Positions 1 through 64,000 of a DNA stretch of 64,000 nucleotides are shown one piece after another. Position numbers and translations under genes: made by a program. The notes beneath the pieces were generated by a model that saw nothing but the letters and a program-made list of their open reading frames with translations, ran no database searches and had not been told where the DNA came from. The DNA is from Thiomicrospira sp. WB1 (GTDB lineage Bacteria; Pseudomonadota; Gammaproteobacteria; Thiomicrospirales; Thiomicrospiraceae): positions 124,001 through 188,000 of the forward strand of contig NZ_LQBN01000002.1 in assembly GCF_001507535.1 (NCBI RefSeq). Direction: 5' to 3'. Each line of letters starts with the position of its first letter. Position 1 is the first letter of the stretch.

Positions 1-1
1 G

Positions 2-622
2 GGACGAAGTAAGTCCAGTACCGAATGGTTGAAAGAGCACTTTGATGATTATTATGTGAATAAGGCCAAGCAGGAGGGGTGGCGTTCGCGTGCGGTCTAC
101 AAGTTGCAGGAAATCGACGACAAAGACGCGTTGTTTCATCACGGTATGACGGTGGTGGATTTGGGGGCGGCACCCGGTGGTTGGTCTCAATGGGCCACAC
201 ATCAGATTGGGGCGCAGGGTGAAGTGTTTGCGTTGGACCTGTTGCCCGTGGAGCCGTTTGCAGGGGTCACGTTTATTCAGGGTGACTTTCAGGACGATGC
301 GGTTTATGAAGCATTAATGAACGCATTGGACGGACGGGAAGTGGATCTGGTCATGTCAGACATGGCACCGAACATGAGTGGTAACAAACAGGTGGACATC
401 CCCAAAGCCATGTATTTGGTCGAGCTCTGTGTGGACCTGGCGGATCAGGTTCTCAAGCCCGGCGGAAACCTCTTGATGAAAGTCTTTCAGGGCGAAGGGT
501 ACGAAGCGCTGTTAAAACAACTGCGTGGTAAGTACCAGAAAGTGATGACACGAAAACCCAAAGCTTCGCGTGCACGCAGTAAAGAAATGTATTTACTCGC
601 AAAAAACAAACGAGGGTCATAA
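2..622 (+). CDS. rlmE: 23S rRNA (uridine-2'-O)-methyltransferase RlmE (5' truncated by window)
   Basis: RlmE (FtsJ/RrmJ) uses S-adenosylmethionine to 2'-O-methylate a uridine of the peptidyl-transferase A-loop of 23S rRNA in the 50S subunit. The reading frame is open from base 2, and the residues before the first in-window start (TTG at 29) read GRSKSSTEWLKEHF. These align with the family N-terminus, so the true start lies just upstream of the window. Visible motifs are the SAM-binding DLGAAPGGWSQ and the catalytic set K (RAVYKL), D (MSDMAPNMSG), K (MKVFQGEG) and E (EMYLLA). The C-terminus is complete. The rlmE-ftsH order is classical in gammaproteobacteria. Family assignment is very secure; only the start is unseen. 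Confidence 0.97.
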   Translation, partial: GRSKSSTEWLKEHFDDYYVNKAKQEGWRSRAVYKLQEIDDKDALFHHGMTVVDLGAAPGGWSQWATHQIGAQGEVFALDLLPVEPFAGVTFIQGDFQDDAVYEALMNALDGREVDLVMSDMAPNMSGNKQVDIPKAMYLVELCVDLADQVLKPGGNLLMKVFQGEGYEALLKQLRGKYQKVMTRKPKASRARSKEMYLLAKNKRGS

Positions 623-816
623 AAAACCTTTCGTGAAACTGCGAAAAATGCCATGGGTCAGCGGATTTCTTGTTGATCAGAGTAAAAAAAATGAATGGTT
701 TTGTGGTAAAGTTTAGGCGATAAGAATTGATTTTTTGCAACGCAATCAAACGGCGCTTTTTCGGGTAAAAGGGCTTGAAATAAGCGCGTCGGAATGGTCG
801 GAGAACCCAACAGACT

Positions 817-2790
817 ATGAAAAACGATATGCTCAAAAATATCCTGATTTGGACGGTGGTCGCAACGGTTATGCTGTCCATCTTTAACCATTTCAGTGGG
901 CAAGGAGCAACTCAGAGATCGCAGCTGGCTTACTCTGAATTCATTGACGAGGTGCGCGCCGGGACGGTGAGCCAGGTGACCATCGAAGGTGAGAAAATCC
1001 AGGGGGTTTTTTCTGATGGTCGAGCGTTTACAACTTACAACCCGGGCGATGTCGGATTGATGGGGGACTTGCTGGACAACCGTGTGAAAGTGGTATCGCG
1101 TCCCCCCGAAAAGCAAAGCCTGTTGATGCAGATCTTTATTTCGTGGTTCCCGATGTTGCTGTTGATTGCGATTTGGATCTTCTTCATGCGCTCCATGAGC
1201 GGTGGCGGCATGGGGGGCAAAGGTGGCCCCATGTCCTTTGGTAAAAGTAAGGCCAAAATGCTCAGTGATGATCAGGTAAAAGTCACGCTGGACGATGTGG
1301 CCGGTGCCGATGAAGCCAAAGAGGAAGTCGGAGAAATCGTTGATTTCCTGCGCGACCCCGAAAAGTATCAGAATTTAGGTGGGAACATTCCGCGTGGTGT
1401 GTTGATGGTGGGCCCACCGGGTACGGGTAAAACTTTGCTGGCCAAAGCCATTGCTGGGGAAGCGAAGGTGCCGTTTTTCAGCATTTCAGGCTCCGACTTT
1501 GTGGAAATGTTTGTCGGTGTGGGGGCTTCTCGAGTCCGTGATATGTTTGAGCAGGCCAAGGCGCATTCACCCTGTATTATCTTTATCGATGAGATCGATG
1601 CCGTTGGCCGCAGCCGGGGTGCCGGAATGGGCGGCGGTAACGATGAGCGTGAGCAAACCCTTAACCAGATGCTGGTGGAAATGGACGGGTTTGAAGGCAA
1701 TGAAGGGGTGATCGTTATCGCGGCCACAAACCGGGCCGACGTACTGGACCCGGCCCTGTTGCGTCCGGGGCGATTTGACCGTCAGGTCAGCGTGGGGTTG
1801 CCCGATGTGCGGGGGCGAGAGCAGATACTGAAAGTGCACATGCGCAAAGTGCCCATGTCGGATGATGTCGACCCATCTCTGATTGCTCGCGGGACCCCCG
1901 GGTTTTCCGGTGCGGACTTGGCTAACCTTGTTAATGAGGCAGCTTTGTTCGCAGCGCGGGCAAACGAACGACTGGTGACTCAAGGGCACTTTGAAAAAGC
2001 CAAAGATAAGATACTGATGGGCGTTGAGCGTCGAAGCATGGTGATGAGTGAGGAAGAGAAAAGACTGACCGCTTATCACGAGGCCGGTCACGCCATTGTC
2101 GGTTACCTGGTTCCCGAGCATGACCCTGTGTATAAAGTCAGTATCATGCCGAGGGGGCGGGCTTTGGGTGTCACCATGTATTTGCCCGAAGAGGATTCCT
2201 ATAGTTATTCCAAGCGTAAGTTGGAGAGTCAGTTGTCGAGTCTTTATGGCGGGCGCATAGCTGAGGAGATGATCTTCGGCAAAGACGCTGTGACCACCGG
2301 GGCCAGCAATGACATCATGCGCGCGACTCAGATCGCTCGGAACATGGTGACCAAGTGGGGGCTGTCCGAAAAGTTGGGGCCTTTGATGTACGAGGAAGAA
2401 GAAAACAACAGTTTGATGGGCTCCTCGCGCAATGCCAATGTGTCCGGCGAAGTCTCCAAAGAAATTGATGATGAAATTCGCCATTTCATTGACAGTAACT
2501 ACGCACGGTCACAAAAGCTGTTGGAAGACAACATTGATATCCTTCATGCCATGGCTGATGCGTTGATGAAATACGAAACCATTGATTCGGCGCAAATCGA
2601 CAATCTGATGGCCAGAAAAGATCCAGGCGAGCCCAGAGACTGGCAGGAGCGGTCAAATGATTCCGATGACGATGCCCCTGAGTCGGCAGCCGATTCAGAA
2701 ACGTCGCCTTCAACGGATGCCAGCAGCACTGACTTGTCCGATGATTCGAGCGGTGATGTTTCCGGCAAAGAGGAGCCGCGTTGGCACTGA
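817..2790 (+). CDS. ftsH: ATP-dependent zinc metalloprotease FtsH
   Basis: Inner-membrane AAA+ protease that extracts and degrades misassembled membrane proteins and short-lived regulators (in E. coli LpxC and sigma-32). The 657 residues contain an N-terminal membrane span (about 8-25), a periplasmic region, a second span (about 104-123), Walker A GPPGTGKT at 199-206, Walker B with FIDEIDA, the second region of homology, and zinc motif HEAGH at 421-425 with a third ligand, D499. The last 40 or so residues are acidic and Ser/Asp-rich, as in many FtsH tails. The gene follows rlmE after a 194-bp gap in which I could not fix a promoter. A terminator follows at 2814-2840. Confidence 0.98.
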
Positions 2791-2813
2791 TTGAATGATC
2801 GTAAGTGCGTATT

Positions 2814-2840
2814 AAAAGCCCATTATTATGGGCTTTTTTT
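2814..2840 (+). terminator. Rho-independent terminator after ftsH
   Basis: The hairpin AAAGCCCA-TTAT-TATGGGCTTT has an 8-9 bp stem, a small loop and a run of seven T. It lies between the ftsH stop and the folP start, so folP may need its own promoter or read-through. Confidence 0.8.
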
Positions 2841-2865
2841 GTCTGGATCGAATTTGTGAGCAACC

Positions 2866-3696
2866 ATGTCAGAACGATTTTTTGCAAAGCTGAACAAGGC
2901 AACTTCCGGGCCTTTGGTCATGGGGATATTAAACGTCACGCCGGATTCGTTTTCGGATGGCGGTCGTTTCGTGCGCCCAGAAACCCTGCGATCACGGGTG
3001 TTTGAAATGTTGGAAGCGGGCGCGGATGTGATCGATGTTGGCGGTGAGTCAACCAGGCCGGGTGCACAGCCGGTTTCGATTGAGCTGGAGCTGGATCGGG
3101 TGATGCCGGTGGTGGAGTGGTTGCGTCGTGAGACCGATGCGCTCATTTCTGTGGACACCAGCAAGCCCATGGTGATGAAAGAAGCCATTCAGCACGATGT
3201 GGACATGATTAATGATATTCATGCTTTGCAGGCAAGCGGGGCGCTGGATGCGGTGGCTCAGTCAGACGTTGCCGTTTGTCTGATGCATCATCCGGGGGGG
3301 TTAGAGGCCATGCATCAGTGCTCGGGCTACCCGCAGGGAGTGGTGAAGGCCGTGCAATCGTTTTTAATGGAGCGGGTTCGTGTGTGTGAGGCGCATGGTG
3401 TGTCGTCTGACAGGGTTGTGTTGGACCCGGGCTTCGGCTTTGGCAAAACGCACGAGGAGAACGTTGAGTTGTTCAAAGCGCTCAATACACTCACCGATCA
3501 ACCCTATCCCATTTTAGCTGGCGTATCACGCAAGCGAATGATTGGTGCCTTGACCGGGGTGGATTCACCGGATGAGCGCGTTCTCGGGAGTGCGGTCGCC
3601 GCTTCTCTGGCTATGATGAAAGGGGCTCGTATTGTGCGTGTGCACGATGTGGCGGAGACTGTTCAGGCGTTAAATCTGACCAGGGCTTTAGGCTGA
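2866..3696 (+). CDS. folP: dihydropteroate synthase
   Basis: Condenses 6-hydroxymethyl-7,8-dihydropterin diphosphate with p-aminobenzoate to give 7,8-dihydropteroate in folate synthesis; target of sulfonamides. The 276-residue TIM barrel has all family signatures in order: NVTPDSFSDGG near the N-terminus, DVGGESTRPGA, a strand with the conserved MINDI, LDPGFGFGKT, GVSRKRMIG and the terminal RVHDVAET. Length is typical. It is followed after 59 bp by glmM, the usual folP-glmM pairing in gammaproteobacteria. Nothing in the sulfonamide-binding loops looks like an acquired resistance allele, and base composition matches the neighbours. Confidence 0.97.
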   Translation: MSERFFAKLNKATSGPLVMGILNVTPDSFSDGGRFVRPETLRSRVFEMLEAGADVIDVGGESTRPGAQPVSIELELDRVMPVVEWLRRETDALISVDTSKPMVMKEAIQHDVDMINDIHALQASGALDAVAQSDVAVCLMHHPGGLEAMHQCSGYPQGVVKAVQSFLMERVRVCEAHGVSSDRVVLDPGFGFGKTHEENVELFKALNTLTDQPYPILAGVSRKRMIGALTGVDSPDERVLGSAVAASLAMMKGARIVRVHDVAETVQALNLTRALG

Positions 3697-3755
3697 TGCC
3701 AGCACGTGGGTAAAAGTGCATCGATAGGTCGCTAAATTTGGGACAGGACATTAAT

Positions 3756-5105
3756 TTGGAAAAGAAATATTTCGGAACCGATGGCATTCGTGCCAAGGTA
3801 GGAGAAGGTTTGATACGCCCGGATCAGATTTTGAAGCTGGGTTGGGCGTTGGGCCGAGTGCTGCAACAAACCGACGACAGTGAGCGTCACAGCGTCATGA
3901 TCGGTAAAGACACGCGCGTGTCAGGGTACATGTTTGAGTCAGCTCTGGAAGCGGGTCTGATCGCATCCGGGGTCGATGTGATGTTGTTGGGCCCCATGCC
4001 CACCCCAGCCATTGCTTACTTGACACAGACCTTTCATGCCAGTGCCGGAATTGTGATCAGCGCCTCCCATAATCCTCATCATGACAATGGCATTAAGTTT
4101 TTCAATGCGGACGGCCAGAAAATATCCGATGAAATGGAGCAGGCCATTGAAGACGCGTTTGATCAGCCATTGCAGATGGTGTCGTCGGATAAATTGGGGC
4201 GAGCACGCCGCATTGATGATGCGCCGGGTCGCTATATTGAGTTTTGTAAAAGCACCTACCGGGCTCCTCAAAAACTGGATGGTTTGAAGCTGGTTCTGGA
4301 TTGTGCCAATGGTGCGACGTATCACATTGCCCCGAGTGTGTTTCGCGAGCTGGGAGCACAGGTGGTTTCCATCGGTGATCAGCCGGATGGTATTAATATT
4401 AACCAGGCCTGCGGGGCGACTGATCTGGCTGCCTTGCAGGCCGCTGTGTTGGAGAATAAAGCGGATATGGGGGTGGCTTTCGATGGCGATGGCGACCGGG
4501 TCATGATGGTGGACGGTGCTGGGCAAATTGTGGATGGGGATGAGTTGTTGTATATATTGGCCAGTTACTCAGAGGCTGAGGTGCCGGGCGTTGTGGGAAC
4601 AGTGATGAGTAATTTGGGGCTTGAGCGGGCGTTAAAAGATCGTGGGATTGATTTTTTCCGTGCTCGCGTTGGGGACCGCTATGTGATGCAGGCGTTAACA
4701 GAAAAAGGCTGGCTTTTTGGAGCAGAGGGTTCCGGTCATGTTTTGTGTTTGAATCGAATTGGCACGGGCGATGGCATTGTTGCCGCGCTGCAGGTGCTGG
4801 GGATCTTGGTGCAAAGAGAGCAGCCTTTGGCTCGGCTCAAAGCGGGCATGAAAAAATACCCGCAACTGCTTGAAAACATACGTTTGAAAGAAAGGAGCCC
4901 TTCACAAGCCCGTCTGGATGCGAATGAACCATTGCAGGCAATGATGCGTAGTGTGCAGGAAGTGTTTGGCGAACGTGGCCGTATCTTGATTCGTCCATCC
5001 GGTACCGAGCCGCTGATTCGAGTGATGGTCGAGGGTGAGGAGATTGATTTGATCCAGCCCCAGTTAAAAAGGCTGGTTGAGGTGGTTCAAACTGAATTCG
5101 GTTGA
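3756..5105 (+). CDS. glmM: phosphoglucosamine mutase
   Basis: Interconverts glucosamine-6-phosphate and glucosamine-1-phosphate on the way to UDP-GlcNAc for peptidoglycan and LPS. The protein has the alpha-D-phosphohexomutase layout: the phosphoserine loop ISASHNP with the active serine at residue 104, the metal-binding loop DGDGDR in the middle third, and the phosphate-binding loop RPSGTEPLIRV near the C-terminus. The frame is open from a TTG at 3738, but I place the start at the TTG at 3756. There AGGA sits 7 bases upstream, and the product MEKKYFGTDGIR matches the normal family N-terminus. A TTG start may mean modest translation. Length becomes 449 residues, typical of the family. Confidence 0.95.
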   Translation: MEKKYFGTDGIRAKVGEGLIRPDQILKLGWALGRVLQQTDDSERHSVMIGKDTRVSGYMFESALEAGLIASGVDVMLLGPMPTPAIAYLTQTFHASAGIVISASHNPHHDNGIKFFNADGQKISDEMEQAIEDAFDQPLQMVSSDKLGRARRIDDAPGRYIEFCKSTYRAPQKLDGLKLVLDCANGATYHIAPSVFRELGAQVVSIGDQPDGININQACGATDLAALQAAVLENKADMGVAFDGDGDRVMMVDGAGQIVDGDELLYILASYSEAEVPGVVGTVMSNLGLERALKDRGIDFFRARVGDRYVMQALTEKGWLFGAEGSGHVLCLNRIGTGDGIVAALQVLGILVQREQPLARLKAGMKKYPQLLENIRLKERSPSQARLDANEPLQAMMRSVQEVFGERGRILIRPSGTEPLIRVMVEGEEIDLIQPQLKRLVEVVQTEFG

Positions 5106-5175
5106 CATTGTCAAGATTGTAATTTGAAAAATTAGTCGCTAATATAGCGTGAATTTTGCGTTGGAGACGATTGGA

Positions 5176-5943
5176 ATGAGACAAAAGTTTGTAGCAGGTA
5201 ACTGGAAGATGCATGGTTCTAAGGCCAGTGTTGACGCACTGATGGCCGGGTTGATCAAGCAGGCTGATCAGGCAGGTGCTGCGAAAATCGCTGTCTGTCC
5301 ACCGTCTTTGTATATTGATCAGGTGGCAACGGCGTTAAAGGCGGCTGGCTGTGACCGGATTGAAGTCGGCGCGCAGAACATGACGACTGAAGCGGATGCA
5401 GGGGCCTTTACAGGCGAAGTGTCAGCCAGAATGTTGAAAGACATGGGGTGCTCTTATGTGATCCTTGGTCATTCAGAGCGCCGCTCAATGTTTGGTGAAA
5501 TCAGCCAGTTGGTCGCCGAAAAGGTGAAGACTGCGCTTGAAAACGACTTGACACCAATTTTGTGTATTGGTGAAACGCTGGCTGAACGTGAAGCCGGTAA
5601 GCTGGAAGCGGTCATTGCGGAGCAGGTTGAAGCCGTGGTTTCCGTGGTTGGCATTGAAGCCTTTGCTAAGGTGGTGATTGCTTATGAGCCGGTTTGGGCG
5701 ATTGGCACGGGTAAGACTGCCTCGGCAGAACAGGCTCAGGAAGCGCATGCTTATGTGCGAGGCTTGCTTGCCAAATCCAGCCCGGACGTGGCTGAGAAAG
5801 TGGTGATTCAGTATGGTGGCAGCATGAAGCCTGGCAATGCCGAAGAGTTAATGGCGCAGCCAGATATCGACGGTGGTTTGATTGGTGGCGCCTCCCTGAA
5901 CGCAGACGATTTTATGGCCATTTGCCGGGCCGCTGGAGCGTAA
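5176..5943 (+). CDS. tpiA: triosephosphate isomerase
   Basis: Interconverts dihydroxyacetone phosphate and glyceraldehyde-3-phosphate in glycolysis, gluconeogenesis and the Calvin cycle. The start is the ATG at 5176, with GGAGA 8 bases upstream; it gives [14 protein letters not shown], the standard N-terminus, rather than the GTG at 5149. The 255 residues hold the catalytic Lys (NWKMHG, K11), His (GHSERR, H99) and Glu ([11 protein letters not shown]171), and the phosphate-binding QYGGSM near the C-terminus. TTGACA at 5102-5107 looks like a -35 element, but no -10 stands at the right spacing, so I do not call a promoter. secG follows after 2 bases, probably co-transcribed. Confidence 0.97.
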
Positions 5944-5945
5944 GC

Positions 5946-6266
5946 ATGTTTAATATTGTGTTGGCGATACATTTGTTTATCGCATTTATTTTGATTGTTT
6001 TGGTTCTGCTTCAGCACGGAAAAGGCGCTGATGCAGGGGCTAATTTTGGTGGTGGGTCTTCTCAGTCCGTTTTTGGCGGTGGAGGATCTAATAACTTTCT
6101 CTTGAAAGTGACCTCGGTGGTTGCGGTGATCTTTTTCATTACCAGTCTGAGTCTGGCCTACATGGGGGCGCAGCAAGCAAAAGGCTCAGGCAGTGTGATT
6201 GAAAAAACCAGCCAGCAGACAACGGAAGAGGCCCAAAAAACCGACGAGCCTGTGGTTCCCAACTGA
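5946..6266 (+). CDS. secG: preprotein translocase subunit SecG
   Basis: Small inner-membrane subunit of the SecYEG channel that assists SecA-driven export. The 106-residue protein has the family pattern: a first span (about 3-22), a Gly-rich cytoplasmic loop with [12 protein letters not shown] and [10 protein letters not shown], a second span (about 53-73) and a polar tail. The ATG at 5946 directly follows the tpiA stop; an upstream start at 5922 would only add residues from the tpiA reading frame. The tpiA-secG-tRNA-Leu-nuo order is common in gammaproteobacteria. Confidence 0.95.
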
Positions 6267-6286
6267 TTAACAGGCTTTCTAGATTT

Positions 6287-6371
6287 GCCGATGTGGTGGA
6301 ATTGGTAGACACGCTATCTTGAGGGGGTAGTGGCGTAAGCCGTGCCGGTTCGAGTCCGGCCATCGGCACCA
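6287..6371 (+). tRNA. tRNA-Leu (anticodon GAG)
   Basis: An 85-nt cloverleaf with acceptor stem GCCGATG/CATCGGC, the D-arm signature GGTGGAATTGGTAGAC, and anticodon stem CTATC/GGTAG around the loop TTGAGGG, giving anticodon GAG. It has a long variable arm (class II), T-arm GCCGG-TTCGAGT-CCGGC and an encoded CCA end. It reads CUC and CUU leucine codons. It lies between secG and nuoA, a conserved place for this gene. Confidence 0.96.
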
Positions 6372-6469
6372 TATTTTCCAATGCTTGTCATTGGACCATT
6401 CAGCTGAAGACTCAGCAGACGCTGAAGTTGGACTTGTTTCCAGCTGGCGATTAAATGAGGTTTTGACCG

Positions 6470-6826
6470 ATGCTTGAAAATTATCTACCCATTTTGGTGT
6501 TTGTCGTTCTGGGTGTGCTTTTTGGCGTAGGGCCGATTGTCATGGGTTACCTTTTGGGGCCCAGTCACCCTGATTCTGAGAAGCAATCCCCTTATGAGTG
6601 TGGGTTTGAAGCATTTGAAGACTCTCGAATGAAGTTCGATGTCCGCTTCTATTTGGTCGCGATTTTATTCATTATCTTTGATTTGGAAATTGCTTTTTTG
6701 TTTCCCTGGGCCATCGCACTTGAAGAGATTGGCACCTTTGGTTTGTTAGCCATGGCAGCCTTTCTGAGCTTGCTGGTCGTAGGCTTTATTTATGAATGGA
6801 AAAAGGGGGCGCTGGAGTGGGAGTAG
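6470..6826 (+). CDS. nuoA: NADH-quinone oxidoreductase subunit A
   Basis: Membrane subunit of complex I (H+-translocating NDH-1) at the junction of peripheral and membrane arms. The 118 residues form three membrane spans (about 7-28, 62-82, 87-108), with the conserved loop [21 protein letters not shown] between the first two. That loop's Cys and acidic residues line the quinone region. The start ATG has GAGG upstream. First gene of a 14-gene nuo operon running to 20761. Its end overlaps the nuoB start by 10 bp, so translation is probably coupled. Confidence 0.97.
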
Positions 6827-7293
6827 AAGGCGTATTGAAAGAAGGGGTGGTGACCACCTCGGCTGACAAGCTGATCAACTGGGCCCGAACCGGTTCTCTA
6901 TGGCCAATGACCTTTGGTTTGGCCTGTTGTGCGGTTGAAATGATGCACGCGGGTGCGTCGCGTTACGATTTGGATCGTTTCGGGATTATCTTTCGACCCA
7001 GTCCTCGCCAATCTGACGTGATGATCGTTGCGGGCACGCTTGTCAATAAAATGGCCCCAGCCTTGCGCAAGGTCTATGATCAGATGGCCGAACCCCGTTG
7101 GGTGATTTCCATGGGATCCTGTGCCAATGGCGGGGGGTATTACCATTATTCCTATTCCGTGGTACGTGGTTGCGATCGCATTGTGCCGGTCGATATTTAT
7201 GTCCCCGGTTGTCCTCCGACGGCTGAAGCCCTTCTGTATGGCATTGTTCAGCTTCAAAATAAAATTAAGCGCACCAACACCATTGCGCGCTAA
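6817..7293 (+). CDS. nuoB: NADH-quinone oxidoreductase subunit B
   Basis: Peripheral-arm subunit carrying the terminal [4Fe-4S] cluster N2 that reduces quinone. Cluster ligands are visible as the tandem CC in LACCAVEMM, the Cys of [10 protein letters not shown] and the Cys of VPGCPP. I chose the GTG at 6817 because it gives [19 protein letters not shown], the usual N-terminus in proteobacteria, and has a purine-rich ribosome-binding stretch. The ATG at 6796 lies inside nuoA and would add seven unrelated residues. The gene overlaps nuoA by 10 bp. Length is then 158 residues, normal for the family. Confidence 0.96.
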
Positions 7294-7313
7294 GGCGCAT
7301 AAGGAATTGTCTT

Positions 7314-7991
7314 ATGAAGCAGTCTGTTCTGGATCTTCAAACCCAACTGCAACAACTTTTTCCCGAGTGGATTTCGTCGGTCAGTATTCAGTTTGATGAG
7401 CTGACGCTTGAAGTGGAAGCTGGCGTGGCACATGACCTGATGCTTGGTTTGAAGAACCAGGCTGGTTTTGATCAGCTGATTGACCTGTGCGGTGTGGACT
7501 ACCTTTCTTACGGTCAGGCAAACTGGGAAACGACGGCGGTCACTCAAACGGGTTTCAGTCGCGGTGTGTTCGATTTTGAAGAACCTGAGGATGACACAGA
7601 TCAAAACATGCTTCGCCGCTTTGCCGTGGTTTATCATTTGTTGTCGGTGGCGCACAATCGCCGCGTTCGTGTCAAAGTCTATGCAGATGACGCCAGTGCG
7701 CCAACCGTCGACTCAGTGATGGATGTCTGGCACTGCGCAGATTGGTTTGAGCGAGAGGCATTTGATTTGTACGGCATCGTGTTTGCCGGACATCCGGATT
7801 TACGTCGTATCCTGACCGACTATGGCTTCGTTGGCCATCCGTTGCGTAAGGACTTTCCTCTTACTGGTCACGTTGAAATGCGCTATGACCCGGAGAAGGC
7901 TCGGGTTGTGTACCAACCTGTCACCATCGAAAACCGTATCAATGTGCCACGTGTCATTCGTCACGAAACAGCCCAAAAACAAAGTGGGTAA
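7314..7991 (+). CDS. nuoC: NADH-quinone oxidoreductase subunit C
   Basis: Peripheral-arm subunit of complex I, equivalent to the mitochondrial 30-kDa protein. It is encoded separately from nuoD, unlike the nuoCD fusion of E. coli. The 225 residues contain the family signature around [24 protein letters not shown]-type sequence and [21 protein letters not shown] in the C-terminal half. AAGGAA precedes the ATG. It is followed by nuoD after 4 bases. Confidence 0.96.
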
Positions 7992-7995
7992 CCCT

Positions 7996-9249
7996 ATGTC
8001 AGAGATTCGAAATTACACACTTAACTTCGGCCCGCAGCACCCCTCGGCGCATGGCGTTTTACGATTGGTTCTGGAACTGGACGGTGAAACCATTGTTCGT
8101 TCTGACCCGCATATTGGTTTGTTGCATCGTGGCACCGAAAAGCTGGCGGAGTACAAGCCCTACAATCAATCGATCGGTTACATGGATCGATTGGATTACG
8201 TTTCCATGATGGCCAACGAGCACGCCTATGTCATGGCAATCGAAAAAATGCTAGATCTGGAAGTGCCAGAACGGGCTCAGTATATTCGGGTGATGTTTGA
8301 TGAGATCACACGAATTCTCAACCACTTGATGTGGCTGGGTGCGCATGCGCTCGACATCGGTGCCATGACCGTTTTTCTTTATGCGTTTCGAGAGCGCGAA
8401 GACCTGATGGACTGTTATGAAGCAGTCTCTGGCGCACGAATGCATGCAACTTACTACCGCCCGGGTGGTGTTTACCGTGATTTACCTGACAGCATGGCTA
8501 AATATGAAGAGTCGCCATGGCGTCAAGGTAAAAAACTGGATGAATTGAATGAAACGCGTGAAGGGTCATTGCTTGACTTTATCGAGGCGTTTACAGAGCG
8601 CTTCCCTGGTCTGGTCGATGAGTATGAGACTCTGTTAACTGACAATCGTATTTGGAAGCAGCGCACGGTTGACATCGGTATTGTATCGCCTGAACGCGCA
8701 CTTCAGCTTGGCTTTACTGGTCCAATGTTGCGTGGCTCTGGTATTGCCTGGGATTTAAGAAAGAAACAGCCTTATGAAGTGTATGATCGCATGGACTTCG
8801 ATGTGCCAGTTGGCAAAACCGGTGACTGCTATGATCGCTATCTGGTCCGTGTTGCCGAAATGCGTGAATCCAACAAGATCATTAAACAATGTGTGGAATG
8901 GTTGAAACAGAATCCGGGGCCGGTCATCTCCGACAACCATAAGGTCACGCCGCCCAGTCGTGAACTGGCAAAAACCAGTATGGAAGCTTTGATCCACCAC
9001 TTTAAGCACTTTACGGAAGGTTTCTGTGTGCCAGAAGGGGAAGCTTATTCGGCGGTTGAGCACCCCAAAGGCGAATTTGGCATCTACATGGTTTCCGATG
9101 GTGCGAATAAACCGTATCGACTGAAAATTCGTGCACCGGGTTATACCCACTTGGCCTCTTTGGATGAAATGGCCAAAGGGCATATGATTGCTGACGTGGT
9201 CGCAATCATTGGGACCCAAGACATTGTATTCGGGGAGATTGATCGATGA
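7996..9249 (+). CDS. nuoD: NADH-quinone oxidoreductase subunit D
   Basis: The 49-kDa-type subunit that forms the quinone-binding site with NuoB; homologous to the large subunit of NiFe hydrogenases but without the metal ligands. The 417-residue product begins [20 protein letters not shown], with the conserved HPSAHG loop, and ends in the conserved DIVFGEIDR. The frame is open from 7822, but those codons overlap nuoC and the ATG at 7996 gives the standard N-terminus. Its stop overlaps the nuoE start (ATGA at 9246-9249). Confidence 0.97.
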
Positions 9250-9740
9250 GTACTGCCAATCAGGGAATGATTCAAGGCGACGTGAAGGCACGCATCGACC
9301 GATGGGTGGCACGCTACCCTGAAAACGAAGCTCAATCCGCTGTGATGGCAGCGTTGCGCATCGTACAGGAGGAAAATGGTGGCCATTTAACCACAGAGTT
9401 GATGGATGAAGTGGCCGACTATTTAAACATGACGCCGATTGCTGTCTACGAGGTGGCCACGTTTTATTCGATGTATGAGCACGAGCCAGTCGGTCGCCAC
9501 AAACTGTGTGTGTGCACGAACATATCTTGCATGCTGCGTGGCAGTGACGAATTGTTGGATTACATGAAACAAAAGCTTGATGTGGAGGTTGGTCAGGTTA
9601 CGCCGGATGGCAAGTTCTCAATCAAGACCGTTGAATGTCTTGGCGCCTGTGGTGGTGCTCCAATGATGATGGTTGGAAAAGAATACTACGAAGACCTGGA
9701 CGAAAAACGCGTCGATGAAATCCTGGATGGTTTGGAGTAA
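9246..9740 (+). CDS. nuoE: NADH-quinone oxidoreductase subunit E
   Basis: The 24-kDa-type subunit that binds [2Fe-2S] cluster N1a and docks with NuoF in the NADH-oxidising module. The 164 residues fold as a thioredoxin-like domain with cluster cysteines in VCTNISC and in [11 protein letters not shown]. It overlaps nuoD by 4 bp and is followed by nuoF after 3 bases. Confidence 0.96.
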
Positions 9741-9743
9741 GTC

Positions 9744-11024
9744 ATGTTACCTTTGAATGAATGCTGTTATCGCCTCAATCATCTGGATACCCCTTGGGAT
9801 ATTGAGACCTACATTGAAAACGGCGGGTATCAAATCTGGAAACAGGTTTTAGCAGGAGAGCTCTCGCCTCAAGAAATCATTGATGAAATCAAAACCTCCA
9901 ATATTCGAGGTCGCGGCGGGGCTGGTTTCCCAACCGGCTTGAAGTGGAGCTTTATGAATCGGGCCGCGCCTGGTCCCAAATACATTCTGTGTAATTCGGA
10001 TGAGGGCGAACCGGGTACCTTCAAGGACCGCGATATCATGCGTTATAACCCTCATCAGCTGGTTGAGGGGATGATGATTGCCGGTTATACCATCGGCGCG
10101 ACAGCCGGTTATAACTATATTCGGGGTGAATTTTGGGAGCCGTATCAGCGTTTCCACAATGCGATCGAACAGGCACGCGAAGCAGGGTTGCTCGGCGAAA
10201 ACATTTTGGGCTCTGGTTATGATTTTGAGTTGCATGCTCATCTGGGGGCTGGAGCCTATATTTGTGGTGAAGAAACCGCATTGATTGAGTCGTTGGAAGG
10301 CAAAAAAGGCCAGCCGCGGTTTAAACCACCGTTTCCTGCCAGTTATGGCGCCTGGGGTAAACCGACGACGGTCAACAATACCGAGACGCTGGCATCGATT
10401 CCGGTCATCTTAGCTAAAGGCGGCGAATGGTTCCGTGATCTGGGTGTTGAAAATGCCGGTGGTACCAAGTGTTACGCGGTTTCAGGCCATATTGAAAAGC
10501 CCGGTAATTTTGAAGTGCGGATGGGAACCCCTTTTAAGGATCTGCTTGATGCGGCTGGCGGCATCTGGAAAGGTCGTGAGTTGAAAGCCGTTGTGCCGGG
10601 TGGTGCATCAACCGCCGTACTGCCCGCAGACAAAGCCATGGAGATGAACATGGATTATGACTCGATTGCAAAAGCCGGGTCGTTTCTGGGCGCGGGCTCT
10701 GTCATCATCATGGATGACCATACTGATATGGTTAAAGCTTGTGAGCGCTTATCTTGGTTCTACCATGAAGAGTCGTGCGGACAGTGTACCCCTTGTCGTG
10801 AAGGCACAGGCTGGATGTACCGAGTCATCCATCGTATCCGCAAGGGGAAAGGGCGACCTGAAGACATCGAATTGCTGCGCAATGTGGGTGGCAAAATCAT
10901 GGGGAAAGTGATCTGTGGCCTAGGCGACGCTGCCGCCACACCTGTGAGCAGTTTTCTGGAGCACTTTGAGCACGAATTCAGACATTACATCGATCACGGT
11001 TGCAGTATTTTTGACCGTCAATAA
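9744..11024 (+). CDS. nuoF: NADH-quinone oxidoreductase subunit F
   Basis: The 51-kDa-type subunit that binds NADH and FMN and carries [4Fe-4S] cluster N3. The Gly-rich dinucleotide motif [13 protein letters not shown] lies near residue 55, followed by the flavin-binding region [14 protein letters not shown], and cluster ligands [12 protein letters not shown] around residue 345. The distal cysteine is in [11 protein letters not shown]. Length (426) is typical. It is the electron entry subunit of the complex. Confidence 0.97.
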
Positions 11025-11059
11025 GCCGGACGTTTCGGGCATTGAATTAGGTAGTAGTT

Positions 11060-13180
11060 ATGGTAAAGATTGAGATTAATGGACAAGTGGTTGAGGCGGA
11101 AGAAGGCTCAATGCTGATCGATGTGGCTGATCAGGCCAGCATCGCCATTCCGCGTTTTTGTTACCACAAGAAACTCTCCATCGCCGCGAATTGCCGCATG
11201 TGCCTGGTTGAGGTAGAAGGGGCTCCCAAAGCACTGCCTGCTTGTGCAACGCCAGTGACAGATGGCATGAAAGTATTGACCCAGTCGCCAAAAGCGAAAG
11301 GCGCTCAAAAGAACGTCATGGAATTTCTGTTGATCAACCATCCGCTGGATTGTCCGATTTGTGACCAGGGCGGCGAGTGTGAACTTCAAGACGTCGCGCT
11401 TGAATACGGGGACGATGTTTCACACTTCAATGAAGGCAAGCGCGTGGTGGCTGATAAGGACATTGGTTCTTTGATCCAAACCGACATGACGCGCTGCATT
11501 CACTGTACGCGATGTGTGCGTTTTGGTCAGGAAGTCGCTGGCATGATGGAAATGGGGGCGACCGGTCGAAGTGAATGGATGGAAATTGGCACTTACATCG
11601 AGAAATCTGTCAGCTCTGAAATGTCGGGCAATATGATCGATTTGTGTCCCGTTGGCGCCTTGACCTCGAAGCCTTTCCGTTATTCCGCACGCCCTTGGGA
11701 GCTTAAGTCTCACCCAACCATTGCGCCGCACGACAGTATTGGCTCCAATATTGTACTTCATGCCAAAGGCAATCAAGCCAAGCGAGTGGTTCCGGCAGAA
11801 AATGAGTCAATCAATGAGGTTTGGATCTCTGATCGTGATCGCTACTCATACGAAGCCATTCACAGTGAAGACCGCCTGAAAACGCCGATGATCAAAAATA
11901 AAGGTCAGTGGCAGAGTGTCGATTGGGAAACAGCGCTGGCATATGTGGCGGACAAGTTAAAAGCCTATGCCAGCACAACACCGGACCAGGTTGGATTTTT
12001 GGCTGCGCCGAATGCGACACTGGAAGAGTTGCACCTTTTGAAAAAAATTGCGAATGGGCTGGGCGTTGACAACCTGGATCACCGTCTTCGCCAGAATGAC
12101 TTTCGTTTGGATGCCGATTCCACGACAGACAGTGAAAAAGCCATTCAACCTTATCTGAACCTTCGTTTTGATCAGCTGGAGCAACAGGAAGTGGTGATTC
12201 AGGTAGGGACCTGGCTACGAAAAGAAATTCCATTGCTGAACCACCGTGTGCGCAAAGCACAGCTTAATGGCGCGAAAGTATGGGCGATTAACCCAGAAAC
12301 ATTTGATTTTAACTACGACATCCAGCAAGTGGTGGACGCCCAGTGGTTGATGCGTTTAGCTGCATTGACCAAAGCGGTTGCAGAAATCACCGGACACCAG
12401 GCAGACTTGCCCGCCTGGATTCAAAACGCAGCCGTTGATGATGACATTCAAAAGCTGGCTAAACAGCTCACAGAGGCTAAGGTTGCCTCGATTTTGCTGG
12501 GCCAGATTGCTCAGACCGATGGTTGCTACACAGAGATTGTGCAATTGTGTGCGTTGCTCGAACGTTGGACGCAGGCAACACTCAGCATTGTTCCCATGTC
12601 AGCGAATACCGTGGGGGCCCAGCAAGTTGGCTTCCAACCCTCGCGTGGTCATAATGCGGCACAGATGCTGACTGCTCGAACGCGCATGTATGTGAACGTT
12701 GGGATCGAACCGGAAAAAGATATGGCAGACGGGCAATTGGCTCTCAATGCCATGCGCCAAGCCGAGTGTGTGGTCAACCTGACAGCCTTTGATTCTGAAA
12801 CGCAGCGTGATTATGCCGATGTGTTATTGCCAATCGGCACGTTTGCCGAAACAGCGGGAAGCTTTGTCAATGCCATGGGGCAGCTTCAGACCTTTAAGAT
12901 GGCTATTGAACCGGTGCACGAAGCGAAACCCGCCTGGAAAGTGTTTAGAGTGCTGGGCAATCTGCTTGAGCTAGACGGCTTTGATCAGACCAATGCGTCA
13001 CAAGTCCGTGATGAAATTGAATTAAAACCCCTTGATCCGGATTTCAGCGCGGTGACTCCTTCAGAAGCGCCTGAGCAGTCATCCATTACGGTCACCGAAC
13101 CGGTCAATATTTATGCCGTGGATGCGATGGTTCGACGATCGCCATCGCTTCAGGCAACGCCGGATGCCCAAATGGCCTAA
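11060..13180 (+). CDS. nuoG: NADH-quinone oxidoreductase subunit G
   Basis: The 75-kDa-type subunit with several Fe-S clusters linking NuoF to NuoB. The N-terminal ferredoxin-like domain has cysteines in RFCYHK, NCRMCLVEVEG and PACATPV. The His-ligated cluster motif is HPLDCPICDQGGEC, and a further [4Fe-4S] site has CIHCTRC and LCPVGAL. A molybdopterin-oxidoreductase-like domain fills the rest of the 706 residues without an obvious cofactor site. The last 50 or so residues are variable, as in homologues. Confidence 0.96.
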   Translation: MVKIEINGQVVEAEEGSMLIDVADQASIAIPRFCYHKKLSIAANCRMCLVEVEGAPKALPACATPVTDGMKVLTQSPKAKGAQKNVMEFLLINHPLDCPICDQGGECELQDVALEYGDDVSHFNEGKRVVADKDIGSLIQTDMTRCIHCTRCVRFGQEVAGMMEMGATGRSEWMEIGTYIEKSVSSEMSGNMIDLCPVGALTSKPFRYSARPWELKSHPTIAPHDSIGSNIVLHAKGNQAKRVVPAENESINEVWISDRDRYSYEAIHSEDRLKTPMIKNKGQWQSVDWETALAYVADKLKAYASTTPDQVGFLAAPNATLEELHLLKKIANGLGVDNLDHRLRQNDFRLDADSTTDSEKAIQPYLNLRFDQLEQQEVVIQVGTWLRKEIPLLNHRVRKAQLNGAKVWAINPETFDFNYDIQQVVDAQWLMRLAALTKAVAEITGHQADLPAWIQNAAVDDDIQKLAKQLTEAKVASILLGQIAQTDGCYTEIVQLCALLERWTQATLSIVPMSANTVGAQQVGFQPSRGHNAAQMLTARTRMYVNVGIEPEKDMADGQLALNAMRQAECVVNLTAFDSETQRDYADVLLPIGTFAETAGSFVNAMGQLQTFKMAIEPVHEAKPAWKVFRVLGNLLELDGFDQTNASQVRDEIELKPLDPDFSAVTPSEAPEQSSITVTEPVNIYAVDAMVRRSPSLQATPDAQMA

Positions 13181-13217
13181 GATTCGGGCAAACGGTTATT
13201 AAGCAGAGGAATTAATT

Positions 13218-14282
13218 ATGTTCGATTCGTTACAGGCCTGGCTATCAACGTTCTTGTTTGATTGGCTGGCGGTTGTGATTACATTACTCATTCAGGCTGT
13301 GGTCGTCATTCTGCCCGTGATGTTGGCAGTGGCCTGGCTGACGTTTGCTGAGCGCAAAGTTATCGGTTACATGCAGTTAAGAATGGGGCCCAATCGGGTA
13401 GGGCCGAAAGGTTGGTTACAACCGATTGCAGACGCCCTAAAGTTGATGTTCAAAGAGATTGTCCGTCCCACCGAATCCAACTTCTATTTGTTTGTTGTGG
13501 CGCCGATATTGACCATTGCACCGGCCGTAGCGGCTTGGGCGGTGATCCCATTCGATGAAAACGGTGTGGTCGTTGCAGACATTAACGCGGGGGTGTTGTA
13601 TGTCCTGGCTGTCACCTCAATCATTGTTTATGGTGTCATTATTTCCGGCTGGGCATCCAACTCTAAATATGCTTTTTTGGGCGCGATGCGCGCCTCAGCC
13701 CAGAAAATTTCCTATGAAATTGCAATGGGGTTTGCCCTGGTGACGGTACTGATGGTTGCTGGCAGCATGAATTTGACAGAAATCGTTGAAGGCCAGAAAG
13801 GCAGTTTGCTTCATTGGTATTGGTTGCCGCTGCTCCCCATGTTTGCGGTCTATTTCATTTCAGGCCTGGCAGAAACGAACCGGGCACCGTTCGATGTGGC
13901 GGAAGGCGAGTCGGAAATTGTCGCCGGTTTCCATGTTGAATACTCCGGTATGGCTTTCGCGGTGTTTTTCCTGGCGGAATACGCCATGATGATTTTGATT
14001 TCGTTCATGACCGCGGTGATGTTTCTTGGTGGTTGGTTATCACCGTTTGAAGGCATCCCGGGACTGGAACCGATGTTTGCCTGGGTGCCTGGTTTTATTT
14101 GGTTGTTTGCGAAAGTGGCAGTATTGCTGTTCCTTTTCCTGTGGTTCCGCGCCACCTTCCCTCGTTATCGTTATGATCAGATCATGCGGTTGGGCTGGAA
14201 GGTTCTGATACCGGTCACGATTGTCTGGGTGTTTGCTGTTGGGGTGATGGAATATGCCCAGCTTGGACTATGGTTTGATTAA
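13218..14282 (+). CDS. nuoH: NADH-quinone oxidoreductase subunit H
   Basis: Membrane subunit (ND1 type) that forms the entry of the quinone chamber and part of the coupling path. The 354 residues have about eight to nine membrane spans and the family signatures [32 protein letters not shown] and [18 protein letters not shown]. The acidic loop between spans 5 and 6 is intact. GAGGAATT precedes the ATG. nuoI starts 12 bases after the stop. Confidence 0.97.
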
Positions 14283-14294
14283 GTGAGGTTGAGC

Positions 14295-14786
14295 ATGATT
14301 GCATTTTTAAAACATCAGGTTAAGACGTTTGGCTTCACAGAACTTTTTAAGGGCTTGGCCGTCACGGGTAAATACCTGTTCAAATCAAAAATTACCGTCC
14401 GTTATCCGGAAGAAAAAACGCCGCTGTCGCCACGTTTTCGAGGAAAGCATGCCCTGCGCCGCTACGAAAACGGTGAAGAGCGTTGCATTGCCTGCAAGCT
14501 CTGTGAAGTCGTCTGTCCGGCCAACGCCATCACCATTGAATCGGAAGAGCGTGCTGACGGCACCCGTCGTACCACACAATATGACATTGACATGTTTAAG
14601 TGCATTTACTGTGGCTTCTGTGAAGAAGCCTGCCCAGTGGATGCCATCGTTGAAACGCGGGTGTTTGAGTACGAATTTCACGAACGCGGCACGCACATCA
14701 TGACCAAAGAAGATCTTCTGGCCTTTGGTGATGAGCATGAAGAACAAATCGCTGCGGACCGCGCAGCGGATGCAAAATATCGCTGA
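14295..14786 (+). CDS. nuoI: NADH-quinone oxidoreductase subunit I
   Basis: Peripheral-arm subunit with two [4Fe-4S] clusters (N6a, N6b) that pass electrons to N2. Both ferredoxin motifs are complete: [12 protein letters not shown] and [12 protein letters not shown]. The ATG at 14295 has GAGG six bases upstream and gives [20 protein letters not shown], a standard start. The GTG at 14283 immediately after nuoH would add four residues and lacks a ribosome-binding site. Product is 163 residues. Confidence 0.96.
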
Positions 14787-14828
14787 TCCCCGCCTTGTTG
14801 GCGTAATCAAAGCAAAAGTAGGTTATCC

Positions 14829-15467
14829 ATGACGTTTTTACAGTTTATTTTTTACTTACTGGCGGCCATCGCAGTGATTGCTGGCTTGAAAATGATCAGT
14901 GTCAAAAACCCGGTTCAGGCTGCCTTGTGGCTGGTTCTGGCTTTCATTTCCACCGCTGGTATTTGGCTGATTGCACAAGCTGAATTTCTGGGGCTGGCAT
15001 TGATTCTCGTCTACGTTGGCGCAGTCATGGTGCTGTTCCTTTTCGTTGTGATGATGCTCGACATCAATGTGGCGCAGTTCAAGGAAGGGTTTACCCGTTA
15101 TTTGCCCCTGGGTGTTCTGACGGCTGCGGCGATCTTTGCCCTGATGTATCTGGTGTTGGGCCCCCAGCGTTTTGGCCTTGAACAGGTCACGCCGCCGAAA
15201 TCCCTGGCAGAGGCAGAAAGCAACACGCTTGCTCTGGCCATTCCACTGTATACCGAGCATGTCTATGCCTTCATTTTGGCTGCTGTTCTGCTTTTGGTGG
15301 GGATCGTTGCGGCCATTACCTTGACCTTGCGTCGTCGTCCGAATACCGAAGTGCTGTATCAGGACATTGATCAACAAATTAAAACCCGTGCGGAAGATCG
15401 TTTTGAAATGGTCAAAATGCCGCCCACGGTTGAGCAACCCTTGCCTGAAAAGGAGAAAGAAGAATGA
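14829..15467 (+). CDS. nuoJ: NADH-quinone oxidoreductase subunit J
   Basis: Membrane subunit (ND6 type) with five spans in 212 residues. The third span contains the conserved [17 protein letters not shown] with the flexible Gly involved in coupling. The cytoplasmic tail is rich in charged residues. Its stop overlaps the nuoK start (ATGA at 15464-15467). Confidence 0.96.
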
Positions 15468-15769
15468 TCGCATTATCGGATTACCTAATCTTTGGGGCCA
15501 TCCTTTTTATGATCAGCATGGCGGGGATTTTCCTCAACCGGAAAAACGTCATTGTTCTTTTGATGTCGATCGAGCTGTTGCTCCTGGCCGTGAACACCAA
15601 CCTGATTGCCTTTTCACACTATTTGGGTGATGTGACGGGACAGATTTTTGTCTTCTTTATTTTGACCGTGGCAGCGGCCGAGGCGGCCGTGGGTCTGGCG
15701 ATCATCGTACTGGTGTTTCGTAATCGCAAGACCATCAATGTTGATGATCTGAGCACGATTAAAGGGTAA
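15464..15769 (+). CDS. nuoK: NADH-quinone oxidoreductase subunit K
   Basis: Small membrane subunit (ND4L type, 101 residues, three spans). The two conserved buried glutamates of the proton path are visible, one in the second span ([11 protein letters not shown]) and one in the third ([11 protein letters not shown]). It overlaps nuoJ by 4 bp and is followed by nuoL within 6 bp. Confidence 0.97.
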
Positions 15770-15775
15770 TTGGTT

Positions 15776-17752
15776 ATGATGTTAAAGTTTATTCTTACAC
15801 TGATCCTGTTGTCCCCTTTATTCGGTGCGATTGCAGCAGGCCTGTTCGGTCGTCGGATCGGTCGTCGCGGGGCGCATACTGTCACAATTTTCGGTGTGGC
15901 AGTGTCCACGGTTTTGTCGGCCTATGTGTTCTGGCTGTTTGTGTTTCAGGGACACGCGGTTTATAACGATGCGCTTTATACTTGGATGGTGTCAGACGGC
16001 CTGCGTTTTGAGATCGGCTATCTGATTGACAGCTTGTCGGCAACCATGATGCTGGTGGTGACATTTGTGTCGTTGATGGTCCATATCTACACCATCGGTT
16101 ATATGGCCCATGATGAAGATTACAGTCATGATAACCCTTACTATCAGCGCTTTTTCAGCTATATCTCGTTGTTTACCTTCTCAATGCTGTCCTTGGTTAT
16201 GGCCAACAACTTCTTGCAGTTGTTCTTCGGCTGGGAAGCGGTTGGTCTGGTCTCTTACCTCCTGATCGGTTTCTACATGAAACGCGAATCCGCCATCCAG
16301 GCTAATCTGAAGGCATTTCTGGTAAACCGGGTAGGCGATTTCGGTTTCATTCTGGGGATCGCCGTTGTGGTGATGTATTTCAATACCCTCGATTATCAGG
16401 AATTTTTCAACGCACTTGAGAGCCAGGTCGGGACGACCATGAGCTTCTTCCCGGGCATGGAGTGGTCTGTGATCACGGTGTTGTGCCTGTTGTTGTTCAT
16501 CGGGGCCATGGGCAAATCGGCCCAGATGCCGCTTCATGTCTGGCTGCCTGAGTCGATGGAAGGTCCAACCCCGATTTCGGCATTGATTCATGCCGCGACC
16601 ATGGTGACCGCGGGGATCTTTATGGTGGCGCGTTTGTCGCCTGCTTTCGAGCTTTCGGCCGTGGCCTTGAGTACTGTTTTGCTGGTAGGGGCGATTACCG
16701 CCTTTATGATGGGGGTTTTGGGGATCGTTCAGACCGACATCAAGCGCGTGGTGGCATACTCGACACTCTCTCAGTTGGGTTACATGGTCGCCGCACTTGG
16801 GGCGTCTGCTTACGCGGTTGGTATGTTCCATGTTCTGACGCATGCATTTTTTAAAGCACTGCTGTTTTTGGCAGCCGGCTCTGTGATCATTGCCATGCAT
16901 CACATCCAGGACATTCGCCAGATGGGTGGCATGCGTAAACACATGCCCATTACCTATTGGTCGATGCTGATCGGTGCGCTTGCGCTGATCGGTTTCCCAG
17001 GGTTCTCTGGTTTCTTTTCGAAAGACAGTGTGTTGCTGGCCGTCGGTGAAACCGATGTCTATGGCGCCGGGCTGGCGGAAGTGCTTTTGTTGATCGGTGT
17101 GTTTGTGACGGCTTTCTATACATTCCGAATGATTTTCCTGGTGTTCCATGGCGAAGAATCAGACTACGTCAAGACGCATGACATCAAAGAATCACCCAAA
17201 GTGGTCACAGTGCCATTGATTCTTCTTGCCATTCCCGCCGTGTTTATGGGACTTCCCATGGTCGGACCGATCCTCTCGGGTACTTATTTTGCCGATGCGA
17301 TCACGGTGTTGCCGCAGAACGATGTGCTGAGCACCATCTACAATGATTATTTTGACTCGGCGATTGGTATGGCATTGCATGGGTTTGTCACCCCGCCGGT
17401 TATTCTGGCACTGTCGGGTGTGTTTATGGCCTGGCTGCTTTATCTTAAAGCCCCACAAATTCCATCCCGCATACACGCCATGTGTCCACGTGGCTACAAG
17501 ATGCTGGCCAGTGGTTATGGGTTTGACCGCTTCAACGAAATTGTTTTCGAACAGGGAGGACGCAAGCTGGGCGACTTCTTCTGGCGAGGCATTGATGTCA
17601 AAGTGATTGATACAGGCCTGGTCAAAAATACCTTTACATCTGTTGCCGCAGCGGCGGGTGCTCTGAAACAGGGACAAACCGGTTTCTTGTATCACTATGC
17701 GTTTGTGATGATTTTCGGCCTGCTGGCAATGCTGGTTTGGGTACTGTGGTAA
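15776..17752 (+). CDS. nuoL: NADH-quinone oxidoreductase subunit L
   Basis: Largest proton-pumping, antiporter-like subunit (ND5 type) with the long lateral helix at its C-terminus. About 658 residues and about 15-16 spans. Conserved elements include LFFGWEAVGLVSYLLIGF with the key Glu, MGKSAQMPLHVWLPESMEGPTP and the broken-helix HAATMVTAGIFM. I start at the ATG at 15776 (AAGGG about 9 bases upstream); a TTG at 15770 and an ATG at 15779 are alternatives. Confidence 0.96.
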   Translation: MMLKFILTLILLSPLFGAIAAGLFGRRIGRRGAHTVTIFGVAVSTVLSAYVFWLFVFQGHAVYNDALYTWMVSDGLRFEIGYLIDSLSATMMLVVTFVSLMVHIYTIGYMAHDEDYSHDNPYYQRFFSYISLFTFSMLSLVMANNFLQLFFGWEAVGLVSYLLIGFYMKRESAIQANLKAFLVNRVGDFGFILGIAVVVMYFNTLDYQEFFNALESQVGTTMSFFPGMEWSVITVLCLLLFIGAMGKSAQMPLHVWLPESMEGPTPISALIHAATMVTAGIFMVARLSPAFELSAVALSTVLLVGAITAFMMGVLGIVQTDIKRVVAYSTLSQLGYMVAALGASAYAVGMFHVLTHAFFKALLFLAAGSVIIAMHHIQDIRQMGGMRKHMPITYWSMLIGALALIGFPGFSGFFSKDSVLLAVGETDVYGAGLAEVLLLIGVFVTAFYTFRMIFLVFHGEESDYVKTHDIKESPKVVTVPLILLAIPAVFMGLPMVGPILSGTYFADAITVLPQNDVLSTIYNDYFDSAIGMALHGFVTPPVILALSGVFMAWLLYLKAPQIPSRIHAMCPRGYKMLASGYGFDRFNEIVFEQGGRKLGDFFWRGIDVKVIDTGLVKNTFTSVAAAAGALKQGQTGFLYHYAFVMIFGLLAMLVWVLW

Positions 17753-17782
17753 TAAAAGAGAAATAACGAAGGGAAGTTGTCA

Positions 17783-19297
17783 ATGGTTTTTGGTTTGCCT
17801 ATTTTAAGTACCCTGATCTGGTTACCGATCCTGGCGGGGTTGCTGATCCTGTTTGCTGGCAGAGAGCGACCGACTTTCGCGAAATGGTTTGCCTTGTTGG
17901 TGTCGGTGGTGACGTTCCTCATTTCTCTGCCGTTGTGGGTGCAGTTTGATGCCAGCACCGCGGCCATGCAATTTGTGGAAAAAACGCCCTGGATCGATCA
18001 GTTCAACATTCATTACCACCTTGGGGTGGATGGTCTCTCGATGCCGCTGGTGTTGTTGACCACCTTTACACAGGTTCTGGTGATCGCTTCGGCCTGGGAC
18101 GTGATCAAAGAACGCGTTGAACAGTACATGGGCGCGTTTATGGTCATGCAGGGCATGATGATTGGTGTCTTCACGGCACTCGATTCCATCCTGTTTTATG
18201 TGTTCTGGGAAGCCTTGTTGATCCCGATGTTCATTATTATTGGTAAATGGGGTGGCAAAGATCGGGTTTACGCCACATTGAAATTCTTCCTTTACACCTT
18301 TTTTGGCTCGGTGTTCATGCTGGTCGGCTTCCTGTACATGTACTTCCAGTCTGGCAGTTTTGGTATTCTCGATTTCCATCTGTTGCCACTGGGTGAGTTG
18401 GCGCAGATTCTGATTTTCCTCGCGTTTTTGATTGCGTTTGCCGTCAAAATTCCCATGGTTCCGGTGCATACCTGGTTGCCGGATGCGCACGTTCAGGCGC
18501 CGACGGCCGGTTCTGTGGTGCTTGCTGCGATCATGCTCAAAATGGGCGGCTACGGGTTTGTCCGTTTCAGTCTGCCGATTACACCGGATGCGTCCATGAT
18601 GCTGGACTGGCTGGTGATTATTTTGTCGTTGATTGCCATCTTTTACATCGGTCTGGTGGCGATGGTACAAAAGGACATGAAAAAACTGGTGGCCTATTCG
18701 TCGATCTCTCACATGGGCTTTGTCACCTTGGGGATGTTTCTGGTTTATGGCATCGTTGCCAATACGGGTGAGGCACAGGGTGCAGCTCTGGGGATGCAAG
18801 GGGCCATGGTACAGATGGTTTCGCATGGCTTTATTTCCGGCGCCATGTTCCTGATGATCGGGGTCTTGTATGACCGCATGCATACGCGTGAAATTTCGGC
18901 CTACGGCGGGGTGGTCAATACCATGCCTTGGTTCGGCTTCTTCGCTGTGTTGTTTGCCATGGCCAATGCTGGCCTGCCCGGTACTTCCGGTTTTGTGGGC
19001 GAATTCATGGTCATTCTGGCGTCGTTTAAAGCCAATGTCTGGTACGGCGTGGTGGCGGCCGCGACGCTTGTGATCGGTGCTGCTTACACACTGTGGATGG
19101 TCAAACGCGTTTTCTTCGGGCCGGTGGCCAATGAGCAGGTCGGCAAACTGGCCGACCTCAACAAACGTGAATTTGCCATTATGGGCATTCTGGCTTTTGC
19201 GGTGGTGTTATTGGGGGTTTATCCGGCACCGCTTATTGAAGTCATGGATGTGTCCGTTGCCAATCTGTTGATCCAGGCGACAACGTCAAAACTATAA
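17783..19297 (+). CDS. nuoM: NADH-quinone oxidoreductase subunit M
   Basis: Antiporter-like proton-pumping subunit (ND4 type), 504 residues with about 14 spans. Signatures include FYVFWEALLIPMFIIIG with the functional Glu, KIPMVPVHTWLPDAHVQAPT and KKLVAYSSISHMGFV. AAGGGA lies 9 bases before the ATG at 17783, which I prefer to the TTG at 17777. It is followed by nuoN after 24 bp. Confidence 0.96.
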   Translation: MVFGLPILSTLIWLPILAGLLILFAGRERPTFAKWFALLVSVVTFLISLPLWVQFDASTAAMQFVEKTPWIDQFNIHYHLGVDGLSMPLVLLTTFTQVLVIASAWDVIKERVEQYMGAFMVMQGMMIGVFTALDSILFYVFWEALLIPMFIIIGKWGGKDRVYATLKFFLYTFFGSVFMLVGFLYMYFQSGSFGILDFHLLPLGELAQILIFLAFLIAFAVKIPMVPVHTWLPDAHVQAPTAGSVVLAAIMLKMGGYGFVRFSLPITPDASMMLDWLVIILSLIAIFYIGLVAMVQKDMKKLVAYSSISHMGFVTLGMFLVYGIVANTGEAQGAALGMQGAMVQMVSHGFISGAMFLMIGVLYDRMHTREISAYGGVVNTMPWFGFFAVLFAMANAGLPGTSGFVGEFMVILASFKANVWYGVVAAATLVIGAAYTLWMVKRVFFGPVANEQVGKLADLNKREFAIMGILAFAVVLLGVYPAPLIEVMDVSVANLLIQATTSKL

Positions 19298-19321
19298 GAA
19301 TTAACTAGGTGAGTCGATCGT

Positions 19322-20761
19322 ATGAATTTTGTCATCCCAAGTTTTACGCCTGCAATACCTGAAATCGTGTTGCTGACGCTGACCAGTTTGTTGCTGGTCG
19401 CGGATACGATGTGGTCAAAGCGTTATGAATTTGCTACCTATTACGCCACGCAGGTGATTCTGGTGATCGTCGGGGCGTTGATCCTGACCAGTTTCACTAC
19501 GGAGACGGTGACCACCTTTGACGGCAGTTTTGTGCGCGATGCCTTTGCGGACATTCTCAAACTCGCCATCGTTGTGATTTCTCTGGGCTTGTTCCTGTTT
19601 TCCAAAGAATATCTGCTGCAAGCGAAATTTTATCGTGGCGAGTATTTCACGTTGGGGCTGTTTTCGGTCCTCGGCATGTTCGTCATGGTGTCTGCGCACA
19701 ATCTGATCACGCTGTACCTGGGGCTGGAAATCATGTCCTTGGCGATCTACACCATGGTAGCCATGCGAAAAGATCACAGTGCAGCGCTTGAAGCGGCGTT
19801 GAAATATTTTGTACTCGGGGCCTTGGCGACCGGGATGCTGTTGTATGGCTTCTCCATGCTCTATGGTGCCACGGGTCAGGTGGCCTTTGATGCGATGGCG
19901 GCGGTGATCGATGCAGGCGAAGTGGACCATGTGGTGTTGTCCTTTGCTGTGGTCTTTATTGTCATCGGTCTTGCGTTCAAATTGGGAGCGGTGCCGTTTC
20001 ACATGTGGGTGCCGGATGTCTATCACGGGGCGCCCACGGCGGTAACCCTCTTTATCGGGACGGCCCCGAAAATTGCGGCCTTTGCGATTCTGTATCGTTT
20101 GCTTGCCGAAGCTTTGCCGGGTGCAGTGATGGATTGGCAGCCGTTGCTGGTGATTTTGTCCGTGCTGTCTTTGTTGGTTGGGGCCTTGGTGCCAATCGTT
20201 CAAAACAACCTGAAACGACTGTTGGCCTATTCCGGCATTGGTCACATTGGTTTTTTGATGCTGGGGCTGATTGCCGCCAATCCCGACGGCTATGCCAGTG
20301 CCATGGTTTATACGCTGATCTATGCGTTTATGGGTCTTGCAGCCTTCGGTCTGATCACTGTCCTGGCACGCACCGGTCATGAGTTTGATCGCGTCGATGA
20401 TTTCAAAGGGATGAATCAGCGCAACCCTTGGCTGGCCCTGATGATGTTGTTTGTCATGTTCTCGATGGCCGGTATTCCGCCTTTTATCGGGTTCTATGCC
20501 AAAGTGGTGGTCATCGAAGAAGTGGTTCAGGCCGGTTTTGTCTGGCTGGCGGTTCTGGCTGTGGTCTCAGCGGTGATCAGTGCTTTCTACTACCTGCGTG
20601 TGGTCAAGGTCATGTACTTTGATGCGCCGCAAGACACCATGAAAGTTGAGCCTGTGGCCAGACATCTGACCTGGGCCATCAGCCTGGTGGCAGTGGCGCT
20701 GCTTGTCTTTGGTCTCTTCCCATCCTGGGTGATCGATCTGGGCTATCATAGCCTTAGCTGA
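19322..20761 (+). CDS. nuoN: NADH-quinone oxidoreductase subunit N
   Basis: Third antiporter-like subunit (ND2 type), 479 residues with about 14 spans. It has the conserved LITLYLGLEIMSLAIY with the buried Glu, KLGAVPFHMWVPDVYHGAPT and KRLLAYSGIGHIGF. This completes the 14-subunit set A-N in canonical order, all on one strand with short gaps or overlaps. All cluster cysteines and pumping-subunit glutamates that I could check are present, so the complex is predicted to be functional. Confidence 0.96.
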   Translation: MNFVIPSFTPAIPEIVLLTLTSLLLVADTMWSKRYEFATYYATQVILVIVGALILTSFTTETVTTFDGSFVRDAFADILKLAIVVISLGLFLFSKEYLLQAKFYRGEYFTLGLFSVLGMFVMVSAHNLITLYLGLEIMSLAIYTMVAMRKDHSAALEAALKYFVLGALATGMLLYGFSMLYGATGQVAFDAMAAVIDAGEVDHVVLSFAVVFIVIGLAFKLGAVPFHMWVPDVYHGAPTAVTLFIGTAPKIAAFAILYRLLAEALPGAVMDWQPLLVILSVLSLLVGALVPIVQNNLKRLLAYSGIGHIGFLMLGLIAANPDGYASAMVYTLIYAFMGLAAFGLITVLARTGHEFDRVDDFKGMNQRNPWLALMMLFVMFSMAGIPPFIGFYAKVVVIEEVVQAGFVWLAVLAVVSAVISAFYYLRVVKVMYFDAPQDTMKVEPVARHLTWAISLVAVALLVFGLFPSWVIDLGYHSLS

Positions 20762-20814
20762 TCCCACAGGGCTGAATTGACCCGATCCACCAAACTAACC
20801 GCAGGAGACGCACG

Positions 20815-21129
20815 ATGACTTTGGATACCGCCGTTTGGGTGCTGATCGTCACCGCCATTGTTTTGGCCAACATTCCCTGGTTTTTTCAGAACCGTCTGTT
20901 TCTGCTGCTGCCTGTGCAGACCAAGTCGGTGTGGGTCAATCTTGTGGAGTGGTTCGTTTACTTCCTTCTGATCGGTGCTCTGGCCTTCATGCTGGAAAAA
21001 AATGCCATGGGGCAGGTGCAGGCCCAGGATTGGGAGTTTTATGCAGTGACGGTCTTTATGTTTGCGATTTTTTCCTTCCCCGGGTTCATCTACCGCTATA
21101 ACCTCAGGCGTTATCTACAACAGTCTTAA
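20815..21129 (+). CDS. DUF2818 family membrane protein
   Basis: A 104-residue protein with three predicted spans (about 6-27, 40-59, 75-93). The motif VLANIPWFFQNRLFLL and the tail PGFIYRYNLRRYL match the DUF2818 family, commonly found just downstream of nuoN in beta- and gammaproteobacteria. Function is not established; position suggests an accessory or assembly role for complex I. GCAGGAGACGCACG before the ATG gives a good ribosome-binding site. It is the last gene of the nuo transcription unit and converges on hrpA, 34 bp away. Confidence 0.85.
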   Translation: MTLDTAVWVLIVTAIVLANIPWFFQNRLFLLLPVQTKSVWVNLVEWFVYFLLIGALAFMLEKNAMGQVQAQDWEFYAVTVFMFAIFSFPGFIYRYNLRRYLQQS

Positions 21130-21135
21130 CCCCGC

Positions 21136-21177
21136 GTTGATCTATAGTTGACGCAGTGTTGATCTATAGTTGACGCA
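21136..21177. repeat. 22-bp tandem duplication at the 3' end of hrpA
   Basis: The unit beginning GTTGATCTATAGTTGACGCA occurs twice in direct succession, at 21136-21157 and 21158-21177 (the second lacks the last two bases). The second copy contains the hrpA stop codon and its last four codons; the first lies beyond the stop. This looks like a recent local slip or duplication between the convergent genes. Confidence 0.9.
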
Positions 21178-24100
21178 ATTTTTTGTCAACGCGTTGGATC
21201 GAGACCGGCTGCAATGTTTTCATTGGCTGCGCAAACAAGGACAGCCTTAGTTCTTCCAACAACCATCGTATTTCGACCAGGCCTGGGTGTTTTTGGTAAG
21301 CCGGATCACTGGCGATGGTCTCATAATGCTTCAACAGTGGCTGCAGTTGTTTGAGGGCCGTCAAATCCTTGCTCGGATCCAACTCAACCTTTTCCAGACG
21401 TTTTTCCAGTCCCTGAAGGTAGCGGGGCAGTTGTTTGAGCCACTGATCCGGCGTCTCATTGATGAATTGTGCGTATACCAAGCCATCGAGTTGCGTGCGA
21501 ATGTCCTGAATCGAGCCCAGCAGGCGTGGATTAACGTTGCCTTTTAACCGCTTGGCAAGTTTCTGATGGCGTTTTAATGTGTCCGACACCATTTTGCTCA
21601 GGGCTTGAGCTTCCTCTATCCATGATTGTTTCAAGTTCACCAGCGCTTCTTCAAAACCGGCCTGGGTTCGAATGTCGCCAGGGGCGGGCACCAGTCTCTG
21701 CAGCGCACGGTGAATGATTTGCTCGGTCAGATCCTGGCAGGTGCCATACGGGGCGAAACACAGGCAGGCCTGCTTTAAAGGCAGCTGGCGCTGCATGTAG
21801 CGTACTTTGTCAAACAACAGAGTCTGGCACAGGGCCAGAACGCCTTCGCCATGTATGCGATCGGCTTCGTCCTGATCGGGGCTTTTGTCCAGATAAAGCG
21901 TGTTCCCGTCGAGTTTGAGCACCGGGTACACCGTCAGTTCTCCTTGCGGGGTCTTCAGTGTCTCCGAGTCCGGCAGATCGCCAAAGTCCCAGTCTGTAAT
22001 CGGTTTGCGTGAGGCCTGGTCGGGTTGTGACTTTTTAAGTGAGGCTGTGACCAGATGCTGGTAATCGTGTTTGAGTTCACCCAAATCCGCACTTTCGGCA
22101 AGTGTGCGGCCTTTTTCATCCTGCAAGCGGTAAAACGGCAGGCAATGCTCTGGCAATGTCACGGACTCAAAATCGTTGAGCTTGACCTTGTTTTGGCCGC
22201 GTCGGTTGAGCGCCCACACCAATTGCGTCAGATAGTCGGCTTTCTGGCCGTCGATTTTCTTATCGGGTGACATTTCCTGAAGCACCAGTTCGGCGGTCTG
22301 TGGTGCCGGAATGAATTGTTTGCGCAGTGATTTGGGCAGGGCCTTGATGTAGTGTGCGGTTTTTTCACGCAGCAGCCCCGGGGTCAGCCATTCAAAGTCC
22401 TTCGCCTGCACCTGGTTGAGCTGGGCCAGGGGCAGTTTGACCATCATGCCATCGTGCTTTTTTCCGGGCTCAAACGCGTAGTCCAATTTGAGCGGTAGAT
22501 GATTGCCCAACTGGATCTGGTCGGGAAAGTCATGTGCGAGTCGGTCGGTGTCCACACTCTGCTTGAGCAGCTGTTCCCGTGTCAAAAACAGGGCATCGAT
22601 TTTTTCCGGTGCTTTCTGACGGGTTTGCTTGACCCAGGTTTCCAGTGCCGGTTGGTTGTAAATGTGTCCTGGAATGCGCTCAGCATAGAAGTCGTAGAGC
22701 TGTTCATCGTCGACAAGAAAATCGGGTCGCCGTAACTTGGACTCAACCTGTTCAATGTCGCGTATCAACTGTTGATTGTGTACAAAAAAATCCAGCCGGC
22801 AGTGCATTTGACCCTCGACCAGAGCATGCCGCAGGAAGATTTTGTGGGCTTCTTTGGGGTTGATGGGGCCGTAATTGCAGCGACGTCGGTTTACAATCGG
22901 CAGGCCGTACAGGGTCACGCTTTCGAAGGCGCCGACCTGTCCGCGTTTTTTTTGCCAGTGTGGGTCGTCATAGCTGTGCTTGACCAAGTGACTGGCCAGC
23001 GATTCCACCCATTTCACGTCAATTGCCGCATTGTTACGGGCAAAGACTTTGCTGGTTTCGACCAGTTCGGCACTGACCAGCCACTTGGGTTTGCGCTTGA
23101 ACAGAACCGAGCTGGGGTGAATAAACACTTTGGTGTTGCGTGCGCCCTGGTAGCGTTTGTCGTCTTCGCGCACCGCCAGATTGCCCAGCAGGCCGCTCAT
23201 CAATGCCCGGTGGACGGCAATGGCATGAACATCGGCCAGTTGCTCCCGCACCTTGCCACCGTCACGGACTTCTTCATACAAGTGCAGATCGTGGATTTTG
23301 ATGCCCTGGCGCTTGAGTGATACTTCGATCTGGAAAAACAGATCGTGCCATTCTTTCATGCGCAGATAAGACAGAAAATTGGTTTTGCAGAGTTTGCGCA
23401 ATTTGTTCTGGCTGAGGTGGCGTCGTTTGTCTTCATAAAAACGCCACAAGTTCAGGAAAAACAAAAAATCGGAACGCGGGTCTTCGAACGGTTTGTGAGC
23501 CTGTGCGGCAGCCTGGCGCGTGCTTTCGTTCATGTCCCTTGGGTCTTGAATGCTCAGTGCCGTGGCAATGACCAGAACTTCCATCAGCACGCCATTTTTT
23601 TGACCTTCGAGCACCATTTTTGCCATGCGTGGGTCAAGCGGTAAACGGGCCAACGTCTGTCCGGCCTCAGTCAGGCGTCGTTGATCATCCAGCGCACCCA
23701 ATTCGTGCAACTGGCGGTAGCCATCATTCACCGCTTTGTCTTCGGGCGGCTCAATAAATGGGAAATGCTTGACCTGACCCAGGCGCATCTGCGTCATCTG
23801 AAGAATCACCGTGGCCAGCGAGGTGCGATGAATCTCGGGCGGGGTGAACTGGGCGCGGGCATGAAAGTCGTCTTCGTCGTAGAGACGAATGCAGATGCCT
23901 TCGCTCACGCGGCCACAGCGTCCGGCACGCTGATTGGCCGATGCCTGAGAAATTTTTTCAATCGGCAGGCGCTGTACTTTGGAGCGAACGGAGTAGCGAC
24001 TGATGCGAACCAGGCCCGGGTCAATCACAAATTTGATGCCGGGCACGGTCAGGGACGTTTCCGCGACATTGGTCGCCAGAATGACACGACGTTTTTGCGA

Positions 24101-25138
24101 GGTCTGAAAGACCTTGTTCTGCTCGCTCATGCTCAGACGTGCATAAAGCGGAATGATTTCGGTATGAGGCAGTTTTTGTTTGCGCAGAGTCTCGGCGGTT
24201 TCTTTGATGTCGCGCTCACCCACCTGAAACACCAGTACGTCCCCAAAAGGGTCTTCCTCTGACAGTTCGTCCAGTGCATGCCCAATCGCGGTGGGGATGT
24301 CCTGCTCAAACGTCTGGCCGTCATCGTCTTCATACGAGGCAAGCGGACGGTAACGAACTTCCACCGGATAGGTCCGACCGCTGACTTCAATGATGGGCGC
24401 GTTGTTGAAATGCCGGGAAAAACGTTCGGTGTCGATGGTGGCCGAGGTGATGATGACTTTCAGATCCGGGCGTTTGGGCAATAATTGCTTGAGAATGCCC
24501 AAAAGGAAATCGATGTTGATGCTGCGCTCATGCGCCTCATCAATGATGATGGTGTCGTATTGATTAAGAAAGCGGTCTTTCTGCAACTCGGCCAGCAAAA
24601 TGCCATCGGTCATTACCTTGATCAGAGACCGTTGGTGCACCTGGTCATGAAAGCGCACCTGATAGCCGACGGTGTCTCCAAGCTTACTGTCGAGTTCTTC
24701 GGCCAGGCGTTCGGCCACGCTGCGGGCGGCCAGGCGACGAGGCTGGGTACACCCGATGCGGCCAAAGACTCCGCGTCCGGCATCCAGGCACATTTTCGGG
24801 ATTTGCGTGGTTTTGCCCGAACCGGTTTCGCCAGCAATCACGACCACCTGATGGTTCTGAACGGTACGGATGATTTCTTCGCGGCGTTGGGCGACGGGCA
24901 GGTCCGGGTAATCGACACTGGGGCACTGACGACGGTTGGCCTCCACTTGCGCCTGCGAGGCTTGCAGGCGATGGAGCCATTTTTCCCAGTCGGGGTCGGA
25001 CTGAATCTCGGAAAATGCCGCTTTGGACATGTCTGCGCGGACTTTAAGACGCTTGAGTTGCTGTCGCAAGCGATGACGATCTTTGCTCAAAGTGGTGTCA
25101 ATCGCATTGATTGCTTGCTGGGCGTTAAGAATCTGCAT
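21164..25138 (-). CDS. hrpA: DEAH-box ATP-dependent RNA helicase HrpA
   Basis: Large 3'-5' RNA helicase; in E. coli HrpA acts on mRNA and stalled or collided ribosomes. The 1324-residue product has Walker A GETGSGKT at 103-110, the DEAH box in IIIDEAHERSI near residue 200, SATIDTERFS (motif III), QRAGRCGRV (motif VI), then the helicase-associated and OB-fold domains and the long DUF3418 C-terminal region. I place the start at the ATG at 25138, preceded by GAGGAAGG. The frame continues to a GTG at 25234 lying inside the 25226-25251 palindrome, which is unlikely to be used. It is downstream of motA-motB but separated by the terminator-like palindrome. Confidence 0.95.
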   Translation of the reverse strand: MQILNAQQAINAIDTTLSKDRHRLRQQLKRLKVRADMSKAAFSEIQSDPDWEKWLHRLQASQAQVEANRRQCPSVDYPDLPVAQRREEIIRTVQNHQVVVIAGETGSGKTTQIPKMCLDAGRGVFGRIGCTQPRRLAARSVAERLAEELDSKLGDTVGYQVRFHDQVHQRSLIKVMTDGILLAELQKDRFLNQYDTIIIDEAHERSINIDFLLGILKQLLPKRPDLKVIITSATIDTERFSRHFNNAPIIEVSGRTYPVEVRYRPLASYEDDDGQTFEQDIPTAIGHALDELSEEDPFGDVLVFQVGERDIKETAETLRKQKLPHTEIIPLYARLSMSEQNKVFQTSQKRRVILATNVAETSLTVPGIKFVIDPGLVRISRYSVRSKVQRLPIEKISQASANQRAGRCGRVSEGICIRLYDEDDFHARAQFTPPEIHRTSLATVILQMTQMRLGQVKHFPFIEPPEDKAVNDGYRQLHELGALDDQRRLTEAGQTLARLPLDPRMAKMVLEGQKNGVLMEVLVIATALSIQDPRDMNESTRQAAAQAHKPFEDPRSDFLFFLNLWRFYEDKRRHLSQNKLRKLCKTNFLSYLRMKEWHDLFFQIEVSLKRQGIKIHDLHLYEEVRDGGKVREQLADVHAIAVHRALMSGLLGNLAVREDDKRYQGARNTKVFIHPSSVLFKRKPKWLVSAELVETSKVFARNNAAIDVKWVESLASHLVKHSYDDPHWQKKRGQVGAFESVTLYGLPIVNRRRCNYGPINPKEAHKIFLRHALVEGQMHCRLDFFVHNQQLIRDIEQVESKLRRPDFLVDDEQLYDFYAERIPGHIYNQPALETWVKQTRQKAPEKIDALFLTREQLLKQSVDTDRLAHDFPDQIQLGNHLPLKLDYAFEPGKKHDGMMVKLPLAQLNQVQAKDFEWLTPGLLREKTAHYIKALPKSLRKQFIPAPQTAELVLQEMSPDKKIDGQKADYLTQLVWALNRRGQNKVKLNDFESVTLPEHCLPFYRLQDEKGRTLAESADLGELKHDYQHLVTASLKKSQPDQASRKPITDWDFGDLPDSETLKTPQGELTVYPVLKLDGNTLYLDKSPDQDEADRIHGEGVLALCQTLLFDKVRYMQRQLPLKQACLCFAPYGTCQDLTEQIIHRALQRLVPAPGDIRTQAGFEEALVNLKQSWIEEAQALSKMVSDTLKRHQKLAKRLKGNVNPRLLGSIQDIRTQLDGLVYAQFINETPDQWLKQLPRYLQGLEKRLEKVELDPSKDLTALKQLQPLLKHYETIASDPAYQKHPGLVEIRWLLEELRLSLFAQPMKTLQPVSIQRVDKKLRQL
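21276..21287. repeat. ACCAGGCCTGGT palindrome, one mismatch, inside hrpA
   Basis: Reads ACCAGGCCTGGG (11 of 12). In hrpA it encodes Pro-Gly-Leu-Val, the same frame choice as one tetR copy and different from the Gln-Ala-Trp frame of other genic copies. Confidence 0.7.
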
Positions 25139-25225
25139 GCCTTCCTCGAGATGATCTGGAAGCGCAATTGTAGCCGTCTGACCGGCGAAGCGCAAAACCC
25201 TCTGTTCCGGGGCTTTTTTCTCTGT

Positions 25226-25251
25226 AAAAATCACCAGGCCTGGTGATTTTT
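25226..25251. repeat. Extended palindrome AAAAATC-ACCAGGCCTGGT-GATTTTT between motB and hrpA
   Basis: A perfect 26-bp palindrome centred on the exact 12-mer at 25233-25244. The outer arms AAAAATC/GATTTTT extend the symmetry. As RNA it would form a hairpin of about 11 bp with a tiny loop followed by a U run in either direction. It therefore also resembles a bidirectional terminator after motB. Confidence 0.85.
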
Positions 25252-25267
25252 TACCTTCGTTTGACCT

Positions 25268-26086
25268 TTATGGTGACTGAGTGCCGGTCTGCTTAGTGGC
25301 AGGCGTCTTAAACCCACTGGCTTCGGGGTTGCGAGCCACTTTGATTTCCACACGGCGGTTTTCGGCCTGGTTTTCAGGAATGGCGCGATCAAACTGATCG
25401 CGATTGGGGGCTTTGGGGCGGGTGTCGGCATAGCCGATCGCCTTGAGGCGGTGTTTGTCGATGCCGCTTTCAAAAAAGATTTTGAGGACGGAAATCGCAC
25501 GCCCGGAAGACAACGCCCAATTGGAGGGGAAACGGGTGGTATTGATGGGCACATCATCGGTGTGGCCTTCGATTTCAATCAGATAGTTGGGCAATGGAAA
25601 GGCTTTGATTTCATCGGCTACCGAGCGGATCAGTTGCTGTGATTCGGTCGAAAGGTCGGTGGAGGCGCTTTCAAACAGCAGTTCGCCCGGCAGATCGATG
25701 CGCAATTCGTCGCCATCCAGTGTCAGGGCTTCTTGCGGGGAAATTTCATAGCGTTCCAGAATCTCAGACAGATTGCTTTGCAGCTTTTCCAGCGGGTTGA
25801 CCACCTCCTCTTTTTTCAGCAGTTCATGCCCGAGACTGGTTTGCAGCGCTTCAAACTTGGTTTGGCTGATTTCGGAAATGGAAAAAATCAACACAAAAAA
25901 CGCCAGAATCAAGGTCACGGCGTCGGCGTAGGTGATCAACCATTCGTCCTGAGAGTTGTCGCCCAAATTGGCCTTTTGAAAACTGCGACACCGCCGGGTG
26001 CTGTGCTGACCGGCGGTGTTGGGGTTGGTTTTCGGGGCCTCGTGTGCTTTGGGTTGCGGGCGCTTGGGCATTTGGACTTCCGGCAT
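25268..26086 (-). CDS. motB: flagellar motor stator protein MotB
   Basis: Peptidoglycan-anchored stator subunit that forms the ion channel with MotA. The 272 residues comprise a basic, Pro-rich cytoplasmic N-terminus, a single span beginning WLITYADAVTLILAFF with the ion-binding aspartate at D55, a periplasmic linker, and an OmpA-like peptidoglycan-binding domain with EGHTDDVPI and NRRVEIKV. AGGAGC precedes the ATG. It follows motA by 15 bp. Together with the PomA/MotC-like features of MotA, the pair could be proton- or sodium-driven; sequence reading alone does not settle it. Confidence 0.93.
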   Translation of the reverse strand: MPEVQMPKRPQPKAHEAPKTNPNTAGQHSTRRCRSFQKANLGDNSQDEWLITYADAVTLILAFFVLIFSISEISQTKFEALQTSLGHELLKKEEVVNPLEKLQSNLSEILERYEISPQEALTLDGDELRIDLPGELLFESASTDLSTESQQLIRSVADEIKAFPLPNYLIEIEGHTDDVPINTTRFPSNWALSSGRAISVLKIFFESGIDKHRLKAIGYADTRPKAPNRDQFDRAIPENQAENRRVEIKVARNPEASGFKTPATKQTGTQSP

Positions 26087-26101
26087 AAATGCTCCTGTCC
26101 G

Positions 26102-26896
26102 TTAGGCGCGTGTGAATTGGTAGCGTGGGTCCAAAAAGGCGTTCATGGCATCCTGGATGTGCATGGGAGAGGCGCCTTCGGCGAGCAAATACACCCCTTC
26201 GGTCAGGATGTGGTTGCGATAGGCTTCCAGATCCTGCTTTTGCTCGACCTTTTTGGCGGCCGGCTTGAAAAACAGTTGAGCCATCAACACCCCATAAAGC
26301 GTGGTAATCAGAGCGATGGCCAACCCACCGCCAATCTGGGAGGGGTCGCCTTCCATGTTGTTGAGCATGATGATCAGCCCCACCAGCGTCCCGATCATGC
26401 CAAAGGCTGGCGCGGCGGAGGCCATGGTCATCAAGACTTTGGCCTGCGTCATTCGCCGATCGTACATGGACTGGCGCGTGTGTTCGAGCAGGGTGTAGAG
26501 TTTTTCGCCTTTGTAGCCGGAAAGCAGGTACTCAAACGATTGGCCCAGAAAGTTTTCGTCGTCGGCGCGTGAAAGCACCACCGAATTTTCCAGGCGGCGC
26601 AGACCTTCTTTGCGCACCAGTTTTGACCAGTCGATCAGCACGCCCACGTCTTCATAAAGTTTGCGTGGGTTGACCTTGGCCGAGGCCAGGGTGGCGCCGA
26701 TTTCCCGGATCGCCAAGAGGACGTTGATCCCCTCGAAGGAGATCATGGCCACCGCCAGCGTGCCCCCCAGTACCATGAGCAAGCTGGAGAGGCTGAAAAA
26801 CATCATGTAACTGTCGGTGTTGAGCACCACGGCCAGGGCAAACAGCCCCAGGCCGAGAATAAAACCAAGCAGTGCCGTAAAAGAAATGTTCATCAT
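26102..26896 (-). CDS. motA: flagellar motor stator protein MotA (PomA/MotC type)
   Basis: Stator subunit with four membrane spans (two near the N-terminus, two in the last third) and a large cytoplasmic loop that contacts FliG. At 264 residues, with the signature APAFGMIGTLVGLIIMLNNM, it belongs to the shorter PomA/MotC branch rather than the E. coli MotA branch. The loop contains conserved charged residues (WSKLVRKEGLRRLEN). motA and motB form a two-gene operon away from other flagellar genes in this window. An extended -10 promoter element lies 51 bases upstream of the start. Confidence 0.93.
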   Translation of the reverse strand: MMNISFTALLGFILGLGLFALAVVLNTDSYMMFFSLSSLLMVLGGTLAVAMISFEGINVLLAIREIGATLASAKVNPRKLYEDVGVLIDWSKLVRKEGLRRLENSVVLSRADDENFLGQSFEYLLSGYKGEKLYTLLEHTRQSMYDRRMTQAKVLMTMASAAPAFGMIGTLVGLIIMLNNMEGDPSQIGGGLAIALITTLYGVLMAQLFFKPAAKKVEQKQDLEAYRNHILTEGVYLLAEGASPMHIQDAMNAFLDPRYQFTRA

Positions 26897-26946
26897 GAGG
26901 GCGTTGTCCGAGTCGAAATGCCGTTTTCAATTGTGTCCGTAAAGCT

Positions 26947-26955
26947 ACTATAGCA
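26947..26955 (-). promoter_or_regulatory. Extended -10 promoter element for motA-motB
   Basis: On the minus strand the sequence reads TTTTGCTATAGTAGC: TATAGT preceded by TGC, an extended -10 element. No convincing -35 hexamer stands 17 bp upstream. The same 11-mer TTTGCTATAGT occurs upstream of korA. Confidence 0.45.
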
Positions 26956-27057
26956 AAATAGACCCCATCTGGGGAAACACCGCTTGCTCGGTGAGCAAAA
27001 TGTGTGCCCGACTAGTGTGGTGCCGTATTGTGAATATAACAGGGAAGGCCATTGACG

Positions 27058-28500
27058 GTGAGTGAGTTTTTGCAAAGCAATGTGTGGGCATTGAGTGTGT
27101 ATGCGCTGAACCTGGTTCTGGTGGTGGTGGCATTGCTGCATATGCTTTACCAGCGCCGCTCGCCACAGAATCTTATGGCATGGTTGTTTGCGTTGATTCT
27201 GTTGCCCTTACTGGGGGTGCTGGTGTATTGGGTGTTTGGCTCGCGCAAGCTGCTGTATAAAACAAATAAGTCCAATCTCACCTTTGCCTCCACGGTGGCG
27301 GGTGACTTGCCTGCATCGGACAACGCGATGGCTCAGTCATTGAAACAACTGCTGGATGCGAGCCAGCTGCCCACGACCAGCGTCCACAACAGCATTCATG
27401 CTTACAGCCACGAGACGCTATGGCCCCAACTGGAAGAACGGCTGAGGCAAGCGCGTGAGAGCATTTATCTGCAAACCTATATTTTTGAGCTGGACAACAC
27501 TGGCCAGCGTCTGGCCGAATTGCTGGCGAAAAAAGCGAACGACGGCGTGGAAGTCAAGTTGCTGCTCGACAGCATTGGCAGTTTTGATCTGTATCGGCGT
27601 CGCATGGCGCTGCGCTTTTTAGAGGAAGCGGGGGTCGAGATCGCTTTTTTCCAACCGGTGTTCAAAACCTTCTTCAATCAGCAGGTCAACTTGCGCAACC
27701 ATCGCAAAATTTATCTGATCGATCAGCGTTCGGTTTTTACCGGAGGGATGAATCTGTCAGGGGACTATTTTGGCCCCAGTGATGAGCGGCGCGACACAGA
27801 GCGTTGGGTGGATTGGTTGTTTGAAATCACCGGGCCCAGTGTGGTCACGTTCGCGCAGGTGTTTGCCGAAGACTGGTATTACACCACCGGGCATTCGGTG
27901 CCGGTGAAAACCACCGATGGGCAGGGCATGAAAGCATGGCCCTCACATAGGGATGATTTTGACCAGGCCTGGTTGCAAGTGGTGCCGTCCGGCCCCGACA
28001 TTGCCGGGGACATTCTGTTTGAGAGCCTGCTTTATGCGATTTATCAGGCCAAATCGCATATTCAGATCGTGTCACCGTACTTCATTCCCGACAGCAGCAT
28101 CATGAATGCCTTACTGATTGCGATTAAGCGGGGGGTTCGGGTGACATTGCTGACGCCGGAAAAATCCGATCATTTGATTTTTGATCTGGGGCGAAGCTCC
28201 TACATGCGTGAGCTGGCCGAAGCCGGAGGGGAGGTTTATCTGTATCCTTCGGGGATGTTGCACGCCAAACTGGTGATGCTGGATCACCAAGCCGTGTTGT
28301 TGGGGACGGCGAATCTGGATTATCGTTCATTGTTCATTAACTATGAAATGGCGGTGTTTGCTTATTCACAGACATTGCTGACGGAGTTGCGACCGTTTTT
28401 ACACACGTTGCGCTTGAAAAGCCAGCGTTTTGTCCCCAAAACGTCAAAAGGACGGCGGTTGTTTGAAAACCTGACCCGTATCTTTGCCCCGATTTTGTAA
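27058..28500 (+). CDS. cls: cardiolipin synthase
   Basis: Inner-membrane phospholipase-D family enzyme that joins two phosphatidylglycerol molecules into cardiolipin. The protein of about 480 residues has two N-terminal spans, the second in a region ending YWVFGSRK, and two HKD motifs: HRKIYLID with its His at residue 215 and HAKLVMLD with its His at residue 402. It also has the paired GGMNLSGDY and GTANLDYRS. I prefer the GTG at 27058 (AGGGAAGG about 9 bases upstream) to the TTG at 27052, which is too close to that site. Bacterial ClsA-type length. An ACCAGGCCTGGT copy lies inside the gene at 27962. Confidence 0.92.
   Translation: MSEFLQSNVWALSVYALNLVLVVVALLHMLYQRRSPQNLMAWLFALILLPLLGVLVYWVFGSRKLLYKTNKSNLTFASTVAGDLPASDNAMAQSLKQLLDASQLPTTSVHNSIHAYSHETLWPQLEERLRQARESIYLQTYIFELDNTGQRLAELLAKKANDGVEVKLLLDSIGSFDLYRRRMALRFLEEAGVEIAFFQPVFKTFFNQQVNLRNHRKIYLIDQRSVFTGGMNLSGDYFGPSDERRDTERWVDWLFEITGPSVVTFAQVFAEDWYYTTGHSVPVKTTDGQGMKAWPSHRDDFDQAWLQVVPSGPDIAGDILFESLLYAIYQAKSHIQIVSPYFIPDSSIMNALLIAIKRGVRVTLLTPEKSDHLIFDLGRSSYMRELAEAGGEVYLYPSGMLHAKLVMLDHQAVLLGTANLDYRSLFINYEMAVFAYSQTLLTELRPFLHTLRLKSQRFVPKTSKGRRLFENLTRIFAPIL
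27962..27973. repeat. ACCAGGCCTGGT palindrome inside cls
   Basis: Exact 12-mer, preceded by TTTTG. It encodes Asp-Gln-Ala-Trp-Leu in the Cls region between the two HKD motifs, a part of the protein without catalytic constraint. Confidence 0.9.
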
Positions 28501-28512
28501 TTCGAGCACGGC

Positions 28513-29265
28513 ATGTATCGACCGACCCATACGCCCATTTCAGCCGATATCTATGATGCAGCGATTCAAACCGCCACGCTGCCGGATCCGTTTCAGTTGA
28601 TTGCCTGGAATGTTCAGAAAACGGACTTTTCTGCCAACGCCCTGAACGAGCTGAGTGATCTGATCCCGGTCTCTCAGGTCGATCTGTTATCACTGCAAGA
28701 GGCGAAGGCGCTGGAAGGGCAGGGACGTTTTTTTAATTTGCCGTATCTGATGGCGCCTAACTTGCAGAGAGCCGGGCGTCACTATGGTGTGGTCACAGCC
28801 AGCCGTTCTCAAATGAATGCCCAGGCGCAATGTCTGACCCAAAGTCGTGAATTAGGGGTCGCCACCCACAAAACCGCGCTCATCACGCGCCACCCGATGG
28901 CCGATGGCCAATGGCTGATCCATCTGAATATTCATGCCATTAACTTTGTTTCGCATGCGTTATTCAAGCAGGAGCTGCAATCTATCTGGCGCCATCTGAG
29001 TGAGCATACCGGTCCGATGATTCTCAGCGGTGATTTTAATTCCTGGAATCGGACCCGGGTGATGACTTTGAATAAAGCCACCCGGCAGCTGGGCCTGAAA
29101 AAAGTGGTCTATCCTTCCGACCATGGCATTCGTCGCCTCAATCGTCAACCGTTGGACCATGTGTTTTATCGGGGGTTGGTGGTGTTAGAATCAGAGGTGA
29201 TTTCGGTGCCGCACATTTCCGACCATAACCCGTTAAGAGTCTGTTTTCAAACTGAAAAACCGTGA
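28513..29265 (+). CDS. endonuclease/exonuclease/phosphatase family protein
   Basis: A 250-residue protein of the EEP (DNase I-like) fold. Family residues are visible in order: WNVQK near residue 33, LSLQEA with the metal-binding Glu, the His in LNIHAINF, GDFNSWNR, LDHVFYRG and the C-terminal SDHNPL. It resembles the YafD group of uncharacterised phosphodiesterases more than the AP endonucleases, and substrate cannot be inferred. It starts 12 bp after cls on the same strand, so the two are probably co-transcribed. No signal peptide is seen. Confidence 0.85.
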   Translation: MYRPTHTPISADIYDAAIQTATLPDPFQLIAWNVQKTDFSANALNELSDLIPVSQVDLLSLQEAKALEGQGRFFNLPYLMAPNLQRAGRHYGVVTASRSQMNAQAQCLTQSRELGVATHKTALITRHPMADGQWLIHLNIHAINFVSHALFKQELQSIWRHLSEHTGPMILSGDFNSWNRTRVMTLNKATRQLGLKKVVYPSDHGIRRLNRQPLDHVFYRGLVVLESEVISVPHISDHNPLRVCFQTEKP

Positions 29266-29353
29266 AATGACGATTGGCCTATTTCCATTGTGTTGGTAGG
29301 GCTGTTAAACTGTGCATAAAAATTAAGCAGCCTTTTAGCATTGGGATATCACT

Positions 29354-29956
29354 GTGAATACGTCATTGCGCCAACATCTTAAAGACCAATTAGAACCAGC
29401 TCACAACTGGCTGGAGAACACGCCATTAATCCGCGCTCTGTTTAGCCAGGCATTTGAATATCAGCATTACCAACGTTTGTTGTTGGCGATGAAAAATGTG
29501 TTCTGCCAAGTGGAGCAGCATCTACTGACCTATCAAGCAGAATTTGAACTGACCGGGCTCGATGATTTTATTGGGCGTAACCAAAAATGCGCTCGACTGA
29601 CAGCGGACCTCGAAAGGGTTCAGCAATTGACTCAGGAAAAAATTGAATGTCCGGTGATGCCTGGCATTACCTCCATTCGTGATTTTTCGGCTGCGGTTGG
29701 TGCCTTGTATGTCCTGGAAGGGTCGTCTCAAGGCGCACGCCAGATCGCGCCACGTTTGCAGAAAAAGCTGGGAGCGGATGTGCCGATGAGCTTTTATGTC
29801 GGTGAGGGCGATTCAGAGAATGCCAAAAAGTGGGAGTGGTTTTGTCAGTGGCTGGATCAGGTGGAAATTGACCCCCACGAAGCCATATTAGCAGGGGTGG
29901 AAGTCTTTGTTCGTCTGCGTCAGCAATTGGTTGAGGTCGAAAACGCAACGGCCTGA
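29354..29956 (+). CDS. heme oxygenase (biliverdin-producing, BphO-like)
   Basis: A 200-residue helical protein with the bacterial heme oxygenase signature ALYVLEGSSQGARQIAPRL in its second half and a candidate proximal heme His in LEPAHNWLENTPL near the N-terminus. Heme oxygenases open heme to biliverdin, CO and Fe2+ for iron release or as chromophore supply for bacteriophytochromes. No phytochrome, TonB receptor or heme uptake gene lies nearby, so its purpose here is open. Start is GTG. A short hairpin (GGCCT-GAAA-AGGCC) spans the stop codon. Confidence 0.8.
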   Translation: MNTSLRQHLKDQLEPAHNWLENTPLIRALFSQAFEYQHYQRLLLAMKNVFCQVEQHLLTYQAEFELTGLDDFIGRNQKCARLTADLERVQQLTQEKIECPVMPGITSIRDFSAAVGALYVLEGSSQGARQIAPRLQKKLGADVPMSFYVGEGDSENAKKWEWFCQWLDQVEIDPHEAILAGVEVFVRLRQQLVEVENATA

Positions 29957-29984
29957 AAAGGCCTCTGCTAACCGGTTTTCAGCG

Positions 29985-30344
29985 TTAGACCATTTGCCCC
30001 AGTGCCAATGAAAGCAGCACATAGGCAATCACGGCCAGCATCAGGGCACGTTTAAGGGGGAAACTGTCACGATTTTCATAATAAAGCCGGGCCAGTCTCT
30101 GTCGGGAAGTTTCCGAGCCACGACGTTTGTTTTGATGGCGGTTGATGGTGTTGACCACGTTTTTGAATTGTTTCTGCGCCTTGGGCGGCAGGTTCACTTG
30201 GATTTTGTGCGCGTCCACCGGGCTGCGATCGGCCATGCGGACAGCCAAGCGCATGACGTTGTCCGAATCAAGTTTGGCCAGCTCTTCCTGAAGTTCGGCC
30301 CCTTCCAGATTGAGCAGATAGTAGTCTGATTTTTCTTTGTCCAT
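29985..30344 (-). CDS. hypothetical protein with C-terminal membrane anchor
   Basis: I do not recognise this 119-residue protein. The first 90 residues are polar and predicted helical, with charged stretches such as LEGAELQEELAKLDSDN and NRHQNKRRGSETSRQRLARLYY. The last 20 form one hydrophobic span (ALMLAVIAYVLLSLALG), so it is probably a tail-anchored inner-membrane protein. Codon use matches the neighbours. It converges on the heme oxygenase gene with 28 bp between stops. No clear ribosome-binding site precedes the ATG, but no overlapping alternative is better. Confidence 0.65.
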   Translation of the reverse strand: MDKEKSDYYLLNLEGAELQEELAKLDSDNVMRLAVRMADRSPVDAHKIQVNLPPKAQKQFKNVVNTINRHQNKRRGSETSRQRLARLYYENRDSFPLKRALMLAVIAYVLLSLALGQMV

Positions 30345-30451
30345 GTGTGTAAGAGTCGACCCTGTTTTGCTCGTTTGTCCGTGAATGATCTTGGTTCACT
30401 TAGCCAGCAAAATTATGACCAACTCTGTCTGTGAAGGCAATAAGCGTTACT

Positions 30452-33031
30452 TCATAGATGCGACAAGGCTTTGATCGGCTCCGGGTCATAGCGTTCATCA
30501 TTGGGCGCGTCGGTCAGTTGGAAATCCTGCACTTTGGTTTCCAGAGCCAGTACTTGTTCGATGATAGTGTTAGAGGTACTGGCGACTTCTTCCACCAGCG
30601 CTGCGTTTTGCTGCGTGGCCTCGTCGATGTCGCTTAAGGCCTGGCTGACCTCATTGATGCCAGCGTTTTGTGCACTGAGTGATTCGGTCATTTGGTTGGC
30701 CATTTCAGCGATGTGCTCAATGTGCTGGGTGTTGTGTTCGAATGCTTTAAGCGTGGTTTGTGACAGGGCCATGCCCTGTTTTATGCTTTCGAGGTTGGTT
30801 TCGGTGACGGATTTAATGCTTTGCGCGGCTTCGGCGGATTTTTGCGCCAGGGCGCGCACTTCACCGGCCACGACTGCAAATCCTTTGCCGTTTTCACCCG
30901 CACGAGCGGCCTCGACCGCGGCATTGAGTGCCAGCAGATTGGTTTGAAAGGCAATGGAATCGATCATTTCGGTCATGCCCGCCACGTCACGACTGGCCGT
31001 TTGGATGCGCTGCATGGCTTCCACCATCTTGGCAACCGTTTGCATGCCGGACTGGGCATCGGTTTTGACGGTTTGAGTGGCGTCATTCACCCGTTGTGAG
31101 TGTTGCAGCGAGTGGTCGATGTGCTGAGTCATCACGCCCATTTGCGAGGCGGTTTTTTCAATCAATGCGGCTTGAGACTGCACACGATGATTCAAGTCCT
31201 GATTGCCGGAGCTGATTTCTTTGATGCCATGCACGGCGTGGCCGGACGCCTGACGAACATCACCCAGCATGCGACTGACATTGTCGGCCATGGTGTCGAT
31301 GTGTTCTTTCAGTTCCAGCAGCTTTCCTTTGAATGGGCCGCTCATAGTGTGGGAGAAATTGCCTTCACTAAAGGCCTGCAAGGCTCTGGTTTTGGCATTG
31401 ATGGCGGTTTCTAGGTTGTCGAGCGATTCATTGAGGTAGCGCTGAAGATTGGACAAGTCTCCAGGCATGTTGGCCTGGATTCGTTGTGAGAAGTCCCCTT
31501 CACGCATGGCACGGGTCACAGTGCGAACCTGGTTGATGGCGCTCGATTGCGCCTGCATGGCATGGTGCAGACCGTCCATAACATCCCGGTATTGTCCCAA
31601 ATAGGCCTGGGTGTTCAACTGGGTTGAAAAGTCGCCGCGTTTGAGCGCATCGGCCAGATGCTCAATGTCCTCAAACGCATCAAACACCTGGTGCGAGCTT
31701 TGGTTGACGCTGTCGACCAGTGTGCCCAGGTCGCCTCGGTAGTGTCCTTCAATGGTTTTGTCCAGTTGTCCGTTTGCCTGAGCCTGACTGACCGATTGAA
31801 TTTCATGCAACGCCTGTTGCAGTTCATCGAACAGTTGTTTGATGCTTTGGCTCATATCGACCAGTTCATTGCGTCCCTTCAGGACCCGCCATTGTGAAAA
31901 ATCATTGTGTCTGGCGACATCGGACACCTGGCGGTGCATGGTTTTGAGCGGCCCGACGATGGACTTTATGATGCCGAAGGTGAGCAATAGCATGAGCAGG
32001 CTGCCTGCTAAAGTGCCCCAGCTCAGAATTTCAGCGCTTTGTTCTGCGCGTTGGCTGAAGGCGGTCAATTGCTGCACGCGTTTTGCCTGCAGGTGATTGA
32101 TGATCTGAGTCAGGCGGTTGTTGGCTTCTCGGGTCAGTGCGGCCAGGGTCTGATTGTTGTCTTGAGTGGTGACGATCATATCTTTCAGGTCGCCGAATGC
32201 ATCCACATACTGAGCCCGACTCTCGGCCAGTTGATCGACCGGTGCTTGCGTGTCTTCCGTTTCATTGAGATCACTGAAGAGCCCACCATACTGAGTTTCG
32301 GTTTCTGTCTGGGGTGCATGTTCCTTTTGCAGTCGTTGGATGACGGGACTGAGGCGCTCGCCCAGTCCTTTTTCTTCAAACCGGGACCAGATGGCCGAAT
32401 TTTGGGTAGCAATCATTTTGGCGGCCATTAATTGCGATTGGTTAAGTTGCGCTTCAATTTGCGTCAGATCCTCAAGATCTCGAGTCGTCATGCTATCCAG
32501 GTCGCGAACTTCTGCCAGCGCGCTTTTCAGCTCTGTGGCACTGCGCTCCAGACCAAATTCAATCGTATCCTGAATATTGTTTTTCAGAAAAACGTAAGAG
32601 TTGGTGGCCTTTTTCATGTTGATCAACACCTCGTTCAACGGATACAACTGCTCGATCAAATGACGGTTGGCTTCGGGCGCTTCGATCACTTCGAGCATGC
32701 CGCTGGCGTTGGTCGTGGTTTCTGCCCCCAGTGAATGCAGTAGCTGATTCAGGGCTTCGATTTGCTCACCGATGCGTTCATTGAAGAGTCGGTTTTGTTC
32801 GTCCGACAGCGACAGCAAATAATGGTTCATCGCCTGGATGGTGTCCATTAATCCGGCTTGAAACTGCGTGATCTCGGCGGTTCGGGTCTGTTCCTGCTGT
32901 GCCAGTGAGTGGGTTTGGTTGCGGGTTTCCTGCATCATCAGAAAGCTGAGAGTAAACACACCGGCAAACAGGAGGATAAACAACCCTAAATTGCCCCAGA
33001 GACGCTGGCGGATGGATAAACGGTCAATCAT
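30452..33031 (-). CDS. methyl-accepting chemotaxis protein with multiple HAMP units
   Basis: Chemoreceptor of about 859 residues. Order: span 1 (about 14-35), a helical periplasmic sensor region of about 290 residues, span 2 (about 330-350), a canonical HAMP (IVGPLKTMHRQVSDVARHNDFSQW), then several further HAMP-like units each marked by a short GDFS/GNFS/GQLDKT-type turn, and the signalling domain with hairpin tip IDSIAFQTNLLALNAAVEAA. The coiled coil has conserved methylation-helix character (SSGNQDLNHRVQSQA). I choose the ATG at 33031; the frame extends to a TTG at 33037 too close to GGGG. No CheB/CheR-binding pentapeptide is seen at the C-terminus (ends KALSHL). Ligand unknown. Confidence 0.92.
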   Translation of the reverse strand: MIDRLSIRQRLWGNLGLFILLFAGVFTLSFLMMQETRNQTHSLAQQEQTRTAEITQFQAGLMDTIQAMNHYLLSLSDEQNRLFNERIGEQIEALNQLLHSLGAETTTNASGMLEVIEAPEANRHLIEQLYPLNEVLINMKKATNSYVFLKNNIQDTIEFGLERSATELKSALAEVRDLDSMTTRDLEDLTQIEAQLNQSQLMAAKMIATQNSAIWSRFEEKGLGERLSPVIQRLQKEHAPQTETETQYGGLFSDLNETEDTQAPVDQLAESRAQYVDAFGDLKDMIVTTQDNNQTLAALTREANNRLTQIINHLQAKRVQQLTAFSQRAEQSAEILSWGTLAGSLLMLLLTFGIIKSIVGPLKTMHRQVSDVARHNDFSQWRVLKGRNELVDMSQSIKQLFDELQQALHEIQSVSQAQANGQLDKTIEGHYRGDLGTLVDSVNQSSHQVFDAFEDIEHLADALKRGDFSTQLNTQAYLGQYRDVMDGLHHAMQAQSSAINQVRTVTRAMREGDFSQRIQANMPGDLSNLQRYLNESLDNLETAINAKTRALQAFSEGNFSHTMSGPFKGKLLELKEHIDTMADNVSRMLGDVRQASGHAVHGIKEISSGNQDLNHRVQSQAALIEKTASQMGVMTQHIDHSLQHSQRVNDATQTVKTDAQSGMQTVAKMVEAMQRIQTASRDVAGMTEMIDSIAFQTNLLALNAAVEAARAGENGKGFAVVAGEVRALAQKSAEAAQSIKSVTETNLESIKQGMALSQTTLKAFEHNTQHIEHIAEMANQMTESLSAQNAGINEVSQALSDIDEATQQNAALVEEVASTSNTIIEQVLALETKVQDFQLTDAPNDERYDPEPIKALSHL

Positions 33032-33059
33032 AAACAAACCCCAAAAAGACTGCTACAAT
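33031..33059 (+). promoter_or_regulatory. Probable sigma-70 promoter for the MYG1-like gene
   Basis: TAAACA (33031-33036) and TACAAT (33054-33059) with a 17-bp spacer; TGC before the -10 adds an extended -10 element. It lies 110 bp upstream of the start at 33170 and overlaps the divergent chemoreceptor start codon. Confidence 0.5.
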
Positions 33060-33169
33060 GCGAGCTAATTATGCACAGCGCGTTTTTCCTCTGGGTGAGG
33101 CTTTGATGACAGACTTATGACAGCCGGATGACAAGCGTCTGTAACGAGGGATAAAGGAAGTTTAAATTT

Positions 33170-34009
33170 ATGATTGTGACCCATTCAGGTCGGTTTCATG
33201 CCGATGAAGTGTTTGCACTGGCGATGCTAAAAAGACTGGATAACCGCCCGGTGGTTCGTTCCCGTGATCCAGAGGTGATCCGCCAGGCAGATCTGGTGCT
33301 TGATGTGGGCGCTGAATACGACCCGGATCGAGGGCGCTTTGACCACCATCAAAACAGTTTCACCTTGACGCGGGAAGATAGCACGCCATACGCCACCGCA
33401 GGGTTGATCTGGTTACATTTCGGGGAAGCCATACTCAAAAAAACCGAGCTGGAGACGCAAGACCAGCGCATTTATGCGCGAGATTGGGTCGATCAGAAAC
33501 TGATCAAGGACATTGATGCGGTGGATAATGGAGTGTTTGCCGACAGTCCGAGGCCGTCGATCTCCATGGTGATCGGGATGATGAATGCCAGTTCAAGCGA
33601 TGATGAAGTCCTGCAGACTGCCGCCTTTGAAAAAGCGGTGGCGATGGCGGACGACATCCTGAATAACTTCATTGCTGCAGCGGTCAAGGAAGCCGTTGCA
33701 CTGCCCGCTCTGCTCAATGCGTTGGCGCAGTTGGATGAAGGCGTTATGGTCTTGGACGAAGCCTTGCCGTTTAAAGATTTTATTCGCCACTATCCGCAAA
33801 TCCGCCGTGTTGTCTACCCAAAAGGTGAAGAAGGGTACGGGGTCTACTGCAATCAGGCTGAGAACCACTTGCCTGAACGTTTTCGCGGTTTGCGCGGTGA
33901 CTCACTGGTGGCCGTCTCCGGGTTCGAGGATGCCATCTTTTGCCACAAAACCGGTTTTATGTGTGTGATGGGGAACTTTGACAGCGCCATGGCCATGGCC
34001 AAAAGCTGA
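33170..34009 (+). CDS. MYG1 family (UPF0160) metal-dependent hydrolase
   Basis: A 279-residue member of the MYG1/GAMM1 family. MYG1 proteins are DHH-superfamily related and the eukaryotic member is reported as a 3'-5' RNA exonuclease. The metal-binding signatures are clear: THSGRFHADEVFALA at the N-terminus, LVLDVGAEYDPDRGRFDHHQNSF, and the downstream KDIDAVDNG. A C-terminal region with WGxNxxGD-like GLRGDSLVAVSGFEDAIFCHKTGF completes the family pattern. It stands alone between a divergent chemoreceptor and tRNA-Ser, with its own promoter. Confidence 0.88.
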   Translation: MIVTHSGRFHADEVFALAMLKRLDNRPVVRSRDPEVIRQADLVLDVGAEYDPDRGRFDHHQNSFTLTREDSTPYATAGLIWLHFGEAILKKTELETQDQRIYARDWVDQKLIKDIDAVDNGVFADSPRPSISMVIGMMNASSSDDEVLQTAAFEKAVAMADDILNNFIAAAVKEAVALPALLNALAQLDEGVMVLDEALPFKDFIRHYPQIRRVVYPKGEEGYGVYCNQAENHLPERFRGLRGDSLVAVSGFEDAIFCHKTGFMCVMGNFDSAMAMAKS

Positions 34010-34035
34010 ATTTATTGATTTCCGCTTTGCTTTGC

Positions 34036-34064
34036 TTGGATTTATCGGTCAAAGGGGCTATAAT
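34036..34064 (+). promoter_or_regulatory. Sigma-70 promoter of tRNA-Ser
   Basis: TTGGAT (34036-34041), 17-bp spacer, perfect TATAAT (34059-34064), then the GC-rich discriminator GCGCCG, as expected for a stringently controlled stable-RNA promoter. The tRNA begins 16 bases after the -10. Confidence 0.75.
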
Positions 34065-34079
34065 GCGCCGCATCAATAC

Positions 34080-34170
34080 AGAGGGGTGTCTGAGCGGTCG
34101 AAGGAGCTCGCCTGGAAAGCGGGTATAGGTTAATAGCCTATCGAGGGTTCGAATCCCTTCCCCTCTGCCA
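34080..34170 (+). tRNA. tRNA-Ser (anticodon GGA)
   Basis: A 91-nt class II tRNA: acceptor stem AGAGGGG/CCCCTCT, discriminator G, encoded CCA. Anticodon stem CTCGC/GCGGG encloses loop CTGGAAA, anticodon GGA, reading UCC and UCU. A long variable arm (TATAGGTTAATAGCCTA) and T-arm GAGGG-TTCGAAT-CCCTT are present. Confidence 0.96.
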
Positions 34171-34204
34171 TACATAGAATCGTCAGCCATCGCTGATGTT
34201 CGCG

Positions 34205-34240
34205 AAAGCCCCGGGAGCAGCGCTTCCGGGGCTTTTTTTT
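34205..34240 (+). terminator. Rho-independent terminator after tRNA-Ser
   Basis: Stem AAAGCCCCGG/CCGGGGCTTT with an 11-base loop and at least eight T, 34 bases beyond the tRNA CCA end. Confidence 0.85.
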
Positions 34241-34333
34241 ATGTCTGATTACCGATTTTCTGTGTTGTTTAAACAGGGTGATCCGGCATTGATCTGCATA
34301 GAACGGTGTTTTCATAAAGGAATGCTTTGTGGG

Positions 34334-36349
34334 TTAGATGGCCGTAAACATCAGAGCAATGATGTCATGGTCATAGCCATCGCCGTTTTTGTATTCCCGG
34401 TAACCTTCGCCCACACGATAACCGACTAGGCATGGTTTTTCGTCCCATTGCCAGAATATGGTGTCGTTGGTCCCTTTTTCCGCATCCAGAATTTCTTTCG
34501 GAGTGTTTAACGTGGAGCCAATTTCGATTTCGTCCGAGGTGTTTGAAATCACCAGGCCACTTCGATCAATCAAAACGCTTGAAGTGACGTCATTGAGAAT
34601 GGCATTGGCATAGTTAGGCTCGCTGTCGACCAGCATGGCTTTGAACTCTGGCTGGCTGTCAAAGACCAGGGCAATGCCGCCCACATTGCTGTCCAGATTG
34701 TGCCAATCTTTGACAGCCGCATGATAAAGGTAGGTGTATCCCCCTTCATAGAGTTCACTTTTGTGAAAATCGGAGACCACATATTGTTGGGTGTCACTCA
34801 ATCTCAGGCAGCGTGAAACGTCCTGTGGATTAGGCATGACTGTCCCGATCCGCTCCGACTCCGAGGGATTGGACACCGCCAGGATTTTGCCGCTGCGATC
34901 ATACAGCAGGATGTTGGTATAAACGGTGTACAACTGATTGATATAGGCCAGTATGTCACACAGACGCGTTGTATCCTTTTCGGTCAAGGTCTGTCCCTGA
35001 TTGTGTTCACTCAAAAGCTGGCGGAAGGTACTGTTGAGTGCCCACCAGCGACAATCATTTGCACGCTCGTAGAGGTTGCGATCCATGATTTCCACTGCCA
35101 GCGCGGCACTGAAAGCTACTTTGCTCTGAATGGTTTTGACCAGGACGTTATGAATATGGTGAATGAAGCGTACGAAAATTTCTTGAATGTCACGGCTGAT
35201 CGACTGGAAATTGTCCAGGATGGGCAAAAAAGCTTTGACATCACGTTTGAGAGAAATAATTTTGCCGTTCAAAATGACGATCAACAGCAAATTGCTGACT
35301 TTGAGGTTCATTTCTTCCAAGTCGGTCAGGTACAAAGGAGATGCTTGCTCAATCACAACATCCAATGACTTGAGTTCACTTTTATCACGGAAAGCGACCT
35401 GGCTTGGCACCGCAACATAGCCGAACCACGGCAGTCCGTGAAATCCCTGGTAACCATGGGTTCGGGTAGCATAATGCAAGGTTTCGCCATCACGAACCGC
35501 CATCTCAAAGCCATCGGGCTGTTTAACCTGTTGTCGGCCGGGCGCATGTTGCTGTGGTGAATTGGACGACAGAATCTGGCCTTTGTCGTTGAGCAGCATA
35601 ATGGCGAAGGTTTCGTCACTGCCAAGCACCGGGTAAAGTCGGTCCAGCTCGTCGTCCAGGTTGAAACTCAAGCACAAGACGCCAACCGTCTGAAGATGCC
35701 CGTTTTGTTCGGATTGAATTTTTTTGGCATAGATCAGGCTGTTTGGTTTGTTGGGAAACAGGTCCGAATAGCGATAAACTTCCGTGTACTCCTGATCTGA
35801 GTGGAGGGCTTCCTGAATGATGGGGTCATGGCTGTGCGTGACAGGGTTGTTGTCGTCAAGTTTGGCCCGAACCTGTCCTTGGGGAGTGAGCAGCAAAACG
35901 TCGTCGTACACACTGTATTTCGCCACGTATTCTTCGATTCTCTGGTGGATGAATCGTTGATCTTCTTCCGTGACCTCATCGCGTTCCATGAAGGCGACCA
36001 GATCATCATCCGTCGCCAAAAAACCCACATCGGCTGTCCGTTCAAAAAGGTTACGAATTAAAATGTCGATGGCGGCCTGAGCCTTGAGTTGTATCTCACT
36101 GGTGGCTTGATTGAGATAGCGGCCTACCAGCTCCTGAATCATCCGGTCGCGTAAATGCTGGAATTCGGTCTGGGTTTCAACGATGGAGTCCAGCAGCTGA
36201 TCATCCATGTTTTCATTGTTAATCTTTCCAACCATCGCAACGGTGGTCCAGGACAGGTCCTGATGCTCCAGTTCTGACACATACTTTTGTACTTCCGGCA
36301 GGTATCGGATGTAGGATTTGATTTGATCAGATGTAAGCAGGTCTTGCAA
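34334..36349 (-). CDS. cytoplasmic double-Cache sensor-like protein without output domain
   Basis: About 671 residues. Two halves share a plan: a helical segment containing NLFERTADVGFLATD in the first half and NLYERANDCRWWALN in the second, each followed by a Cache/PAS-like region with turns such as DDVLLLTPQGQVRAKLDD and NILLYDRSGKILAVSNPSE. A third Cache-like piece, SVLIDRSGLVISNTSDEIEIGSTL, ends the protein. I see no signal peptide, no clear spans, and no HAMP, kinase, GGDEF or MA domain. The frame is open to a TTG at 36412, but the TTG at 36349 has AAGGA nine bases upstream and I prefer it. It probably senses a small ligand or serves as a chemotaxis/regulatory partner. The roughly 280 bases upstream of this start hold no feature I can name. 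Confidence 0.6.
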   Translation of the reverse strand: MQDLLTSDQIKSYIRYLPEVQKYVSELEHQDLSWTTVAMVGKINNENMDDQLLDSIVETQTEFQHLRDRMIQELVGRYLNQATSEIQLKAQAAIDILIRNLFERTADVGFLATDDDLVAFMERDEVTEEDQRFIHQRIEEYVAKYSVYDDVLLLTPQGQVRAKLDDNNPVTHSHDPIIQEALHSDQEYTEVYRYSDLFPNKPNSLIYAKKIQSEQNGHLQTVGVLCLSFNLDDELDRLYPVLGSDETFAIMLLNDKGQILSSNSPQQHAPGRQQVKQPDGFEMAVRDGETLHYATRTHGYQGFHGLPWFGYVAVPSQVAFRDKSELKSLDVVIEQASPLYLTDLEEMNLKVSNLLLIVILNGKIISLKRDVKAFLPILDNFQSISRDIQEIFVRFIHHIHNVLVKTIQSKVAFSAALAVEIMDRNLYERANDCRWWALNSTFRQLLSEHNQGQTLTEKDTTRLCDILAYINQLYTVYTNILLYDRSGKILAVSNPSESERIGTVMPNPQDVSRCLRLSDTQQYVVSDFHKSELYEGGYTYLYHAAVKDWHNLDSNVGGIALVFDSQPEFKAMLVDSEPNYANAILNDVTSSVLIDRSGLVISNTSDEIEIGSTLNTPKEILDAEKGTNDTIFWQWDEKPCLVGYRVGEGYREYKNGDGYDHDIIALMFTAI

Positions 36350-36629
36350 TGTACCGGTTCCTTGTTGAGAGTGTTGACAATTTGAGCCAATATTGAGCAA
36401 ATAATAAGCCAAAATGAAAAATTGCTTGGGTATCAGCTCTAGCCGGTTGATGTCAGCCTTTTTAGCTCACGGCCAAGCGTGTGTCTTGTGTGAAAAAGGG
36501 GAAACCTGTCCTGTTATCGGTGCATCTTGGGGCACAAGGCTCGTCACGCCGACGGGTCTGGGGAGGGTCTTCAGGCAGGCATTTTTTTCAGATGGCAGGC
36601 TTTGGCTCCTGTCCACCTAATTCGTCCTC

Positions 36630-37574
36630 TCAATCTTCGATCACATCGCGGTGAGGTTTTTCCATGGCAATGTAAAGGCCGGAGCCGATGATCACGGCCG
36701 CGCCGACAAAGGTGAGTAAATCGGGCCATTCCTGAAACAGCCACCAACCGAAAAAAACGGCCCCCAGAATTTCCAGATACTGTAGAGGCGCGAGCACACT
36801 GGCGCTGGCGTAGGTGAAGGCCAGAGCAATCAATACATGCGCAAACGCGGCCAGCAGCCCCAGTAAACCCAGAAGGCCCCATTGAGCTGGCGTGGGCCAG
36901 TTGAGATCAGTCAGTGAGATCGATGTGGCTTGTCCCAAGCCGAGAAACAGTAGCATCAGTGATGCGGCGGCCAGGCTGATCATCAACTGCAGACGCACCG
37001 ATTTCTGCAAACCATTGGCCGCTTCGGGCCAATGGTCCGGATCAGGGGTGTCGCGCAAAGCGCGGGTCAAAGTCAGGTAAGCGGCATAAGCGGTCGCAGA
37101 CAGAAGGGGCAATAAGCTCGCCCAGCCATAGGCTTCGATGTTGGGGCGAATCACGATCAGCGCACCGATCAGACCGACGGTGACGGCGACCCAGCGCTTG
37201 ACGGTGACCGTCTCCTTCAGAAAAAGTCTGGAAAAGAGCACCAGAATCAAAGGTTCCACAAAGAAAATGGCGATGTTGTTGGCCAGTGGCAAATAAGTCA
37301 GGCCCCAGAATAAAAAAAGAATCGAGGCAGCGATCAGTGCGCCAAGGAGCCAGTCACGAAATTTGAGGCCTTGCAACCAGACCCCTTGGTGACGCCACCA
37401 CAGCCATAAGGGCAGGAGCAACAGGCATTGAATCACAAAGCGCGTGGTGCTGATTTGCCCCACGGACAAGCTTTGGCTCAATAATTTGGCAATGGCGTCG
37501 GAGGCGGGGATGCTCATGACCGCAATGGTCATCCAGATCAGACCGCGCCACTGGGAGGTGGCCGGCGAGCTCAT
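36630..37574 (-). CDS. DMT/EamA family transporter
   Basis: A 314-residue inner-membrane protein with ten predicted spans in two EamA repeats, the usual layout of drug/metabolite transporters. Conserved features include PASDAIAKLL in the first span and FVEPLILVLFSRLFLKE at the end of the fourth; the matching point of repeat two is APLQYLEILGAVFFGWWLF. The substrate cannot be read from sequence. The start overlaps the mvaS stop by 4 bp (ATGA), so it is translated as the last gene of the mevalonate operon, which may hint at a related small metabolite. Confidence 0.88.
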   Translation of the reverse strand: MSSPATSQWRGLIWMTIAVMSIPASDAIAKLLSQSLSVGQISTTRFVIQCLLLLPLWLWWRHQGVWLQGLKFRDWLLGALIAASILFLFWGLTYLPLANNIAIFFVEPLILVLFSRLFLKETVTVKRWVAVTVGLIGALIVIRPNIEAYGWASLLPLLSATAYAAYLTLTRALRDTPDPDHWPEAANGLQKSVRLQLMISLAAASLMLLFLGLGQATSISLTDLNWPTPAQWGLLGLLGLLAAFAHVLIALAFTYASASVLAPLQYLEILGAVFFGWWLFQEWPDLLTFVGAAVIIGSGLYIAMEKPHRDVIED

Positions 37575-38737
37575 GCGCGGCGCTGGTAGCGTCGAATGGC
37601 GTGCCCGATCCCTGCCAGCCGGTAGGCCCCACGATTGTGAACCTCGAATGCGACGTTGTCCGGGTCGGTGATCGTCGGGTAATAAAAATCGAGATATTGT
37701 TGGTAGTTCAAGGGCGTGCGGGCATCAATTTGTGCCTGATGGCTTTGGCGCATCAATACGTCCTGATAGCCGTGTTGGATAACGCCGGTTAAAAATTCGG
37801 CGACGCAACCGGAGCCATAGCTGAATAATCCAAAGCGCTTCTCGGTCAGATCGCCCGGGGCGTTGTCCAGAAATGAACAAAAACCAATAAAAAGCGAGGC
37901 ACTGTAGCTGTTGCCCAGAACACGGTTGTAGCGCTGGCCGGGCTGGATCTGGGCAAAAAAACGTTCTTTGTCCAATGTCATACCGGCCACTTTGGTCAGG
38001 GCCTTGTGTGCTTTTTCCGACATGCGTGAAAAAGGAATGTGGTAACAGAACGCATCAATCTGTTCAAAGCGTCGTCCGGTTTGCGATACAAAATGTTGCC
38101 AGGCCTGCTTGAGGCTGTTGAGGTAAACCTTGGTTGAGTATTTGCCGTCCACCAGTGCGGTGGTGCGGTGATTGGGGCGCCAGAAATCCATCACGTCTTC
38201 GGTGTAGTAGCCCGAACCGGGTTCGATTGCCAGAATACGGGGCTCGGCTTTGACCAGCATGGCCACCGCGCCACAGCCTTGGGTGGCTTCACCAGAGGAG
38301 TCGACGTCATATTTGGCGATGTCGGCGGCGATCACCAGAATCTGTTCTTTGGGGTTGGCTTTGACCAGTGCGCAAGCCATTTGCAGGGCCGCGGTGCCGC
38401 CGTAGCAGGCGTGTTTGAGCTCCACGGTACGACAATGCGGCGACAGTCCCAGCAAACCATGCAAATAGGTGCCGGCGGATTTGGACTGATCGACCCCGGA
38501 CTCGGTGGCAAACAGCACGCTGCTGATGGCATCAGGATTGATCTGGTCGAGGATTGGGCGCGCGGCTTTGGCCGCCAGCGTCACAATGTCTTCGTCCGGC
38601 GGGGCGATTGACATTTTTTCCTGACCGATCCCGATGGTGTATTTTTCCAGTTCGGTGCCTTTTTCCTGAGCAAAGGTGTCCAGCCCCAGGTAATAATCGG
38701 CCGTGGCAAAATGTATTAGATCGATCCCAACCGTCAT
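37571..38737 (-). CDS. mvaS: hydroxymethylglutaryl-CoA synthase
   Basis: Condenses acetyl-CoA with acetoacetyl-CoA to HMG-CoA, the first committed step of the mevalonate route to isopentenyl diphosphate. The 388 residues match bacterial MvaS in length, and the catalytic triad is in the same numbering as described for Gram-positive enzymes: E79 (FATESG), C111 (HACYGGTAAL) and H233 (YHIPFSRM). Coupled to fni upstream and to the permease downstream by 4-bp overlaps. The mevalonate pathway is unusual in gammaproteobacteria, most of which use the MEP pathway. Confidence 0.95.
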   Translation of the reverse strand: MTVGIDLIHFATADYYLGLDTFAQEKGTELEKYTIGIGQEKMSIAPPDEDIVTLAAKAARPILDQINPDAISSVLFATESGVDQSKSAGTYLHGLLGLSPHCRTVELKHACYGGTAALQMACALVKANPKEQILVIAADIAKYDVDSSGEATQGCGAVAMLVKAEPRILAIEPGSGYYTEDVMDFWRPNHRTTALVDGKYSTKVYLNSLKQAWQHFVSQTGRRFEQIDAFCYHIPFSRMSEKAHKALTKVAGMTLDKERFFAQIQPGQRYNRVLGNSYSASLFIGFCSFLDNAPGDLTEKRFGLFSYGSGCVAEFLTGVIQHGYQDVLMRQSHQAQIDARTPLNYQQYLDFYYPTITDPDNVAFEVHNRGAYRLAGIGHAIRRYQRRA

Positions 38738-39780
38738 TCAGTCTGACAACTCTGGTTATGATGCAGCAGTGCATCGTTTAAAAACAATTCGGACACAGTC
38801 GGCGCACCGAGTAAAAACTGCGCCGTGCGAAACGCCAGATGAAACTGCTCAATGACGGCCACACAGGCGTCAGTGGAGGTCATGGCGGGTTGCAATAACG
38901 GGGCCGCTGTGCCACAAACATGACCGCCCATTATAACCGATTTGACCATGTCGATGCCATTGCGAATGCCGCCACTGGCAATAAATTGGGCCCGGTCGTG
39001 AAAGGGGCGTGCCGCATCCAGCGCCTGAGGCGTGGTTAAGCCCCAGTCCTGAAAGATTTCACCCAGATCGGCCTGTGGCACCTGGGCACTGCGTCTGGCT
39101 TCGATCCGGCTCCAGGAGGTGCCGCCACGTCCGGCCAGATCAAACCATTGAATGCCGGCGTCCAGCCCCAGTTGAATGTCGGCCGCAGACAGGCCGCAAC
39201 CGACTTCCTTAAGCACGATCGGGACGTCCAACGTTTGATTGAGTTGATCAATGCGCTCGGCCAGACCGGCAAAGTTACGGTCGCCTTCGGGCTGAATCAC
39301 TTCCTGCAAGGGGTTCAGGTGCAGAATCAGTGCATTGGCTTCAAGCGTGTCCACCATGCGTCGTGCCTGATCCAACCCAAAGCCATAGTTCAATTGAATC
39401 GCGCCCATATTAGCCAGTAACGGCACGCTCGGCGCGTACTGGCGCAGTTGAAAACTGGTGTCCGAGCCGGGATCGGTGATCAGAGCGCGCTGGGAACCGA
39501 CCGCCATGGCGGTGCCGGTATCTTCGGCGGCTTGAGCAAGCCGTCGGTTGATTTCAGACAGATTGCCCGAAGCGCCCCCGGTCATCGACGAAATCAGAAA
39601 CGGAAAAGACAAGGTGTGATCCAGAAACGTCTGGCGGGTGTCCACGGCGTCAAAATCGCATTCGGGCAGGGCCCGGTGCGTCAGTTGAATCGCATCAAAC
39701 CCGCTTTGGTTGCGTTCAATCTGCGGGTCCTTGAGCAGCCAGTCGATGTGATCCTGTTTGCGCTGAGTGATCTCCGTCAT
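38734..39780 (-). CDS. fni: type II isopentenyl-diphosphate delta-isomerase
   Basis: FMN-dependent enzyme that interconverts isopentenyl and dimethylallyl diphosphate. The 348-residue TIM barrel has the family landmarks: an N-terminal RKQDHI, ISSMTGGASGNLSEINRRLA, MAVGSQRA, LKEVGCGLSAADI, DLAGRGGTSWSRIEARR and the phosphate-binding ASGGIRNGIDMVKS. The frame continues upstream to 39873, inside mvaA, but the ATG at 39780 lies 2 bases after the mvaA stop and gives the normal N-terminus (MTEITQRKQDHI). It overlaps mvaS by 4 bp. Confidence 0.94.
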   Translation of the reverse strand: MTEITQRKQDHIDWLLKDPQIERNQSGFDAIQLTHRALPECDFDAVDTRQTFLDHTLSFPFLISSMTGGASGNLSEINRRLAQAAEDTGTAMAVGSQRALITDPGSDTSFQLRQYAPSVPLLANMGAIQLNYGFGLDQARRMVDTLEANALILHLNPLQEVIQPEGDRNFAGLAERIDQLNQTLDVPIVLKEVGCGLSAADIQLGLDAGIQWFDLAGRGGTSWSRIEARRSAQVPQADLGEIFQDWGLTTPQALDAARPFHDRAQFIASGGIRNGIDMVKSVIMGGHVCGTAAPLLQPAMTSTDACVAVIEQFHLAFRTAQFLLGAPTVSELFLNDALLHHNQSCQTE

Positions 39781-39782
39781 AC

Positions 39783-40835
39783 TTAGGCCTTGCCCTGACG
39801 TTCTAACTTGAGGTGCGCGGCCATTAATTCGCCCGGATTGGTTTGCGCGGCCAGCAGTGACAATTCGCCACAAAAGGCACAGGCCGCGGCAATACAGGCG
39901 AGGCGACGTGCATTGTCACCGGCGGGGCGCTCAGCCAGACAACCGAGCTGCTGCAGGTTAGTCTGAACAAATTCCAGTCCCTTGCCATTGCCCACCGTGC
40001 CCACGATTAAATGCGGCAAAGTGGTGGAAAAATACAGATCGCCCTCTGGCGTGACTTCGGCGTGGTTGATCGCCTGCGAGCCCTCGACAATGTTGGCGGC
40101 ATCCTGGCCCGTGGCCAGATAAAAGCCCAACAGCATATTGGCCACATGGGCGTTGGCGCTGCGCAGACTGCCCGCTGCAATCGAACCGATCAAATCTTTT
40201 TTGATGTGCAGATCCACCAGCGCCTCGGGGCTGGTTTTCAAAAAACGCTGGCAGAGCTTGCGTGGCAGGGTGGTTTCGGCCACCACGTTTTTGCCGCGTC
40301 CCAGCAAGCCATTCACCGCCGAGACTTTCTTGTCCGTACACAGGTTGCCGGAAATCGACACGTATGCCATGTTGGGGTATTCGTTGAGCAGCCACGGGAT
40401 CAGGCGGTCGGCGGCATGGGTGACCATGTTGTGACCGGACGCATCCCCCGTGGTGAATTCCAGACGGATGTAGAGGAGTTTGCCAATGATCTGGCAGTTC
40501 AGGTCGATCAGTTGCGCGTATTGACTGCTTTCGCTGACCACGGCTTGCAAGTCAGGGTGACGGGCCTGTAGTGACTTCATAGTTGCCAGTGCGTCACGGG
40601 CGTTGGCCGCTTCCAAAGCAATGGAGCGGGTCATGCGTTCATCCACCACGGTCACGCGGATGCCACCGGCATGGTGGGTGACGCGCGCGCCACGGGCGAC
40701 CGATGGCCACAGAGGTGTCTCGTAGGTGGCCATGGGAATCATCAGGTCATCGGCCTCGACGTCGCCGATTAATTTGACCGGCCCGACCGATTGCATGGGG
40801 ATCTGCGCAAAAGCGCCATCTTTATTCTGTGTCAT
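39783..40835 (-). CDS. mvaA: hydroxymethylglutaryl-CoA reductase (class I-like)
   Basis: Reduces HMG-CoA to mevalonate. The 350 residues retain the catalytic Glu (IPMATYETPLW, E39), Lys (NLCTDKKVSAVN), Asp (TGQDAANIVEG) and a C-terminal His (MAAHLKLERQ). The motifs ISGNLCTDKK, GRGKNVVAE and GDASGHNMV resemble the class I (archaeal/eukaryotic) enzymes more than the class II Pseudomonas type. This is inferred from motifs only. First gene of the mvaA-fni-mvaS-permease operon, divergent from ppiC with 56 bp between starts. Mevalonate kinase and decarboxylase genes are not in the window. Confidence 0.93.
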   Translation of the reverse strand: MTQNKDGAFAQIPMQSVGPVKLIGDVEADDLMIPMATYETPLWPSVARGARVTHHAGGIRVTVVDERMTRSIALEAANARDALATMKSLQARHPDLQAVVSESSQYAQLIDLNCQIIGKLLYIRLEFTTGDASGHNMVTHAADRLIPWLLNEYPNMAYVSISGNLCTDKKVSAVNGLLGRGKNVVAETTLPRKLCQRFLKTSPEALVDLHIKKDLIGSIAAGSLRSANAHVANMLLGFYLATGQDAANIVEGSQAINHAEVTPEGDLYFSTTLPHLIVGTVGNGKGLEFVQTNLQQLGCLAERPAGDNARRLACIAAACAFCGELSLLAAQTNPGELMAAHLKLERQGKA

Positions 40836-40891
40836 AATGCGGTATTATAGGGGATTTACAGCCCAATTGGATAACAGAAAGGATCAAAAGC

Positions 40892-41173
40892 ATGGCAATG
40901 GCAACCGCACGACACATTTTGGTAGAAACCGAAGAACAGGCCAACGCACTGAAACAGGAAATCGAACAGGGCAAGGATTTTGCCGAGGTGGCAGCAGAGC
41001 ATTCTCAATGCCCATCCGGGCGTCAAGGCGGTGACCTGGGGCAGTTCGGGCCGGGCATGATGGTGCCGGAGTTTGACAAGGTCTGCTTCAGCGCCGATGT
41101 GGGTTCGCTGGAAGGGCCGATCAAAACCCAGTTCGGTTACCACTTGCTGGAAGTGACCGATCGCACGGAATAA
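40892..41173 (+). CDS. ppiC: parvulin-type peptidyl-prolyl cis-trans isomerase
   Basis: A 93-residue single-domain parvulin, cytoplasmic (no signal peptide), closely resembling E. coli PpiC. Signatures: ARHILVETEEQA, FAEVAAEHSQCPSGRQGGDLG, MVPEFDKVCFS and the C-terminal TQFGYHLLEV. AAAGGA lies upstream. A start two codons later (ATG 40898) is possible. It is followed by a terminator at 41200-41235. Confidence 0.95.
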   Translation: MAMATARHILVETEEQANALKQEIEQGKDFAEVAAEHSQCPSGRQGGDLGQFGPGMMVPEFDKVCFSADVGSLEGPIKTQFGYHLLEVTDRTE

Positions 41174-41199
41174 CATCTGAACGATGCACTGATTGAGAG

Positions 41200-41235
41200 A
41201 AGGCGAAATCAGCGAGGGTTGGTTTCGCCTTTTTT
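41200..41235 (+). terminator. Rho-independent terminator after ppiC
   Basis: Stem AAGGCGAAA/TTTCGCCTT with a loop of about 14 bases and seven T from the end of the stem, 27 bases after the ppiC stop. Confidence 0.8.
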
Positions 41236-41256
41236 CATGGCGCAATCTTTCATGCA

Positions 41257-41280
41257 TTTTTAACCAGGCCTGGTCAAAAA
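41257..41280. repeat. Extended ACCAGGCCTGGT palindrome between ppiC and ggt
   Basis: Exact 12-mer at 41263-41274 inside TTTTTA-ACCAGGCCTGGT-CAAAAA. The T and A tracts are symmetric, giving a near-perfect 24-bp palindrome with terminator-like potential in both directions. Confidence 0.9.
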
Positions 41281-41323
41281 CCTATTTGGTGGGACATGGA
41301 ATGAGACACAAGCGAGGCAAGCG

Positions 41324-43087
41324 ATGACAGGATGGACAAATTTGATGCGGGGCGTGAGTATGGGCGTCGGGCTGCTGCTGGCCATCAATGCTCAGAGTGC
41401 GGTCTCGCAAACGGCGGTGGCGATGCCCGATCAACACAGTGCGGCGGTGGCCCAGCAAATCTTGGATGAGGGCGGTCATGCGGTTGATGCCGCTGTGGCG
41501 GCTGCCTTCACACTGGCGGTGACCTACCCGGAAGCAGGCAATCTGGGCGGGGGCGGTTTCATGACCCTGTTTGCGGCAGAAAAAAAGGGTGCTCAGCCTC
41601 AGCCCTGGTTTCTGGACTATCGCGAAAAAGCGCCTCAGGCCGCGGTTGAAACCATGTATTTGGATAAAACCGGGGAGGTGATTCCGTTTCGTTCGCTGGT
41701 GGGCTACCAGGCTTCCGGCGTCCCGGGCACGGTCAAAGGCATGTGGGCGGCGCACCAGCGTTTCGGGCGCTTGCCCTGGGCACGGTTACTGCAACCGGCG
41801 ATTGAGCTCGCACAAAGCGGTTTCATTGTGCCAGAATCACTGGCGCAAACCGCCGACTGGTATCAGGGCTGGTTGAACAAGAAACTGGCCCCGGCCGGTC
41901 AGCCAGAATCGGTGGCCAAACGTTTTCAGCAATTTGCCGCGCCGATTCAGGCCGGTCAACGCTGGCAACAGCCAGCGCTGGCCAAAACGCTTACGCGCCT
42001 GGCCGAGTTGGGAGAATCCGCTTTTTATCAGGGGCCGATTGCCGATCAGTTGGTTTCGGCCATGCAGGCCGGGGGTGGTTTGATCACGCATCGTGACCTG
42101 GCCGACTATGACGTGCGTTGGCGTGCGCCGATTCGCATCGATTGGCTGGGCTATGAGTTAGTCAGTGCGCCGCCGCCGAGTTCCGGTGGGGTCGCAATCG
42201 CCCAGCTTCTAAAAATGAAACAGTTGCGTCAGGCCGACTTTGAGCAGGCGATGCAGGCAGGGCAGTCGGACCCGATGGCGTTGCGCACGCATTTTTATGC
42301 CGAACTGGCCAAACGGGTGTACGCCGATCGCGCCGAATACCTGGGCGATCCCGATTTTGTGTCCGTGCCCACCGAGCGCCTTTTGAGTAAAAGTTACTTG
42401 AAGAGTCGTTCAGAAGGGATTGATCTACGGGCTATTTCTGAAACCGAATCGATTCAGCCCGGTCTGGCGGAATCGACCGACACCACGCATTTTTCCATTG
42501 TGGATGCCGAAGGCAATGCGGTGTCCAACACCTATACGCTGAACATGCCGTTTGGCAGTGGTGTGGTGATTGAGGCGGCCGGTTTTCTGATGAACAATGA
42601 GATGGACGATTTCAGTCAGAAGCCGGGCGTGCCCAATGTGTTCGGTGTGATCGGCGGCAAGGCCAATGCCATCGCCCCGGAAAAACGCATGCTTTCGTCC
42701 ATGTCCCCCACCTTGTTGCTGCAGTCACAAGAGGACGGTTCCACTCAAGTGGTTGCGGCGGTGGGCACTCCCGGCGGGTCGTCGATCATCACCAGCGTGT
42801 TCCAAACCCTGGTCAATGTGTTTGAGCGTGAGATGACGGCCCAGCAGGCGGTCGATGCCACGCGGGTGCATCATCAACTCTGGCCCAAAAACGAAATTCG
42901 CTACCATCCGAGCTTATCGGAAAGCACGCAAGCCGAACTCACACTGATGGGCTATCAGCTTAAACGTCATCCCTATCTGGGCGACGTGCAGCTCGTGGTG
43001 CGACAGTCCGATGGCACCTGGGCTGCGGCAGCCGATCAGCGCGGTCGCGGCGTGGCAAAAGTTTGGGAAGCGCCCAACGGCTCTTAG
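41324..43087 (+). CDS. ggt: gamma-glutamyltranspeptidase (glutathione hydrolase)
   Basis: Periplasmic N-terminal-nucleophile enzyme that cleaves gamma-glutamyl bonds, mainly of glutathione. It has a signal peptide in the first 28 or so residues (ending AQSAVSQ or nearby), the large-subunit region with NLGGGGFMTL and the substrate Arg in FLDYREKAP, then the autocleavage site before T387 in DTTHFSIVD. The small subunit carries NMPFGSGVV, NNEMDDFS, MSPTLLL and GTPGGSSI. Length 587 is typical. The ATG has GAGG eight bases upstream. Its stop overlaps that of the convergent exonuclease gene. Confidence 0.94.
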   Translation: MTGWTNLMRGVSMGVGLLLAINAQSAVSQTAVAMPDQHSAAVAQQILDEGGHAVDAAVAAAFTLAVTYPEAGNLGGGGFMTLFAAEKKGAQPQPWFLDYREKAPQAAVETMYLDKTGEVIPFRSLVGYQASGVPGTVKGMWAAHQRFGRLPWARLLQPAIELAQSGFIVPESLAQTADWYQGWLNKKLAPAGQPESVAKRFQQFAAPIQAGQRWQQPALAKTLTRLAELGESAFYQGPIADQLVSAMQAGGGLITHRDLADYDVRWRAPIRIDWLGYELVSAPPPSSGGVAIAQLLKMKQLRQADFEQAMQAGQSDPMALRTHFYAELAKRVYADRAEYLGDPDFVSVPTERLLSKSYLKSRSEGIDLRAISETESIQPGLAESTDTTHFSIVDAEGNAVSNTYTLNMPFGSGVVIEAAGFLMNNEMDDFSQKPGVPNVFGVIGGKANAIAPEKRMLSSMSPTLLLQSQEDGSTQVVAAVGTPGGSSIITSVFQTLVNVFEREMTAQQAVDATRVHHQLWPKNEIRYHPSLSESTQAELTLMGYQLKRHPYLGDVQLVVRQSDGTWAAAADQRGRGVAKVWEAPNGS

Positions 43088-43968
43088 AGTTCGGCGCGTT
43101 TGGAAAAGGTATCGGTGGCCTTGATTTTTTTGATGTCGGGGTTGGGCACGCCGTTTTCTTTCAGCCACGCCATCTCATTCTGGGTGTCGCTGGCGTTGAA
43201 CATCTTTTGCCAGACCCGTTGCGCCGGTTGCCAGCGATAGCCTCGCTGTTTGAGCGCGTCTTTGAGTTCAAACGGCGCGCCGGTGGCTTTGATCAGGGCT
43301 TTTTGTTCCCGCACGCCTGCCAGCAATGACTGAAAGACCGGTGTGGGTGGCTCGCCCACCGACTGACTCAAAAGCTGCGTCAGCGCCTGCACATCATCCA
43401 GCGCCCGGTGGGCGTCGTAAAAGAATCCGCCCAGCTTCCAGCAAAGCATCTCCTGACTGCGCGAGCCTACGCCTGCGAGCTTCAGCCAGTCGATTTGACG
43501 CACCGAACAGCCCCAGACCTTCTCCTTGAAAAGATCGGCATAGCGCTCCACAATCGGCCGGTCGAACCCGGCGTTGTGCGCCACGCACAATTGCACCGGG
43601 CTCAAATCTGCAATGACTTCTTCCCAGGGGATTTTGTGGCCACGGACGTCGTCATCGGTCAGGTGTGTGACCTGCGTGACTTCCGGCGGAATGGGCCGTT
43701 CGGGTTCGTTTAAAAAGTTTTTGGCGCACAGCACCCGATAAAACTGGCCGTCGGAGTCAAATTCCACCACCTGATACCCCAGCTCAATCAGCTCGCACTC
43801 ATCGGTGTTCAGCCCCGTGGTTTCGGTGTCGATGATGCACACCTGATGCCTCGGTCCCGGCTGGGCCGAGGCGGGGGTAAAGTCCTGTGCAGGTGCCAGT
43901 CGGTGTAACACCTGATAATCCGGGGACTGAGCCAGTTGTTGGGCCATATCGGTCAGTGAAAGTGTCAT
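43084..43968 (-). CDS. DnaQ-like 3'-5' exonuclease (DEDDh)
   Basis: A 294-residue nuclease whose first 200 residues are a DEDDh exonuclease domain: ExoI IIDTETTG, ExoII VAHNAGFDRP, ExoIII HRALDDVQAL with the catalytic His. The C-terminal 90 residues contain GAPFELKDALKQRGYRWQPAQRVWQK, a pattern seen in proteins annotated as exonuclease/3'-5' exonuclease in many gammaproteobacteria, and may bind nucleic acid. It is not the Pol III epsilon subunit, lacking its clamp-binding motif and context. Possibly the last gene of the korA-korB unit, although 19 bp and the palindrome region separate it from the HIRAN gene. Confidence 0.85.
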   Translation of the reverse strand: MTLSLTDMAQQLAQSPDYQVLHRLAPAQDFTPASAQPGPRHQVCIIDTETTGLNTDECELIELGYQVVEFDSDGQFYRVLCAKNFLNEPERPIPPEVTQVTHLTDDDVRGHKIPWEEVIADLSPVQLCVAHNAGFDRPIVERYADLFKEKVWGCSVRQIDWLKLAGVGSRSQEMLCWKLGGFFYDAHRALDDVQALTQLLSQSVGEPPTPVFQSLLAGVREQKALIKATGAPFELKDALKQRGYRWQPAQRVWQKMFNASDTQNEMAWLKENGVPNPDIKKIKATDTFSKRAEL

Positions 43969-43987
43969 AACGTGATTCCTCGAAGAT

Positions 43988-44416
43988 TCAATGGGGTTGC
44001 CTGTCTCGGCATCGGATCGGATGCCGCCATTTTGACCAGGCCTGGTAAAAAGACCAGAAGCGCCTTACCCAGGTGGTTTGCCAGCTATCATTTGTCTGCA
44101 GCCGACAGCGCAGGCCGGGGCGCGTCAGCCCCAAGGTGTGATCCAATTGGCAGGTTTGGATCTGATGGTGGCGCAGTTGCCAGCCGACCACCGGTGCCAG
44201 CTCCCGTGGCACATAGCCCAGCAGTACGCGGGGGCGCAACAGCCAGACTTGCACTGCATGGGGATCGTAAGCGTTGGTGGGCTCTCTAATCAATAACAAA
44301 GGCACCTCGGGGGGTAGCCAGCCAGCTTCCCAGGCCCTCTGAGCCTGATAAAACACCGTGCCTCGGACTGGAAACACCTGGCGGTTCGGCCTGTGTGTGC
44401 GTGCAAACGGCCACAT
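43988..44416 (-). CDS. HIRAN domain protein
   Basis: A 142-residue protein centred on a HIRAN domain: VRGTVFYQAQRAWEAGW, then LLLIREPTNAYDPHAVQVW and LLGYVPRELAPVV. HIRAN domains bind the 3' ends of single-stranded DNA in some helicases; stand-alone bacterial members are mostly uncharacterised. The C-terminal 30 residues include YQAWSKW, encoded by an exact ACCAGGCCTGGT copy, suggesting the tail tolerated the DNA repeat. It begins 6 bp after the ferritin-like gene and precedes an exonuclease gene on the same strand. Confidence 0.8.
   Translation of the reverse strand: MWPFARTHRPNRQVFPVRGTVFYQAQRAWEAGWLPPEVPLLLIREPTNAYDPHAVQVWLLRPRVLLGYVPRELAPVVGWQLRHHQIQTCQLDHTLGLTRPGLRCRLQTNDSWQTTWVRRFWSFYQAWSKWRHPIRCRDRQPH
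44031..44051. repeat. Extended ACCAGGCCTGGT palindrome in the HIRAN gene 3' end
   Basis: Exact 12-mer at 44035-44046 within TTTG-ACCAGGCCTGGT-AAAAA. It is read in the HIRAN frame as Tyr-Gln-Ala-Trp-Ser on the minus strand. Confidence 0.9.
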
Positions 44417-44422
44417 CGGGCG

Positions 44423-44962
44423 TTATTGCGGCTCATTCGGTGGGTCGTCATCGGTCAGTGCCGGGGTGCTTTCCGTCTGGTTCATGGCCTGCTGGTTGCG
44501 TTGGCGGCATTGCAGACACAGATTGAGCAGCTCTTTGACCAGTTCTTTGATGATCGGCTGATGAGTGGTTTCCAGCAGATGATTGTAAAAACAGGTGTGG
44601 GTGCGAATCATGTCATTGACCAGTTGATGCGCTTCCACCGGCGTCATCAGGTAATGCGCCCGTTCCATCAGGTTGGAAGCCGGATGATCATAGTCCAGAT
44701 GCGGAATTTCCCAGGGCGGAATGCGGGGCAGTTCCACGCCTTTGAGCGCATCCAGCACCTGGTCCAGTTCACGGTTGAGCGCGGGGCTGAACGCATCAAA
44801 CACCTCCGCGGCGGCGTCGTTGTGGTGCGCGCGCAGCGCATGCGAAAAGGTGTCACAGTGATAGAGCGTCTCTTCGATCATCTCCGAGACAGCGGCCAAC
44901 ACCCAGGCGTAGTTTTTGTTGGTGGTTTTGACGTGTGGATGCATCGACGAGGTCAGGCTCAT
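44423..44962 (-). CDS. ferritin-like/rubrerythrin-like protein linked to korAB
   Basis: A 179-residue, mostly helical protein that I do not recognise as a named family. It carries two ExxH motifs 31 residues apart (ERAH and ETTH) and earlier Glu- and His-rich helices (SEMIEETLYHCDTFSHALRAHH). This is the ligand pattern expected of a four-helix diiron carboxylate or hemerythrin-like protein. The C-terminal 25 residues are polar and disordered, with two Cys (CLQC) before them. Its start overlaps the korB stop by 4 bp, so it is coupled to the oxygen-sensitive KorAB enzyme; a protective or redox-partner role is a reasonable inference. Confidence 0.6.
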   Translation of the reverse strand: MSLTSSMHPHVKTTNKNYAWVLAAVSEMIEETLYHCDTFSHALRAHHNDAAAEVFDAFSPALNRELDQVLDALKGVELPRIPPWEIPHLDYDHPASNLMERAHYLMTPVEAHQLVNDMIRTHTCFYNHLLETTHQPIIKELVKELLNLCLQCRQRNQQAMNQTESTPALTDDDPPNEPQ

Positions 44963-45822
44963 AGCACCAGCTCCTGTTCCAGCTCATCCAGGGTTGTTGT
45001 GGCCTCGGACTGGGGATCAAAGATCGGCAGATCGGCCTGGTAGAAAATCCCGGTGTCAAACCCGTCACTGGCATGAATGGCTTGCGCCGCTTCCAGCTTG
45101 TTGGGCGTGGGCGAGACGTTAAGCGAGCGCATTTGCTTTTGCCAGGCTTTCTGTTCCGGGCGAAAGGTCACGCAAGGGCTTTTGATTTCGATGACCGAAA
45201 AGCCTTTGTGTTCAATGCCGTCACTGATCAGTTTGGTCAGGCCTTTGGGGTCGCCGGCAAAGCCACGCGCAATGAAACTCGCCCCGGCGGCCAGCGCTAC
45301 GCCCATCGGGTTGAAGGCATTGATGCCGGTGCCGTGCGGGGCCAGTTTGCTGTGCCAGTCGGGGGCGCTGGTGGGCGAGGGCTGGCCTTTGGTCATCCCA
45401 TAGACTTCGTTGTCCATCACCAGATAGGTTAAATCCATGTTGCGCCGACAGGCATGCAGAAAATGGTTGCCGCCAATCGAGTAGCCATCGCCGTCGCCAC
45501 CGGCCACCAGTACGGTTAAGTCAGGACGGGCGGCTTTCAATCCGGTGGCCACGGCCAGCGCGCGGCCATGCACGCCGTGAAAACCATAGCTGGCCAGATA
45601 GGCGGGCAAGCGCGAGGAACAGCCAATGCCGGTGATCATCGCCAGTTCTTCCGCCGGGCGGCCCAGCCAGGCCAGCGCCTTGGTCAGTGCGCGCAAGACA
45701 AAAAAGTGGCCACAGCCCGGACACCAGACGGGATGGTTGTCCGACAGATAATCATTGGGTCGGGCCGGGCGTGCTTCCACCGGCATTTGATCAATGCGTT
45801 CCACCGCCTGTGCTTTTTTCAT
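44959..45822 (-). CDS. korB: 2-oxoacid:ferredoxin oxidoreductase beta subunit
   Basis: Thiamine-diphosphate subunit of a 2-oxoglutarate- or related 2-oxoacid:acceptor oxidoreductase. The 287 residues have [4Fe-4S] ligands in WCPGCGHF, GIGCSSR and the later SPCVTF, and the ThDP-Mg site GGDGDGYSIGGNHFLHACRRN (minus strand). It lacks the N-terminal ferredoxin domain of five-subunit-like enzymes. With KorA it would convert 2-oxoglutarate and CoA to succinyl-CoA and CO2 with reduced ferredoxin, or the reverse. Overlaps korA by 4 bp and the ferritin-like gene by 4 bp. Confidence 0.92.
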   Translation of the reverse strand: MKKAQAVERIDQMPVEARPARPNDYLSDNHPVWCPGCGHFFVLRALTKALAWLGRPAEELAMITGIGCSSRLPAYLASYGFHGVHGRALAVATGLKAARPDLTVLVAGGDGDGYSIGGNHFLHACRRNMDLTYLVMDNEVYGMTKGQPSPTSAPDWHSKLAPHGTGINAFNPMGVALAAGASFIARGFAGDPKGLTKLISDGIEHKGFSVIEIKSPCVTFRPEQKAWQKQMRSLNVSPTPNKLEAAQAIHASDGFDTGIFYQADLPIFDPQSEATTTLDELEQELVL

Positions 45823-47609
45823 GTTGCCTCCTCGGTGAGCGAGCGCAAGTAGGTCTGGAGTTCGCCCGGCGTAAACAGAATCGGCCCGGGGCGGGCAAAC
45901 GATTGGCTCGACTTGGGCAGGGCCTGCTCACTCAACAGGTAATGATACAGTTGGCCAGTGGCGTTTTGTTCCACCACCGTTACCTGATGGCCCTTGCAGA
46001 GCTGGCGTAAGGATTTGCTCTGCAAGGGCATCAACAGGCGCAGGCCCAAGAGCGAGACTTGCTTGCCTTTTTTGGCCTCCGCATTGTGGCGGGCCACGGC
46101 TTCCTTGCAGGCTTCAAACGACGAGCCCCAGGTGAGGATCAGGTGCTTGGCCTTGTCAGCGGGCAGGTAGGTGGCCCAATCATCGCCATAATCAAACTCG
46201 GTCAGTTTTTGCGCACGCTTGGCCAGTTGGTCGCGGTGGTCCTGCGCCGACGAGGAGGGCAGACCGGTTTCGGTGTGTTCCAGTCCGTCAGCGGTGTATT
46301 GCGCGCCGGGCAGGCCGGGTTCCGACATGGGCGAAAGCCCGTCCGCCGAGAGCGCATAGCGTTGATACGCCGGGTCGCCCGTGGTTCGGGGTTCAGCGCG
46401 AAGGCGGGTCAGCCCGCGGGTTTGGCTCATGTCTTCGGGCAGCGTCGGGTCGCAGATCATGCGAGACTGGCCCAAATGCTGATCAGTGGCGAGCACCACC
46501 AGGGTTTGCAGATGTTCGGCCAGTCCCAATGCCCATTGCGTGACCCAGACGCTTTCACTGACGTTCAGCGGGGCGACCACAACATGCGGCGCATCCCCAT
46601 GCAGGCCATACAACACCTGGTTGAGGTCGGCCTGCTCGGATTTGGTGGGAATCCCGGTGGACGGGCCGCCGCGCATGACCGTTACCACCAGCGCGGGGGT
46701 CTCACTGGCCACGGCCAACCCCATGGCTTCGGTCATCAGGGCAAAGCCGGGGCCAGAGGTGGCGGTCATGGCGGGCACGCCACCAAACGCGCCACCGATG
46801 ACCATGTTCATCGCTGCCAGTTCGTCTTCGGCAATCAGCACCTGGCCGCCGACTTTTTCCAACCGGGGTGCGAGGTATTCCACGATGTCGGTCGCCGGGG
46901 TGATCGGGTAGGCGGCTGCGAGTTTGAGTCCGCCGCGCAAGGCGCCGATGGCGCAGGCTTCGTTGCCGCTCAGATGCCAGCGCGCCTGTTCGCTGGGTTG
47001 CCAGCCTTTGAGGGGCGAAGTTTTGGGGGCTTCGACCAGTGCTTGTCCGGCTTCAACGGTCTGGCGCGACAGCTGCACGGCTTCGTCGCCTTTGCGCCCC
47101 AGTGTTTTCTGCAAGGCCTGCTCAATGGCGTGCTCGGCCAGACCGAGGCGTTTGGCCAGCACGCCCAAGCCCAGCATGTTGATGCGACCGCCTTTGATTT
47201 CTTTAAGCGTATTCAGCAGTGGCAGAGGTGTGCACTCTGCGCCGGACTCAGTGACCAGAGCGGGCGGTTTTTCGCGACTGTCGTCGTAGAAAATCTCCGT
47301 GTTCGCCGTCAGCGGGATTTCATCGGCAAAGCGTTCAAAATTTTTCCAGTCCAGCGCAAGATGAATGTCGGTGGCTTCGGGCAGGGTTTCGATCGGCTGA
47401 TCCGACAGATTCAGAAACACCGCCGACTCGCCGCCGCGAATCTGAGGGCCAAAGCTGCGGGTCAGAGCGCCGTAAAAACCGGCCTTGCCAAAAGCTTCCA
47501 ACAAAATCAGCCCCACGGTCACAGCCCCGGCACCCCCGGCGCCGGAAATGGACACACTCAATCGGTGTGAATCAGGGATGGGCGCGGGAATCGGGCGGGT
47601 ATCGGTCAT
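45819..47609 (-). CDS. korA: 2-oxoacid:ferredoxin oxidoreductase, fused gamma-alpha subunit
   Basis: A 596-residue fusion of the gamma domain (residues about 17-190, GAGGAGAVTVGLILLEA and RSFGPQIRGGESAV) and the alpha domain (about 210-590, AAYPITPATDIVEYLA, EDELAAMNMVIGGAFGG, TSGPGFALM, RGGPSTGIPTKSEQ). The PSTG-x-PT-x-x-x-Q motif is typical of 2-oxoglutarate/2-oxoacid enzymes of the two-subunit type. In autotrophs with an incomplete TCA cycle such enzymes supply succinyl-CoA or 2-oxoglutarate; substrate is inferred. First gene of the minus-strand cluster, with an extended -10 promoter 29 bp upstream. No strong ribosome-binding site is seen. Confidence 0.92.
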   Translation of the reverse strand: MTDTRPIPAPIPDSHRLSVSISGAGGAGAVTVGLILLEAFGKAGFYGALTRSFGPQIRGGESAVFLNLSDQPIETLPEATDIHLALDWKNFERFADEIPLTANTEIFYDDSREKPPALVTESGAECTPLPLLNTLKEIKGGRINMLGLGVLAKRLGLAEHAIEQALQKTLGRKGDEAVQLSRQTVEAGQALVEAPKTSPLKGWQPSEQARWHLSGNEACAIGALRGGLKLAAAYPITPATDIVEYLAPRLEKVGGQVLIAEDELAAMNMVIGGAFGGVPAMTATSGPGFALMTEAMGLAVASETPALVVTVMRGGPSTGIPTKSEQADLNQVLYGLHGDAPHVVVAPLNVSESVWVTQWALGLAEHLQTLVVLATDQHLGQSRMICDPTLPEDMSQTRGLTRLRAEPRTTGDPAYQRYALSADGLSPMSEPGLPGAQYTADGLEHTETGLPSSSAQDHRDQLAKRAQKLTEFDYGDDWATYLPADKAKHLILTWGSSFEACKEAVARHNAEAKKGKQVSLLGLRLLMPLQSKSLRQLCKGHQVTVVEQNATGQLYHYLLSEQALPKSSQSFARPGPILFTPGELQTYLRSLTEEAT

Positions 47610-47637
47610 AAGACACTCGTGTTAAAGGGTTGCCAAA

Positions 47638-47646
47638 ACTATAGCA
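47638..47646 (-). promoter_or_regulatory. Extended -10 promoter element for korA-korB
   Basis: The minus strand reads CTTTGCTATAGTTTT: TATAGT with TGC immediately upstream. It sits 29 bp before the korA start. The -35 region is a T-rich tract without a good hexamer. It shares an 11-mer with the motA promoter region. Confidence 0.45.
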
Positions 47647-47782
47647 AAGTTTGCGCATAAAAAAAACAAAGCGCTCGCGCTGTTTGTCGCGGTGCTAAAG
47701 GGACGTCGTGGCCTTCGGTTGGCTTGACCTTTTACGTGCAACCGCGCAAAATGACTGAAAAACCAAAAAGAGAGGAATCCTC

Positions 47783-48187
47783 ATGAGCGAAGTACGAGTG
47801 CAATCCAATCAGGGCGGCGTTTTGTCGATGTTGGGCAAGATTCCGTGGATGCTGTTGGTCGTGGCGTTTTTGATCGTCGCCCATGTGATGCAGATTTCGC
47901 TGGAAGGCACGGCGGGGTATGTGTTTATCGGGGTCGCGATTGCGGTGTTGTTCATCGAGATGTTCAAATCCGGCGACATCAGTGCCATGGCCTTTTTGGT
48001 AGATCAGTTCTGGGCCGTGCTCAATGTCGCGTTGGCGACCGGCTTGCTGACCTATTTGTATTTCGTCGAAGGCGTGGAACCGCATTTTTATCACTGGGCC
48101 GGGTTTGCGATTATTCTCGCCGACGCGTTGCTGAATCCGTTTAATGCCTTTCGCATGGCATTGCGTAACTTTGACGTGCAGGGGTAA
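47783..48187 (+). CDS. hypothetical four-span membrane protein
   Basis: A 134-residue protein of unknown function with four hydrophobic segments (about 20-36, 44-60, 80-95 and 105-118). The loop with IEMFKSGDISAMAFLVDQFWAV and the acidic FVEGVEPHFYHWAG are its most distinctive parts. GAGAGGAATCCTC before the ATG is a strong ribosome-binding site. It is divergent from korA and is followed 3 bp later by a lipoprotein gene, so the two form an operon. Similar small membrane proteins are widespread in gammaproteobacteria but I cannot name the family. Confidence 0.75.
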   Translation: MSEVRVQSNQGGVLSMLGKIPWMLLVVAFLIVAHVMQISLEGTAGYVFIGVAIAVLFIEMFKSGDISAMAFLVDQFWAVLNVALATGLLTYLYFVEGVEPHFYHWAGFAIILADALLNPFNAFRMALRNFDVQG

Positions 48188-48190
48188 CGC

Positions 48191-48373
48191 ATGTCACGGT
48201 TACACTGGCTCGTAAGTGGCGCATTGCTGATGGCGTTGAATCTGAGCAGTTGCGCCAGCTATGACGCCGAAAAAGCGCAAGCCGAGGCCGAGCGTCAGGC
48301 CACCGCGCAGGAACGCGCCGAACAATCTCACCGCCAAATGGACCGGGCGCTCGACAACGCCGCGGAGCCCTAA
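48191..48373 (+). CDS. small lipoprotein
   Basis: A 60-residue precursor with a type II signal peptide: a basic start, a hydrophobic core (LVSGALLMALNL) and lipobox LSSC. Mature protein is about 39 residues, highly charged and Ala/Glu/Gln-rich (EAERQATAQERAEQ), predicted as one helix. Residue +2 is Ala, consistent with outer-membrane sorting. It begins 3 bp after the preceding membrane protein. Function unknown. Confidence 0.75.
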   Translation: MSRLHWLVSGALLMALNLSSCASYDAEKAQAEAERQATAQERAEQSHRQMDRALDNAAEP

Positions 48374-48409
48374 GCGAGTCTCTCACACTGACCCAAAACG
48401 GCCGAACGC

Positions 48410-49312
48410 ATGTGGCAACGCTTGAAACAATCCCTTGCTTCCAAAGCACCCCCAGCCTCACAAGCGGCCAAAGGTCGTAACGCTTCGCCGTTGATCCTCT
48501 CGCATCCGCTTCCCACCTCGCAAAACTGGCCTGCGCATCCAAGCCTCTGCCATGAGTCCGGTCAGGCTTTTTTCCAATGCAAACCCACGCGCCGACGCGG
48601 TTCGGTCGCGCTCAAAGTCACGCCCGAGCGCATTACTTTTCTGGTACCAAACGCGCTCAGCAAACAACAACAAATCGCCACCTTTAAAAATCACCAGGCC
48701 TGGTTGTTTTCCAGCCTGCATCAGCAATTACAGCGTCTGCAGCAACAACGCCAACAAAGCCCGTTTCACCTTCAATGCGATCAACCCTTTGCATTGCTGG
48801 GCGAAGACTGGACATGGCAACTGACGCCCTGTGACCAGATCAAAGTCCACCCCATAGCCAACATCGACTGGGCACAGCGCCACTGGGAAGTGCGCGCCAC
48901 CCCGGACGATGTCGCTACTTTCCAACAGGCCTTGCGTACTGACCCAACGCGCCTGCCCGATCGCTTGCGCCCCGCGTTCAGAAGACTGTGTCAGGATCGT
49001 CTGACCCAATGGCTGTCAGCAACCCTGCCGGACAGAGCCGAGCAGATCGGCGTGCAACCCACAGACTGGCAGGTCAAACACTACCGCGCCCGCTGGGGCA
49101 GCTGCGACCACAAAGGCCGCGTCCGCTTCCACTGGGCCATCGCACGGATGCCGGAAGCTGTCGCCGATTACGTGCTCGTCCACGAGCTGTGTCACTTGAT
49201 TCATTTCGATCACTCCAGACACTTCTGGCAACAGGTTGCTCGGCACTGTCCAAATTTTCAGGCAGCAGAACGATTTTTAAAACAGGAAGGCGCTGGGTTG
49301 ATGTGGGTGTGA
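48410..49312 (+). CDS. YgjP-like (DUF45/M48-related) metallopeptidase
   Basis: A 300-residue protein of the YgjP family of zincin-like metallopeptidases. The zinc motif HELCHLIHFDHSRHFW lies at 258-273, preceded by the family box YRARWGSCDHKGRVRFHW. The N-terminal 100 residues are longer than in E. coli YgjP and include a variable region carrying an exact ACCAGGCCTGGT copy (encoding His-Gln-Ala-Trp). The biological substrate is not known. It closes the higher-GC segment before the AT-rich island. Confidence 0.87.
   Translation: MWQRLKQSLASKAPPASQAAKGRNASPLILSHPLPTSQNWPAHPSLCHESGQAFFQCKPTRRRGSVALKVTPERITFLVPNALSKQQQIATFKNHQAWLFSSLHQQLQRLQQQRQQSPFHLQCDQPFALLGEDWTWQLTPCDQIKVHPIANIDWAQRHWEVRATPDDVATFQQALRTDPTRLPDRLRPAFRRLCQDRLTQWLSATLPDRAEQIGVQPTDWQVKHYRARWGSCDHKGRVRFHWAIARMPEAVADYVLVHELCHLIHFDHSRHFWQQVARHCPNFQAAERFLKQEGAGLMWV
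48693..48704. repeat. ACCAGGCCTGGT palindrome inside the ygjP-like gene
   Basis: Exact 12-mer within AAAAATC-ACCAGGCCTGGT-TGTTTT, the same left flank as the 25226 copy. It is read as His-Gln-Ala-Trp in a non-catalytic region. Confidence 0.9.
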
Positions 49313-49323
49313 GGCTGACATGG

Positions 49324-49380
49324 TTTTAACTTCTAACAGAATTTAAGTAGTTAAAATCTGAGTATTCTTCAATGAAGAAT
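49324..49380. other. Two inverted repeats upstream of the HEPN gene
   Basis: TTTTAACT (49324-49331) pairs with AGTTAAAA (49349-49356), and ATTCTTC-AAT-GAAGAAT occupies 49364-49380. Both lie in the AT-rich leader 90-140 bp before the start codon. They may be operator or termination structures; no clear -35/-10 pair can be assigned. Confidence 0.5.
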
Positions 49381-49467
49381 GGGAAATTAATTATTCATGA
49401 CATATCTGTAAATTGATCTTTAATGCCTGTTAAATAGACTATTGTATGCTTTATTGTAGAGGTTTTA

Positions 49468-50877
49468 GTGAGACAACATCTAAGTAATCTAGACGAACTG
49501 ATGCAGAATGTTCGTAACATTCATGCAAAAGATTTTCTAAATGAGTCTATAGCTTCTTATAGAACGGGGGCATACCGAGCTTCTCTAATTGCAACATGGA
49601 TCGCCGTATGCGTAGATATAATTGAAAAGATACGTGAGTTGAGTCTCAGTGAAGACCCTGCAGCACAAAAATATGAAAATGACTTAAACAAAATCCAACC
49701 AAACGATCCGGCTGCTATGTTAGCTTTTGAGAAAAAACTCTTGAACATTGCCTGCGATGAGTTGCAACTGATTTCAACAATAGAAAAATCACATTTAGAG
49801 CGGCTTAAGGATGACCGAAATATTTGTGCACATCCGACCTTTTCAGATGATGGAAGCCAATTCTCTCCGCCAGCAGAGCTGGCCCTTGCATATATAATAC
49901 AGGCTGCTAATTATTTACTGATCCACCCCCCATTAAAAGGAAAAGTAATCGTTCAGAGATTGTTCGAGTTGATCAATGAGCCATCATTTCCGGATGATGA
50001 GGAAAAAGCTTTCACTCTATTATCGTCGGAAAATAACTTAGGTAGAGTCAAAGAAAGCGGGGTTAGAAATCTTGCAATTATTTTGTGGAAAAGGATATTT
50101 CGAGATGAAGCAGGAGTTTCGCCAGAGTTGTTGAATCGATTATCAGCTTCTTTAGGAGTCATACAACGATTATACCCTGATATTTTTGAAGAGGTCGTAT
50201 CAAACAATTTGGCTAGCATGCTCTCTGAGGCAAGCGATAACCTACTTAAAAGAATCTTTCCTTTCCTGAAGTTAAGAAATGATCTTTGGTCGGAATTACC
50301 ACAATCAGAAAAGGTGCGTGTCGAAGGTCTTATTAATGCAATGAGTCCGGAAGAGATTTTAAGATATCAGGTGGGAGCACTTGTTGAGAAAATCGAAGAC
50401 ATAAGAAGCCAAGTTTTTGAAAAAGTGGATGGTTTAACACATGTTGATCAAGCTAAAATAATTGCGGCCTCTCCTTCAGTGTTTTTTAAGGATAAATCCA
50501 TTTCTCTATTTTCTGAAGCTTTATCTTTTGACTCGGCTGAGTTTAGAGGAAATAGTTTACTACTCCCCATTAGTTCGACATTTAGCGATCATGACTTGAA
50601 GTGTGTTTTTAGTGGAGCCTTAGAGAACGCTGGATCATATGGGATCAACCAAATATTGAATGCTGGTGGAATTGGAGCATTCTTTTCTGCTCTCTATACA
50701 AAGACAAAAGAAGCTCCTCTTAATCATCGAAAACTCTGGGAAGAATTTTGGGAGCGCATCAATGAGAAAGGATATCAATATGACTCTTTGTATGAAAAGC
50801 TTGTTGAAGACCAATATGTCGCACCCAAAGAGGAAAGAGAAGATGAGGACTTGGGAAATGGCGATGCTACTCTTTAA
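49468..50877 (+). CDS. HEPN-domain protein on an AT-rich island (putative defence/toxin-like RNase)
   Basis: A 469-residue protein without a name I can give. The N-terminal 170 residues resemble a HEPN domain: helix SIASYRTGAYRASLIATWIAVC, then the signature R-x4-H as RNICAH (R117 to H122). Active HEPN proteins are metal-independent RNases found in abortive-infection, toxin and CRISPR systems. The C-terminal 300 residues are helical with no motif I recognise and end in an acidic tail. GC content is about 36-38%, much lower than the genes on either side, and the gene stands alone, suggesting horizontal acquisition. The start is a GTG with GAGG five bases upstream. A terminator follows at 50976-51003. 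Confidence 0.65.
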   Translation: MRQHLSNLDELMQNVRNIHAKDFLNESIASYRTGAYRASLIATWIAVCVDIIEKIRELSLSEDPAAQKYENDLNKIQPNDPAAMLAFEKKLLNIACDELQLISTIEKSHLERLKDDRNICAHPTFSDDGSQFSPPAELALAYIIQAANYLLIHPPLKGKVIVQRLFELINEPSFPDDEEKAFTLLSSENNLGRVKESGVRNLAIILWKRIFRDEAGVSPELLNRLSASLGVIQRLYPDIFEEVVSNNLASMLSEASDNLLKRIFPFLKLRNDLWSELPQSEKVRVEGLINAMSPEEILRYQVGALVEKIEDIRSQVFEKVDGLTHVDQAKIIAASPSVFFKDKSISLFSEALSFDSAEFRGNSLLLPISSTFSDHDLKCVFSGALENAGSYGINQILNAGGIGAFFSALYTKTKEAPLNHRKLWEEFWERINEKGYQYDSLYEKLVEDQYVAPKEEREDEDLGNGDATL

Positions 50878-50975
50878 AAAGTAGGCATTACTTCTCTTGC
50901 AACTGGTTGAAAAAGCACATTATGATTAGTGGACTCAGACGATACCATTATGTTGGTACGGTTGTTTTGATAGAA

Positions 50976-51003
50976 AAAACGCGGCTCGATGGCCGCGTTT
51001 TGT
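50976..51003. terminator. Bidirectional terminator between HEPN gene and cytochrome operon
   Basis: Perfect stem AAAACGCGGC/GCCGCGTTTT with loop TCGATG. T runs follow on the plus strand and, through the A run, on the minus strand. It can serve both the HEPN gene and the convergent cytochrome operon. Confidence 0.85.
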
Positions 51004-51011
51004 TTGATTGA

Positions 51012-51110
51012 TCAGGTGGCGACTGTGGTCACCATGCTCAGTAACCAAATCAGAAAGATGGAGCCGAAGGTTAAAATAGCTCCCCAGATGATGGCTTTCA
51101 TTCCGCTCAT
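51012..51110 (-). CDS. 32-residue single-span membrane protein, CydX-like candidate
   Basis: A short ORF: MSGMKAIIWGAILTFGSI, followed by a hydrophobic FLIWLL stretch and a short polar end. It has an excellent ribosome-binding site, GGAGGGG, eight bases before the ATG. The ATG directly follows the TAA of the diheme cytochrome gene. The peptide would form a single membrane helix. Known bd oxidases have 30-50-residue helix subunits (CydX, CydS, CydY) encoded at the operon end. The same position, size and hydrophobicity make this a good candidate for a structural subunit of the adjacent bd-superfamily oxidase. Inference; no sequence identity to CydX is claimed. Confidence 0.7.
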   Translation of the reverse strand: MSGMKAIIWGAILTFGSIFLIWLLSMVTTVAT

Positions 51111-51827
51111 TTAAGACCCCTCCAGATTGGCGTAGTACTTGGCCAGCGCGTCGATTTCGGCGTCGGTCAGTGGTTTGGCCAGTTGCGACATGCCCTGACT
51201 GACGTCGTTGTGACGTTCGCCGTTTTTGTAGGCGTGCATGGTGCGTTTGAAATATTCCGGCACTTGTCCGGCCAGGGCGGGTGTGATGCCATTGCCCTGA
51301 CCGTTCACGCCGTGGCACGAAGAGCAGGGCACCAGCAGCCGCGAGGCGTCGCCTTTGCGTACCAGCTTGTCGGCCATTTTAAACCTTTCGTCCGGCAGCG
51401 TCTGCTCGATTTGCCAGTCGGACAGAGACTGCTCGGCGTAAAACGCGGCCACATCGGCAATTTGCTGATCCGTCATCGCCTGAGCCAGCTTGACCATGAT
51501 GGTGGCCTGACCGTAATTTTCCCAGCGGCGGGCGTCGCGGTAGTCCAGCATCATTTTCATGGTGTATGCCGGTGTCTGTCCGTTCAGCGAACTGAAGTTG
51601 CGCGAAGGGGACTGGCCGTTTTCGCCGTGACAGGACGCGCACATCATTTGGGTGTGCACGCGCTGGCCCCGCTCGACATTGCCTTGTGGCATCTCGTTCA
51701 GTGTCTGGTTGAGCGACTGATGCGTCCAGGGCGCGGCATCAGGTTTTTCCCCGTGGCCGCCGGCCAACGCCAGCGCAGGCACCAGCACACAGGCACTGAT
51801 GGCTGAGTGGATGGATGTTTTTTTCAT
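51111..51827 (-). CDS. diheme cytochrome c (c4-like)
   Basis: Periplasmic diheme electron carrier. It has a signal peptide (first 22 or so residues ending LALA), then two cytochrome c folds, each with a heme motif: CASCHGENGQS and CSSCHGVNGQG. Axial Met candidates lie in TYTMKMML-like and QGMSQLAKPLT segments. I start at the ATG at 51827, nine bases after AAGGG; the frame continues eight codons further to 51851. It follows fccB by 34 bp and belongs to the operon that begins at 56311, probably carrying electrons from flavocytochrome c to the oxidase. Confidence 0.9.
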   Translation of the reverse strand: MKKTSIHSAISACVLVPALALAGGHGEKPDAAPWTHQSLNQTLNEMPQGNVERGQRVHTQMMCASCHGENGQSPSRNFSSLNGQTPAYTMKMMLDYRDARRWENYGQATIMVKLAQAMTDQQIADVAAFYAEQSLSDWQIEQTLPDERFKMADKLVRKGDASRLLVPCSSCHGVNGQGNGITPALAGQVPEYFKRTMHAYKNGERHNDVSQGMSQLAKPLTDAEIDALAKYYANLEGS

Positions 51828-51861
51828 AACCTTTTTCCCTTTTGAATCCATGGTTTCCGCC

Positions 51862-53193
51862 TTAAGAGAACACGTCTTTGACGAATTCGCGGTGCCAGTT
51901 TTTCTGATAGACCGCTTCCAGAATCGGCTGGGCCGGTTTGTCGGTAATCTCTGACACGCCCGCCGAGTCGCCTTTGGGTTGAATCAGGCCGTCGCGGACT
52001 TCATAAATCGCGGCAATGGAAACACCGTAATTTTGTCCGGCCAGGCTGTAGCAGACGTTGGAATAAATCGCTCTGCCCGGGCTTTCGCCTTTGAGTGTAT
52101 CGGCGACGGCTTTGGCGCAGACCTTGGCCTGAGAGTTGGCGGCGTAACCCGATTTGGGCATGGCGTCGGCGATGGTGCTGTCGCCCAGCACATACACCTC
52201 GTCATGGCGCATGGATTCAAAAGTATGGCGATTGATCGGGCACCAGCCGGATTCGTCGGCCAGATCCAGCATTTGCGCCAGTTTACCGGCCCGCTGGTTG
52301 GGGATGATGTTGATCAAGTCCGCCTGAAAATCTTCGACCATGGCCTGTACCTGGTTGGTTTTCGGGTCCAGTCGTGTGACCTGGCCGCCATCGGAACCGG
52401 AAATCCATTCGATCAGACTGTTGTCGCTTCGATAGCCATACAGACGTTCCCACGCCTTTTTGAACGGAATGTCTTTGGTGAAGCGGTCTTTGGGATCAAG
52501 CACGATCACCTTGCCGGTGGGGTTGTGTTTTTTCAGGTATTCAGCAAAGAACGAAATTCGTTCATACGGCCCCGGCGGACAGCGGAAAGGGTTCTGCGGT
52601 GGGGCGACGATGGCGGTGCCGCCCTGAGGCAGGTTTTCCAGTTGCTGTTTCAGCTTGAGGGTTTGCGGCCCGGCTTTGTAGGCGTGCGGATGCGTGGTGT
52701 CGGCCACCTGCTCGTTGAAGCCTTCGATGTTGTCATAGACAAAGTCGATGCCCGGCGAAACCACCAGTTTGTCGTAAGACACGGTCTCGCCTTTCTGGGT
52801 ACGCACGGTTTTTTTGTCAAAGTCCGCGCCCACCACCTTGTCGATGATCACGTTCACATTGTATTTGGAACGAATCGTGTCCAGATTGAACGTCAGTTCA
52901 TCCAGTGTGTGCATGCCCACCAGCACATCGTTGCTGCGCAGGCAGGTAATGTATTCCGGGTATTGCTCGATGATGGTGATTTTGACGTCGGGGTCGGCAA
53001 AGCGCAGGTATTTGGCAAAGGTGGACCCGCCGACGCCACCGCCGAGAATCACCACATGCGCGGCGGATTGCGCAAAGGCTTTGTTGCTGGCCCCGAAAAT
53101 GCCGGTGGCGGCCACGGCTGAGGCGCCAAACACCTTGATCAGGTCGCGGCGAGTGATTTTGCGATCAAACGTTTGTTGTTCCAGTCGACTCAT
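51862..53193 (-). CDS. fccB: flavocytochrome c sulfide dehydrogenase, flavoprotein subunit
   Basis: Oxidises sulfide to sulfur or polysulfide in the periplasm and passes electrons to the cytochrome subunit. The 443 residues start with a Tat signal (KITRRDLIKVFGASA), then the FAD-binding HVVILGGGVGGSTFAKYL. The redox cysteines of the family are present in NPFRCPPGPYE and SGWCPINRHTFE. The C-terminal domain with SNVCYSLAGQNYGVSIAAIY matches FccB/SoxF. Its start overlaps fccA by 4 bp, as expected for a heterodimer. Strong evidence for sulfide use by this organism. Confidence 0.94.
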   Translation of the reverse strand: MSRLEQQTFDRKITRRDLIKVFGASAVAATGIFGASNKAFAQSAAHVVILGGGVGGSTFAKYLRFADPDVKITIIEQYPEYITCLRSNDVLVGMHTLDELTFNLDTIRSKYNVNVIIDKVVGADFDKKTVRTQKGETVSYDKLVVSPGIDFVYDNIEGFNEQVADTTHPHAYKAGPQTLKLKQQLENLPQGGTAIVAPPQNPFRCPPGPYERISFFAEYLKKHNPTGKVIVLDPKDRFTKDIPFKKAWERLYGYRSDNSLIEWISGSDGGQVTRLDPKTNQVQAMVEDFQADLINIIPNQRAGKLAQMLDLADESGWCPINRHTFESMRHDEVYVLGDSTIADAMPKSGYAANSQAKVCAKAVADTLKGESPGRAIYSNVCYSLAGQNYGVSIAAIYEVRDGLIQPKGDSAGVSEITDKPAQPILEAVYQKNWHREFVKDVFS

Positions 53194-53579
53194 TGTTGAC
53201 CTCCCATTGCTTTGTCAGCGGCGTTGGAGGCGTCATAGGCCTCTTCCAGCGTGGTGTCCTGCCAGGGTTTGAACGGTTGTTGCTCAAACCAGATGGCCAT
53301 GGCATGAATTTCTTCGTCGGTAAAGCCACGGGCGACGCGATCCATGATCACGGCGTCGCGTGAGCCGTCCCGATAAGCCAGCATGGCGCGCTCAAAAGTG
53401 TCGGCATCCATGCCGGCCAGAGGCGGCATGGCTTCGGTCAGTGCCTGACCGTTGGTGCCGTGGCAGGGCGCGCATTGTTGGGCCATGGCTTCGCCTGAGG
53501 CCATGGGTTGCGGTGCGGCCTGAGCACCTGCCGTGATCAAGCTCAGGCACAAGGCGGAAATCGAAATCGTTCGGTTCAT
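53190..53579 (-). CDS. fccA: cytochrome c subunit of flavocytochrome c (monoheme FccA-like)
   Basis: Small periplasmic class I cytochrome c with a signal peptide of about 20 residues ending AGAQA and one heme motif, CAPCHGTNGQA. The distal segment SRDAVIMDRVARGFTDEEI would supply the axial Met. About 129 residues, so it corresponds to the monoheme type of FccA rather than the diheme type. AAAGGAG supports either of two adjacent ATGs (53582 or 53579); spacing favours 53579. It overlaps fccB by 4 bp. Confidence 0.88.
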   Translation of the reverse strand: MNRTISISALCLSLITAGAQAAPQPMASGEAMAQQCAPCHGTNGQALTEAMPPLAGMDADTFERAMLAYRDGSRDAVIMDRVARGFTDEEIHAMAIWFEQQPFKPWQDTTLEEAYDASNAADKAMGGQQ

Positions 53580-53591
53580 CATATAACTCCT

Positions 53592-54839
53592 TTATTGCGC
53601 CCAGACCCAGAAGCCGACGGCAAAGAATTGCACCATCCACAGCAAAAGAATCCAGATGGCGGCGGTGCCCATGCGGTCCACGGTGGCGCTGGGGGTGTAC
53701 ACGCCATTGGTCTGGCCGACTTTCCAGGCCACGGTGAGGTAATAGCTCAGCACCGCACCGCCGAGCACCGCGAAGGTGATAAAGAAGAGCGCGGTGGAAT
53801 ACCAGTCCATCACCACCTTATAGTCCATGAAGTCGTAGCCGAAAAAGCCTTCCAGAATGCCGTAGCGCAGCATCTCACGGCTGATGGCAACCACCAAACC
53901 GGCGACCACGGCCATGGGCAAGGCCATGTAGCTGCATAAAGGGTGGTTGTTTTTCAGGCGAACCTTGGCCCAGAGCGCGTAGGCGATCAGTGCCACGCCT
54001 CCGGCAATGCCCCAGAAAGAGGTACCGAAGTCGCCAGCGGTTTCGGGCAGGGTCATCATCCAGCCGATGTAAAAGGCCAGCGCGATGGCGGAACCGACGG
54101 AAATCCATTTTTTGCCCACGTCTGCAGCAAAGTTGAGGTAGTCCATGTCGGCGTCTTCACGCACCATCTTGAAACGGCGGTAGGTCACCATCATGGCTCC
54201 GGCCACCGGAATCGCCATGCTGATAAAGAAACCGAAGCGCCAGAGGTTGCTGGCATGCAGTTTGGAGCCGGAGTAATCCATCTGGCCGTTGGGCATATAC
54301 CAGCTCTGCCAGAGTTCCGGGTGCAGCATCTGCTTGGTCAGGTTGTGCATGATGTAACCGACCACCAGCAGCAGAATCACACTCAGGATCATTGACCAGC
54401 GCGCTTTGGGGGCGGCTTCGACGCCTTTTTGCTTGCTGTTCTGGAAATAGTAGAAGTACATGGACCAATAGGCCAGAATCAGAATCAGGATAAAGGCGAT
54501 GACCCAGTCGGCTGAAAGCACGTTGGAGGTGTACCAGTGCGGGTCATAAATCACCTGCACAAACAGCAGGGGCGCGACCCCGATCACGATGGCGACCGAC
54601 ACGGACACCTTAGCAACTTCCAGCATCGCCGCACTCAGACGTCGCCAGTGTGGGTCGCTGCTGAATGCGCCCGCGATGGTGACCCCGGCGGTGCCCAGCA
54701 TTAGCTGCACAAAAAAGATGTGCAGGGCAAAAGTCAGGACTCCCAATGCCATAAAGACAATGGGATAGGTCGGCACCCCGGCGGGATTGCGCAGGGCATA
54801 CATCATGTCTGTGATGTGTTGAACGTTTCCAGCATCCAT
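53592..54839 (-). CDS. second membrane subunit of a cytochrome bd-superfamily (OR-C-like) oxidase
   Basis: A 415-residue polytopic protein with about nine to ten spans. The first contains FMALGVLTFALHIFFVQLMLG, with a buried His in the position of a CydA heme ligand. Further landmarks are GVAPLLFVQVIYDPHWYTSN and MHNLTKQMLHPELW. No heme c motif is present. Its ATG overlaps the stop of the upstream subunit by one base, so the pair is certainly co-translated. I read it as the partner subunit in an oxidase of the OR-C/CydAA' part of the bd superfamily. The assignment is by resemblance and context, not by search. Confidence 0.65.
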   Translation of the reverse strand: MDAGNVQHITDMMYALRNPAGVPTYPIVFMALGVLTFALHIFFVQLMLGTAGVTIAGAFSSDPHWRRLSAAMLEVAKVSVSVAIVIGVAPLLFVQVIYDPHWYTSNVLSADWVIAFILILILAYWSMYFYYFQNSKQKGVEAAPKARWSMILSVILLLVVGYIMHNLTKQMLHPELWQSWYMPNGQMDYSGSKLHASNLWRFGFFISMAIPVAGAMMVTYRRFKMVREDADMDYLNFAADVGKKWISVGSAIALAFYIGWMMTLPETAGDFGTSFWGIAGGVALIAYALWAKVRLKNNHPLCSYMALPMAVVAGLVVAISREMLRYGILEGFFGYDFMDYKVVMDWYSTALFFITFAVLGGAVLSYYLTVAWKVGQTNGVYTPSATVDRMGTAAIWILLLWMVQFFAVGFWVWAQ

Positions 54840-56311
54840 TAGTGCGCCTCCTGTGAGGTTGTGGAGTTCAGGCTGATGACCGCATTGGCGGAATCGCTGG
54901 ATTCCTTAGCCAGCGCTTTTTGCTTGCGGTCGGCCACTTCTTTGTCAATCGCTGCGGTGATGGCGGTCTGTCCGCCTTCGTTATTGAGCAACAAGTAGGA
55001 CGCCAGCGCGGTGACCTCGTCTTCGGTCATTGGCATTTTGGGCATGTAGGCGATGGTGCCTGGCTCAATCACGCCACGGATGTAGTCTTCCATGCGTGCC
55101 TGTGTCATGCCGTCTGGGAAGTAACGATGCAGCGGACGAATCCCGGTCTGGCTGGGCGAGTGGCAGTTGGAGCAATAGGTCATGGTGATGAACTCACCCG
55201 CCTGAATGCGGTTGCCTTCGTTCACCTCGCGCAGATGCTCAGGCGTGAACGGGTGCGCTTTCAGCAGACCCACTTTTTCCAGCGTGGGGATTTGCGATTG
55301 GATGTCCATGCCGGGCACGTCGCGGCCGATCACCTGGTTGGAATAAACATACTGACCGGCCACCCAAGGCTTGCGCATGGATTCGCGCGCGGTTTCTTCC
55401 GGCCACAGACCCGCCACCAGAATGATGATGGTCATGGCCCCGGCAAAGCCCTGCACCAGCAGACGCGGTTGGATCATGGTGATGATGAAATACGCGAGCG
55501 TCCCGGCCAGTACCGCCATGATGCTGGGTTCAAAGTAGTCCGGCAGACGGTTTTCCATGACCAGCAGCGCCTGTTCGGGCACGGAGCTCAGATACCACTG
55601 GAACAGAGCCGAACCGATCAGGGTGCTGATGATGCCCAGCCAACCCAGTTTGCGCGTCATTTCTTTTTTAAACGTTGCGTCTTTGATGGTGGAGATCACA
55701 ATGCCCCCGACCACGGCGGTCATGGTGAACATAAACGCCACGCGCATGCCCATCTGCACAAAGGTATTGGTGCCGTAAAAGCCATTGAGGTAACCACCTT
55801 CGGCAAACCACTGTTCTTTGCCGGGCAACATCATGAATGACAGAATGCCGATGATGATCACCATGGTCGCCAGCGAAGAAATCCCGAAGATCAGCGAGAT
55901 TTTCATGTGGGTTTTTTTATCGACCTTGCCCACCAGATAAACAATCATATAGACGCCGACCACTTCGATCACGAAAAAGACCCATTCGGTGGCCCATTTC
56001 CAGACGAATGAGTGGATCAATGCGCCGATGCCATTGGGACTGCCCACGGTGGTCGAGTACCAGATGCCGGGCCCGGTGATGGAGCCGGCAACATAGGTGA
56101 ACACCAGCAGAAACAGGCCGTAGCGTTTGACGAAGTCCAGATAGTCCGGGCGGTCTTCCTTGTAGGAGCGATAGGAAAGATAGGCAAACAGCATGGCGGC
56201 CCCGACCGAGGTGTGAGAGGCCAGCACATGGAAGGTCGCGATGATGCCGATCACCCAGCCGGAGCCCAGATTGGGCTCAAACCAGGTGGGGTAAAGGCTG
56301 ATCAGTTCCAT
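54839..56311 (-). CDS. cytochrome bd-superfamily subunit I with C-terminal heme c domain
   Basis: A 490-residue protein in two parts. Residues 1-340 or so form about nine spans with CydA-like landmarks: the first-span His (ATFHVLASHTSVGAAMLF), an acidic pair in ATEWVFFVIEVVGVYM, and RKPWVAGQYVYSN resembling the GRQPW loop. Residues about 370-450 form a cytochrome c domain with heme motif TYCSNCHSP and the distal MPKMPMTEDEV. The tail is charged. This matches the c-heme-bearing OR-C branch of the bd oxygen reductases, which could take electrons from cytochrome c rather than quinol. AAGGA precedes the ATG. First gene of the operon with fccAB. Confidence 0.75.
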   Translation of the reverse strand: MELISLYPTWFEPNLGSGWVIGIIATFHVLASHTSVGAAMLFAYLSYRSYKEDRPDYLDFVKRYGLFLLVFTYVAGSITGPGIWYSTTVGSPNGIGALIHSFVWKWATEWVFFVIEVVGVYMIVYLVGKVDKKTHMKISLIFGISSLATMVIIIGILSFMMLPGKEQWFAEGGYLNGFYGTNTFVQMGMRVAFMFTMTAVVGGIVISTIKDATFKKEMTRKLGWLGIISTLIGSALFQWYLSSVPEQALLVMENRLPDYFEPSIMAVLAGTLAYFIITMIQPRLLVQGFAGAMTIIILVAGLWPEETARESMRKPWVAGQYVYSNQVIGRDVPGMDIQSQIPTLEKVGLLKAHPFTPEHLREVNEGNRIQAGEFITMTYCSNCHSPSQTGIRPLHRYFPDGMTQARMEDYIRGVIEPGTIAYMPKMPMTEDEVTALASYLLLNNEGGQTAITAAIDKEVADRKQKALAKESSDSANAVISLNSTTSQEAH

Positions 56312-56511
56312 AAGCCAATGTCCTTATATATTAAATGGGTTTATCCTGAGCAAAGGATTTTTATCGTACGGGCTGAATTTTAAGGATGCGTGACAAAAAG
56401 GGAATTAGAAAAAATTTATATTATGTGGGTATAAATATTAATGATCTTTGCAGCGCCCGTCCGGGCGCGGTCTTTTCACAATGCTTGCATGGTTGGTGCT
56501 TGTGTTCTGTG

Positions 56512-56531
56512 ATTAGAATGCTTATTCTAAT
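56512..56531. promoter_or_regulatory. 20-bp palindromic operator upstream of tetR
   Basis: ATTAGAAT-GCTT-ATTCTAAT, a perfect 8-bp inverted repeat with a 4-bp centre, ending 3 bases before the tetR start codon. Size and symmetry fit a TetR-family operator. TAGAAT within it could be the tetR -10, so binding would block the promoter. A half-site, ATTAGAA, recurs at 56404-56410 upstream of the divergent oxidase operon. Confidence 0.75.
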
Positions 56532-56534
56532 GGC

Positions 56535-57242
56535 ATGAAAAACGCCGCAACACCGTCTTATGATGCGACCGCTTTGGGGGCCAGGGTTCAACCTGCGCCA
56601 CATGCCAAGCATGCGCCATCGTTTTTTGCCAACCTCGATTGGCCGACGTCGCAAACAAAAGTGCTGGATTCGGCCCTGGTGTTGTTTGATCGGCAGGGGT
56701 ATTTCAATACGTCCATCGCCGATCTGGTGGCGCATTCCGGGGTCAGTTCCGGCTCGATCTATCACGCGTTTGGCGACAAGGAAACCATTGCGCGAAGATT
56801 GATGGAAGCGTTGCTGGCGCAGTTGGAACAGGCGCAACAGGCCATTATCCGGCGCCATGACACCGGCTGGGAGCGCTTCAGCCATCTCGTCGACTGGATG
56901 ATGCAGGAAGCGATCACGCACCCGCACGCCATGCGTTTTATTTTGCAGGCGCGCCATCAGGAATTTTTGCCCGAGCAACCGCCTGTCTGTGCTCAGCAGC
57001 CGTTTGTGACGCTCAGAGAGGTGTTGGCGCAGGCACAGAAAGCCGATGAGATTGCGTCAATGCCGACCATGCAGGCGGCGGCCCTGGCCTATGGTCCGGT
57101 GTTGCGCTGGATACAGTTTTATTTGGATGGATTGTTACCAGGCCTGGTTAAAAATGATTGGGAAAACCTGGCGCACCAGGCCTGGCAGAATTTGGTTAAC
57201 AGCAACCCGTGCCCCTGGCACGAGACAAAGGAGCAAGCATGA
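56535..57242 (+). CDS. TetR/AcrR family transcriptional regulator
   Basis: A 235-residue regulator with an HTH at about 45-90 (QTKVLDSALVLFDRQGY, TSIADLVAHSGVSSGSIYHAFGDKE) and a helical ligand domain. The first 35 residues are an unusual Ala/Pro-rich extension. No ribosome-binding site precedes the ATG, and if TAGAAT at 56514 is the -10 the transcript would be nearly leaderless. It is divergent from the oxidase/fcc operon and overlaps the MBL gene by 4 bp. It probably controls itself and perhaps the sulfide operon. Two copies of the 12-bp palindrome family lie in its last 110 bases. Confidence 0.88.
   Translation: MKNAATPSYDATALGARVQPAPHAKHAPSFFANLDWPTSQTKVLDSALVLFDRQGYFNTSIADLVAHSGVSSGSIYHAFGDKETIARRLMEALLAQLEQAQQAIIRRHDTGWERFSHLVDWMMQEAITHPHAMRFILQARHQEFLPEQPPVCAQQPFVTLREVLAQAQKADEIASMPTMQAAALAYGPVLRWIQFYLDGLLPGLVKNDWENLAHQAWQNLVNSNPCPWHETKEQA
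57137..57148. repeat. ACCAGGCCTGGT palindrome inside tetR
   Basis: Exact 12-mer within TTGTT-ACCAGGCCTGGT-TAAAAA. Read as Leu-Pro-Gly-Leu-Val, a different frame from the Gln-Ala-Trp copies. Confidence 0.9.
57175..57186. repeat. ACCAGGCCTGGT palindrome, one mismatch, second copy in tetR
   Basis: ACCAGGCCTGGC (11 of 12), 38 bp after the exact copy. It is read as His-Gln-Ala-Trp, so the same gene holds the repeat in two reading frames. Confidence 0.8.
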
Positions 57243-58345
57243 CATTTTCAAAAACACTCGTGGCCACATCGGTTGCAACGATGATGGCGGTCGCCTCAGC
57301 GGCACAGGCCAAAGATCCTTATGTGGCCGGGTTTGAGCGTTATGCTCAGGAAATGCAGTCGGCGAATGCCGCCACGGCGTCCACGTTTGATACCTATGCC
57401 AAGGATGTGGCGGGCACCCTGAAAAAAGCCGGTTACATCGGGCCGACGCTGCCACTGCCCGAGCCGGTCAAGGTGACGGACGGGGTCTATACGGTGGTGG
57501 GCAGTCTGATCTGGCACAACCCCACCAACTACGGCCTTAATAACAACCTGACTTGGATGGAATTCGAAGACGGGGTCTTTGTGTTCAACGCCGGGCCCAA
57601 TCCGGCGGTGGCGGGCTCGTTTCATCGCATGATCAAGGAACACACCAACAAGCCTGTGAAATGGGTGGCGGTGGAAAACTCTCAGGGCCATGCTTATCTG
57701 GGCAGCAGCTACTGGGTGGATGTGGGGGTGAAAAACCTTTATTCACACGATGTGGCCAACCAGGATTTTGATCAGGGCTTTGAGCACATCAAAGAACACT
57801 GGGGCACCCGCGTCGGGCATGAAATCACCGATTCGGCGCGCAATGTGTCGGACCAGTTCACCGAATTCAGTGACAAGATGGTGATCGATGTCGGCGGCGG
57901 TGAAACCGTGGAGCTGCTCAACTTCGGGCCGGGGCACACGCCCGGTTCCACGCTGGTGTATGTGCCGTCGCGCAACCTGCTGTTAACCGGGGATGTGGGC
58001 TACAACAGCCGTATGCTGGCGCTGTTTTCCTACACCAATACCCAGTATTGGGTGGAGACATTCCGCACGATGATGGACTATGTGCCCGATGATGTGCTGG
58101 TGATCCCGGGGCATGGCGGGCCGACCGATCTGGCAACGGTGAAAACCGACACGCATGATTATCTGGTGTACATGCAAAAAGAGGTGCAGAAGGTGATCGA
58201 TCAGGGCGGCGACATCAGTGACGCCGAAGAAATCGATCAGTCCATGTATTCGGATCGCTCTGTGTACGAGCAGACCTATCAGAACAATGCCCGTCATATT
58301 TACAAAGAAATGACCGGTGGAGATCTGGGAGAAAATTTTGAATAA
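57239..58345 (+). CDS. periplasmic MBL-fold protein with altered first metal motif
   Basis: A 368-residue protein with a signal peptide (first 24 or so residues, ending SAAQA) and a metallo-beta-lactamase fold. The second-half metal residues are normal: FGPGHTPGSTLVY, LLLTGDVGYN and VIPGHGGPTDL. The usual HxHxDH motif is replaced by ENSQGHAYLGSSYW, so only part of the dinuclear site could form. This resembles a divergent group of exported MBL proteins in sulfur oxidisers and methylotrophs. AAAGGAG six bases upstream supports the ATG at 57239, which overlaps the tetR stop. Function unknown; sulfur or quinone-linked chemistry is possible from context only. Confidence 0.8.
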   Translation: MTFSKTLVATSVATMMAVASAAQAKDPYVAGFERYAQEMQSANAATASTFDTYAKDVAGTLKKAGYIGPTLPLPEPVKVTDGVYTVVGSLIWHNPTNYGLNNNLTWMEFEDGVFVFNAGPNPAVAGSFHRMIKEHTNKPVKWVAVENSQGHAYLGSSYWVDVGVKNLYSHDVANQDFDQGFEHIKEHWGTRVGHEITDSARNVSDQFTEFSDKMVIDVGGGETVELLNFGPGHTPGSTLVYVPSRNLLLTGDVGYNSRMLALFSYTNTQYWVETFRTMMDYVPDDVLVIPGHGGPTDLATVKTDTHDYLVYMQKEVQKVIDQGGDISDAEEIDQSMYSDRSVYEQTYQNNARHIYKEMTGGDLGENFE

Positions 58346-58370
58346 CGGTTAGCGCCCATCAAAATTCACA

Positions 58371-58393
58371 CACCGACCGTTTATGAGTCGGTG
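58371..58393. other. Hairpin downstream of the MBL gene
   Basis: Perfect 7-bp inverted repeat CACCGAC/GTCGGTG around a 9-base loop, 25 bases after the MBL stop. It lacks a T run, so it may protect the mRNA 3' end or act with the next terminator. Confidence 0.5.
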
Positions 58394-58419
58394 GTTTGAA
58401 CCGTTTGCGTTCGTTCTTG

Positions 58420-58454
58420 GCCTTCCTGTGTCGTCAGACCGGAAGGCTTTTTTT
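58420..58454 (+). terminator. Rho-independent terminator after tetR-MBL
   Basis: Stem GCCTTCC/GGAAGGC with a 14-base loop and seven T. It ends the tetR-MBL unit before the chromate transporter gene. Confidence 0.75.
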
Positions 58455-58528
58455 GTGTTTTGTCATGGGGTTGTCAGACGACGCGTGTACACTCAGGCGA
58501 AAGTATGGCGGGTGCAGGGAGTTTGCGG

Positions 58529-59746
58529 ATGGGGCGTGACAGCTGGGAAGTGTTTTGGCGTTTTTTGTGGTTGGGCTGCCACGCCTTTGGTGGTCCGGCG
58601 GCGCATGTGGCGTTTTTTCAGCGCACGTTTGTCGAGCAATTGCGTTGGTTTGAGACGGCGGCGTTTGAGCGCTGGCTGATCTGGTCGCAGACATTACCGG
58701 GTCCGGCCAGTTCGCAGCTTGGCTTTATGCTGGGCTATCAGCGTGCCGGTTGGTTGGGGGCGTTGGCGGCGTTTGTCGGCTTTACCCTGCCGACGGCCTT
58801 GCTGCTGGGCCTGTTTGGTTGGGTGGGCCAGACCTATGCCGACGCTCTGGCACCCTTGATGCAAGGTTGGTTGTGGGTGGCCGCAGTCGTGGTGTCGCTG
58901 GCTTTGATTCAAATGAGTCGCGCTCTGGGGCGGCGATGGCTGCTTTGGGGCATGGCGGTGCTCAGCGGCGGGGTGTTCTTGCTGACGCCTGTTCCGGCCT
59001 GGACGTTGATCATGCTGTGCGGGGTTGTGGGCGCGCTGGGACGGCTAAGGCCTTTGCGCGGCCGTCATTCGGATGGTTTGGGTGCCGCCCTGGAACGCCG
59101 TCCCGGTCTCCGGCAGAGCCGTTTGCTGCTGGCCAGCGCCTTTGCGCTGTTTGTTGCGGTGCTTACGCTGCCTGCCGTGCTGACCACCTTGAGCGGTGTG
59201 TTTGCCCAGTTGGCGCTAACCGGCTTTCAGGTGTTTGGCGGCGGCCATGTGGTGTTGCCGCTTTTGGCGCAGGATTGGGTCGCCCCGCACGGGCCGCTTC
59301 CTGCAGAGGTGTTCATGGCCGGGTATGGCGCGGTTCAGGCCATGCCGGGGCCGATGTTTGCCTTTGCCAGTTTTCTGGGGGTGCAGACCCTGGGCTGGCT
59401 GGGCGCACTGGTGGCGACACTGGCTATTTTTCTGCCGGGGTTTCTGTTGTTGATGGGCGGATTGCGTTTTTACCAGGCCTGGCAGAAACAGTCTCGGGTG
59501 GCCGGAGCTTTGGCGGCGATCTATGCCGTGGTGGTGGGGCTGCTCGCCGCCGCCTGGTTGAACCCGATTCTGTTACATGCCTTGTCCTTGAACGCGAGCG
59601 CGCAGACAGGCGTCACCAGCGGCCACACTCTGCTTGCTTTGCTGATGTTGGCGATCAATCTGGTCTGGCTGCGCCGACAAGGACCGGTTTGGGGCCTGTT
59701 GTTGTTGAATCCAGTGGTCGCCGCCCTCATGGGGCAGGTTTTATAA
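58529..59746 (+). CDS. chrA: chromate transporter (two-domain CHR family)
   Basis: Membrane protein of about 405 residues made of two homologous CHR halves. N-half signatures are FGGPAAHVAFFQ and QTLPGPASSQLGFMLGY; C-half counterparts are FGGGHVVLPLLAQDWV and QAMPGPMFAFASFLG. Long-chain CHR proteins export chromate and can confer resistance; other anions are possible. I choose the ATG at 58529 (GGGAG seven bases upstream); the frame continues to 58460. A near-exact copy of the 12-bp palindrome lies at 59472. Its stop and that of the next, convergent gene share the TTATAA at 59741-59746. Confidence 0.9.
   Translation: MGRDSWEVFWRFLWLGCHAFGGPAAHVAFFQRTFVEQLRWFETAAFERWLIWSQTLPGPASSQLGFMLGYQRAGWLGALAAFVGFTLPTALLLGLFGWVGQTYADALAPLMQGWLWVAAVVVSLALIQMSRALGRRWLLWGMAVLSGGVFLLTPVPAWTLIMLCGVVGALGRLRPLRGRHSDGLGAALERRPGLRQSRLLLASAFALFVAVLTLPAVLTTLSGVFAQLALTGFQVFGGGHVVLPLLAQDWVAPHGPLPAEVFMAGYGAVQAMPGPMFAFASFLGVQTLGWLGALVATLAIFLPGFLLLMGGLRFYQAWQKQSRVAGALAAIYAVVVGLLAAAWLNPILLHALSLNASAQTGVTSGHTLLALLMLAINLVWLRRQGPVWGLLLLNPVVAALMGQVL
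59472..59483. repeat. ACCAGGCCTGGT palindrome, one mismatch, in chrA
   Basis: ACCAGGCCTGGC after CGTTTTT and before AGAAAC (11 of 12). It is read as Tyr-Gln-Ala-Trp. Confidence 0.8.
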
Positions 59747-60100
59747 GCCGGATTTTTTGAAAGGATGATCGTAGTCGGCCGGTTCGTCGGAATAGGCGCA
59801 CACGTTCCAATCCGCGGCCAGCCCGTCTTCGGCCAGACAGCAGGTCTGGAAAAAATTCTGAATTTCCGTGCGCTGACAGTGCGCTTCAAAGCTTTCAAGG
59901 TCGGCCCAGATTTCGTGAAACACAATGGGAAAGCTCTGGCCTTCGGCAAACGGGGTCTCGATCTGGCGGGTCACCACGTATTGCAGACAGCCATCTTCGC
60001 GCAGGGTATTGGGTTCGAGCGCCTGCAGGGTCTGAAACAGGCGATCGGCCTGGCCGGGTTTGGGTTGAAATTGAGCGGTGCAATAAATTTTTCGGGACAT
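59741..60100 (-). CDS. antibiotic biosynthesis monooxygenase (ABM) family protein
   Basis: A 119-residue ferredoxin-like alpha/beta barrel protein of the ABM/YgiN type. The N-terminal strand KIYCTAQFQPKPGQADRLFQTL, the central LREDGCLQYVVTRQ and FHEIWADLESFEAHCQ are typical. Members act as small quinol monooxygenases or as heme or metabolite-modifying enzymes; substrate is unknown here. The start is the ATG at 60100, preceded by AGGA; the frame continues to 60190. Two vicinal Cys (TCCLAEDG) are an unusual detail. Confidence 0.82.
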   Translation of the reverse strand: MSRKIYCTAQFQPKPGQADRLFQTLQALEPNTLREDGCLQYVVTRQIETPFAEGQSFPIVFHEIWADLESFEAHCQRTEIQNFFQTCCLAEDGLAADWNVCAYSDEPADYDHPFKKSGL

Positions 60101-60240
60101 GGACGTTTCCTGACGTAGGGGGATCGATGGCGTCATTCTACGCGATTGCTGCAGATTTGATAAACTGAACGCTTTAGAAGGTTCAGTCATTTTTATCGCT
60201 TAACGAAGCTCAACGAAACTCATCTCACTGCGAACGCTTT

Positions 60241-63102
60241 ATGCCTGACGGTCATCTGATCATTGCTGCCAATTCCCGTCTGACCCGGACCCTGACCCAG
60301 GAAACGGTGACGCACGTTACTGCTTCGGAGACGCAAACCCGGGAGACGCCCGAGATTTTGACCTGGGAGCAATGGTGGCAGCAATGGGAAACCCGTCAGG
60401 TCATTCAGGGGCGGCTCTCGCCCGACCAACTTCCTGATCATGTGTTGACCCCGTTTGAAGCCACTCAGCAATGGGCCTGGTTGTTGCACAAGCAGGTTCA
60501 GGCTGCCCCGGATTATGCTCTGTTCGACGGGCCGGATACGGCGCGTGAGCTCTATCAGGCCTGGTGTTTGTTGCATGAGAACCTTCTGCCTTACGAACCC
60601 GAGGCCGTGATCGCCTCTGAGGCAATGCTCGCCCATTGTTGTGACGGCCATAACCGGTCGGCGGAAAGCCGTCTCTGGCAAACGCTGGCAAGCGCATATC
60701 GCCAGCAACTGATGGATAAAAACTGGTTGGATGCGCCGACCCATCAGCGTTGGCGCTATCAGCAACTGAAAACGCTGGCCGGCTCGGATGATCTGGCGTG
60801 GCCAAAGCGATTGACGCTGGTGGGATTCGACGAGTGGCCCCCGTCTATGCATGCGCTGGTGACGCTGTTTCGAACGCAGGGCGTGACGGTGGATGAACGC
60901 GACCGGGCCGTGACGGACACGCCTGACAGCCGCGTGAAGGTCCTGGCCGATGCTCAGGCGGAATGGCAGAGTGCGGCGCACTGGGCGGCGAAAACGCTGG
61001 CCGATCTGGCACAGCACAAGCCCATGAGCCAGGTTCGCATCGGTCTGGTGGCACCGGACTGGCAGGGCGGGCTTCAGCGCCATTTGCAGACGGCACTGGA
61101 GGAAGCGCTGTATCAGCAGTTTGGTCAGCCGATGTCTGCCTCGTCGGACACGGCGTTGGCACAGCCATCTTTGGTGAATGCCTCGCAGGGGCAGCCGATG
61201 AGTCAGTTGCCGGTTGTGAGCAATGCCCTGGCGACGCTGACGCTCGCCTTTGAGCCGGATCGCCCCATTTCTTACCAGGCCTGGTCAGAATGGCTGTGTT
61301 CGCCTTATACCGCCGGTGACCTGTCGCAACGGCTGACGCTGGATAAGCGCCTGCGTCGCTGGCAATGGGCGCAAGTGCGCTGGCCGTCTTTGTTGGTGCA
61401 GGCACAGGCGGCCGAATCGGGGGTGCGTTTGCCTCGAACGTTGGTGCACAGTTTTGAGCAGACCTTGTCGGACAAACGTTCAGAGCGGATGACGGCGGCG
61501 GCGTTTGCGACGCAGGCGCAAACATTGCTGACGCGTTTTCAGTGGGCCGCACCAACCGCCGCTTCGGACCCGGGCGAAAAAACCAGCCTCAGCAGCCATG
61601 AGCAGCAACAAAAGCAAGCGTTCCTGGATGCGTTGGCGACTTTCGGACAGTTGTCACTGCAGCCGAGCCGTCAACGCGCTGCGCAATGGTTGACGCTTTT
61701 GCGCCGGTATCTGTCTGAGCGCCTTCATCAGCCGGAATCACTGGGTGAGGCCCCGATTCAGATCATGGGCATGCTGGAGGCTGGGGGACAGACTTTTGAT
61801 GCGCTTTGGGTCATGCAGATGACCGATCAAAAGTGGCCGCGTCCGCCCAAACCCAACGCCTTCCTGCCGGTGACGCTCCAGCGTGATCGTCAATGCCCCC
61901 GCAGCAGTGTGGAGCGAGAATACGATTATGCCATGGGGGTGACCGAGCGCTTGCGTCATGCGGCACCGATCAGCGTCTGGTCTTACCCCTGTCTGGAAGG
62001 GGAAGCGCGCTTATTGCCATCGCCTCTGATAACGAGGGTTCAATCGGGCGCAGAAGCGAGTGAGACACCGAGCGATGCGCCGGGGTCGGACTTGCTGGCG
62101 TCACAGGCATTGGACGATGCGTGGGTCTGGGTGCAGGATGATCAGGCACCGCCGGTGCCGGCCGGTGAAGACCTGCCGGGCGGCGTGGGCATTCTGACCG
62201 CTCAGAGCCAGTGCCCGCTGATGGCCTTTCTGGATTACCGTCTGGGCGCTCGTTATGGGCTGGAAACAGTGGAAGAGGGCGTGCCGCGTCATCATCTGGG
62301 CACGCTGGTACACGAGGTGTTGGAGCAGTTCTGGCGTCAGCATCAAACTCAGCAGAGGCTGCTGAGCTTGTCACAAGATCAGTTGCGAGAAGATGTGGCC
62401 GAGCGCGTGCGTCGGGGGCTGGCGGACTTGGGAGACCATTATCCAGCCAGTTTGCTGACACTGGAACAGCAGCGCCTGACGGAGCTGATTCTGAGCTGGC
62501 TGGCGCTGGAAGCCCAGCGTTCGCCGTTTGAAGTGGTGGCGTTCGAACAGGCTTACCCGGTGACGCTGGCGCAGATGCGGTTGCACATCAAAATCGATCG
62601 CGTGGATGCTTTGGCCGGCACCGATGCAGAGCGACGTCATTTGTTGTTGGATTACAAAACCGGGCGGGCCCGTGCCAAAGACCTCTGGCCGGGGCCGCTG
62701 AAAGCGCCGCAGTTGGCCACTTATTTGTATGCGCTGGATCAGGTCGGGGCCTTGGGTTATGGCATTTTGCACAGTGATGACGGTGTGCGCTTTTCGGCGT
62801 TGGTGGCCGACGGCGATGAAATCAATCTGCCGGGGCGTCAGACCGATGTGACAGCCTGGGCCAAAAAAGCGGGGGAAGACGCCCCGGCTCAGGCCTGGTC
62901 AGCAGTATTGCAGGATCTGAAGCAGCAGGTCTGGGCGCTCGCGCAGTCGATTCAGCAGGGCGAGGCGCCGATGTGCCTGATGCCGGAGCGCAGCGAAAAC
63001 GATCTCGCCTACGCCGCTTCCTGGCTGGCGTTGCGCTTGCCGGAAGCACGAAATCAGTGGGAGCAGGTGCCCCACACGAATGAGCAGGACGATGCCCCAT
63101 GA
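60241..63102 (+). CDS. AddB/RecB-like PD-(D/E)XK nuclease (probable DNA repair protein)
   Basis: A 953-residue protein of the family annotated as probable DNA repair protein, an AddB analogue. The first 600 residues form a degenerate helicase-like region with an altered nucleotide site (IIAANSRLTRTL). The C-terminal 250 contain a RecB-type nuclease: HHLGTLVHEVLEQFW, then KIDRVDAL and LLLDYKTGRA, giving the D...DYK catalytic set. A RecB-family Q-AxxxY-like segment (APQLATYLYAL) follows. The ATG lacks a clear ribosome-binding site. It overlaps the next helicase gene by 4 bp, so the two probably form a helicase-nuclease for double-strand break repair. It contains three members of the 12-bp repeat family. 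Confidence 0.85.
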   Translation: MPDGHLIIAANSRLTRTLTQETVTHVTASETQTRETPEILTWEQWWQQWETRQVIQGRLSPDQLPDHVLTPFEATQQWAWLLHKQVQAAPDYALFDGPDTARELYQAWCLLHENLLPYEPEAVIASEAMLAHCCDGHNRSAESRLWQTLASAYRQQLMDKNWLDAPTHQRWRYQQLKTLAGSDDLAWPKRLTLVGFDEWPPSMHALVTLFRTQGVTVDERDRAVTDTPDSRVKVLADAQAEWQSAAHWAAKTLADLAQHKPMSQVRIGLVAPDWQGGLQRHLQTALEEALYQQFGQPMSASSDTALAQPSLVNASQGQPMSQLPVVSNALATLTLAFEPDRPISYQAWSEWLCSPYTAGDLSQRLTLDKRLRRWQWAQVRWPSLLVQAQAAESGVRLPRTLVHSFEQTLSDKRSERMTAAAFATQAQTLLTRFQWAAPTAASDPGEKTSLSSHEQQQKQAFLDALATFGQLSLQPSRQRAAQWLTLLRRYLSERLHQPESLGEAPIQIMGMLEAGGQTFDALWVMQMTDQKWPRPPKPNAFLPVTLQRDRQCPRSSVEREYDYAMGVTERLRHAAPISVWSYPCLEGEARLLPSPLITRVQSGAEASETPSDAPGSDLLASQALDDAWVWVQDDQAPPVPAGEDLPGGVGILTAQSQCPLMAFLDYRLGARYGLETVEEGVPRHHLGTLVHEVLEQFWRQHQTQQRLLSLSQDQLREDVAERVRRGLADLGDHYPASLLTLEQQRLTELILSWLALEAQRSPFEVVAFEQAYPVTLAQMRLHIKIDRVDALAGTDAERRHLLLDYKTGRARAKDLWPGPLKAPQLATYLYALDQVGALGYGILHSDDGVRFSALVADGDEINLPGRQTDVTAWAKKAGEDAPAQAWSAVLQDLKQQVWALAQSIQQGEAPMCLMPERSENDLAYAASWLALRLPEARNQWEQVPHTNEQDDAP
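60554..60565. repeat. ACCAGGCCTGGT palindrome, one mismatch, in addB-like gene
   Basis: ATCAGGCCTGGT (11 of 12), read as Tyr-Gln-Ala-Trp. A weaker 10 of 12 copy lies at 62889-62900. Confidence 0.6.
61274..61285. repeat. ACCAGGCCTGGT palindrome in addB-like gene
   Basis: Exact 12-mer between CATTTCTT and CAGAATGG. Read as Tyr-Gln-Ala-Trp. Confidence 0.9.
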
Positions 63103-64000
63103 CCCAATCTTCGTTGCCCTTTGACGCGCCCATTTCCATGCCTTCGCAGCCAGTCTGGCAAACGCTGGTTGTGGACGATGCGATCGAAGACGGTCAGGCC
63201 CGTTTTGAAGCGGTGGACCCCACGCGGTCACTGATTGTTCAGGCCCCGGCCGGGTCGGGTAAGACCGCGTTGCTGACCCAGCGGTTTTTGAGTTTGCTGT
63301 CGGTGGTGGACAAGCCGGAGAACATCGTGGCGATGACCTTTACCAAAAAGGCCGCGGCGGAAATGCGTGAGCGTATTTTGCAGGCATTGCATTCGGCCGA
63401 AGCGCCCTTGCCGTACGAAGCTGGCGTGTTCGAGCGCAACACCCAGCAGCTGGCACAGGCCGCACGACAGCGCGATCGGGAACAAGGCTGGCAGCTGGCG
63501 CAGAACCCCGGACGCTTGCGGATTCGCACCATTGATTCCCTGAATAGCTATTTGGTACAGCAGATGCCTTATCTGTCGCGTCATGGCCTGGCCAGTCAGA
63601 TTACGACCCAGCCCATGCCTTTGTACCGACAGGCGGCCAATGCGGCTTTGAGTGATGGCAATGATGAACAGGCGCAATCGGCAGTGATCACTCTGTTGAA
63701 GCTGGTCAACGGTTCCTATGCCCGGGCCCAGGACCTGTTGGCACAAATGCTGGCCAAACGTGATCAGTGGATGGATGCCTTGCTGCCGTTTCTGGCCGGT
63801 GGGCCCGAAGCCGATCAGGCCGCCCGTCAAACACTGGAGACGGCGATTCAGGACCTGGTGGATCAGGACATTCGGCAGGCCTTGCGGCAATTAACGCCCT
63901 GGTTGCGCCACCTGAATGACTTGCTGGCCATGGCTGAGGTCGCTCAGGCCAATGGTGCGAAGGTTTTGCAAGGCCTTGACCTTCCAGCCCGGTTGGATGA
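63099..64000 (+). CDS. UvrD/AddA-like ATP-dependent helicase (3' truncated by window)
   Basis: The first 300 or so residues of a superfamily I helicase. Walker A is APAGSGKTALLTQRFL near residue 50, followed by motif Ia (VAMTFTKKAAAEMRERI) and motif Ic-like RIRTIDSLNSYLVQQMP. The ATG overlaps the stop of the AddB-like nuclease gene (ATGA at 63099-63102). The layout matches AddA-type UvrD helicases paired with the TIGR-type AddB analogues. The reading frame remains open to the last base, so the nuclease or C-terminal part, if any, is outside the window. Confidence 0.88.
   Translation, partial: MTQSSLPFDAPISMPSQPVWQTLVVDDAIEDGQARFEAVDPTRSLIVQAPAGSGKTALLTQRFLSLLSVVDKPENIVAMTFTKKAAAEMRERILQALHSAEAPLPYEAGVFERNTQQLAQAARQRDREQGWQLAQNPGRLRIRTIDSLNSYLVQQMPYLSRHGLASQITTQPMPLYRQAANAALSDGNDEQAQSAVITLLKLVNGSYARAQDLLAQMLAKRDQWMDALLPFLAGGPEADQAARQTLETAIQDLVDQDIRQALRQLTPWLRHLNDLLAMAEVAQANGAKVLQGLDLPARLD

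Follow-up and report, generated by a model that had tools for sequence, protein, structure and literature searches.

A C-terminal heme c on CydA is a feature of the OR-C family of the bd superfamily, which Murali et al. are said to have described in 2021 as combining a CydA core and this C-terminal heme c with the absence of a quinol-binding loop. All three features recur in the operon described below, but this operon also has a built-in donor module (fccA, fccB and a diheme cytochrome c gene) that appears to have been exchanged repeatedly. The OR-N CydAA' enzymes of Nitrospirota and Nitrospinota are presented as putative bd-like oxidases with two CydA-type subunits and cytochrome c as the presumed donor, uncharacterised experimentally (PMC10839748, PMC12342949) and with a function given as unconfirmed in PMC10839748. 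Two CydA-type subunits and cytochrome c as presumed donor are also proposed here, whereas the linked partner is a sulfide dehydrogenase and the OR-N enzymes were described there in Nitrospinota/Nitrospirales genomes. The flavocytochrome c sulfide dehydrogenases of entries 1fcd, 3vrd and 5n1t resemble the FccAB encoded here in the FccB domains and in C84, C205, C381 and E211, with the 102-residue chain 5n1t_B being nearest to FccA, but here FccAB is embedded in an oxidase operon. Escherichia coli CydAB shares with the oxidase the fold, the TM1 His, the TM3 Glu pair and, presumably, the TM8 E-x-x-R, whereas here the Q-loop is missing from the model, H186 is not conserved, a heme c is added and the second subunit is structurally closer to CydA than to CydB. 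For the non-quinol bd branches, a conserved operon in which one of them is paired with a familiar dehydrogenase points to a donor that can be put to the test.

The window, that is, the whole stretch of DNA analysed, comprises 64,000 nucleotides from Thiomicrospira sp. WB1. The six-gene operon reported in the first-pass annotation is confirmed: open reading frame calls and sequence agree on six tightly packed genes on the minus strand, running from 56311 to 51012 in the claimed order, followed by a terminator-like hairpin (the scan gave 14 such sites in the region versus a mean of 7.2 in shuffles).

54839..56311, minus strand: cydAc, subunit I of the bd superfamily carrying heme c at its C-terminus (490 aa, ORF; CSNCH codons at 55160-55174)
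53592..54839, minus strand: second membrane subunit, CydA'-like, without heme c motif (415 aa)
53190..53582, minus strand: fccA, monoheme cytochrome subunit of flavocytochrome c sulfide dehydrogenase (FCSD; 130 aa; CAPCH at 53460-53474)
51862..53193, minus strand: fccB, FAD sulfide dehydrogenase subunit (443 aa; Pfam and 1fcd_A matches)
51111..51851, minus strand: cyc2, diheme c4-like cytochrome (246 aa; CASCH at 51627-51641, CSSCH at 51312-51326)
51012..51110, minus strand: single-span peptide, candidate CydX-like small subunit (32 aa)
50976..51001, no strand assigned: terminator-like hairpin 3' of the operon (11-pair stem)
56535: TetR-type regulator, divergent from the operon

The gene overlaps of 1 bp (TAATG) and 4 bp (ATGA) are present in the sequence, and the four heme motifs were located at residue 380 of cydAc (CSNCH), residue 37 of fccA (CAPCH) and residues 71 and 176 of cyc2 (CASCH and CSSCH). 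As a point of wording only, the "fusing" of the earlier title does not apply, since the oxidase and fcc genes are separate and co-oriented. That numerous genera carry these genes together shows the arrangement to be more than chance.

Both membrane proteins had been assigned to the bd superfamily, and the predicted models indeed share the CydA fold: the AF2 model of cydAc (pLDDT 84, pTM 0.81) matches E. coli CydA (6rx4_A) with a VIA Z of 28.2, an rmsd of 3.1 and 313 aligned residues, and that of the second subunit (pLDDT 90, pTM 0.89) matches the subunit I chain 7ose_A with a VIA Z of 26.9. The Pfam family PF01654 covers residues 19-232 of cydAc with 17.4 bits, below the gathering cut-off of 26.2, and Cytochrome_CBB3 covers residues 369-440 with 24 bits, also below cut-off; structure comparison recognises a cytochrome c fold in residues 365-449. 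Searching PDB sequences with the profiles of the two membrane proteins returned nothing but heme c matches for cydAc and nothing at all for the second subunit. The hhalign alignment of canonical CydA with cydAc (E 1.9e-4, probability 48%) places H19 on H28, E99 on E109 and E107 on E116, and the ends of the alignment with 7ose_A (12-328 on 3-463) suggest that the E. coli pair E445/R448 corresponds to E310/R313; with this presumed pairing, the active-site set of E. coli CydA (H19, E99, E107, E445, R448) is retained. The conserved first-span His and the RKPW loop pointed out earlier are H28 in TM1 and R313-K314-P315, which are invariant among 71 aligned relatives, as are E109, E116, E310, the heme c CxxCH and M423, the likely axial heme c ligand. 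The loop motif of cydAc reads RESMRKPW versus the canonical E-x-G-R-Q-P-W of the TM8 E-x-x-R region, and each of the 98 distinct cydAc sequences that are not truncated has exactly one CxxCH.

The canonical Q-loop, whose position we take to be between the sixth and seventh long helices and whose quinol-site residues K252/E257 are invariant in the canonical CydA set, was not found in the AF2 model of cydAc, in which 16 residues lie between the corresponding helices 212-243 and 260-280. The heme b558 ligand H186 aligns with a non-conserved residue of cydAc beside the invariant R190, and the M393 region falls outside the alignment. On the predicted models, the enzyme would thus be a bd-superfamily member fed via heme c and not a quinol oxidase; it probably belongs to OR-C. 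Canonical bd oxidases have the assembly transporter CydDC, and the best match in a CydD search of the host genome was ambiguous (320 bits versus a cut-off of 435).

That the second subunit forms a CydAA'-like pair with cydAc is borne out by the comparison of the two profiles (hhalign E 1.7e-8, probability 95%), and the second subunit retains the TM1 His40 and E322-x-x-R325 in conserved columns, with a bare match to canonical CydA by sequence (hhalign E 0.0054, probability 7%). Its Foldseek matches are a mix of subunit I and II chains; the only subunit II chain listed, 8b4o_B, reached a Z of 21.6. An ordinary CydB was rejected, since the best listed chain, judged by its length, is subunit I in nine of ten bd entries, and so was an origin of the membrane subunits from NrfD/PsrC or alternative complex III, with Z values of 15-18 versus 27-28 for bd; alternative complex III, at about 18, is the next fold after bd for both proteins.

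Judging from the alignments, FccAB is a genuine flavocytochrome c sulfide dehydrogenase with intact catalytic residues. FccA matches 5n1t_B (phmmer 4e-14), 1fcd_C (6.7e-14) and Pfam Cytochrom_C above cut-off, and FccB, whose signal region contains an RR motif, matches PF21706 (9.8e-41; FCSD_central/FCSD-flav_bind pair with PF09242) and PF09242 (6.2e-15), both above cut-offs, and 1fcd_A (8.6e-119). Alignment with 1fcd identifies the redox cysteines claimed earlier as the pair C205/C381, together with the FAD-linking position C84 and the active-site Glu E211, residues whose roles are described in PMC3504083. The FAD-linking Cys is absent from 47 rows in an alignment of 86 FccB sequences, 83 of these 86 being encoded in oxidase operons; the window copy retains C84. 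An SQR search of the host genome gave two weak FccB relatives with scores below the NCBIfam cut-offs.

Cyc2 matches Cytochrom_C (1.6e-19) and the cytochrome c4 8uf3_A (9.2e-22), and cytochrome c4 chains are also present in the bc1-cbb3 entries 8smr and 8snh. The 32-aa peptide is conserved 3' of cyc2 in the family of the host and is possibly a CydX-like small subunit of the oxidase. In a small-peptide scan, 28 of 95 cyc2 genes were followed by a hydrophobic short open reading frame (0 of 95 with single-base shuffles), 27 times the family's peptide and once (L140) a different one; the scan missed family loci with a peptide visible to tblastn (L046, L072, L080 and others), so that nothing firm follows for other families.

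It had been considered that homologues might never be linked to fccAB, which is excluded by a gene-neighbourhood survey of named loci (the 80 top-ranking ones among 441 confirmed relatives, in genomes overlapping with those of the family survey): linkage was found in 69 of 79 loci, the contig ends too early in eight of the other ten, and loci with complete flanks are linked in 52 of 52 cases. There are two gene orders, the fcc genes preceding cydAc in 7 of the 79 loci. In the family survey, with FccB counted at E up to 1e-60 and a 33-residue cydAc fragment (G017) left out, fccAB adjoins cydAc in 43 of 49 copies, and 43 of 125 FccB matches adjoin cydAc. Oxidase paralogues without fccAB occur in five family genomes, the oxidase stands alone, with no fccAB, in three of the seven genomes from the class but not the family, and four plasmid relatives have no fccAB among the annotated genes within 6 kb; thus, sulfide is not an obligatory donor of the oxidase. 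In the phylum sample, profile A2 matched 43 of 398 genomes, beyond the heme c domain only in three (the host's own, G499 and G598), and no fccB was found in the 10.9 kb of G499 or the 3.8 kb of G598.

The trees argue that the fcc and oxidase halves were swapped against each other several times. In "quick" trees with SH-aLRT support only (86 FccB rows; 50 CydA rows, 33 typed), for which loci with an internal stop in the matched stretch, truncated or outside the length range were omitted from the protein sets, mapping the fccB type onto the oxidase tree takes eight changes, of which starred branches force at least six. Label shuffles require 10.5 changes on average, and eight or fewer in 36 of 500 (type II) and 46 of 500 (type I), so the oxidase tree groups the fcc types only weakly. 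In one genome with tandem operons, the CydAc and CydB proteins are identical, FccA, FccB and Cyc2 are 43%, 46% and 53% identical, and the peptide is 93% identical although Cyc2 differs so much. T. heinhorstiae carries two operons and both fcc types. Two gene orders and several exchanges speak against the linkage being a single inherited accident. It should be noted that near relatives are not independent, and that the G328 locus, which has the second order, is closely related to the Guyparkeria locus.

We consider it fairly probable that these genes specify a respiratory branch which oxidises sulfide with O2 as acceptor and in which passage through quinone is not required, and a flow of electrons from sulfide to O2 through the products of the operon is likely. 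Periplasmic FccAB would oxidise sulfide via FAD and the redox Cys pair and pass electrons to the FccA heme, then to the diheme c4-like cytochrome and the heme c domain of cydAc, from which they would reach the bd-type active site, where O2 would be reduced to water. The oxidase would be a cytochrome c-oxidising, OR-C-like member of the bd superfamily, with the second membrane subunit and the 32-aa peptide as further parts. The electron path, O2 as substrate, a physical complex and the physiological reason are what we infer; such an oxidase would probably be favoured because bd enzymes resist sulfide and heme-copper oxidases are inhibited by it. If this is true, sulfur oxidisers could respire sulfide where heme-copper oxidases are inhibited. 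More tentatively, and with somewhat less belief than disbelief, FccAB, the c4-type cytochrome, the heme c-bearing CydAA' oxidase and the peptide might form one dedicated, sulfide-tolerant and quinone-independent sulfide:O2 complex, its sulfide-oxidising half being a cassette that can be swapped while the oxidase stays the same.

The genes could instead be co-regulated and not wired together, with FccAB and Cyc2 feeding a general cytochrome c pool from which the COX1-type and the bd-like oxidase both draw, partly via bc1, and the operon securing joint expression under sulfidic, low-oxygen conditions. A shared pool is possible because the host genome also encodes bc1 and a COX1-type oxidase, fccB-cyc2 and fccA-fccB-cyc2 cassettes exist without the oxidase, and the paralogues mentioned above lack fcc genes; however, the linkage is nearly invariant among near relatives, fcc types were apparently exchanged repeatedly in one slot, and one genome (G194) encodes the second subunit as a fusion with a diheme cytochrome region. 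This explanation is rather unlikely. A detoxification module, in which the oxidase is a low-yield sink for sulfide and O2 that shields the other oxidase, would fit the sulfide tolerance of bd oxidases and the divergent TetR-type regulator, but many carriers belong to genera known to grow on reduced sulfur; it is compatible with the proposed respiratory branch and is unlikely. Sequence cannot separate these two roles of the oxidase. Reduction of NO or another small acceptor in place of O2 is very improbable, since the His/Glu/Arg active-site set of O2-reducing CydA is retained, although we know of no biochemistry for this bd subfamily.

Within the scope of open-licence PMC papers, the proposed sulfide:O2 complex may be widespread among sulfur bacteria yet overlooked, perhaps because automatic annotation labels the oxidase parts of relatives as "cytochrome c" and "hypothetical protein". 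According to a 2019 survey whose comparison took in four other sulfur oxidisers, the neighbourhood of fccAB holds no conserved genes (PMC6382920), and a 2019 genome paper credits Guyparkeria sp. SCN-R1 with Fcc and, as oxidases, with cbb3 and ba3 only (PMC6504805). The operon is present in another strain, G. hydrothermalis R3 (L144).

The operon, which comprises cydAc (490 aa), the gene of the second membrane subunit (cydB, 415 aa), fccA, fccB, cyc2 and the gene of a 32-aa peptide, has the following position and neighbors:

56311-51012, minus strand: six-gene operon, the genes filling this interval
57209-58345, plus strand: SoxH-like metallo-beta-lactamase-fold protein, adjoining the operon
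49468-50877, plus strand: 469-aa protein with no Pfam match at E 0.01

Two start/stop overlaps and four CxxCH motifs had been read from the DNA in the first-pass annotation, and both were confirmed in the sequence, the overlaps being TAATG at the junction of the two oxidase genes and ATGA at the fccA/fccB junction. A hairpin, which is a potential terminator, lies 3' of the last gene, and the genes of a TetR-type regulator and of the SoxH-like protein are both divergent from the operon. Three named loci (L118, L120, L125) have weak relatives of the SoxH-like protein (24-25%) close to the operon and on the strand opposite to it. The host genome has 2.28 Mb in 6 contigs, and the closest named oxidase relative among the matches listed is that of Hydrogenovibrio halophilus DSM 15072 (94% identity), although nearer records are possible.

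The operon of oxidase and fccAB proposed from this single sequence is real, and the finding is more general than could be known from one genome. In the host's family, cydAc is present in 42 of 62 genomes, and fccB lies at most 4.5 kb from 43 of the 49 full cydAc copies; of the six others, five are copies of a paralogue and one sits on a contig of 3.9 kb. Among 79 named loci, taken from the best of 441 confirmed relatives, fccB stands beside cydAc in 69, including 52/52 with complete flanks; eight of the ten remaining loci end before the expected downstream place of fccB, and L155 and L159 have no fccB despite more than 7 kb visible downstream. Among the bacteria with the operon are Thiomicrorhabdus, Thiothrix, Thiomonas, Thiobacillus, Halothiobacillus, Guyparkeria, Thioalkalivibrio, Thiohalocapsa, Hydrogenophaga, Rhodoferax and Tepidimonas. 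In seven loci whose titles name Halothiobacillus, Halothiobacillaceae or Guyparkeria (L110, L132, L140, L144, L148, L149, L150), the fcc genes precede cydAc, and two other loci with Halothiobacillus/Halothiobacillaceae titles (L099, L118) have the gene order of the window. Of 369 genomes sampled from the class, 11 had a match, which in one of them (G237) was confined to the heme c region; the seven true matches outside the family had fccAB alongside in four genomes (G118, G206, G328, G395) and stood without it in three (G194, G196, G308).

The oxidase is almost undetectable at the sequence level: cydAc reached 17.4 bits with the Pfam CydA model (PF01654; cut-off 26.2), of which it is the sole match in the host genome, and the family search with the second subunit yielded no family above its cut-off. 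The AlphaFold2 models were good (mean pLDDT 84 for cydAc and 90 for the second subunit), and the closest solved structures to both were bd oxidases, namely E. coli CydA 6rx4_A for cydAc (Z 28.2, rmsd 3.1, 313 aligned) and 7ose_A for the second subunit (Z 26.9, rmsd 4.1, 338 aligned), with alternative complex III as the next-best fold for both (Z about 18). The two subunits are mutually related (hhalign E 1.7e-8), and thus the pair resembles CydAA'. The alignment of cydAc to a profile built from 15 canonical CydA sequences (E 1.9e-4, probability 48%) pairs H28 with H19, E109 with E99 and E116 with E107, and, judged from where the structure alignment starts and stops, E310/R313 would correspond to E445/R448; the second subunit aligned weakly to the same profile (E 0.0054, probability 7%). 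Across 71 cydAc sequences there is no variation at H28, E109, E116, E310, R313 or the heme c residues, and across 72 sequences of the second subunit there is none at H40 and R325 and almost none at E322. The cydAc model has just 16 residues at the place of the canonical Q-loop. Because of the bd fold, the aligned and invariant active-site residues and this short segment, CydAc is predicted to be a bd-superfamily enzyme fed via heme c and not by quinol at the usual site. It is labelled a putative OR-C member for its C-terminal heme c and for the features that Murali et al. reportedly described in 2021.

On the donor side, both FCSD domains of FccB scored over their cut-offs, and the protein matched 1fcd_A with 8.6e-119. 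C84 is at the FAD-linking, C205 and C381 at the redox and E211 at the active-site position, with roles as given for another FccB in part of PMC3504083. FccA is a monoheme protein that matches 5n1t_B, Cyc2 is a diheme protein with cytochrome c4 as its nearest match, and the hydrophobic peptide is kept across the host's family. In 47 of 86 FccB rows the FAD-linking Cys (TC..SN) is swapped for an RPYGS-type sequence (L055, L101, L108, L112, L131, L134, L144, L150 and others), which suggests that many oxidase-linked FccB may bind FAD non-covalently.

The path that we infer, in every one of its electron-transfer steps, would most likely run from sulfide to the FAD of FccB, to the heme of FccA, to Cyc2, to the heme c of CydAc and via the CydAc active site to O2. 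Sulfide tolerance would be a plausible reason for a bd-type terminal enzyme, since sulfide at up to 58 uM did not affect the bd oxidases of E. coli, whereas bo3 was half inhibited at 1.1 uM (PMC4815019).

Several observations argue against an exclusive pairing. Of 125 FccB matches in the family, 82 are outside the operon and 43 inside. Oxidase-free cassettes with cyc2 occur in five fetched stretches, as fccA-fccB-cyc2 (L273, L274) or fccB-cyc2 (L271, L272, L276), and fccA-fccB alone in L275, L277 and L278; therefore, FccAB of this kind can work with another acceptor. The host genome also holds a bc1 cytochrome c1 and one COX1-type oxidase; a search of it for CydD gave no match above the cut-off. 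Two lone FccB-like proteins are encoded elsewhere in the host genome (L196 5312-6634, L197 5270-6562), one near a NapC/NirT-type tetraheme cytochrome. Four plasmid relatives of the oxidase (28-46% identity) have no fccAB among the annotated genes within 6 kb. Genes for an ATP-binding protein and a response regulator stand behind the oxidase on the Methylosinus plasmid, there together with one for a c-type cytochrome, and on the Agrobacterium plasmid; the two Thermus plasmids have neither of these two. A second oxidase paralogue without fccAB, about 50% identical to that of the window, was seen in L058, L059, L060, L070 and L071; in all of these loci except L071, a lone small monoheme cytochrome c follows it in the gene calls.

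The operon is a new variation on known kinds, an OR-C-like oxidase and FCSD, and not a kind of its own. Our searches of the open-licence PMC literature gave no description of an fcc and bd-like operon; the main paper on the superfamily, which lies outside that scope, may mention one. A bd-type oxidase, which may or may not be of the window's type, and Fcc are reported for Hydrogenovibrio thermophilus S5, and neither for H. crunogenus XCL-2, in passages of PMC5733100 that draw no connection between the two. A small comparison within a Thioalkalivibrio survey lists, in the relevant part, no conserved genes around fccAB (PMC6382920). Three of the four plasmid records annotate the two oxidase proteins as 'cytochrome c' and 'hypothetical protein', and the fourth calls them 'c-type cytochrome' and 'cytochrome C'.

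The fcc cassette shows signs of exchange. The FccB tree contains two distinct, well-supported clades inside the host's family. When the FccB type is mapped onto the oxidase tree, in which 33 rows are typed, 8 changes are required, of which starred branches force no fewer than 6; the mean with shuffled labels is 10.5. Thiomicrorhabdus heinhorstiae HH1 (L083; same place as L045 1456-13500) has two operons in tandem, in which CydAc and CydB each have one and the same protein sequence (98.7% at the DNA level, in a block that stops at the end of cydB), FccA, FccB and Cyc2 share 43%, 46% and 53% identity, and the small peptide 93%. Thus, the sulfide-oxidising middle differs between two operons that share one oxidase, and the peptide, much better kept than Cyc2, follows the oxidase and not its neighbor cyc2. 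In G194, a genome outside the family, the second subunit (L067 3867-5684, minus strand; 606 aa) runs on into a region with two CAGCH heme c motifs, a natural fusion that ties such a cytochrome to the oxidase.
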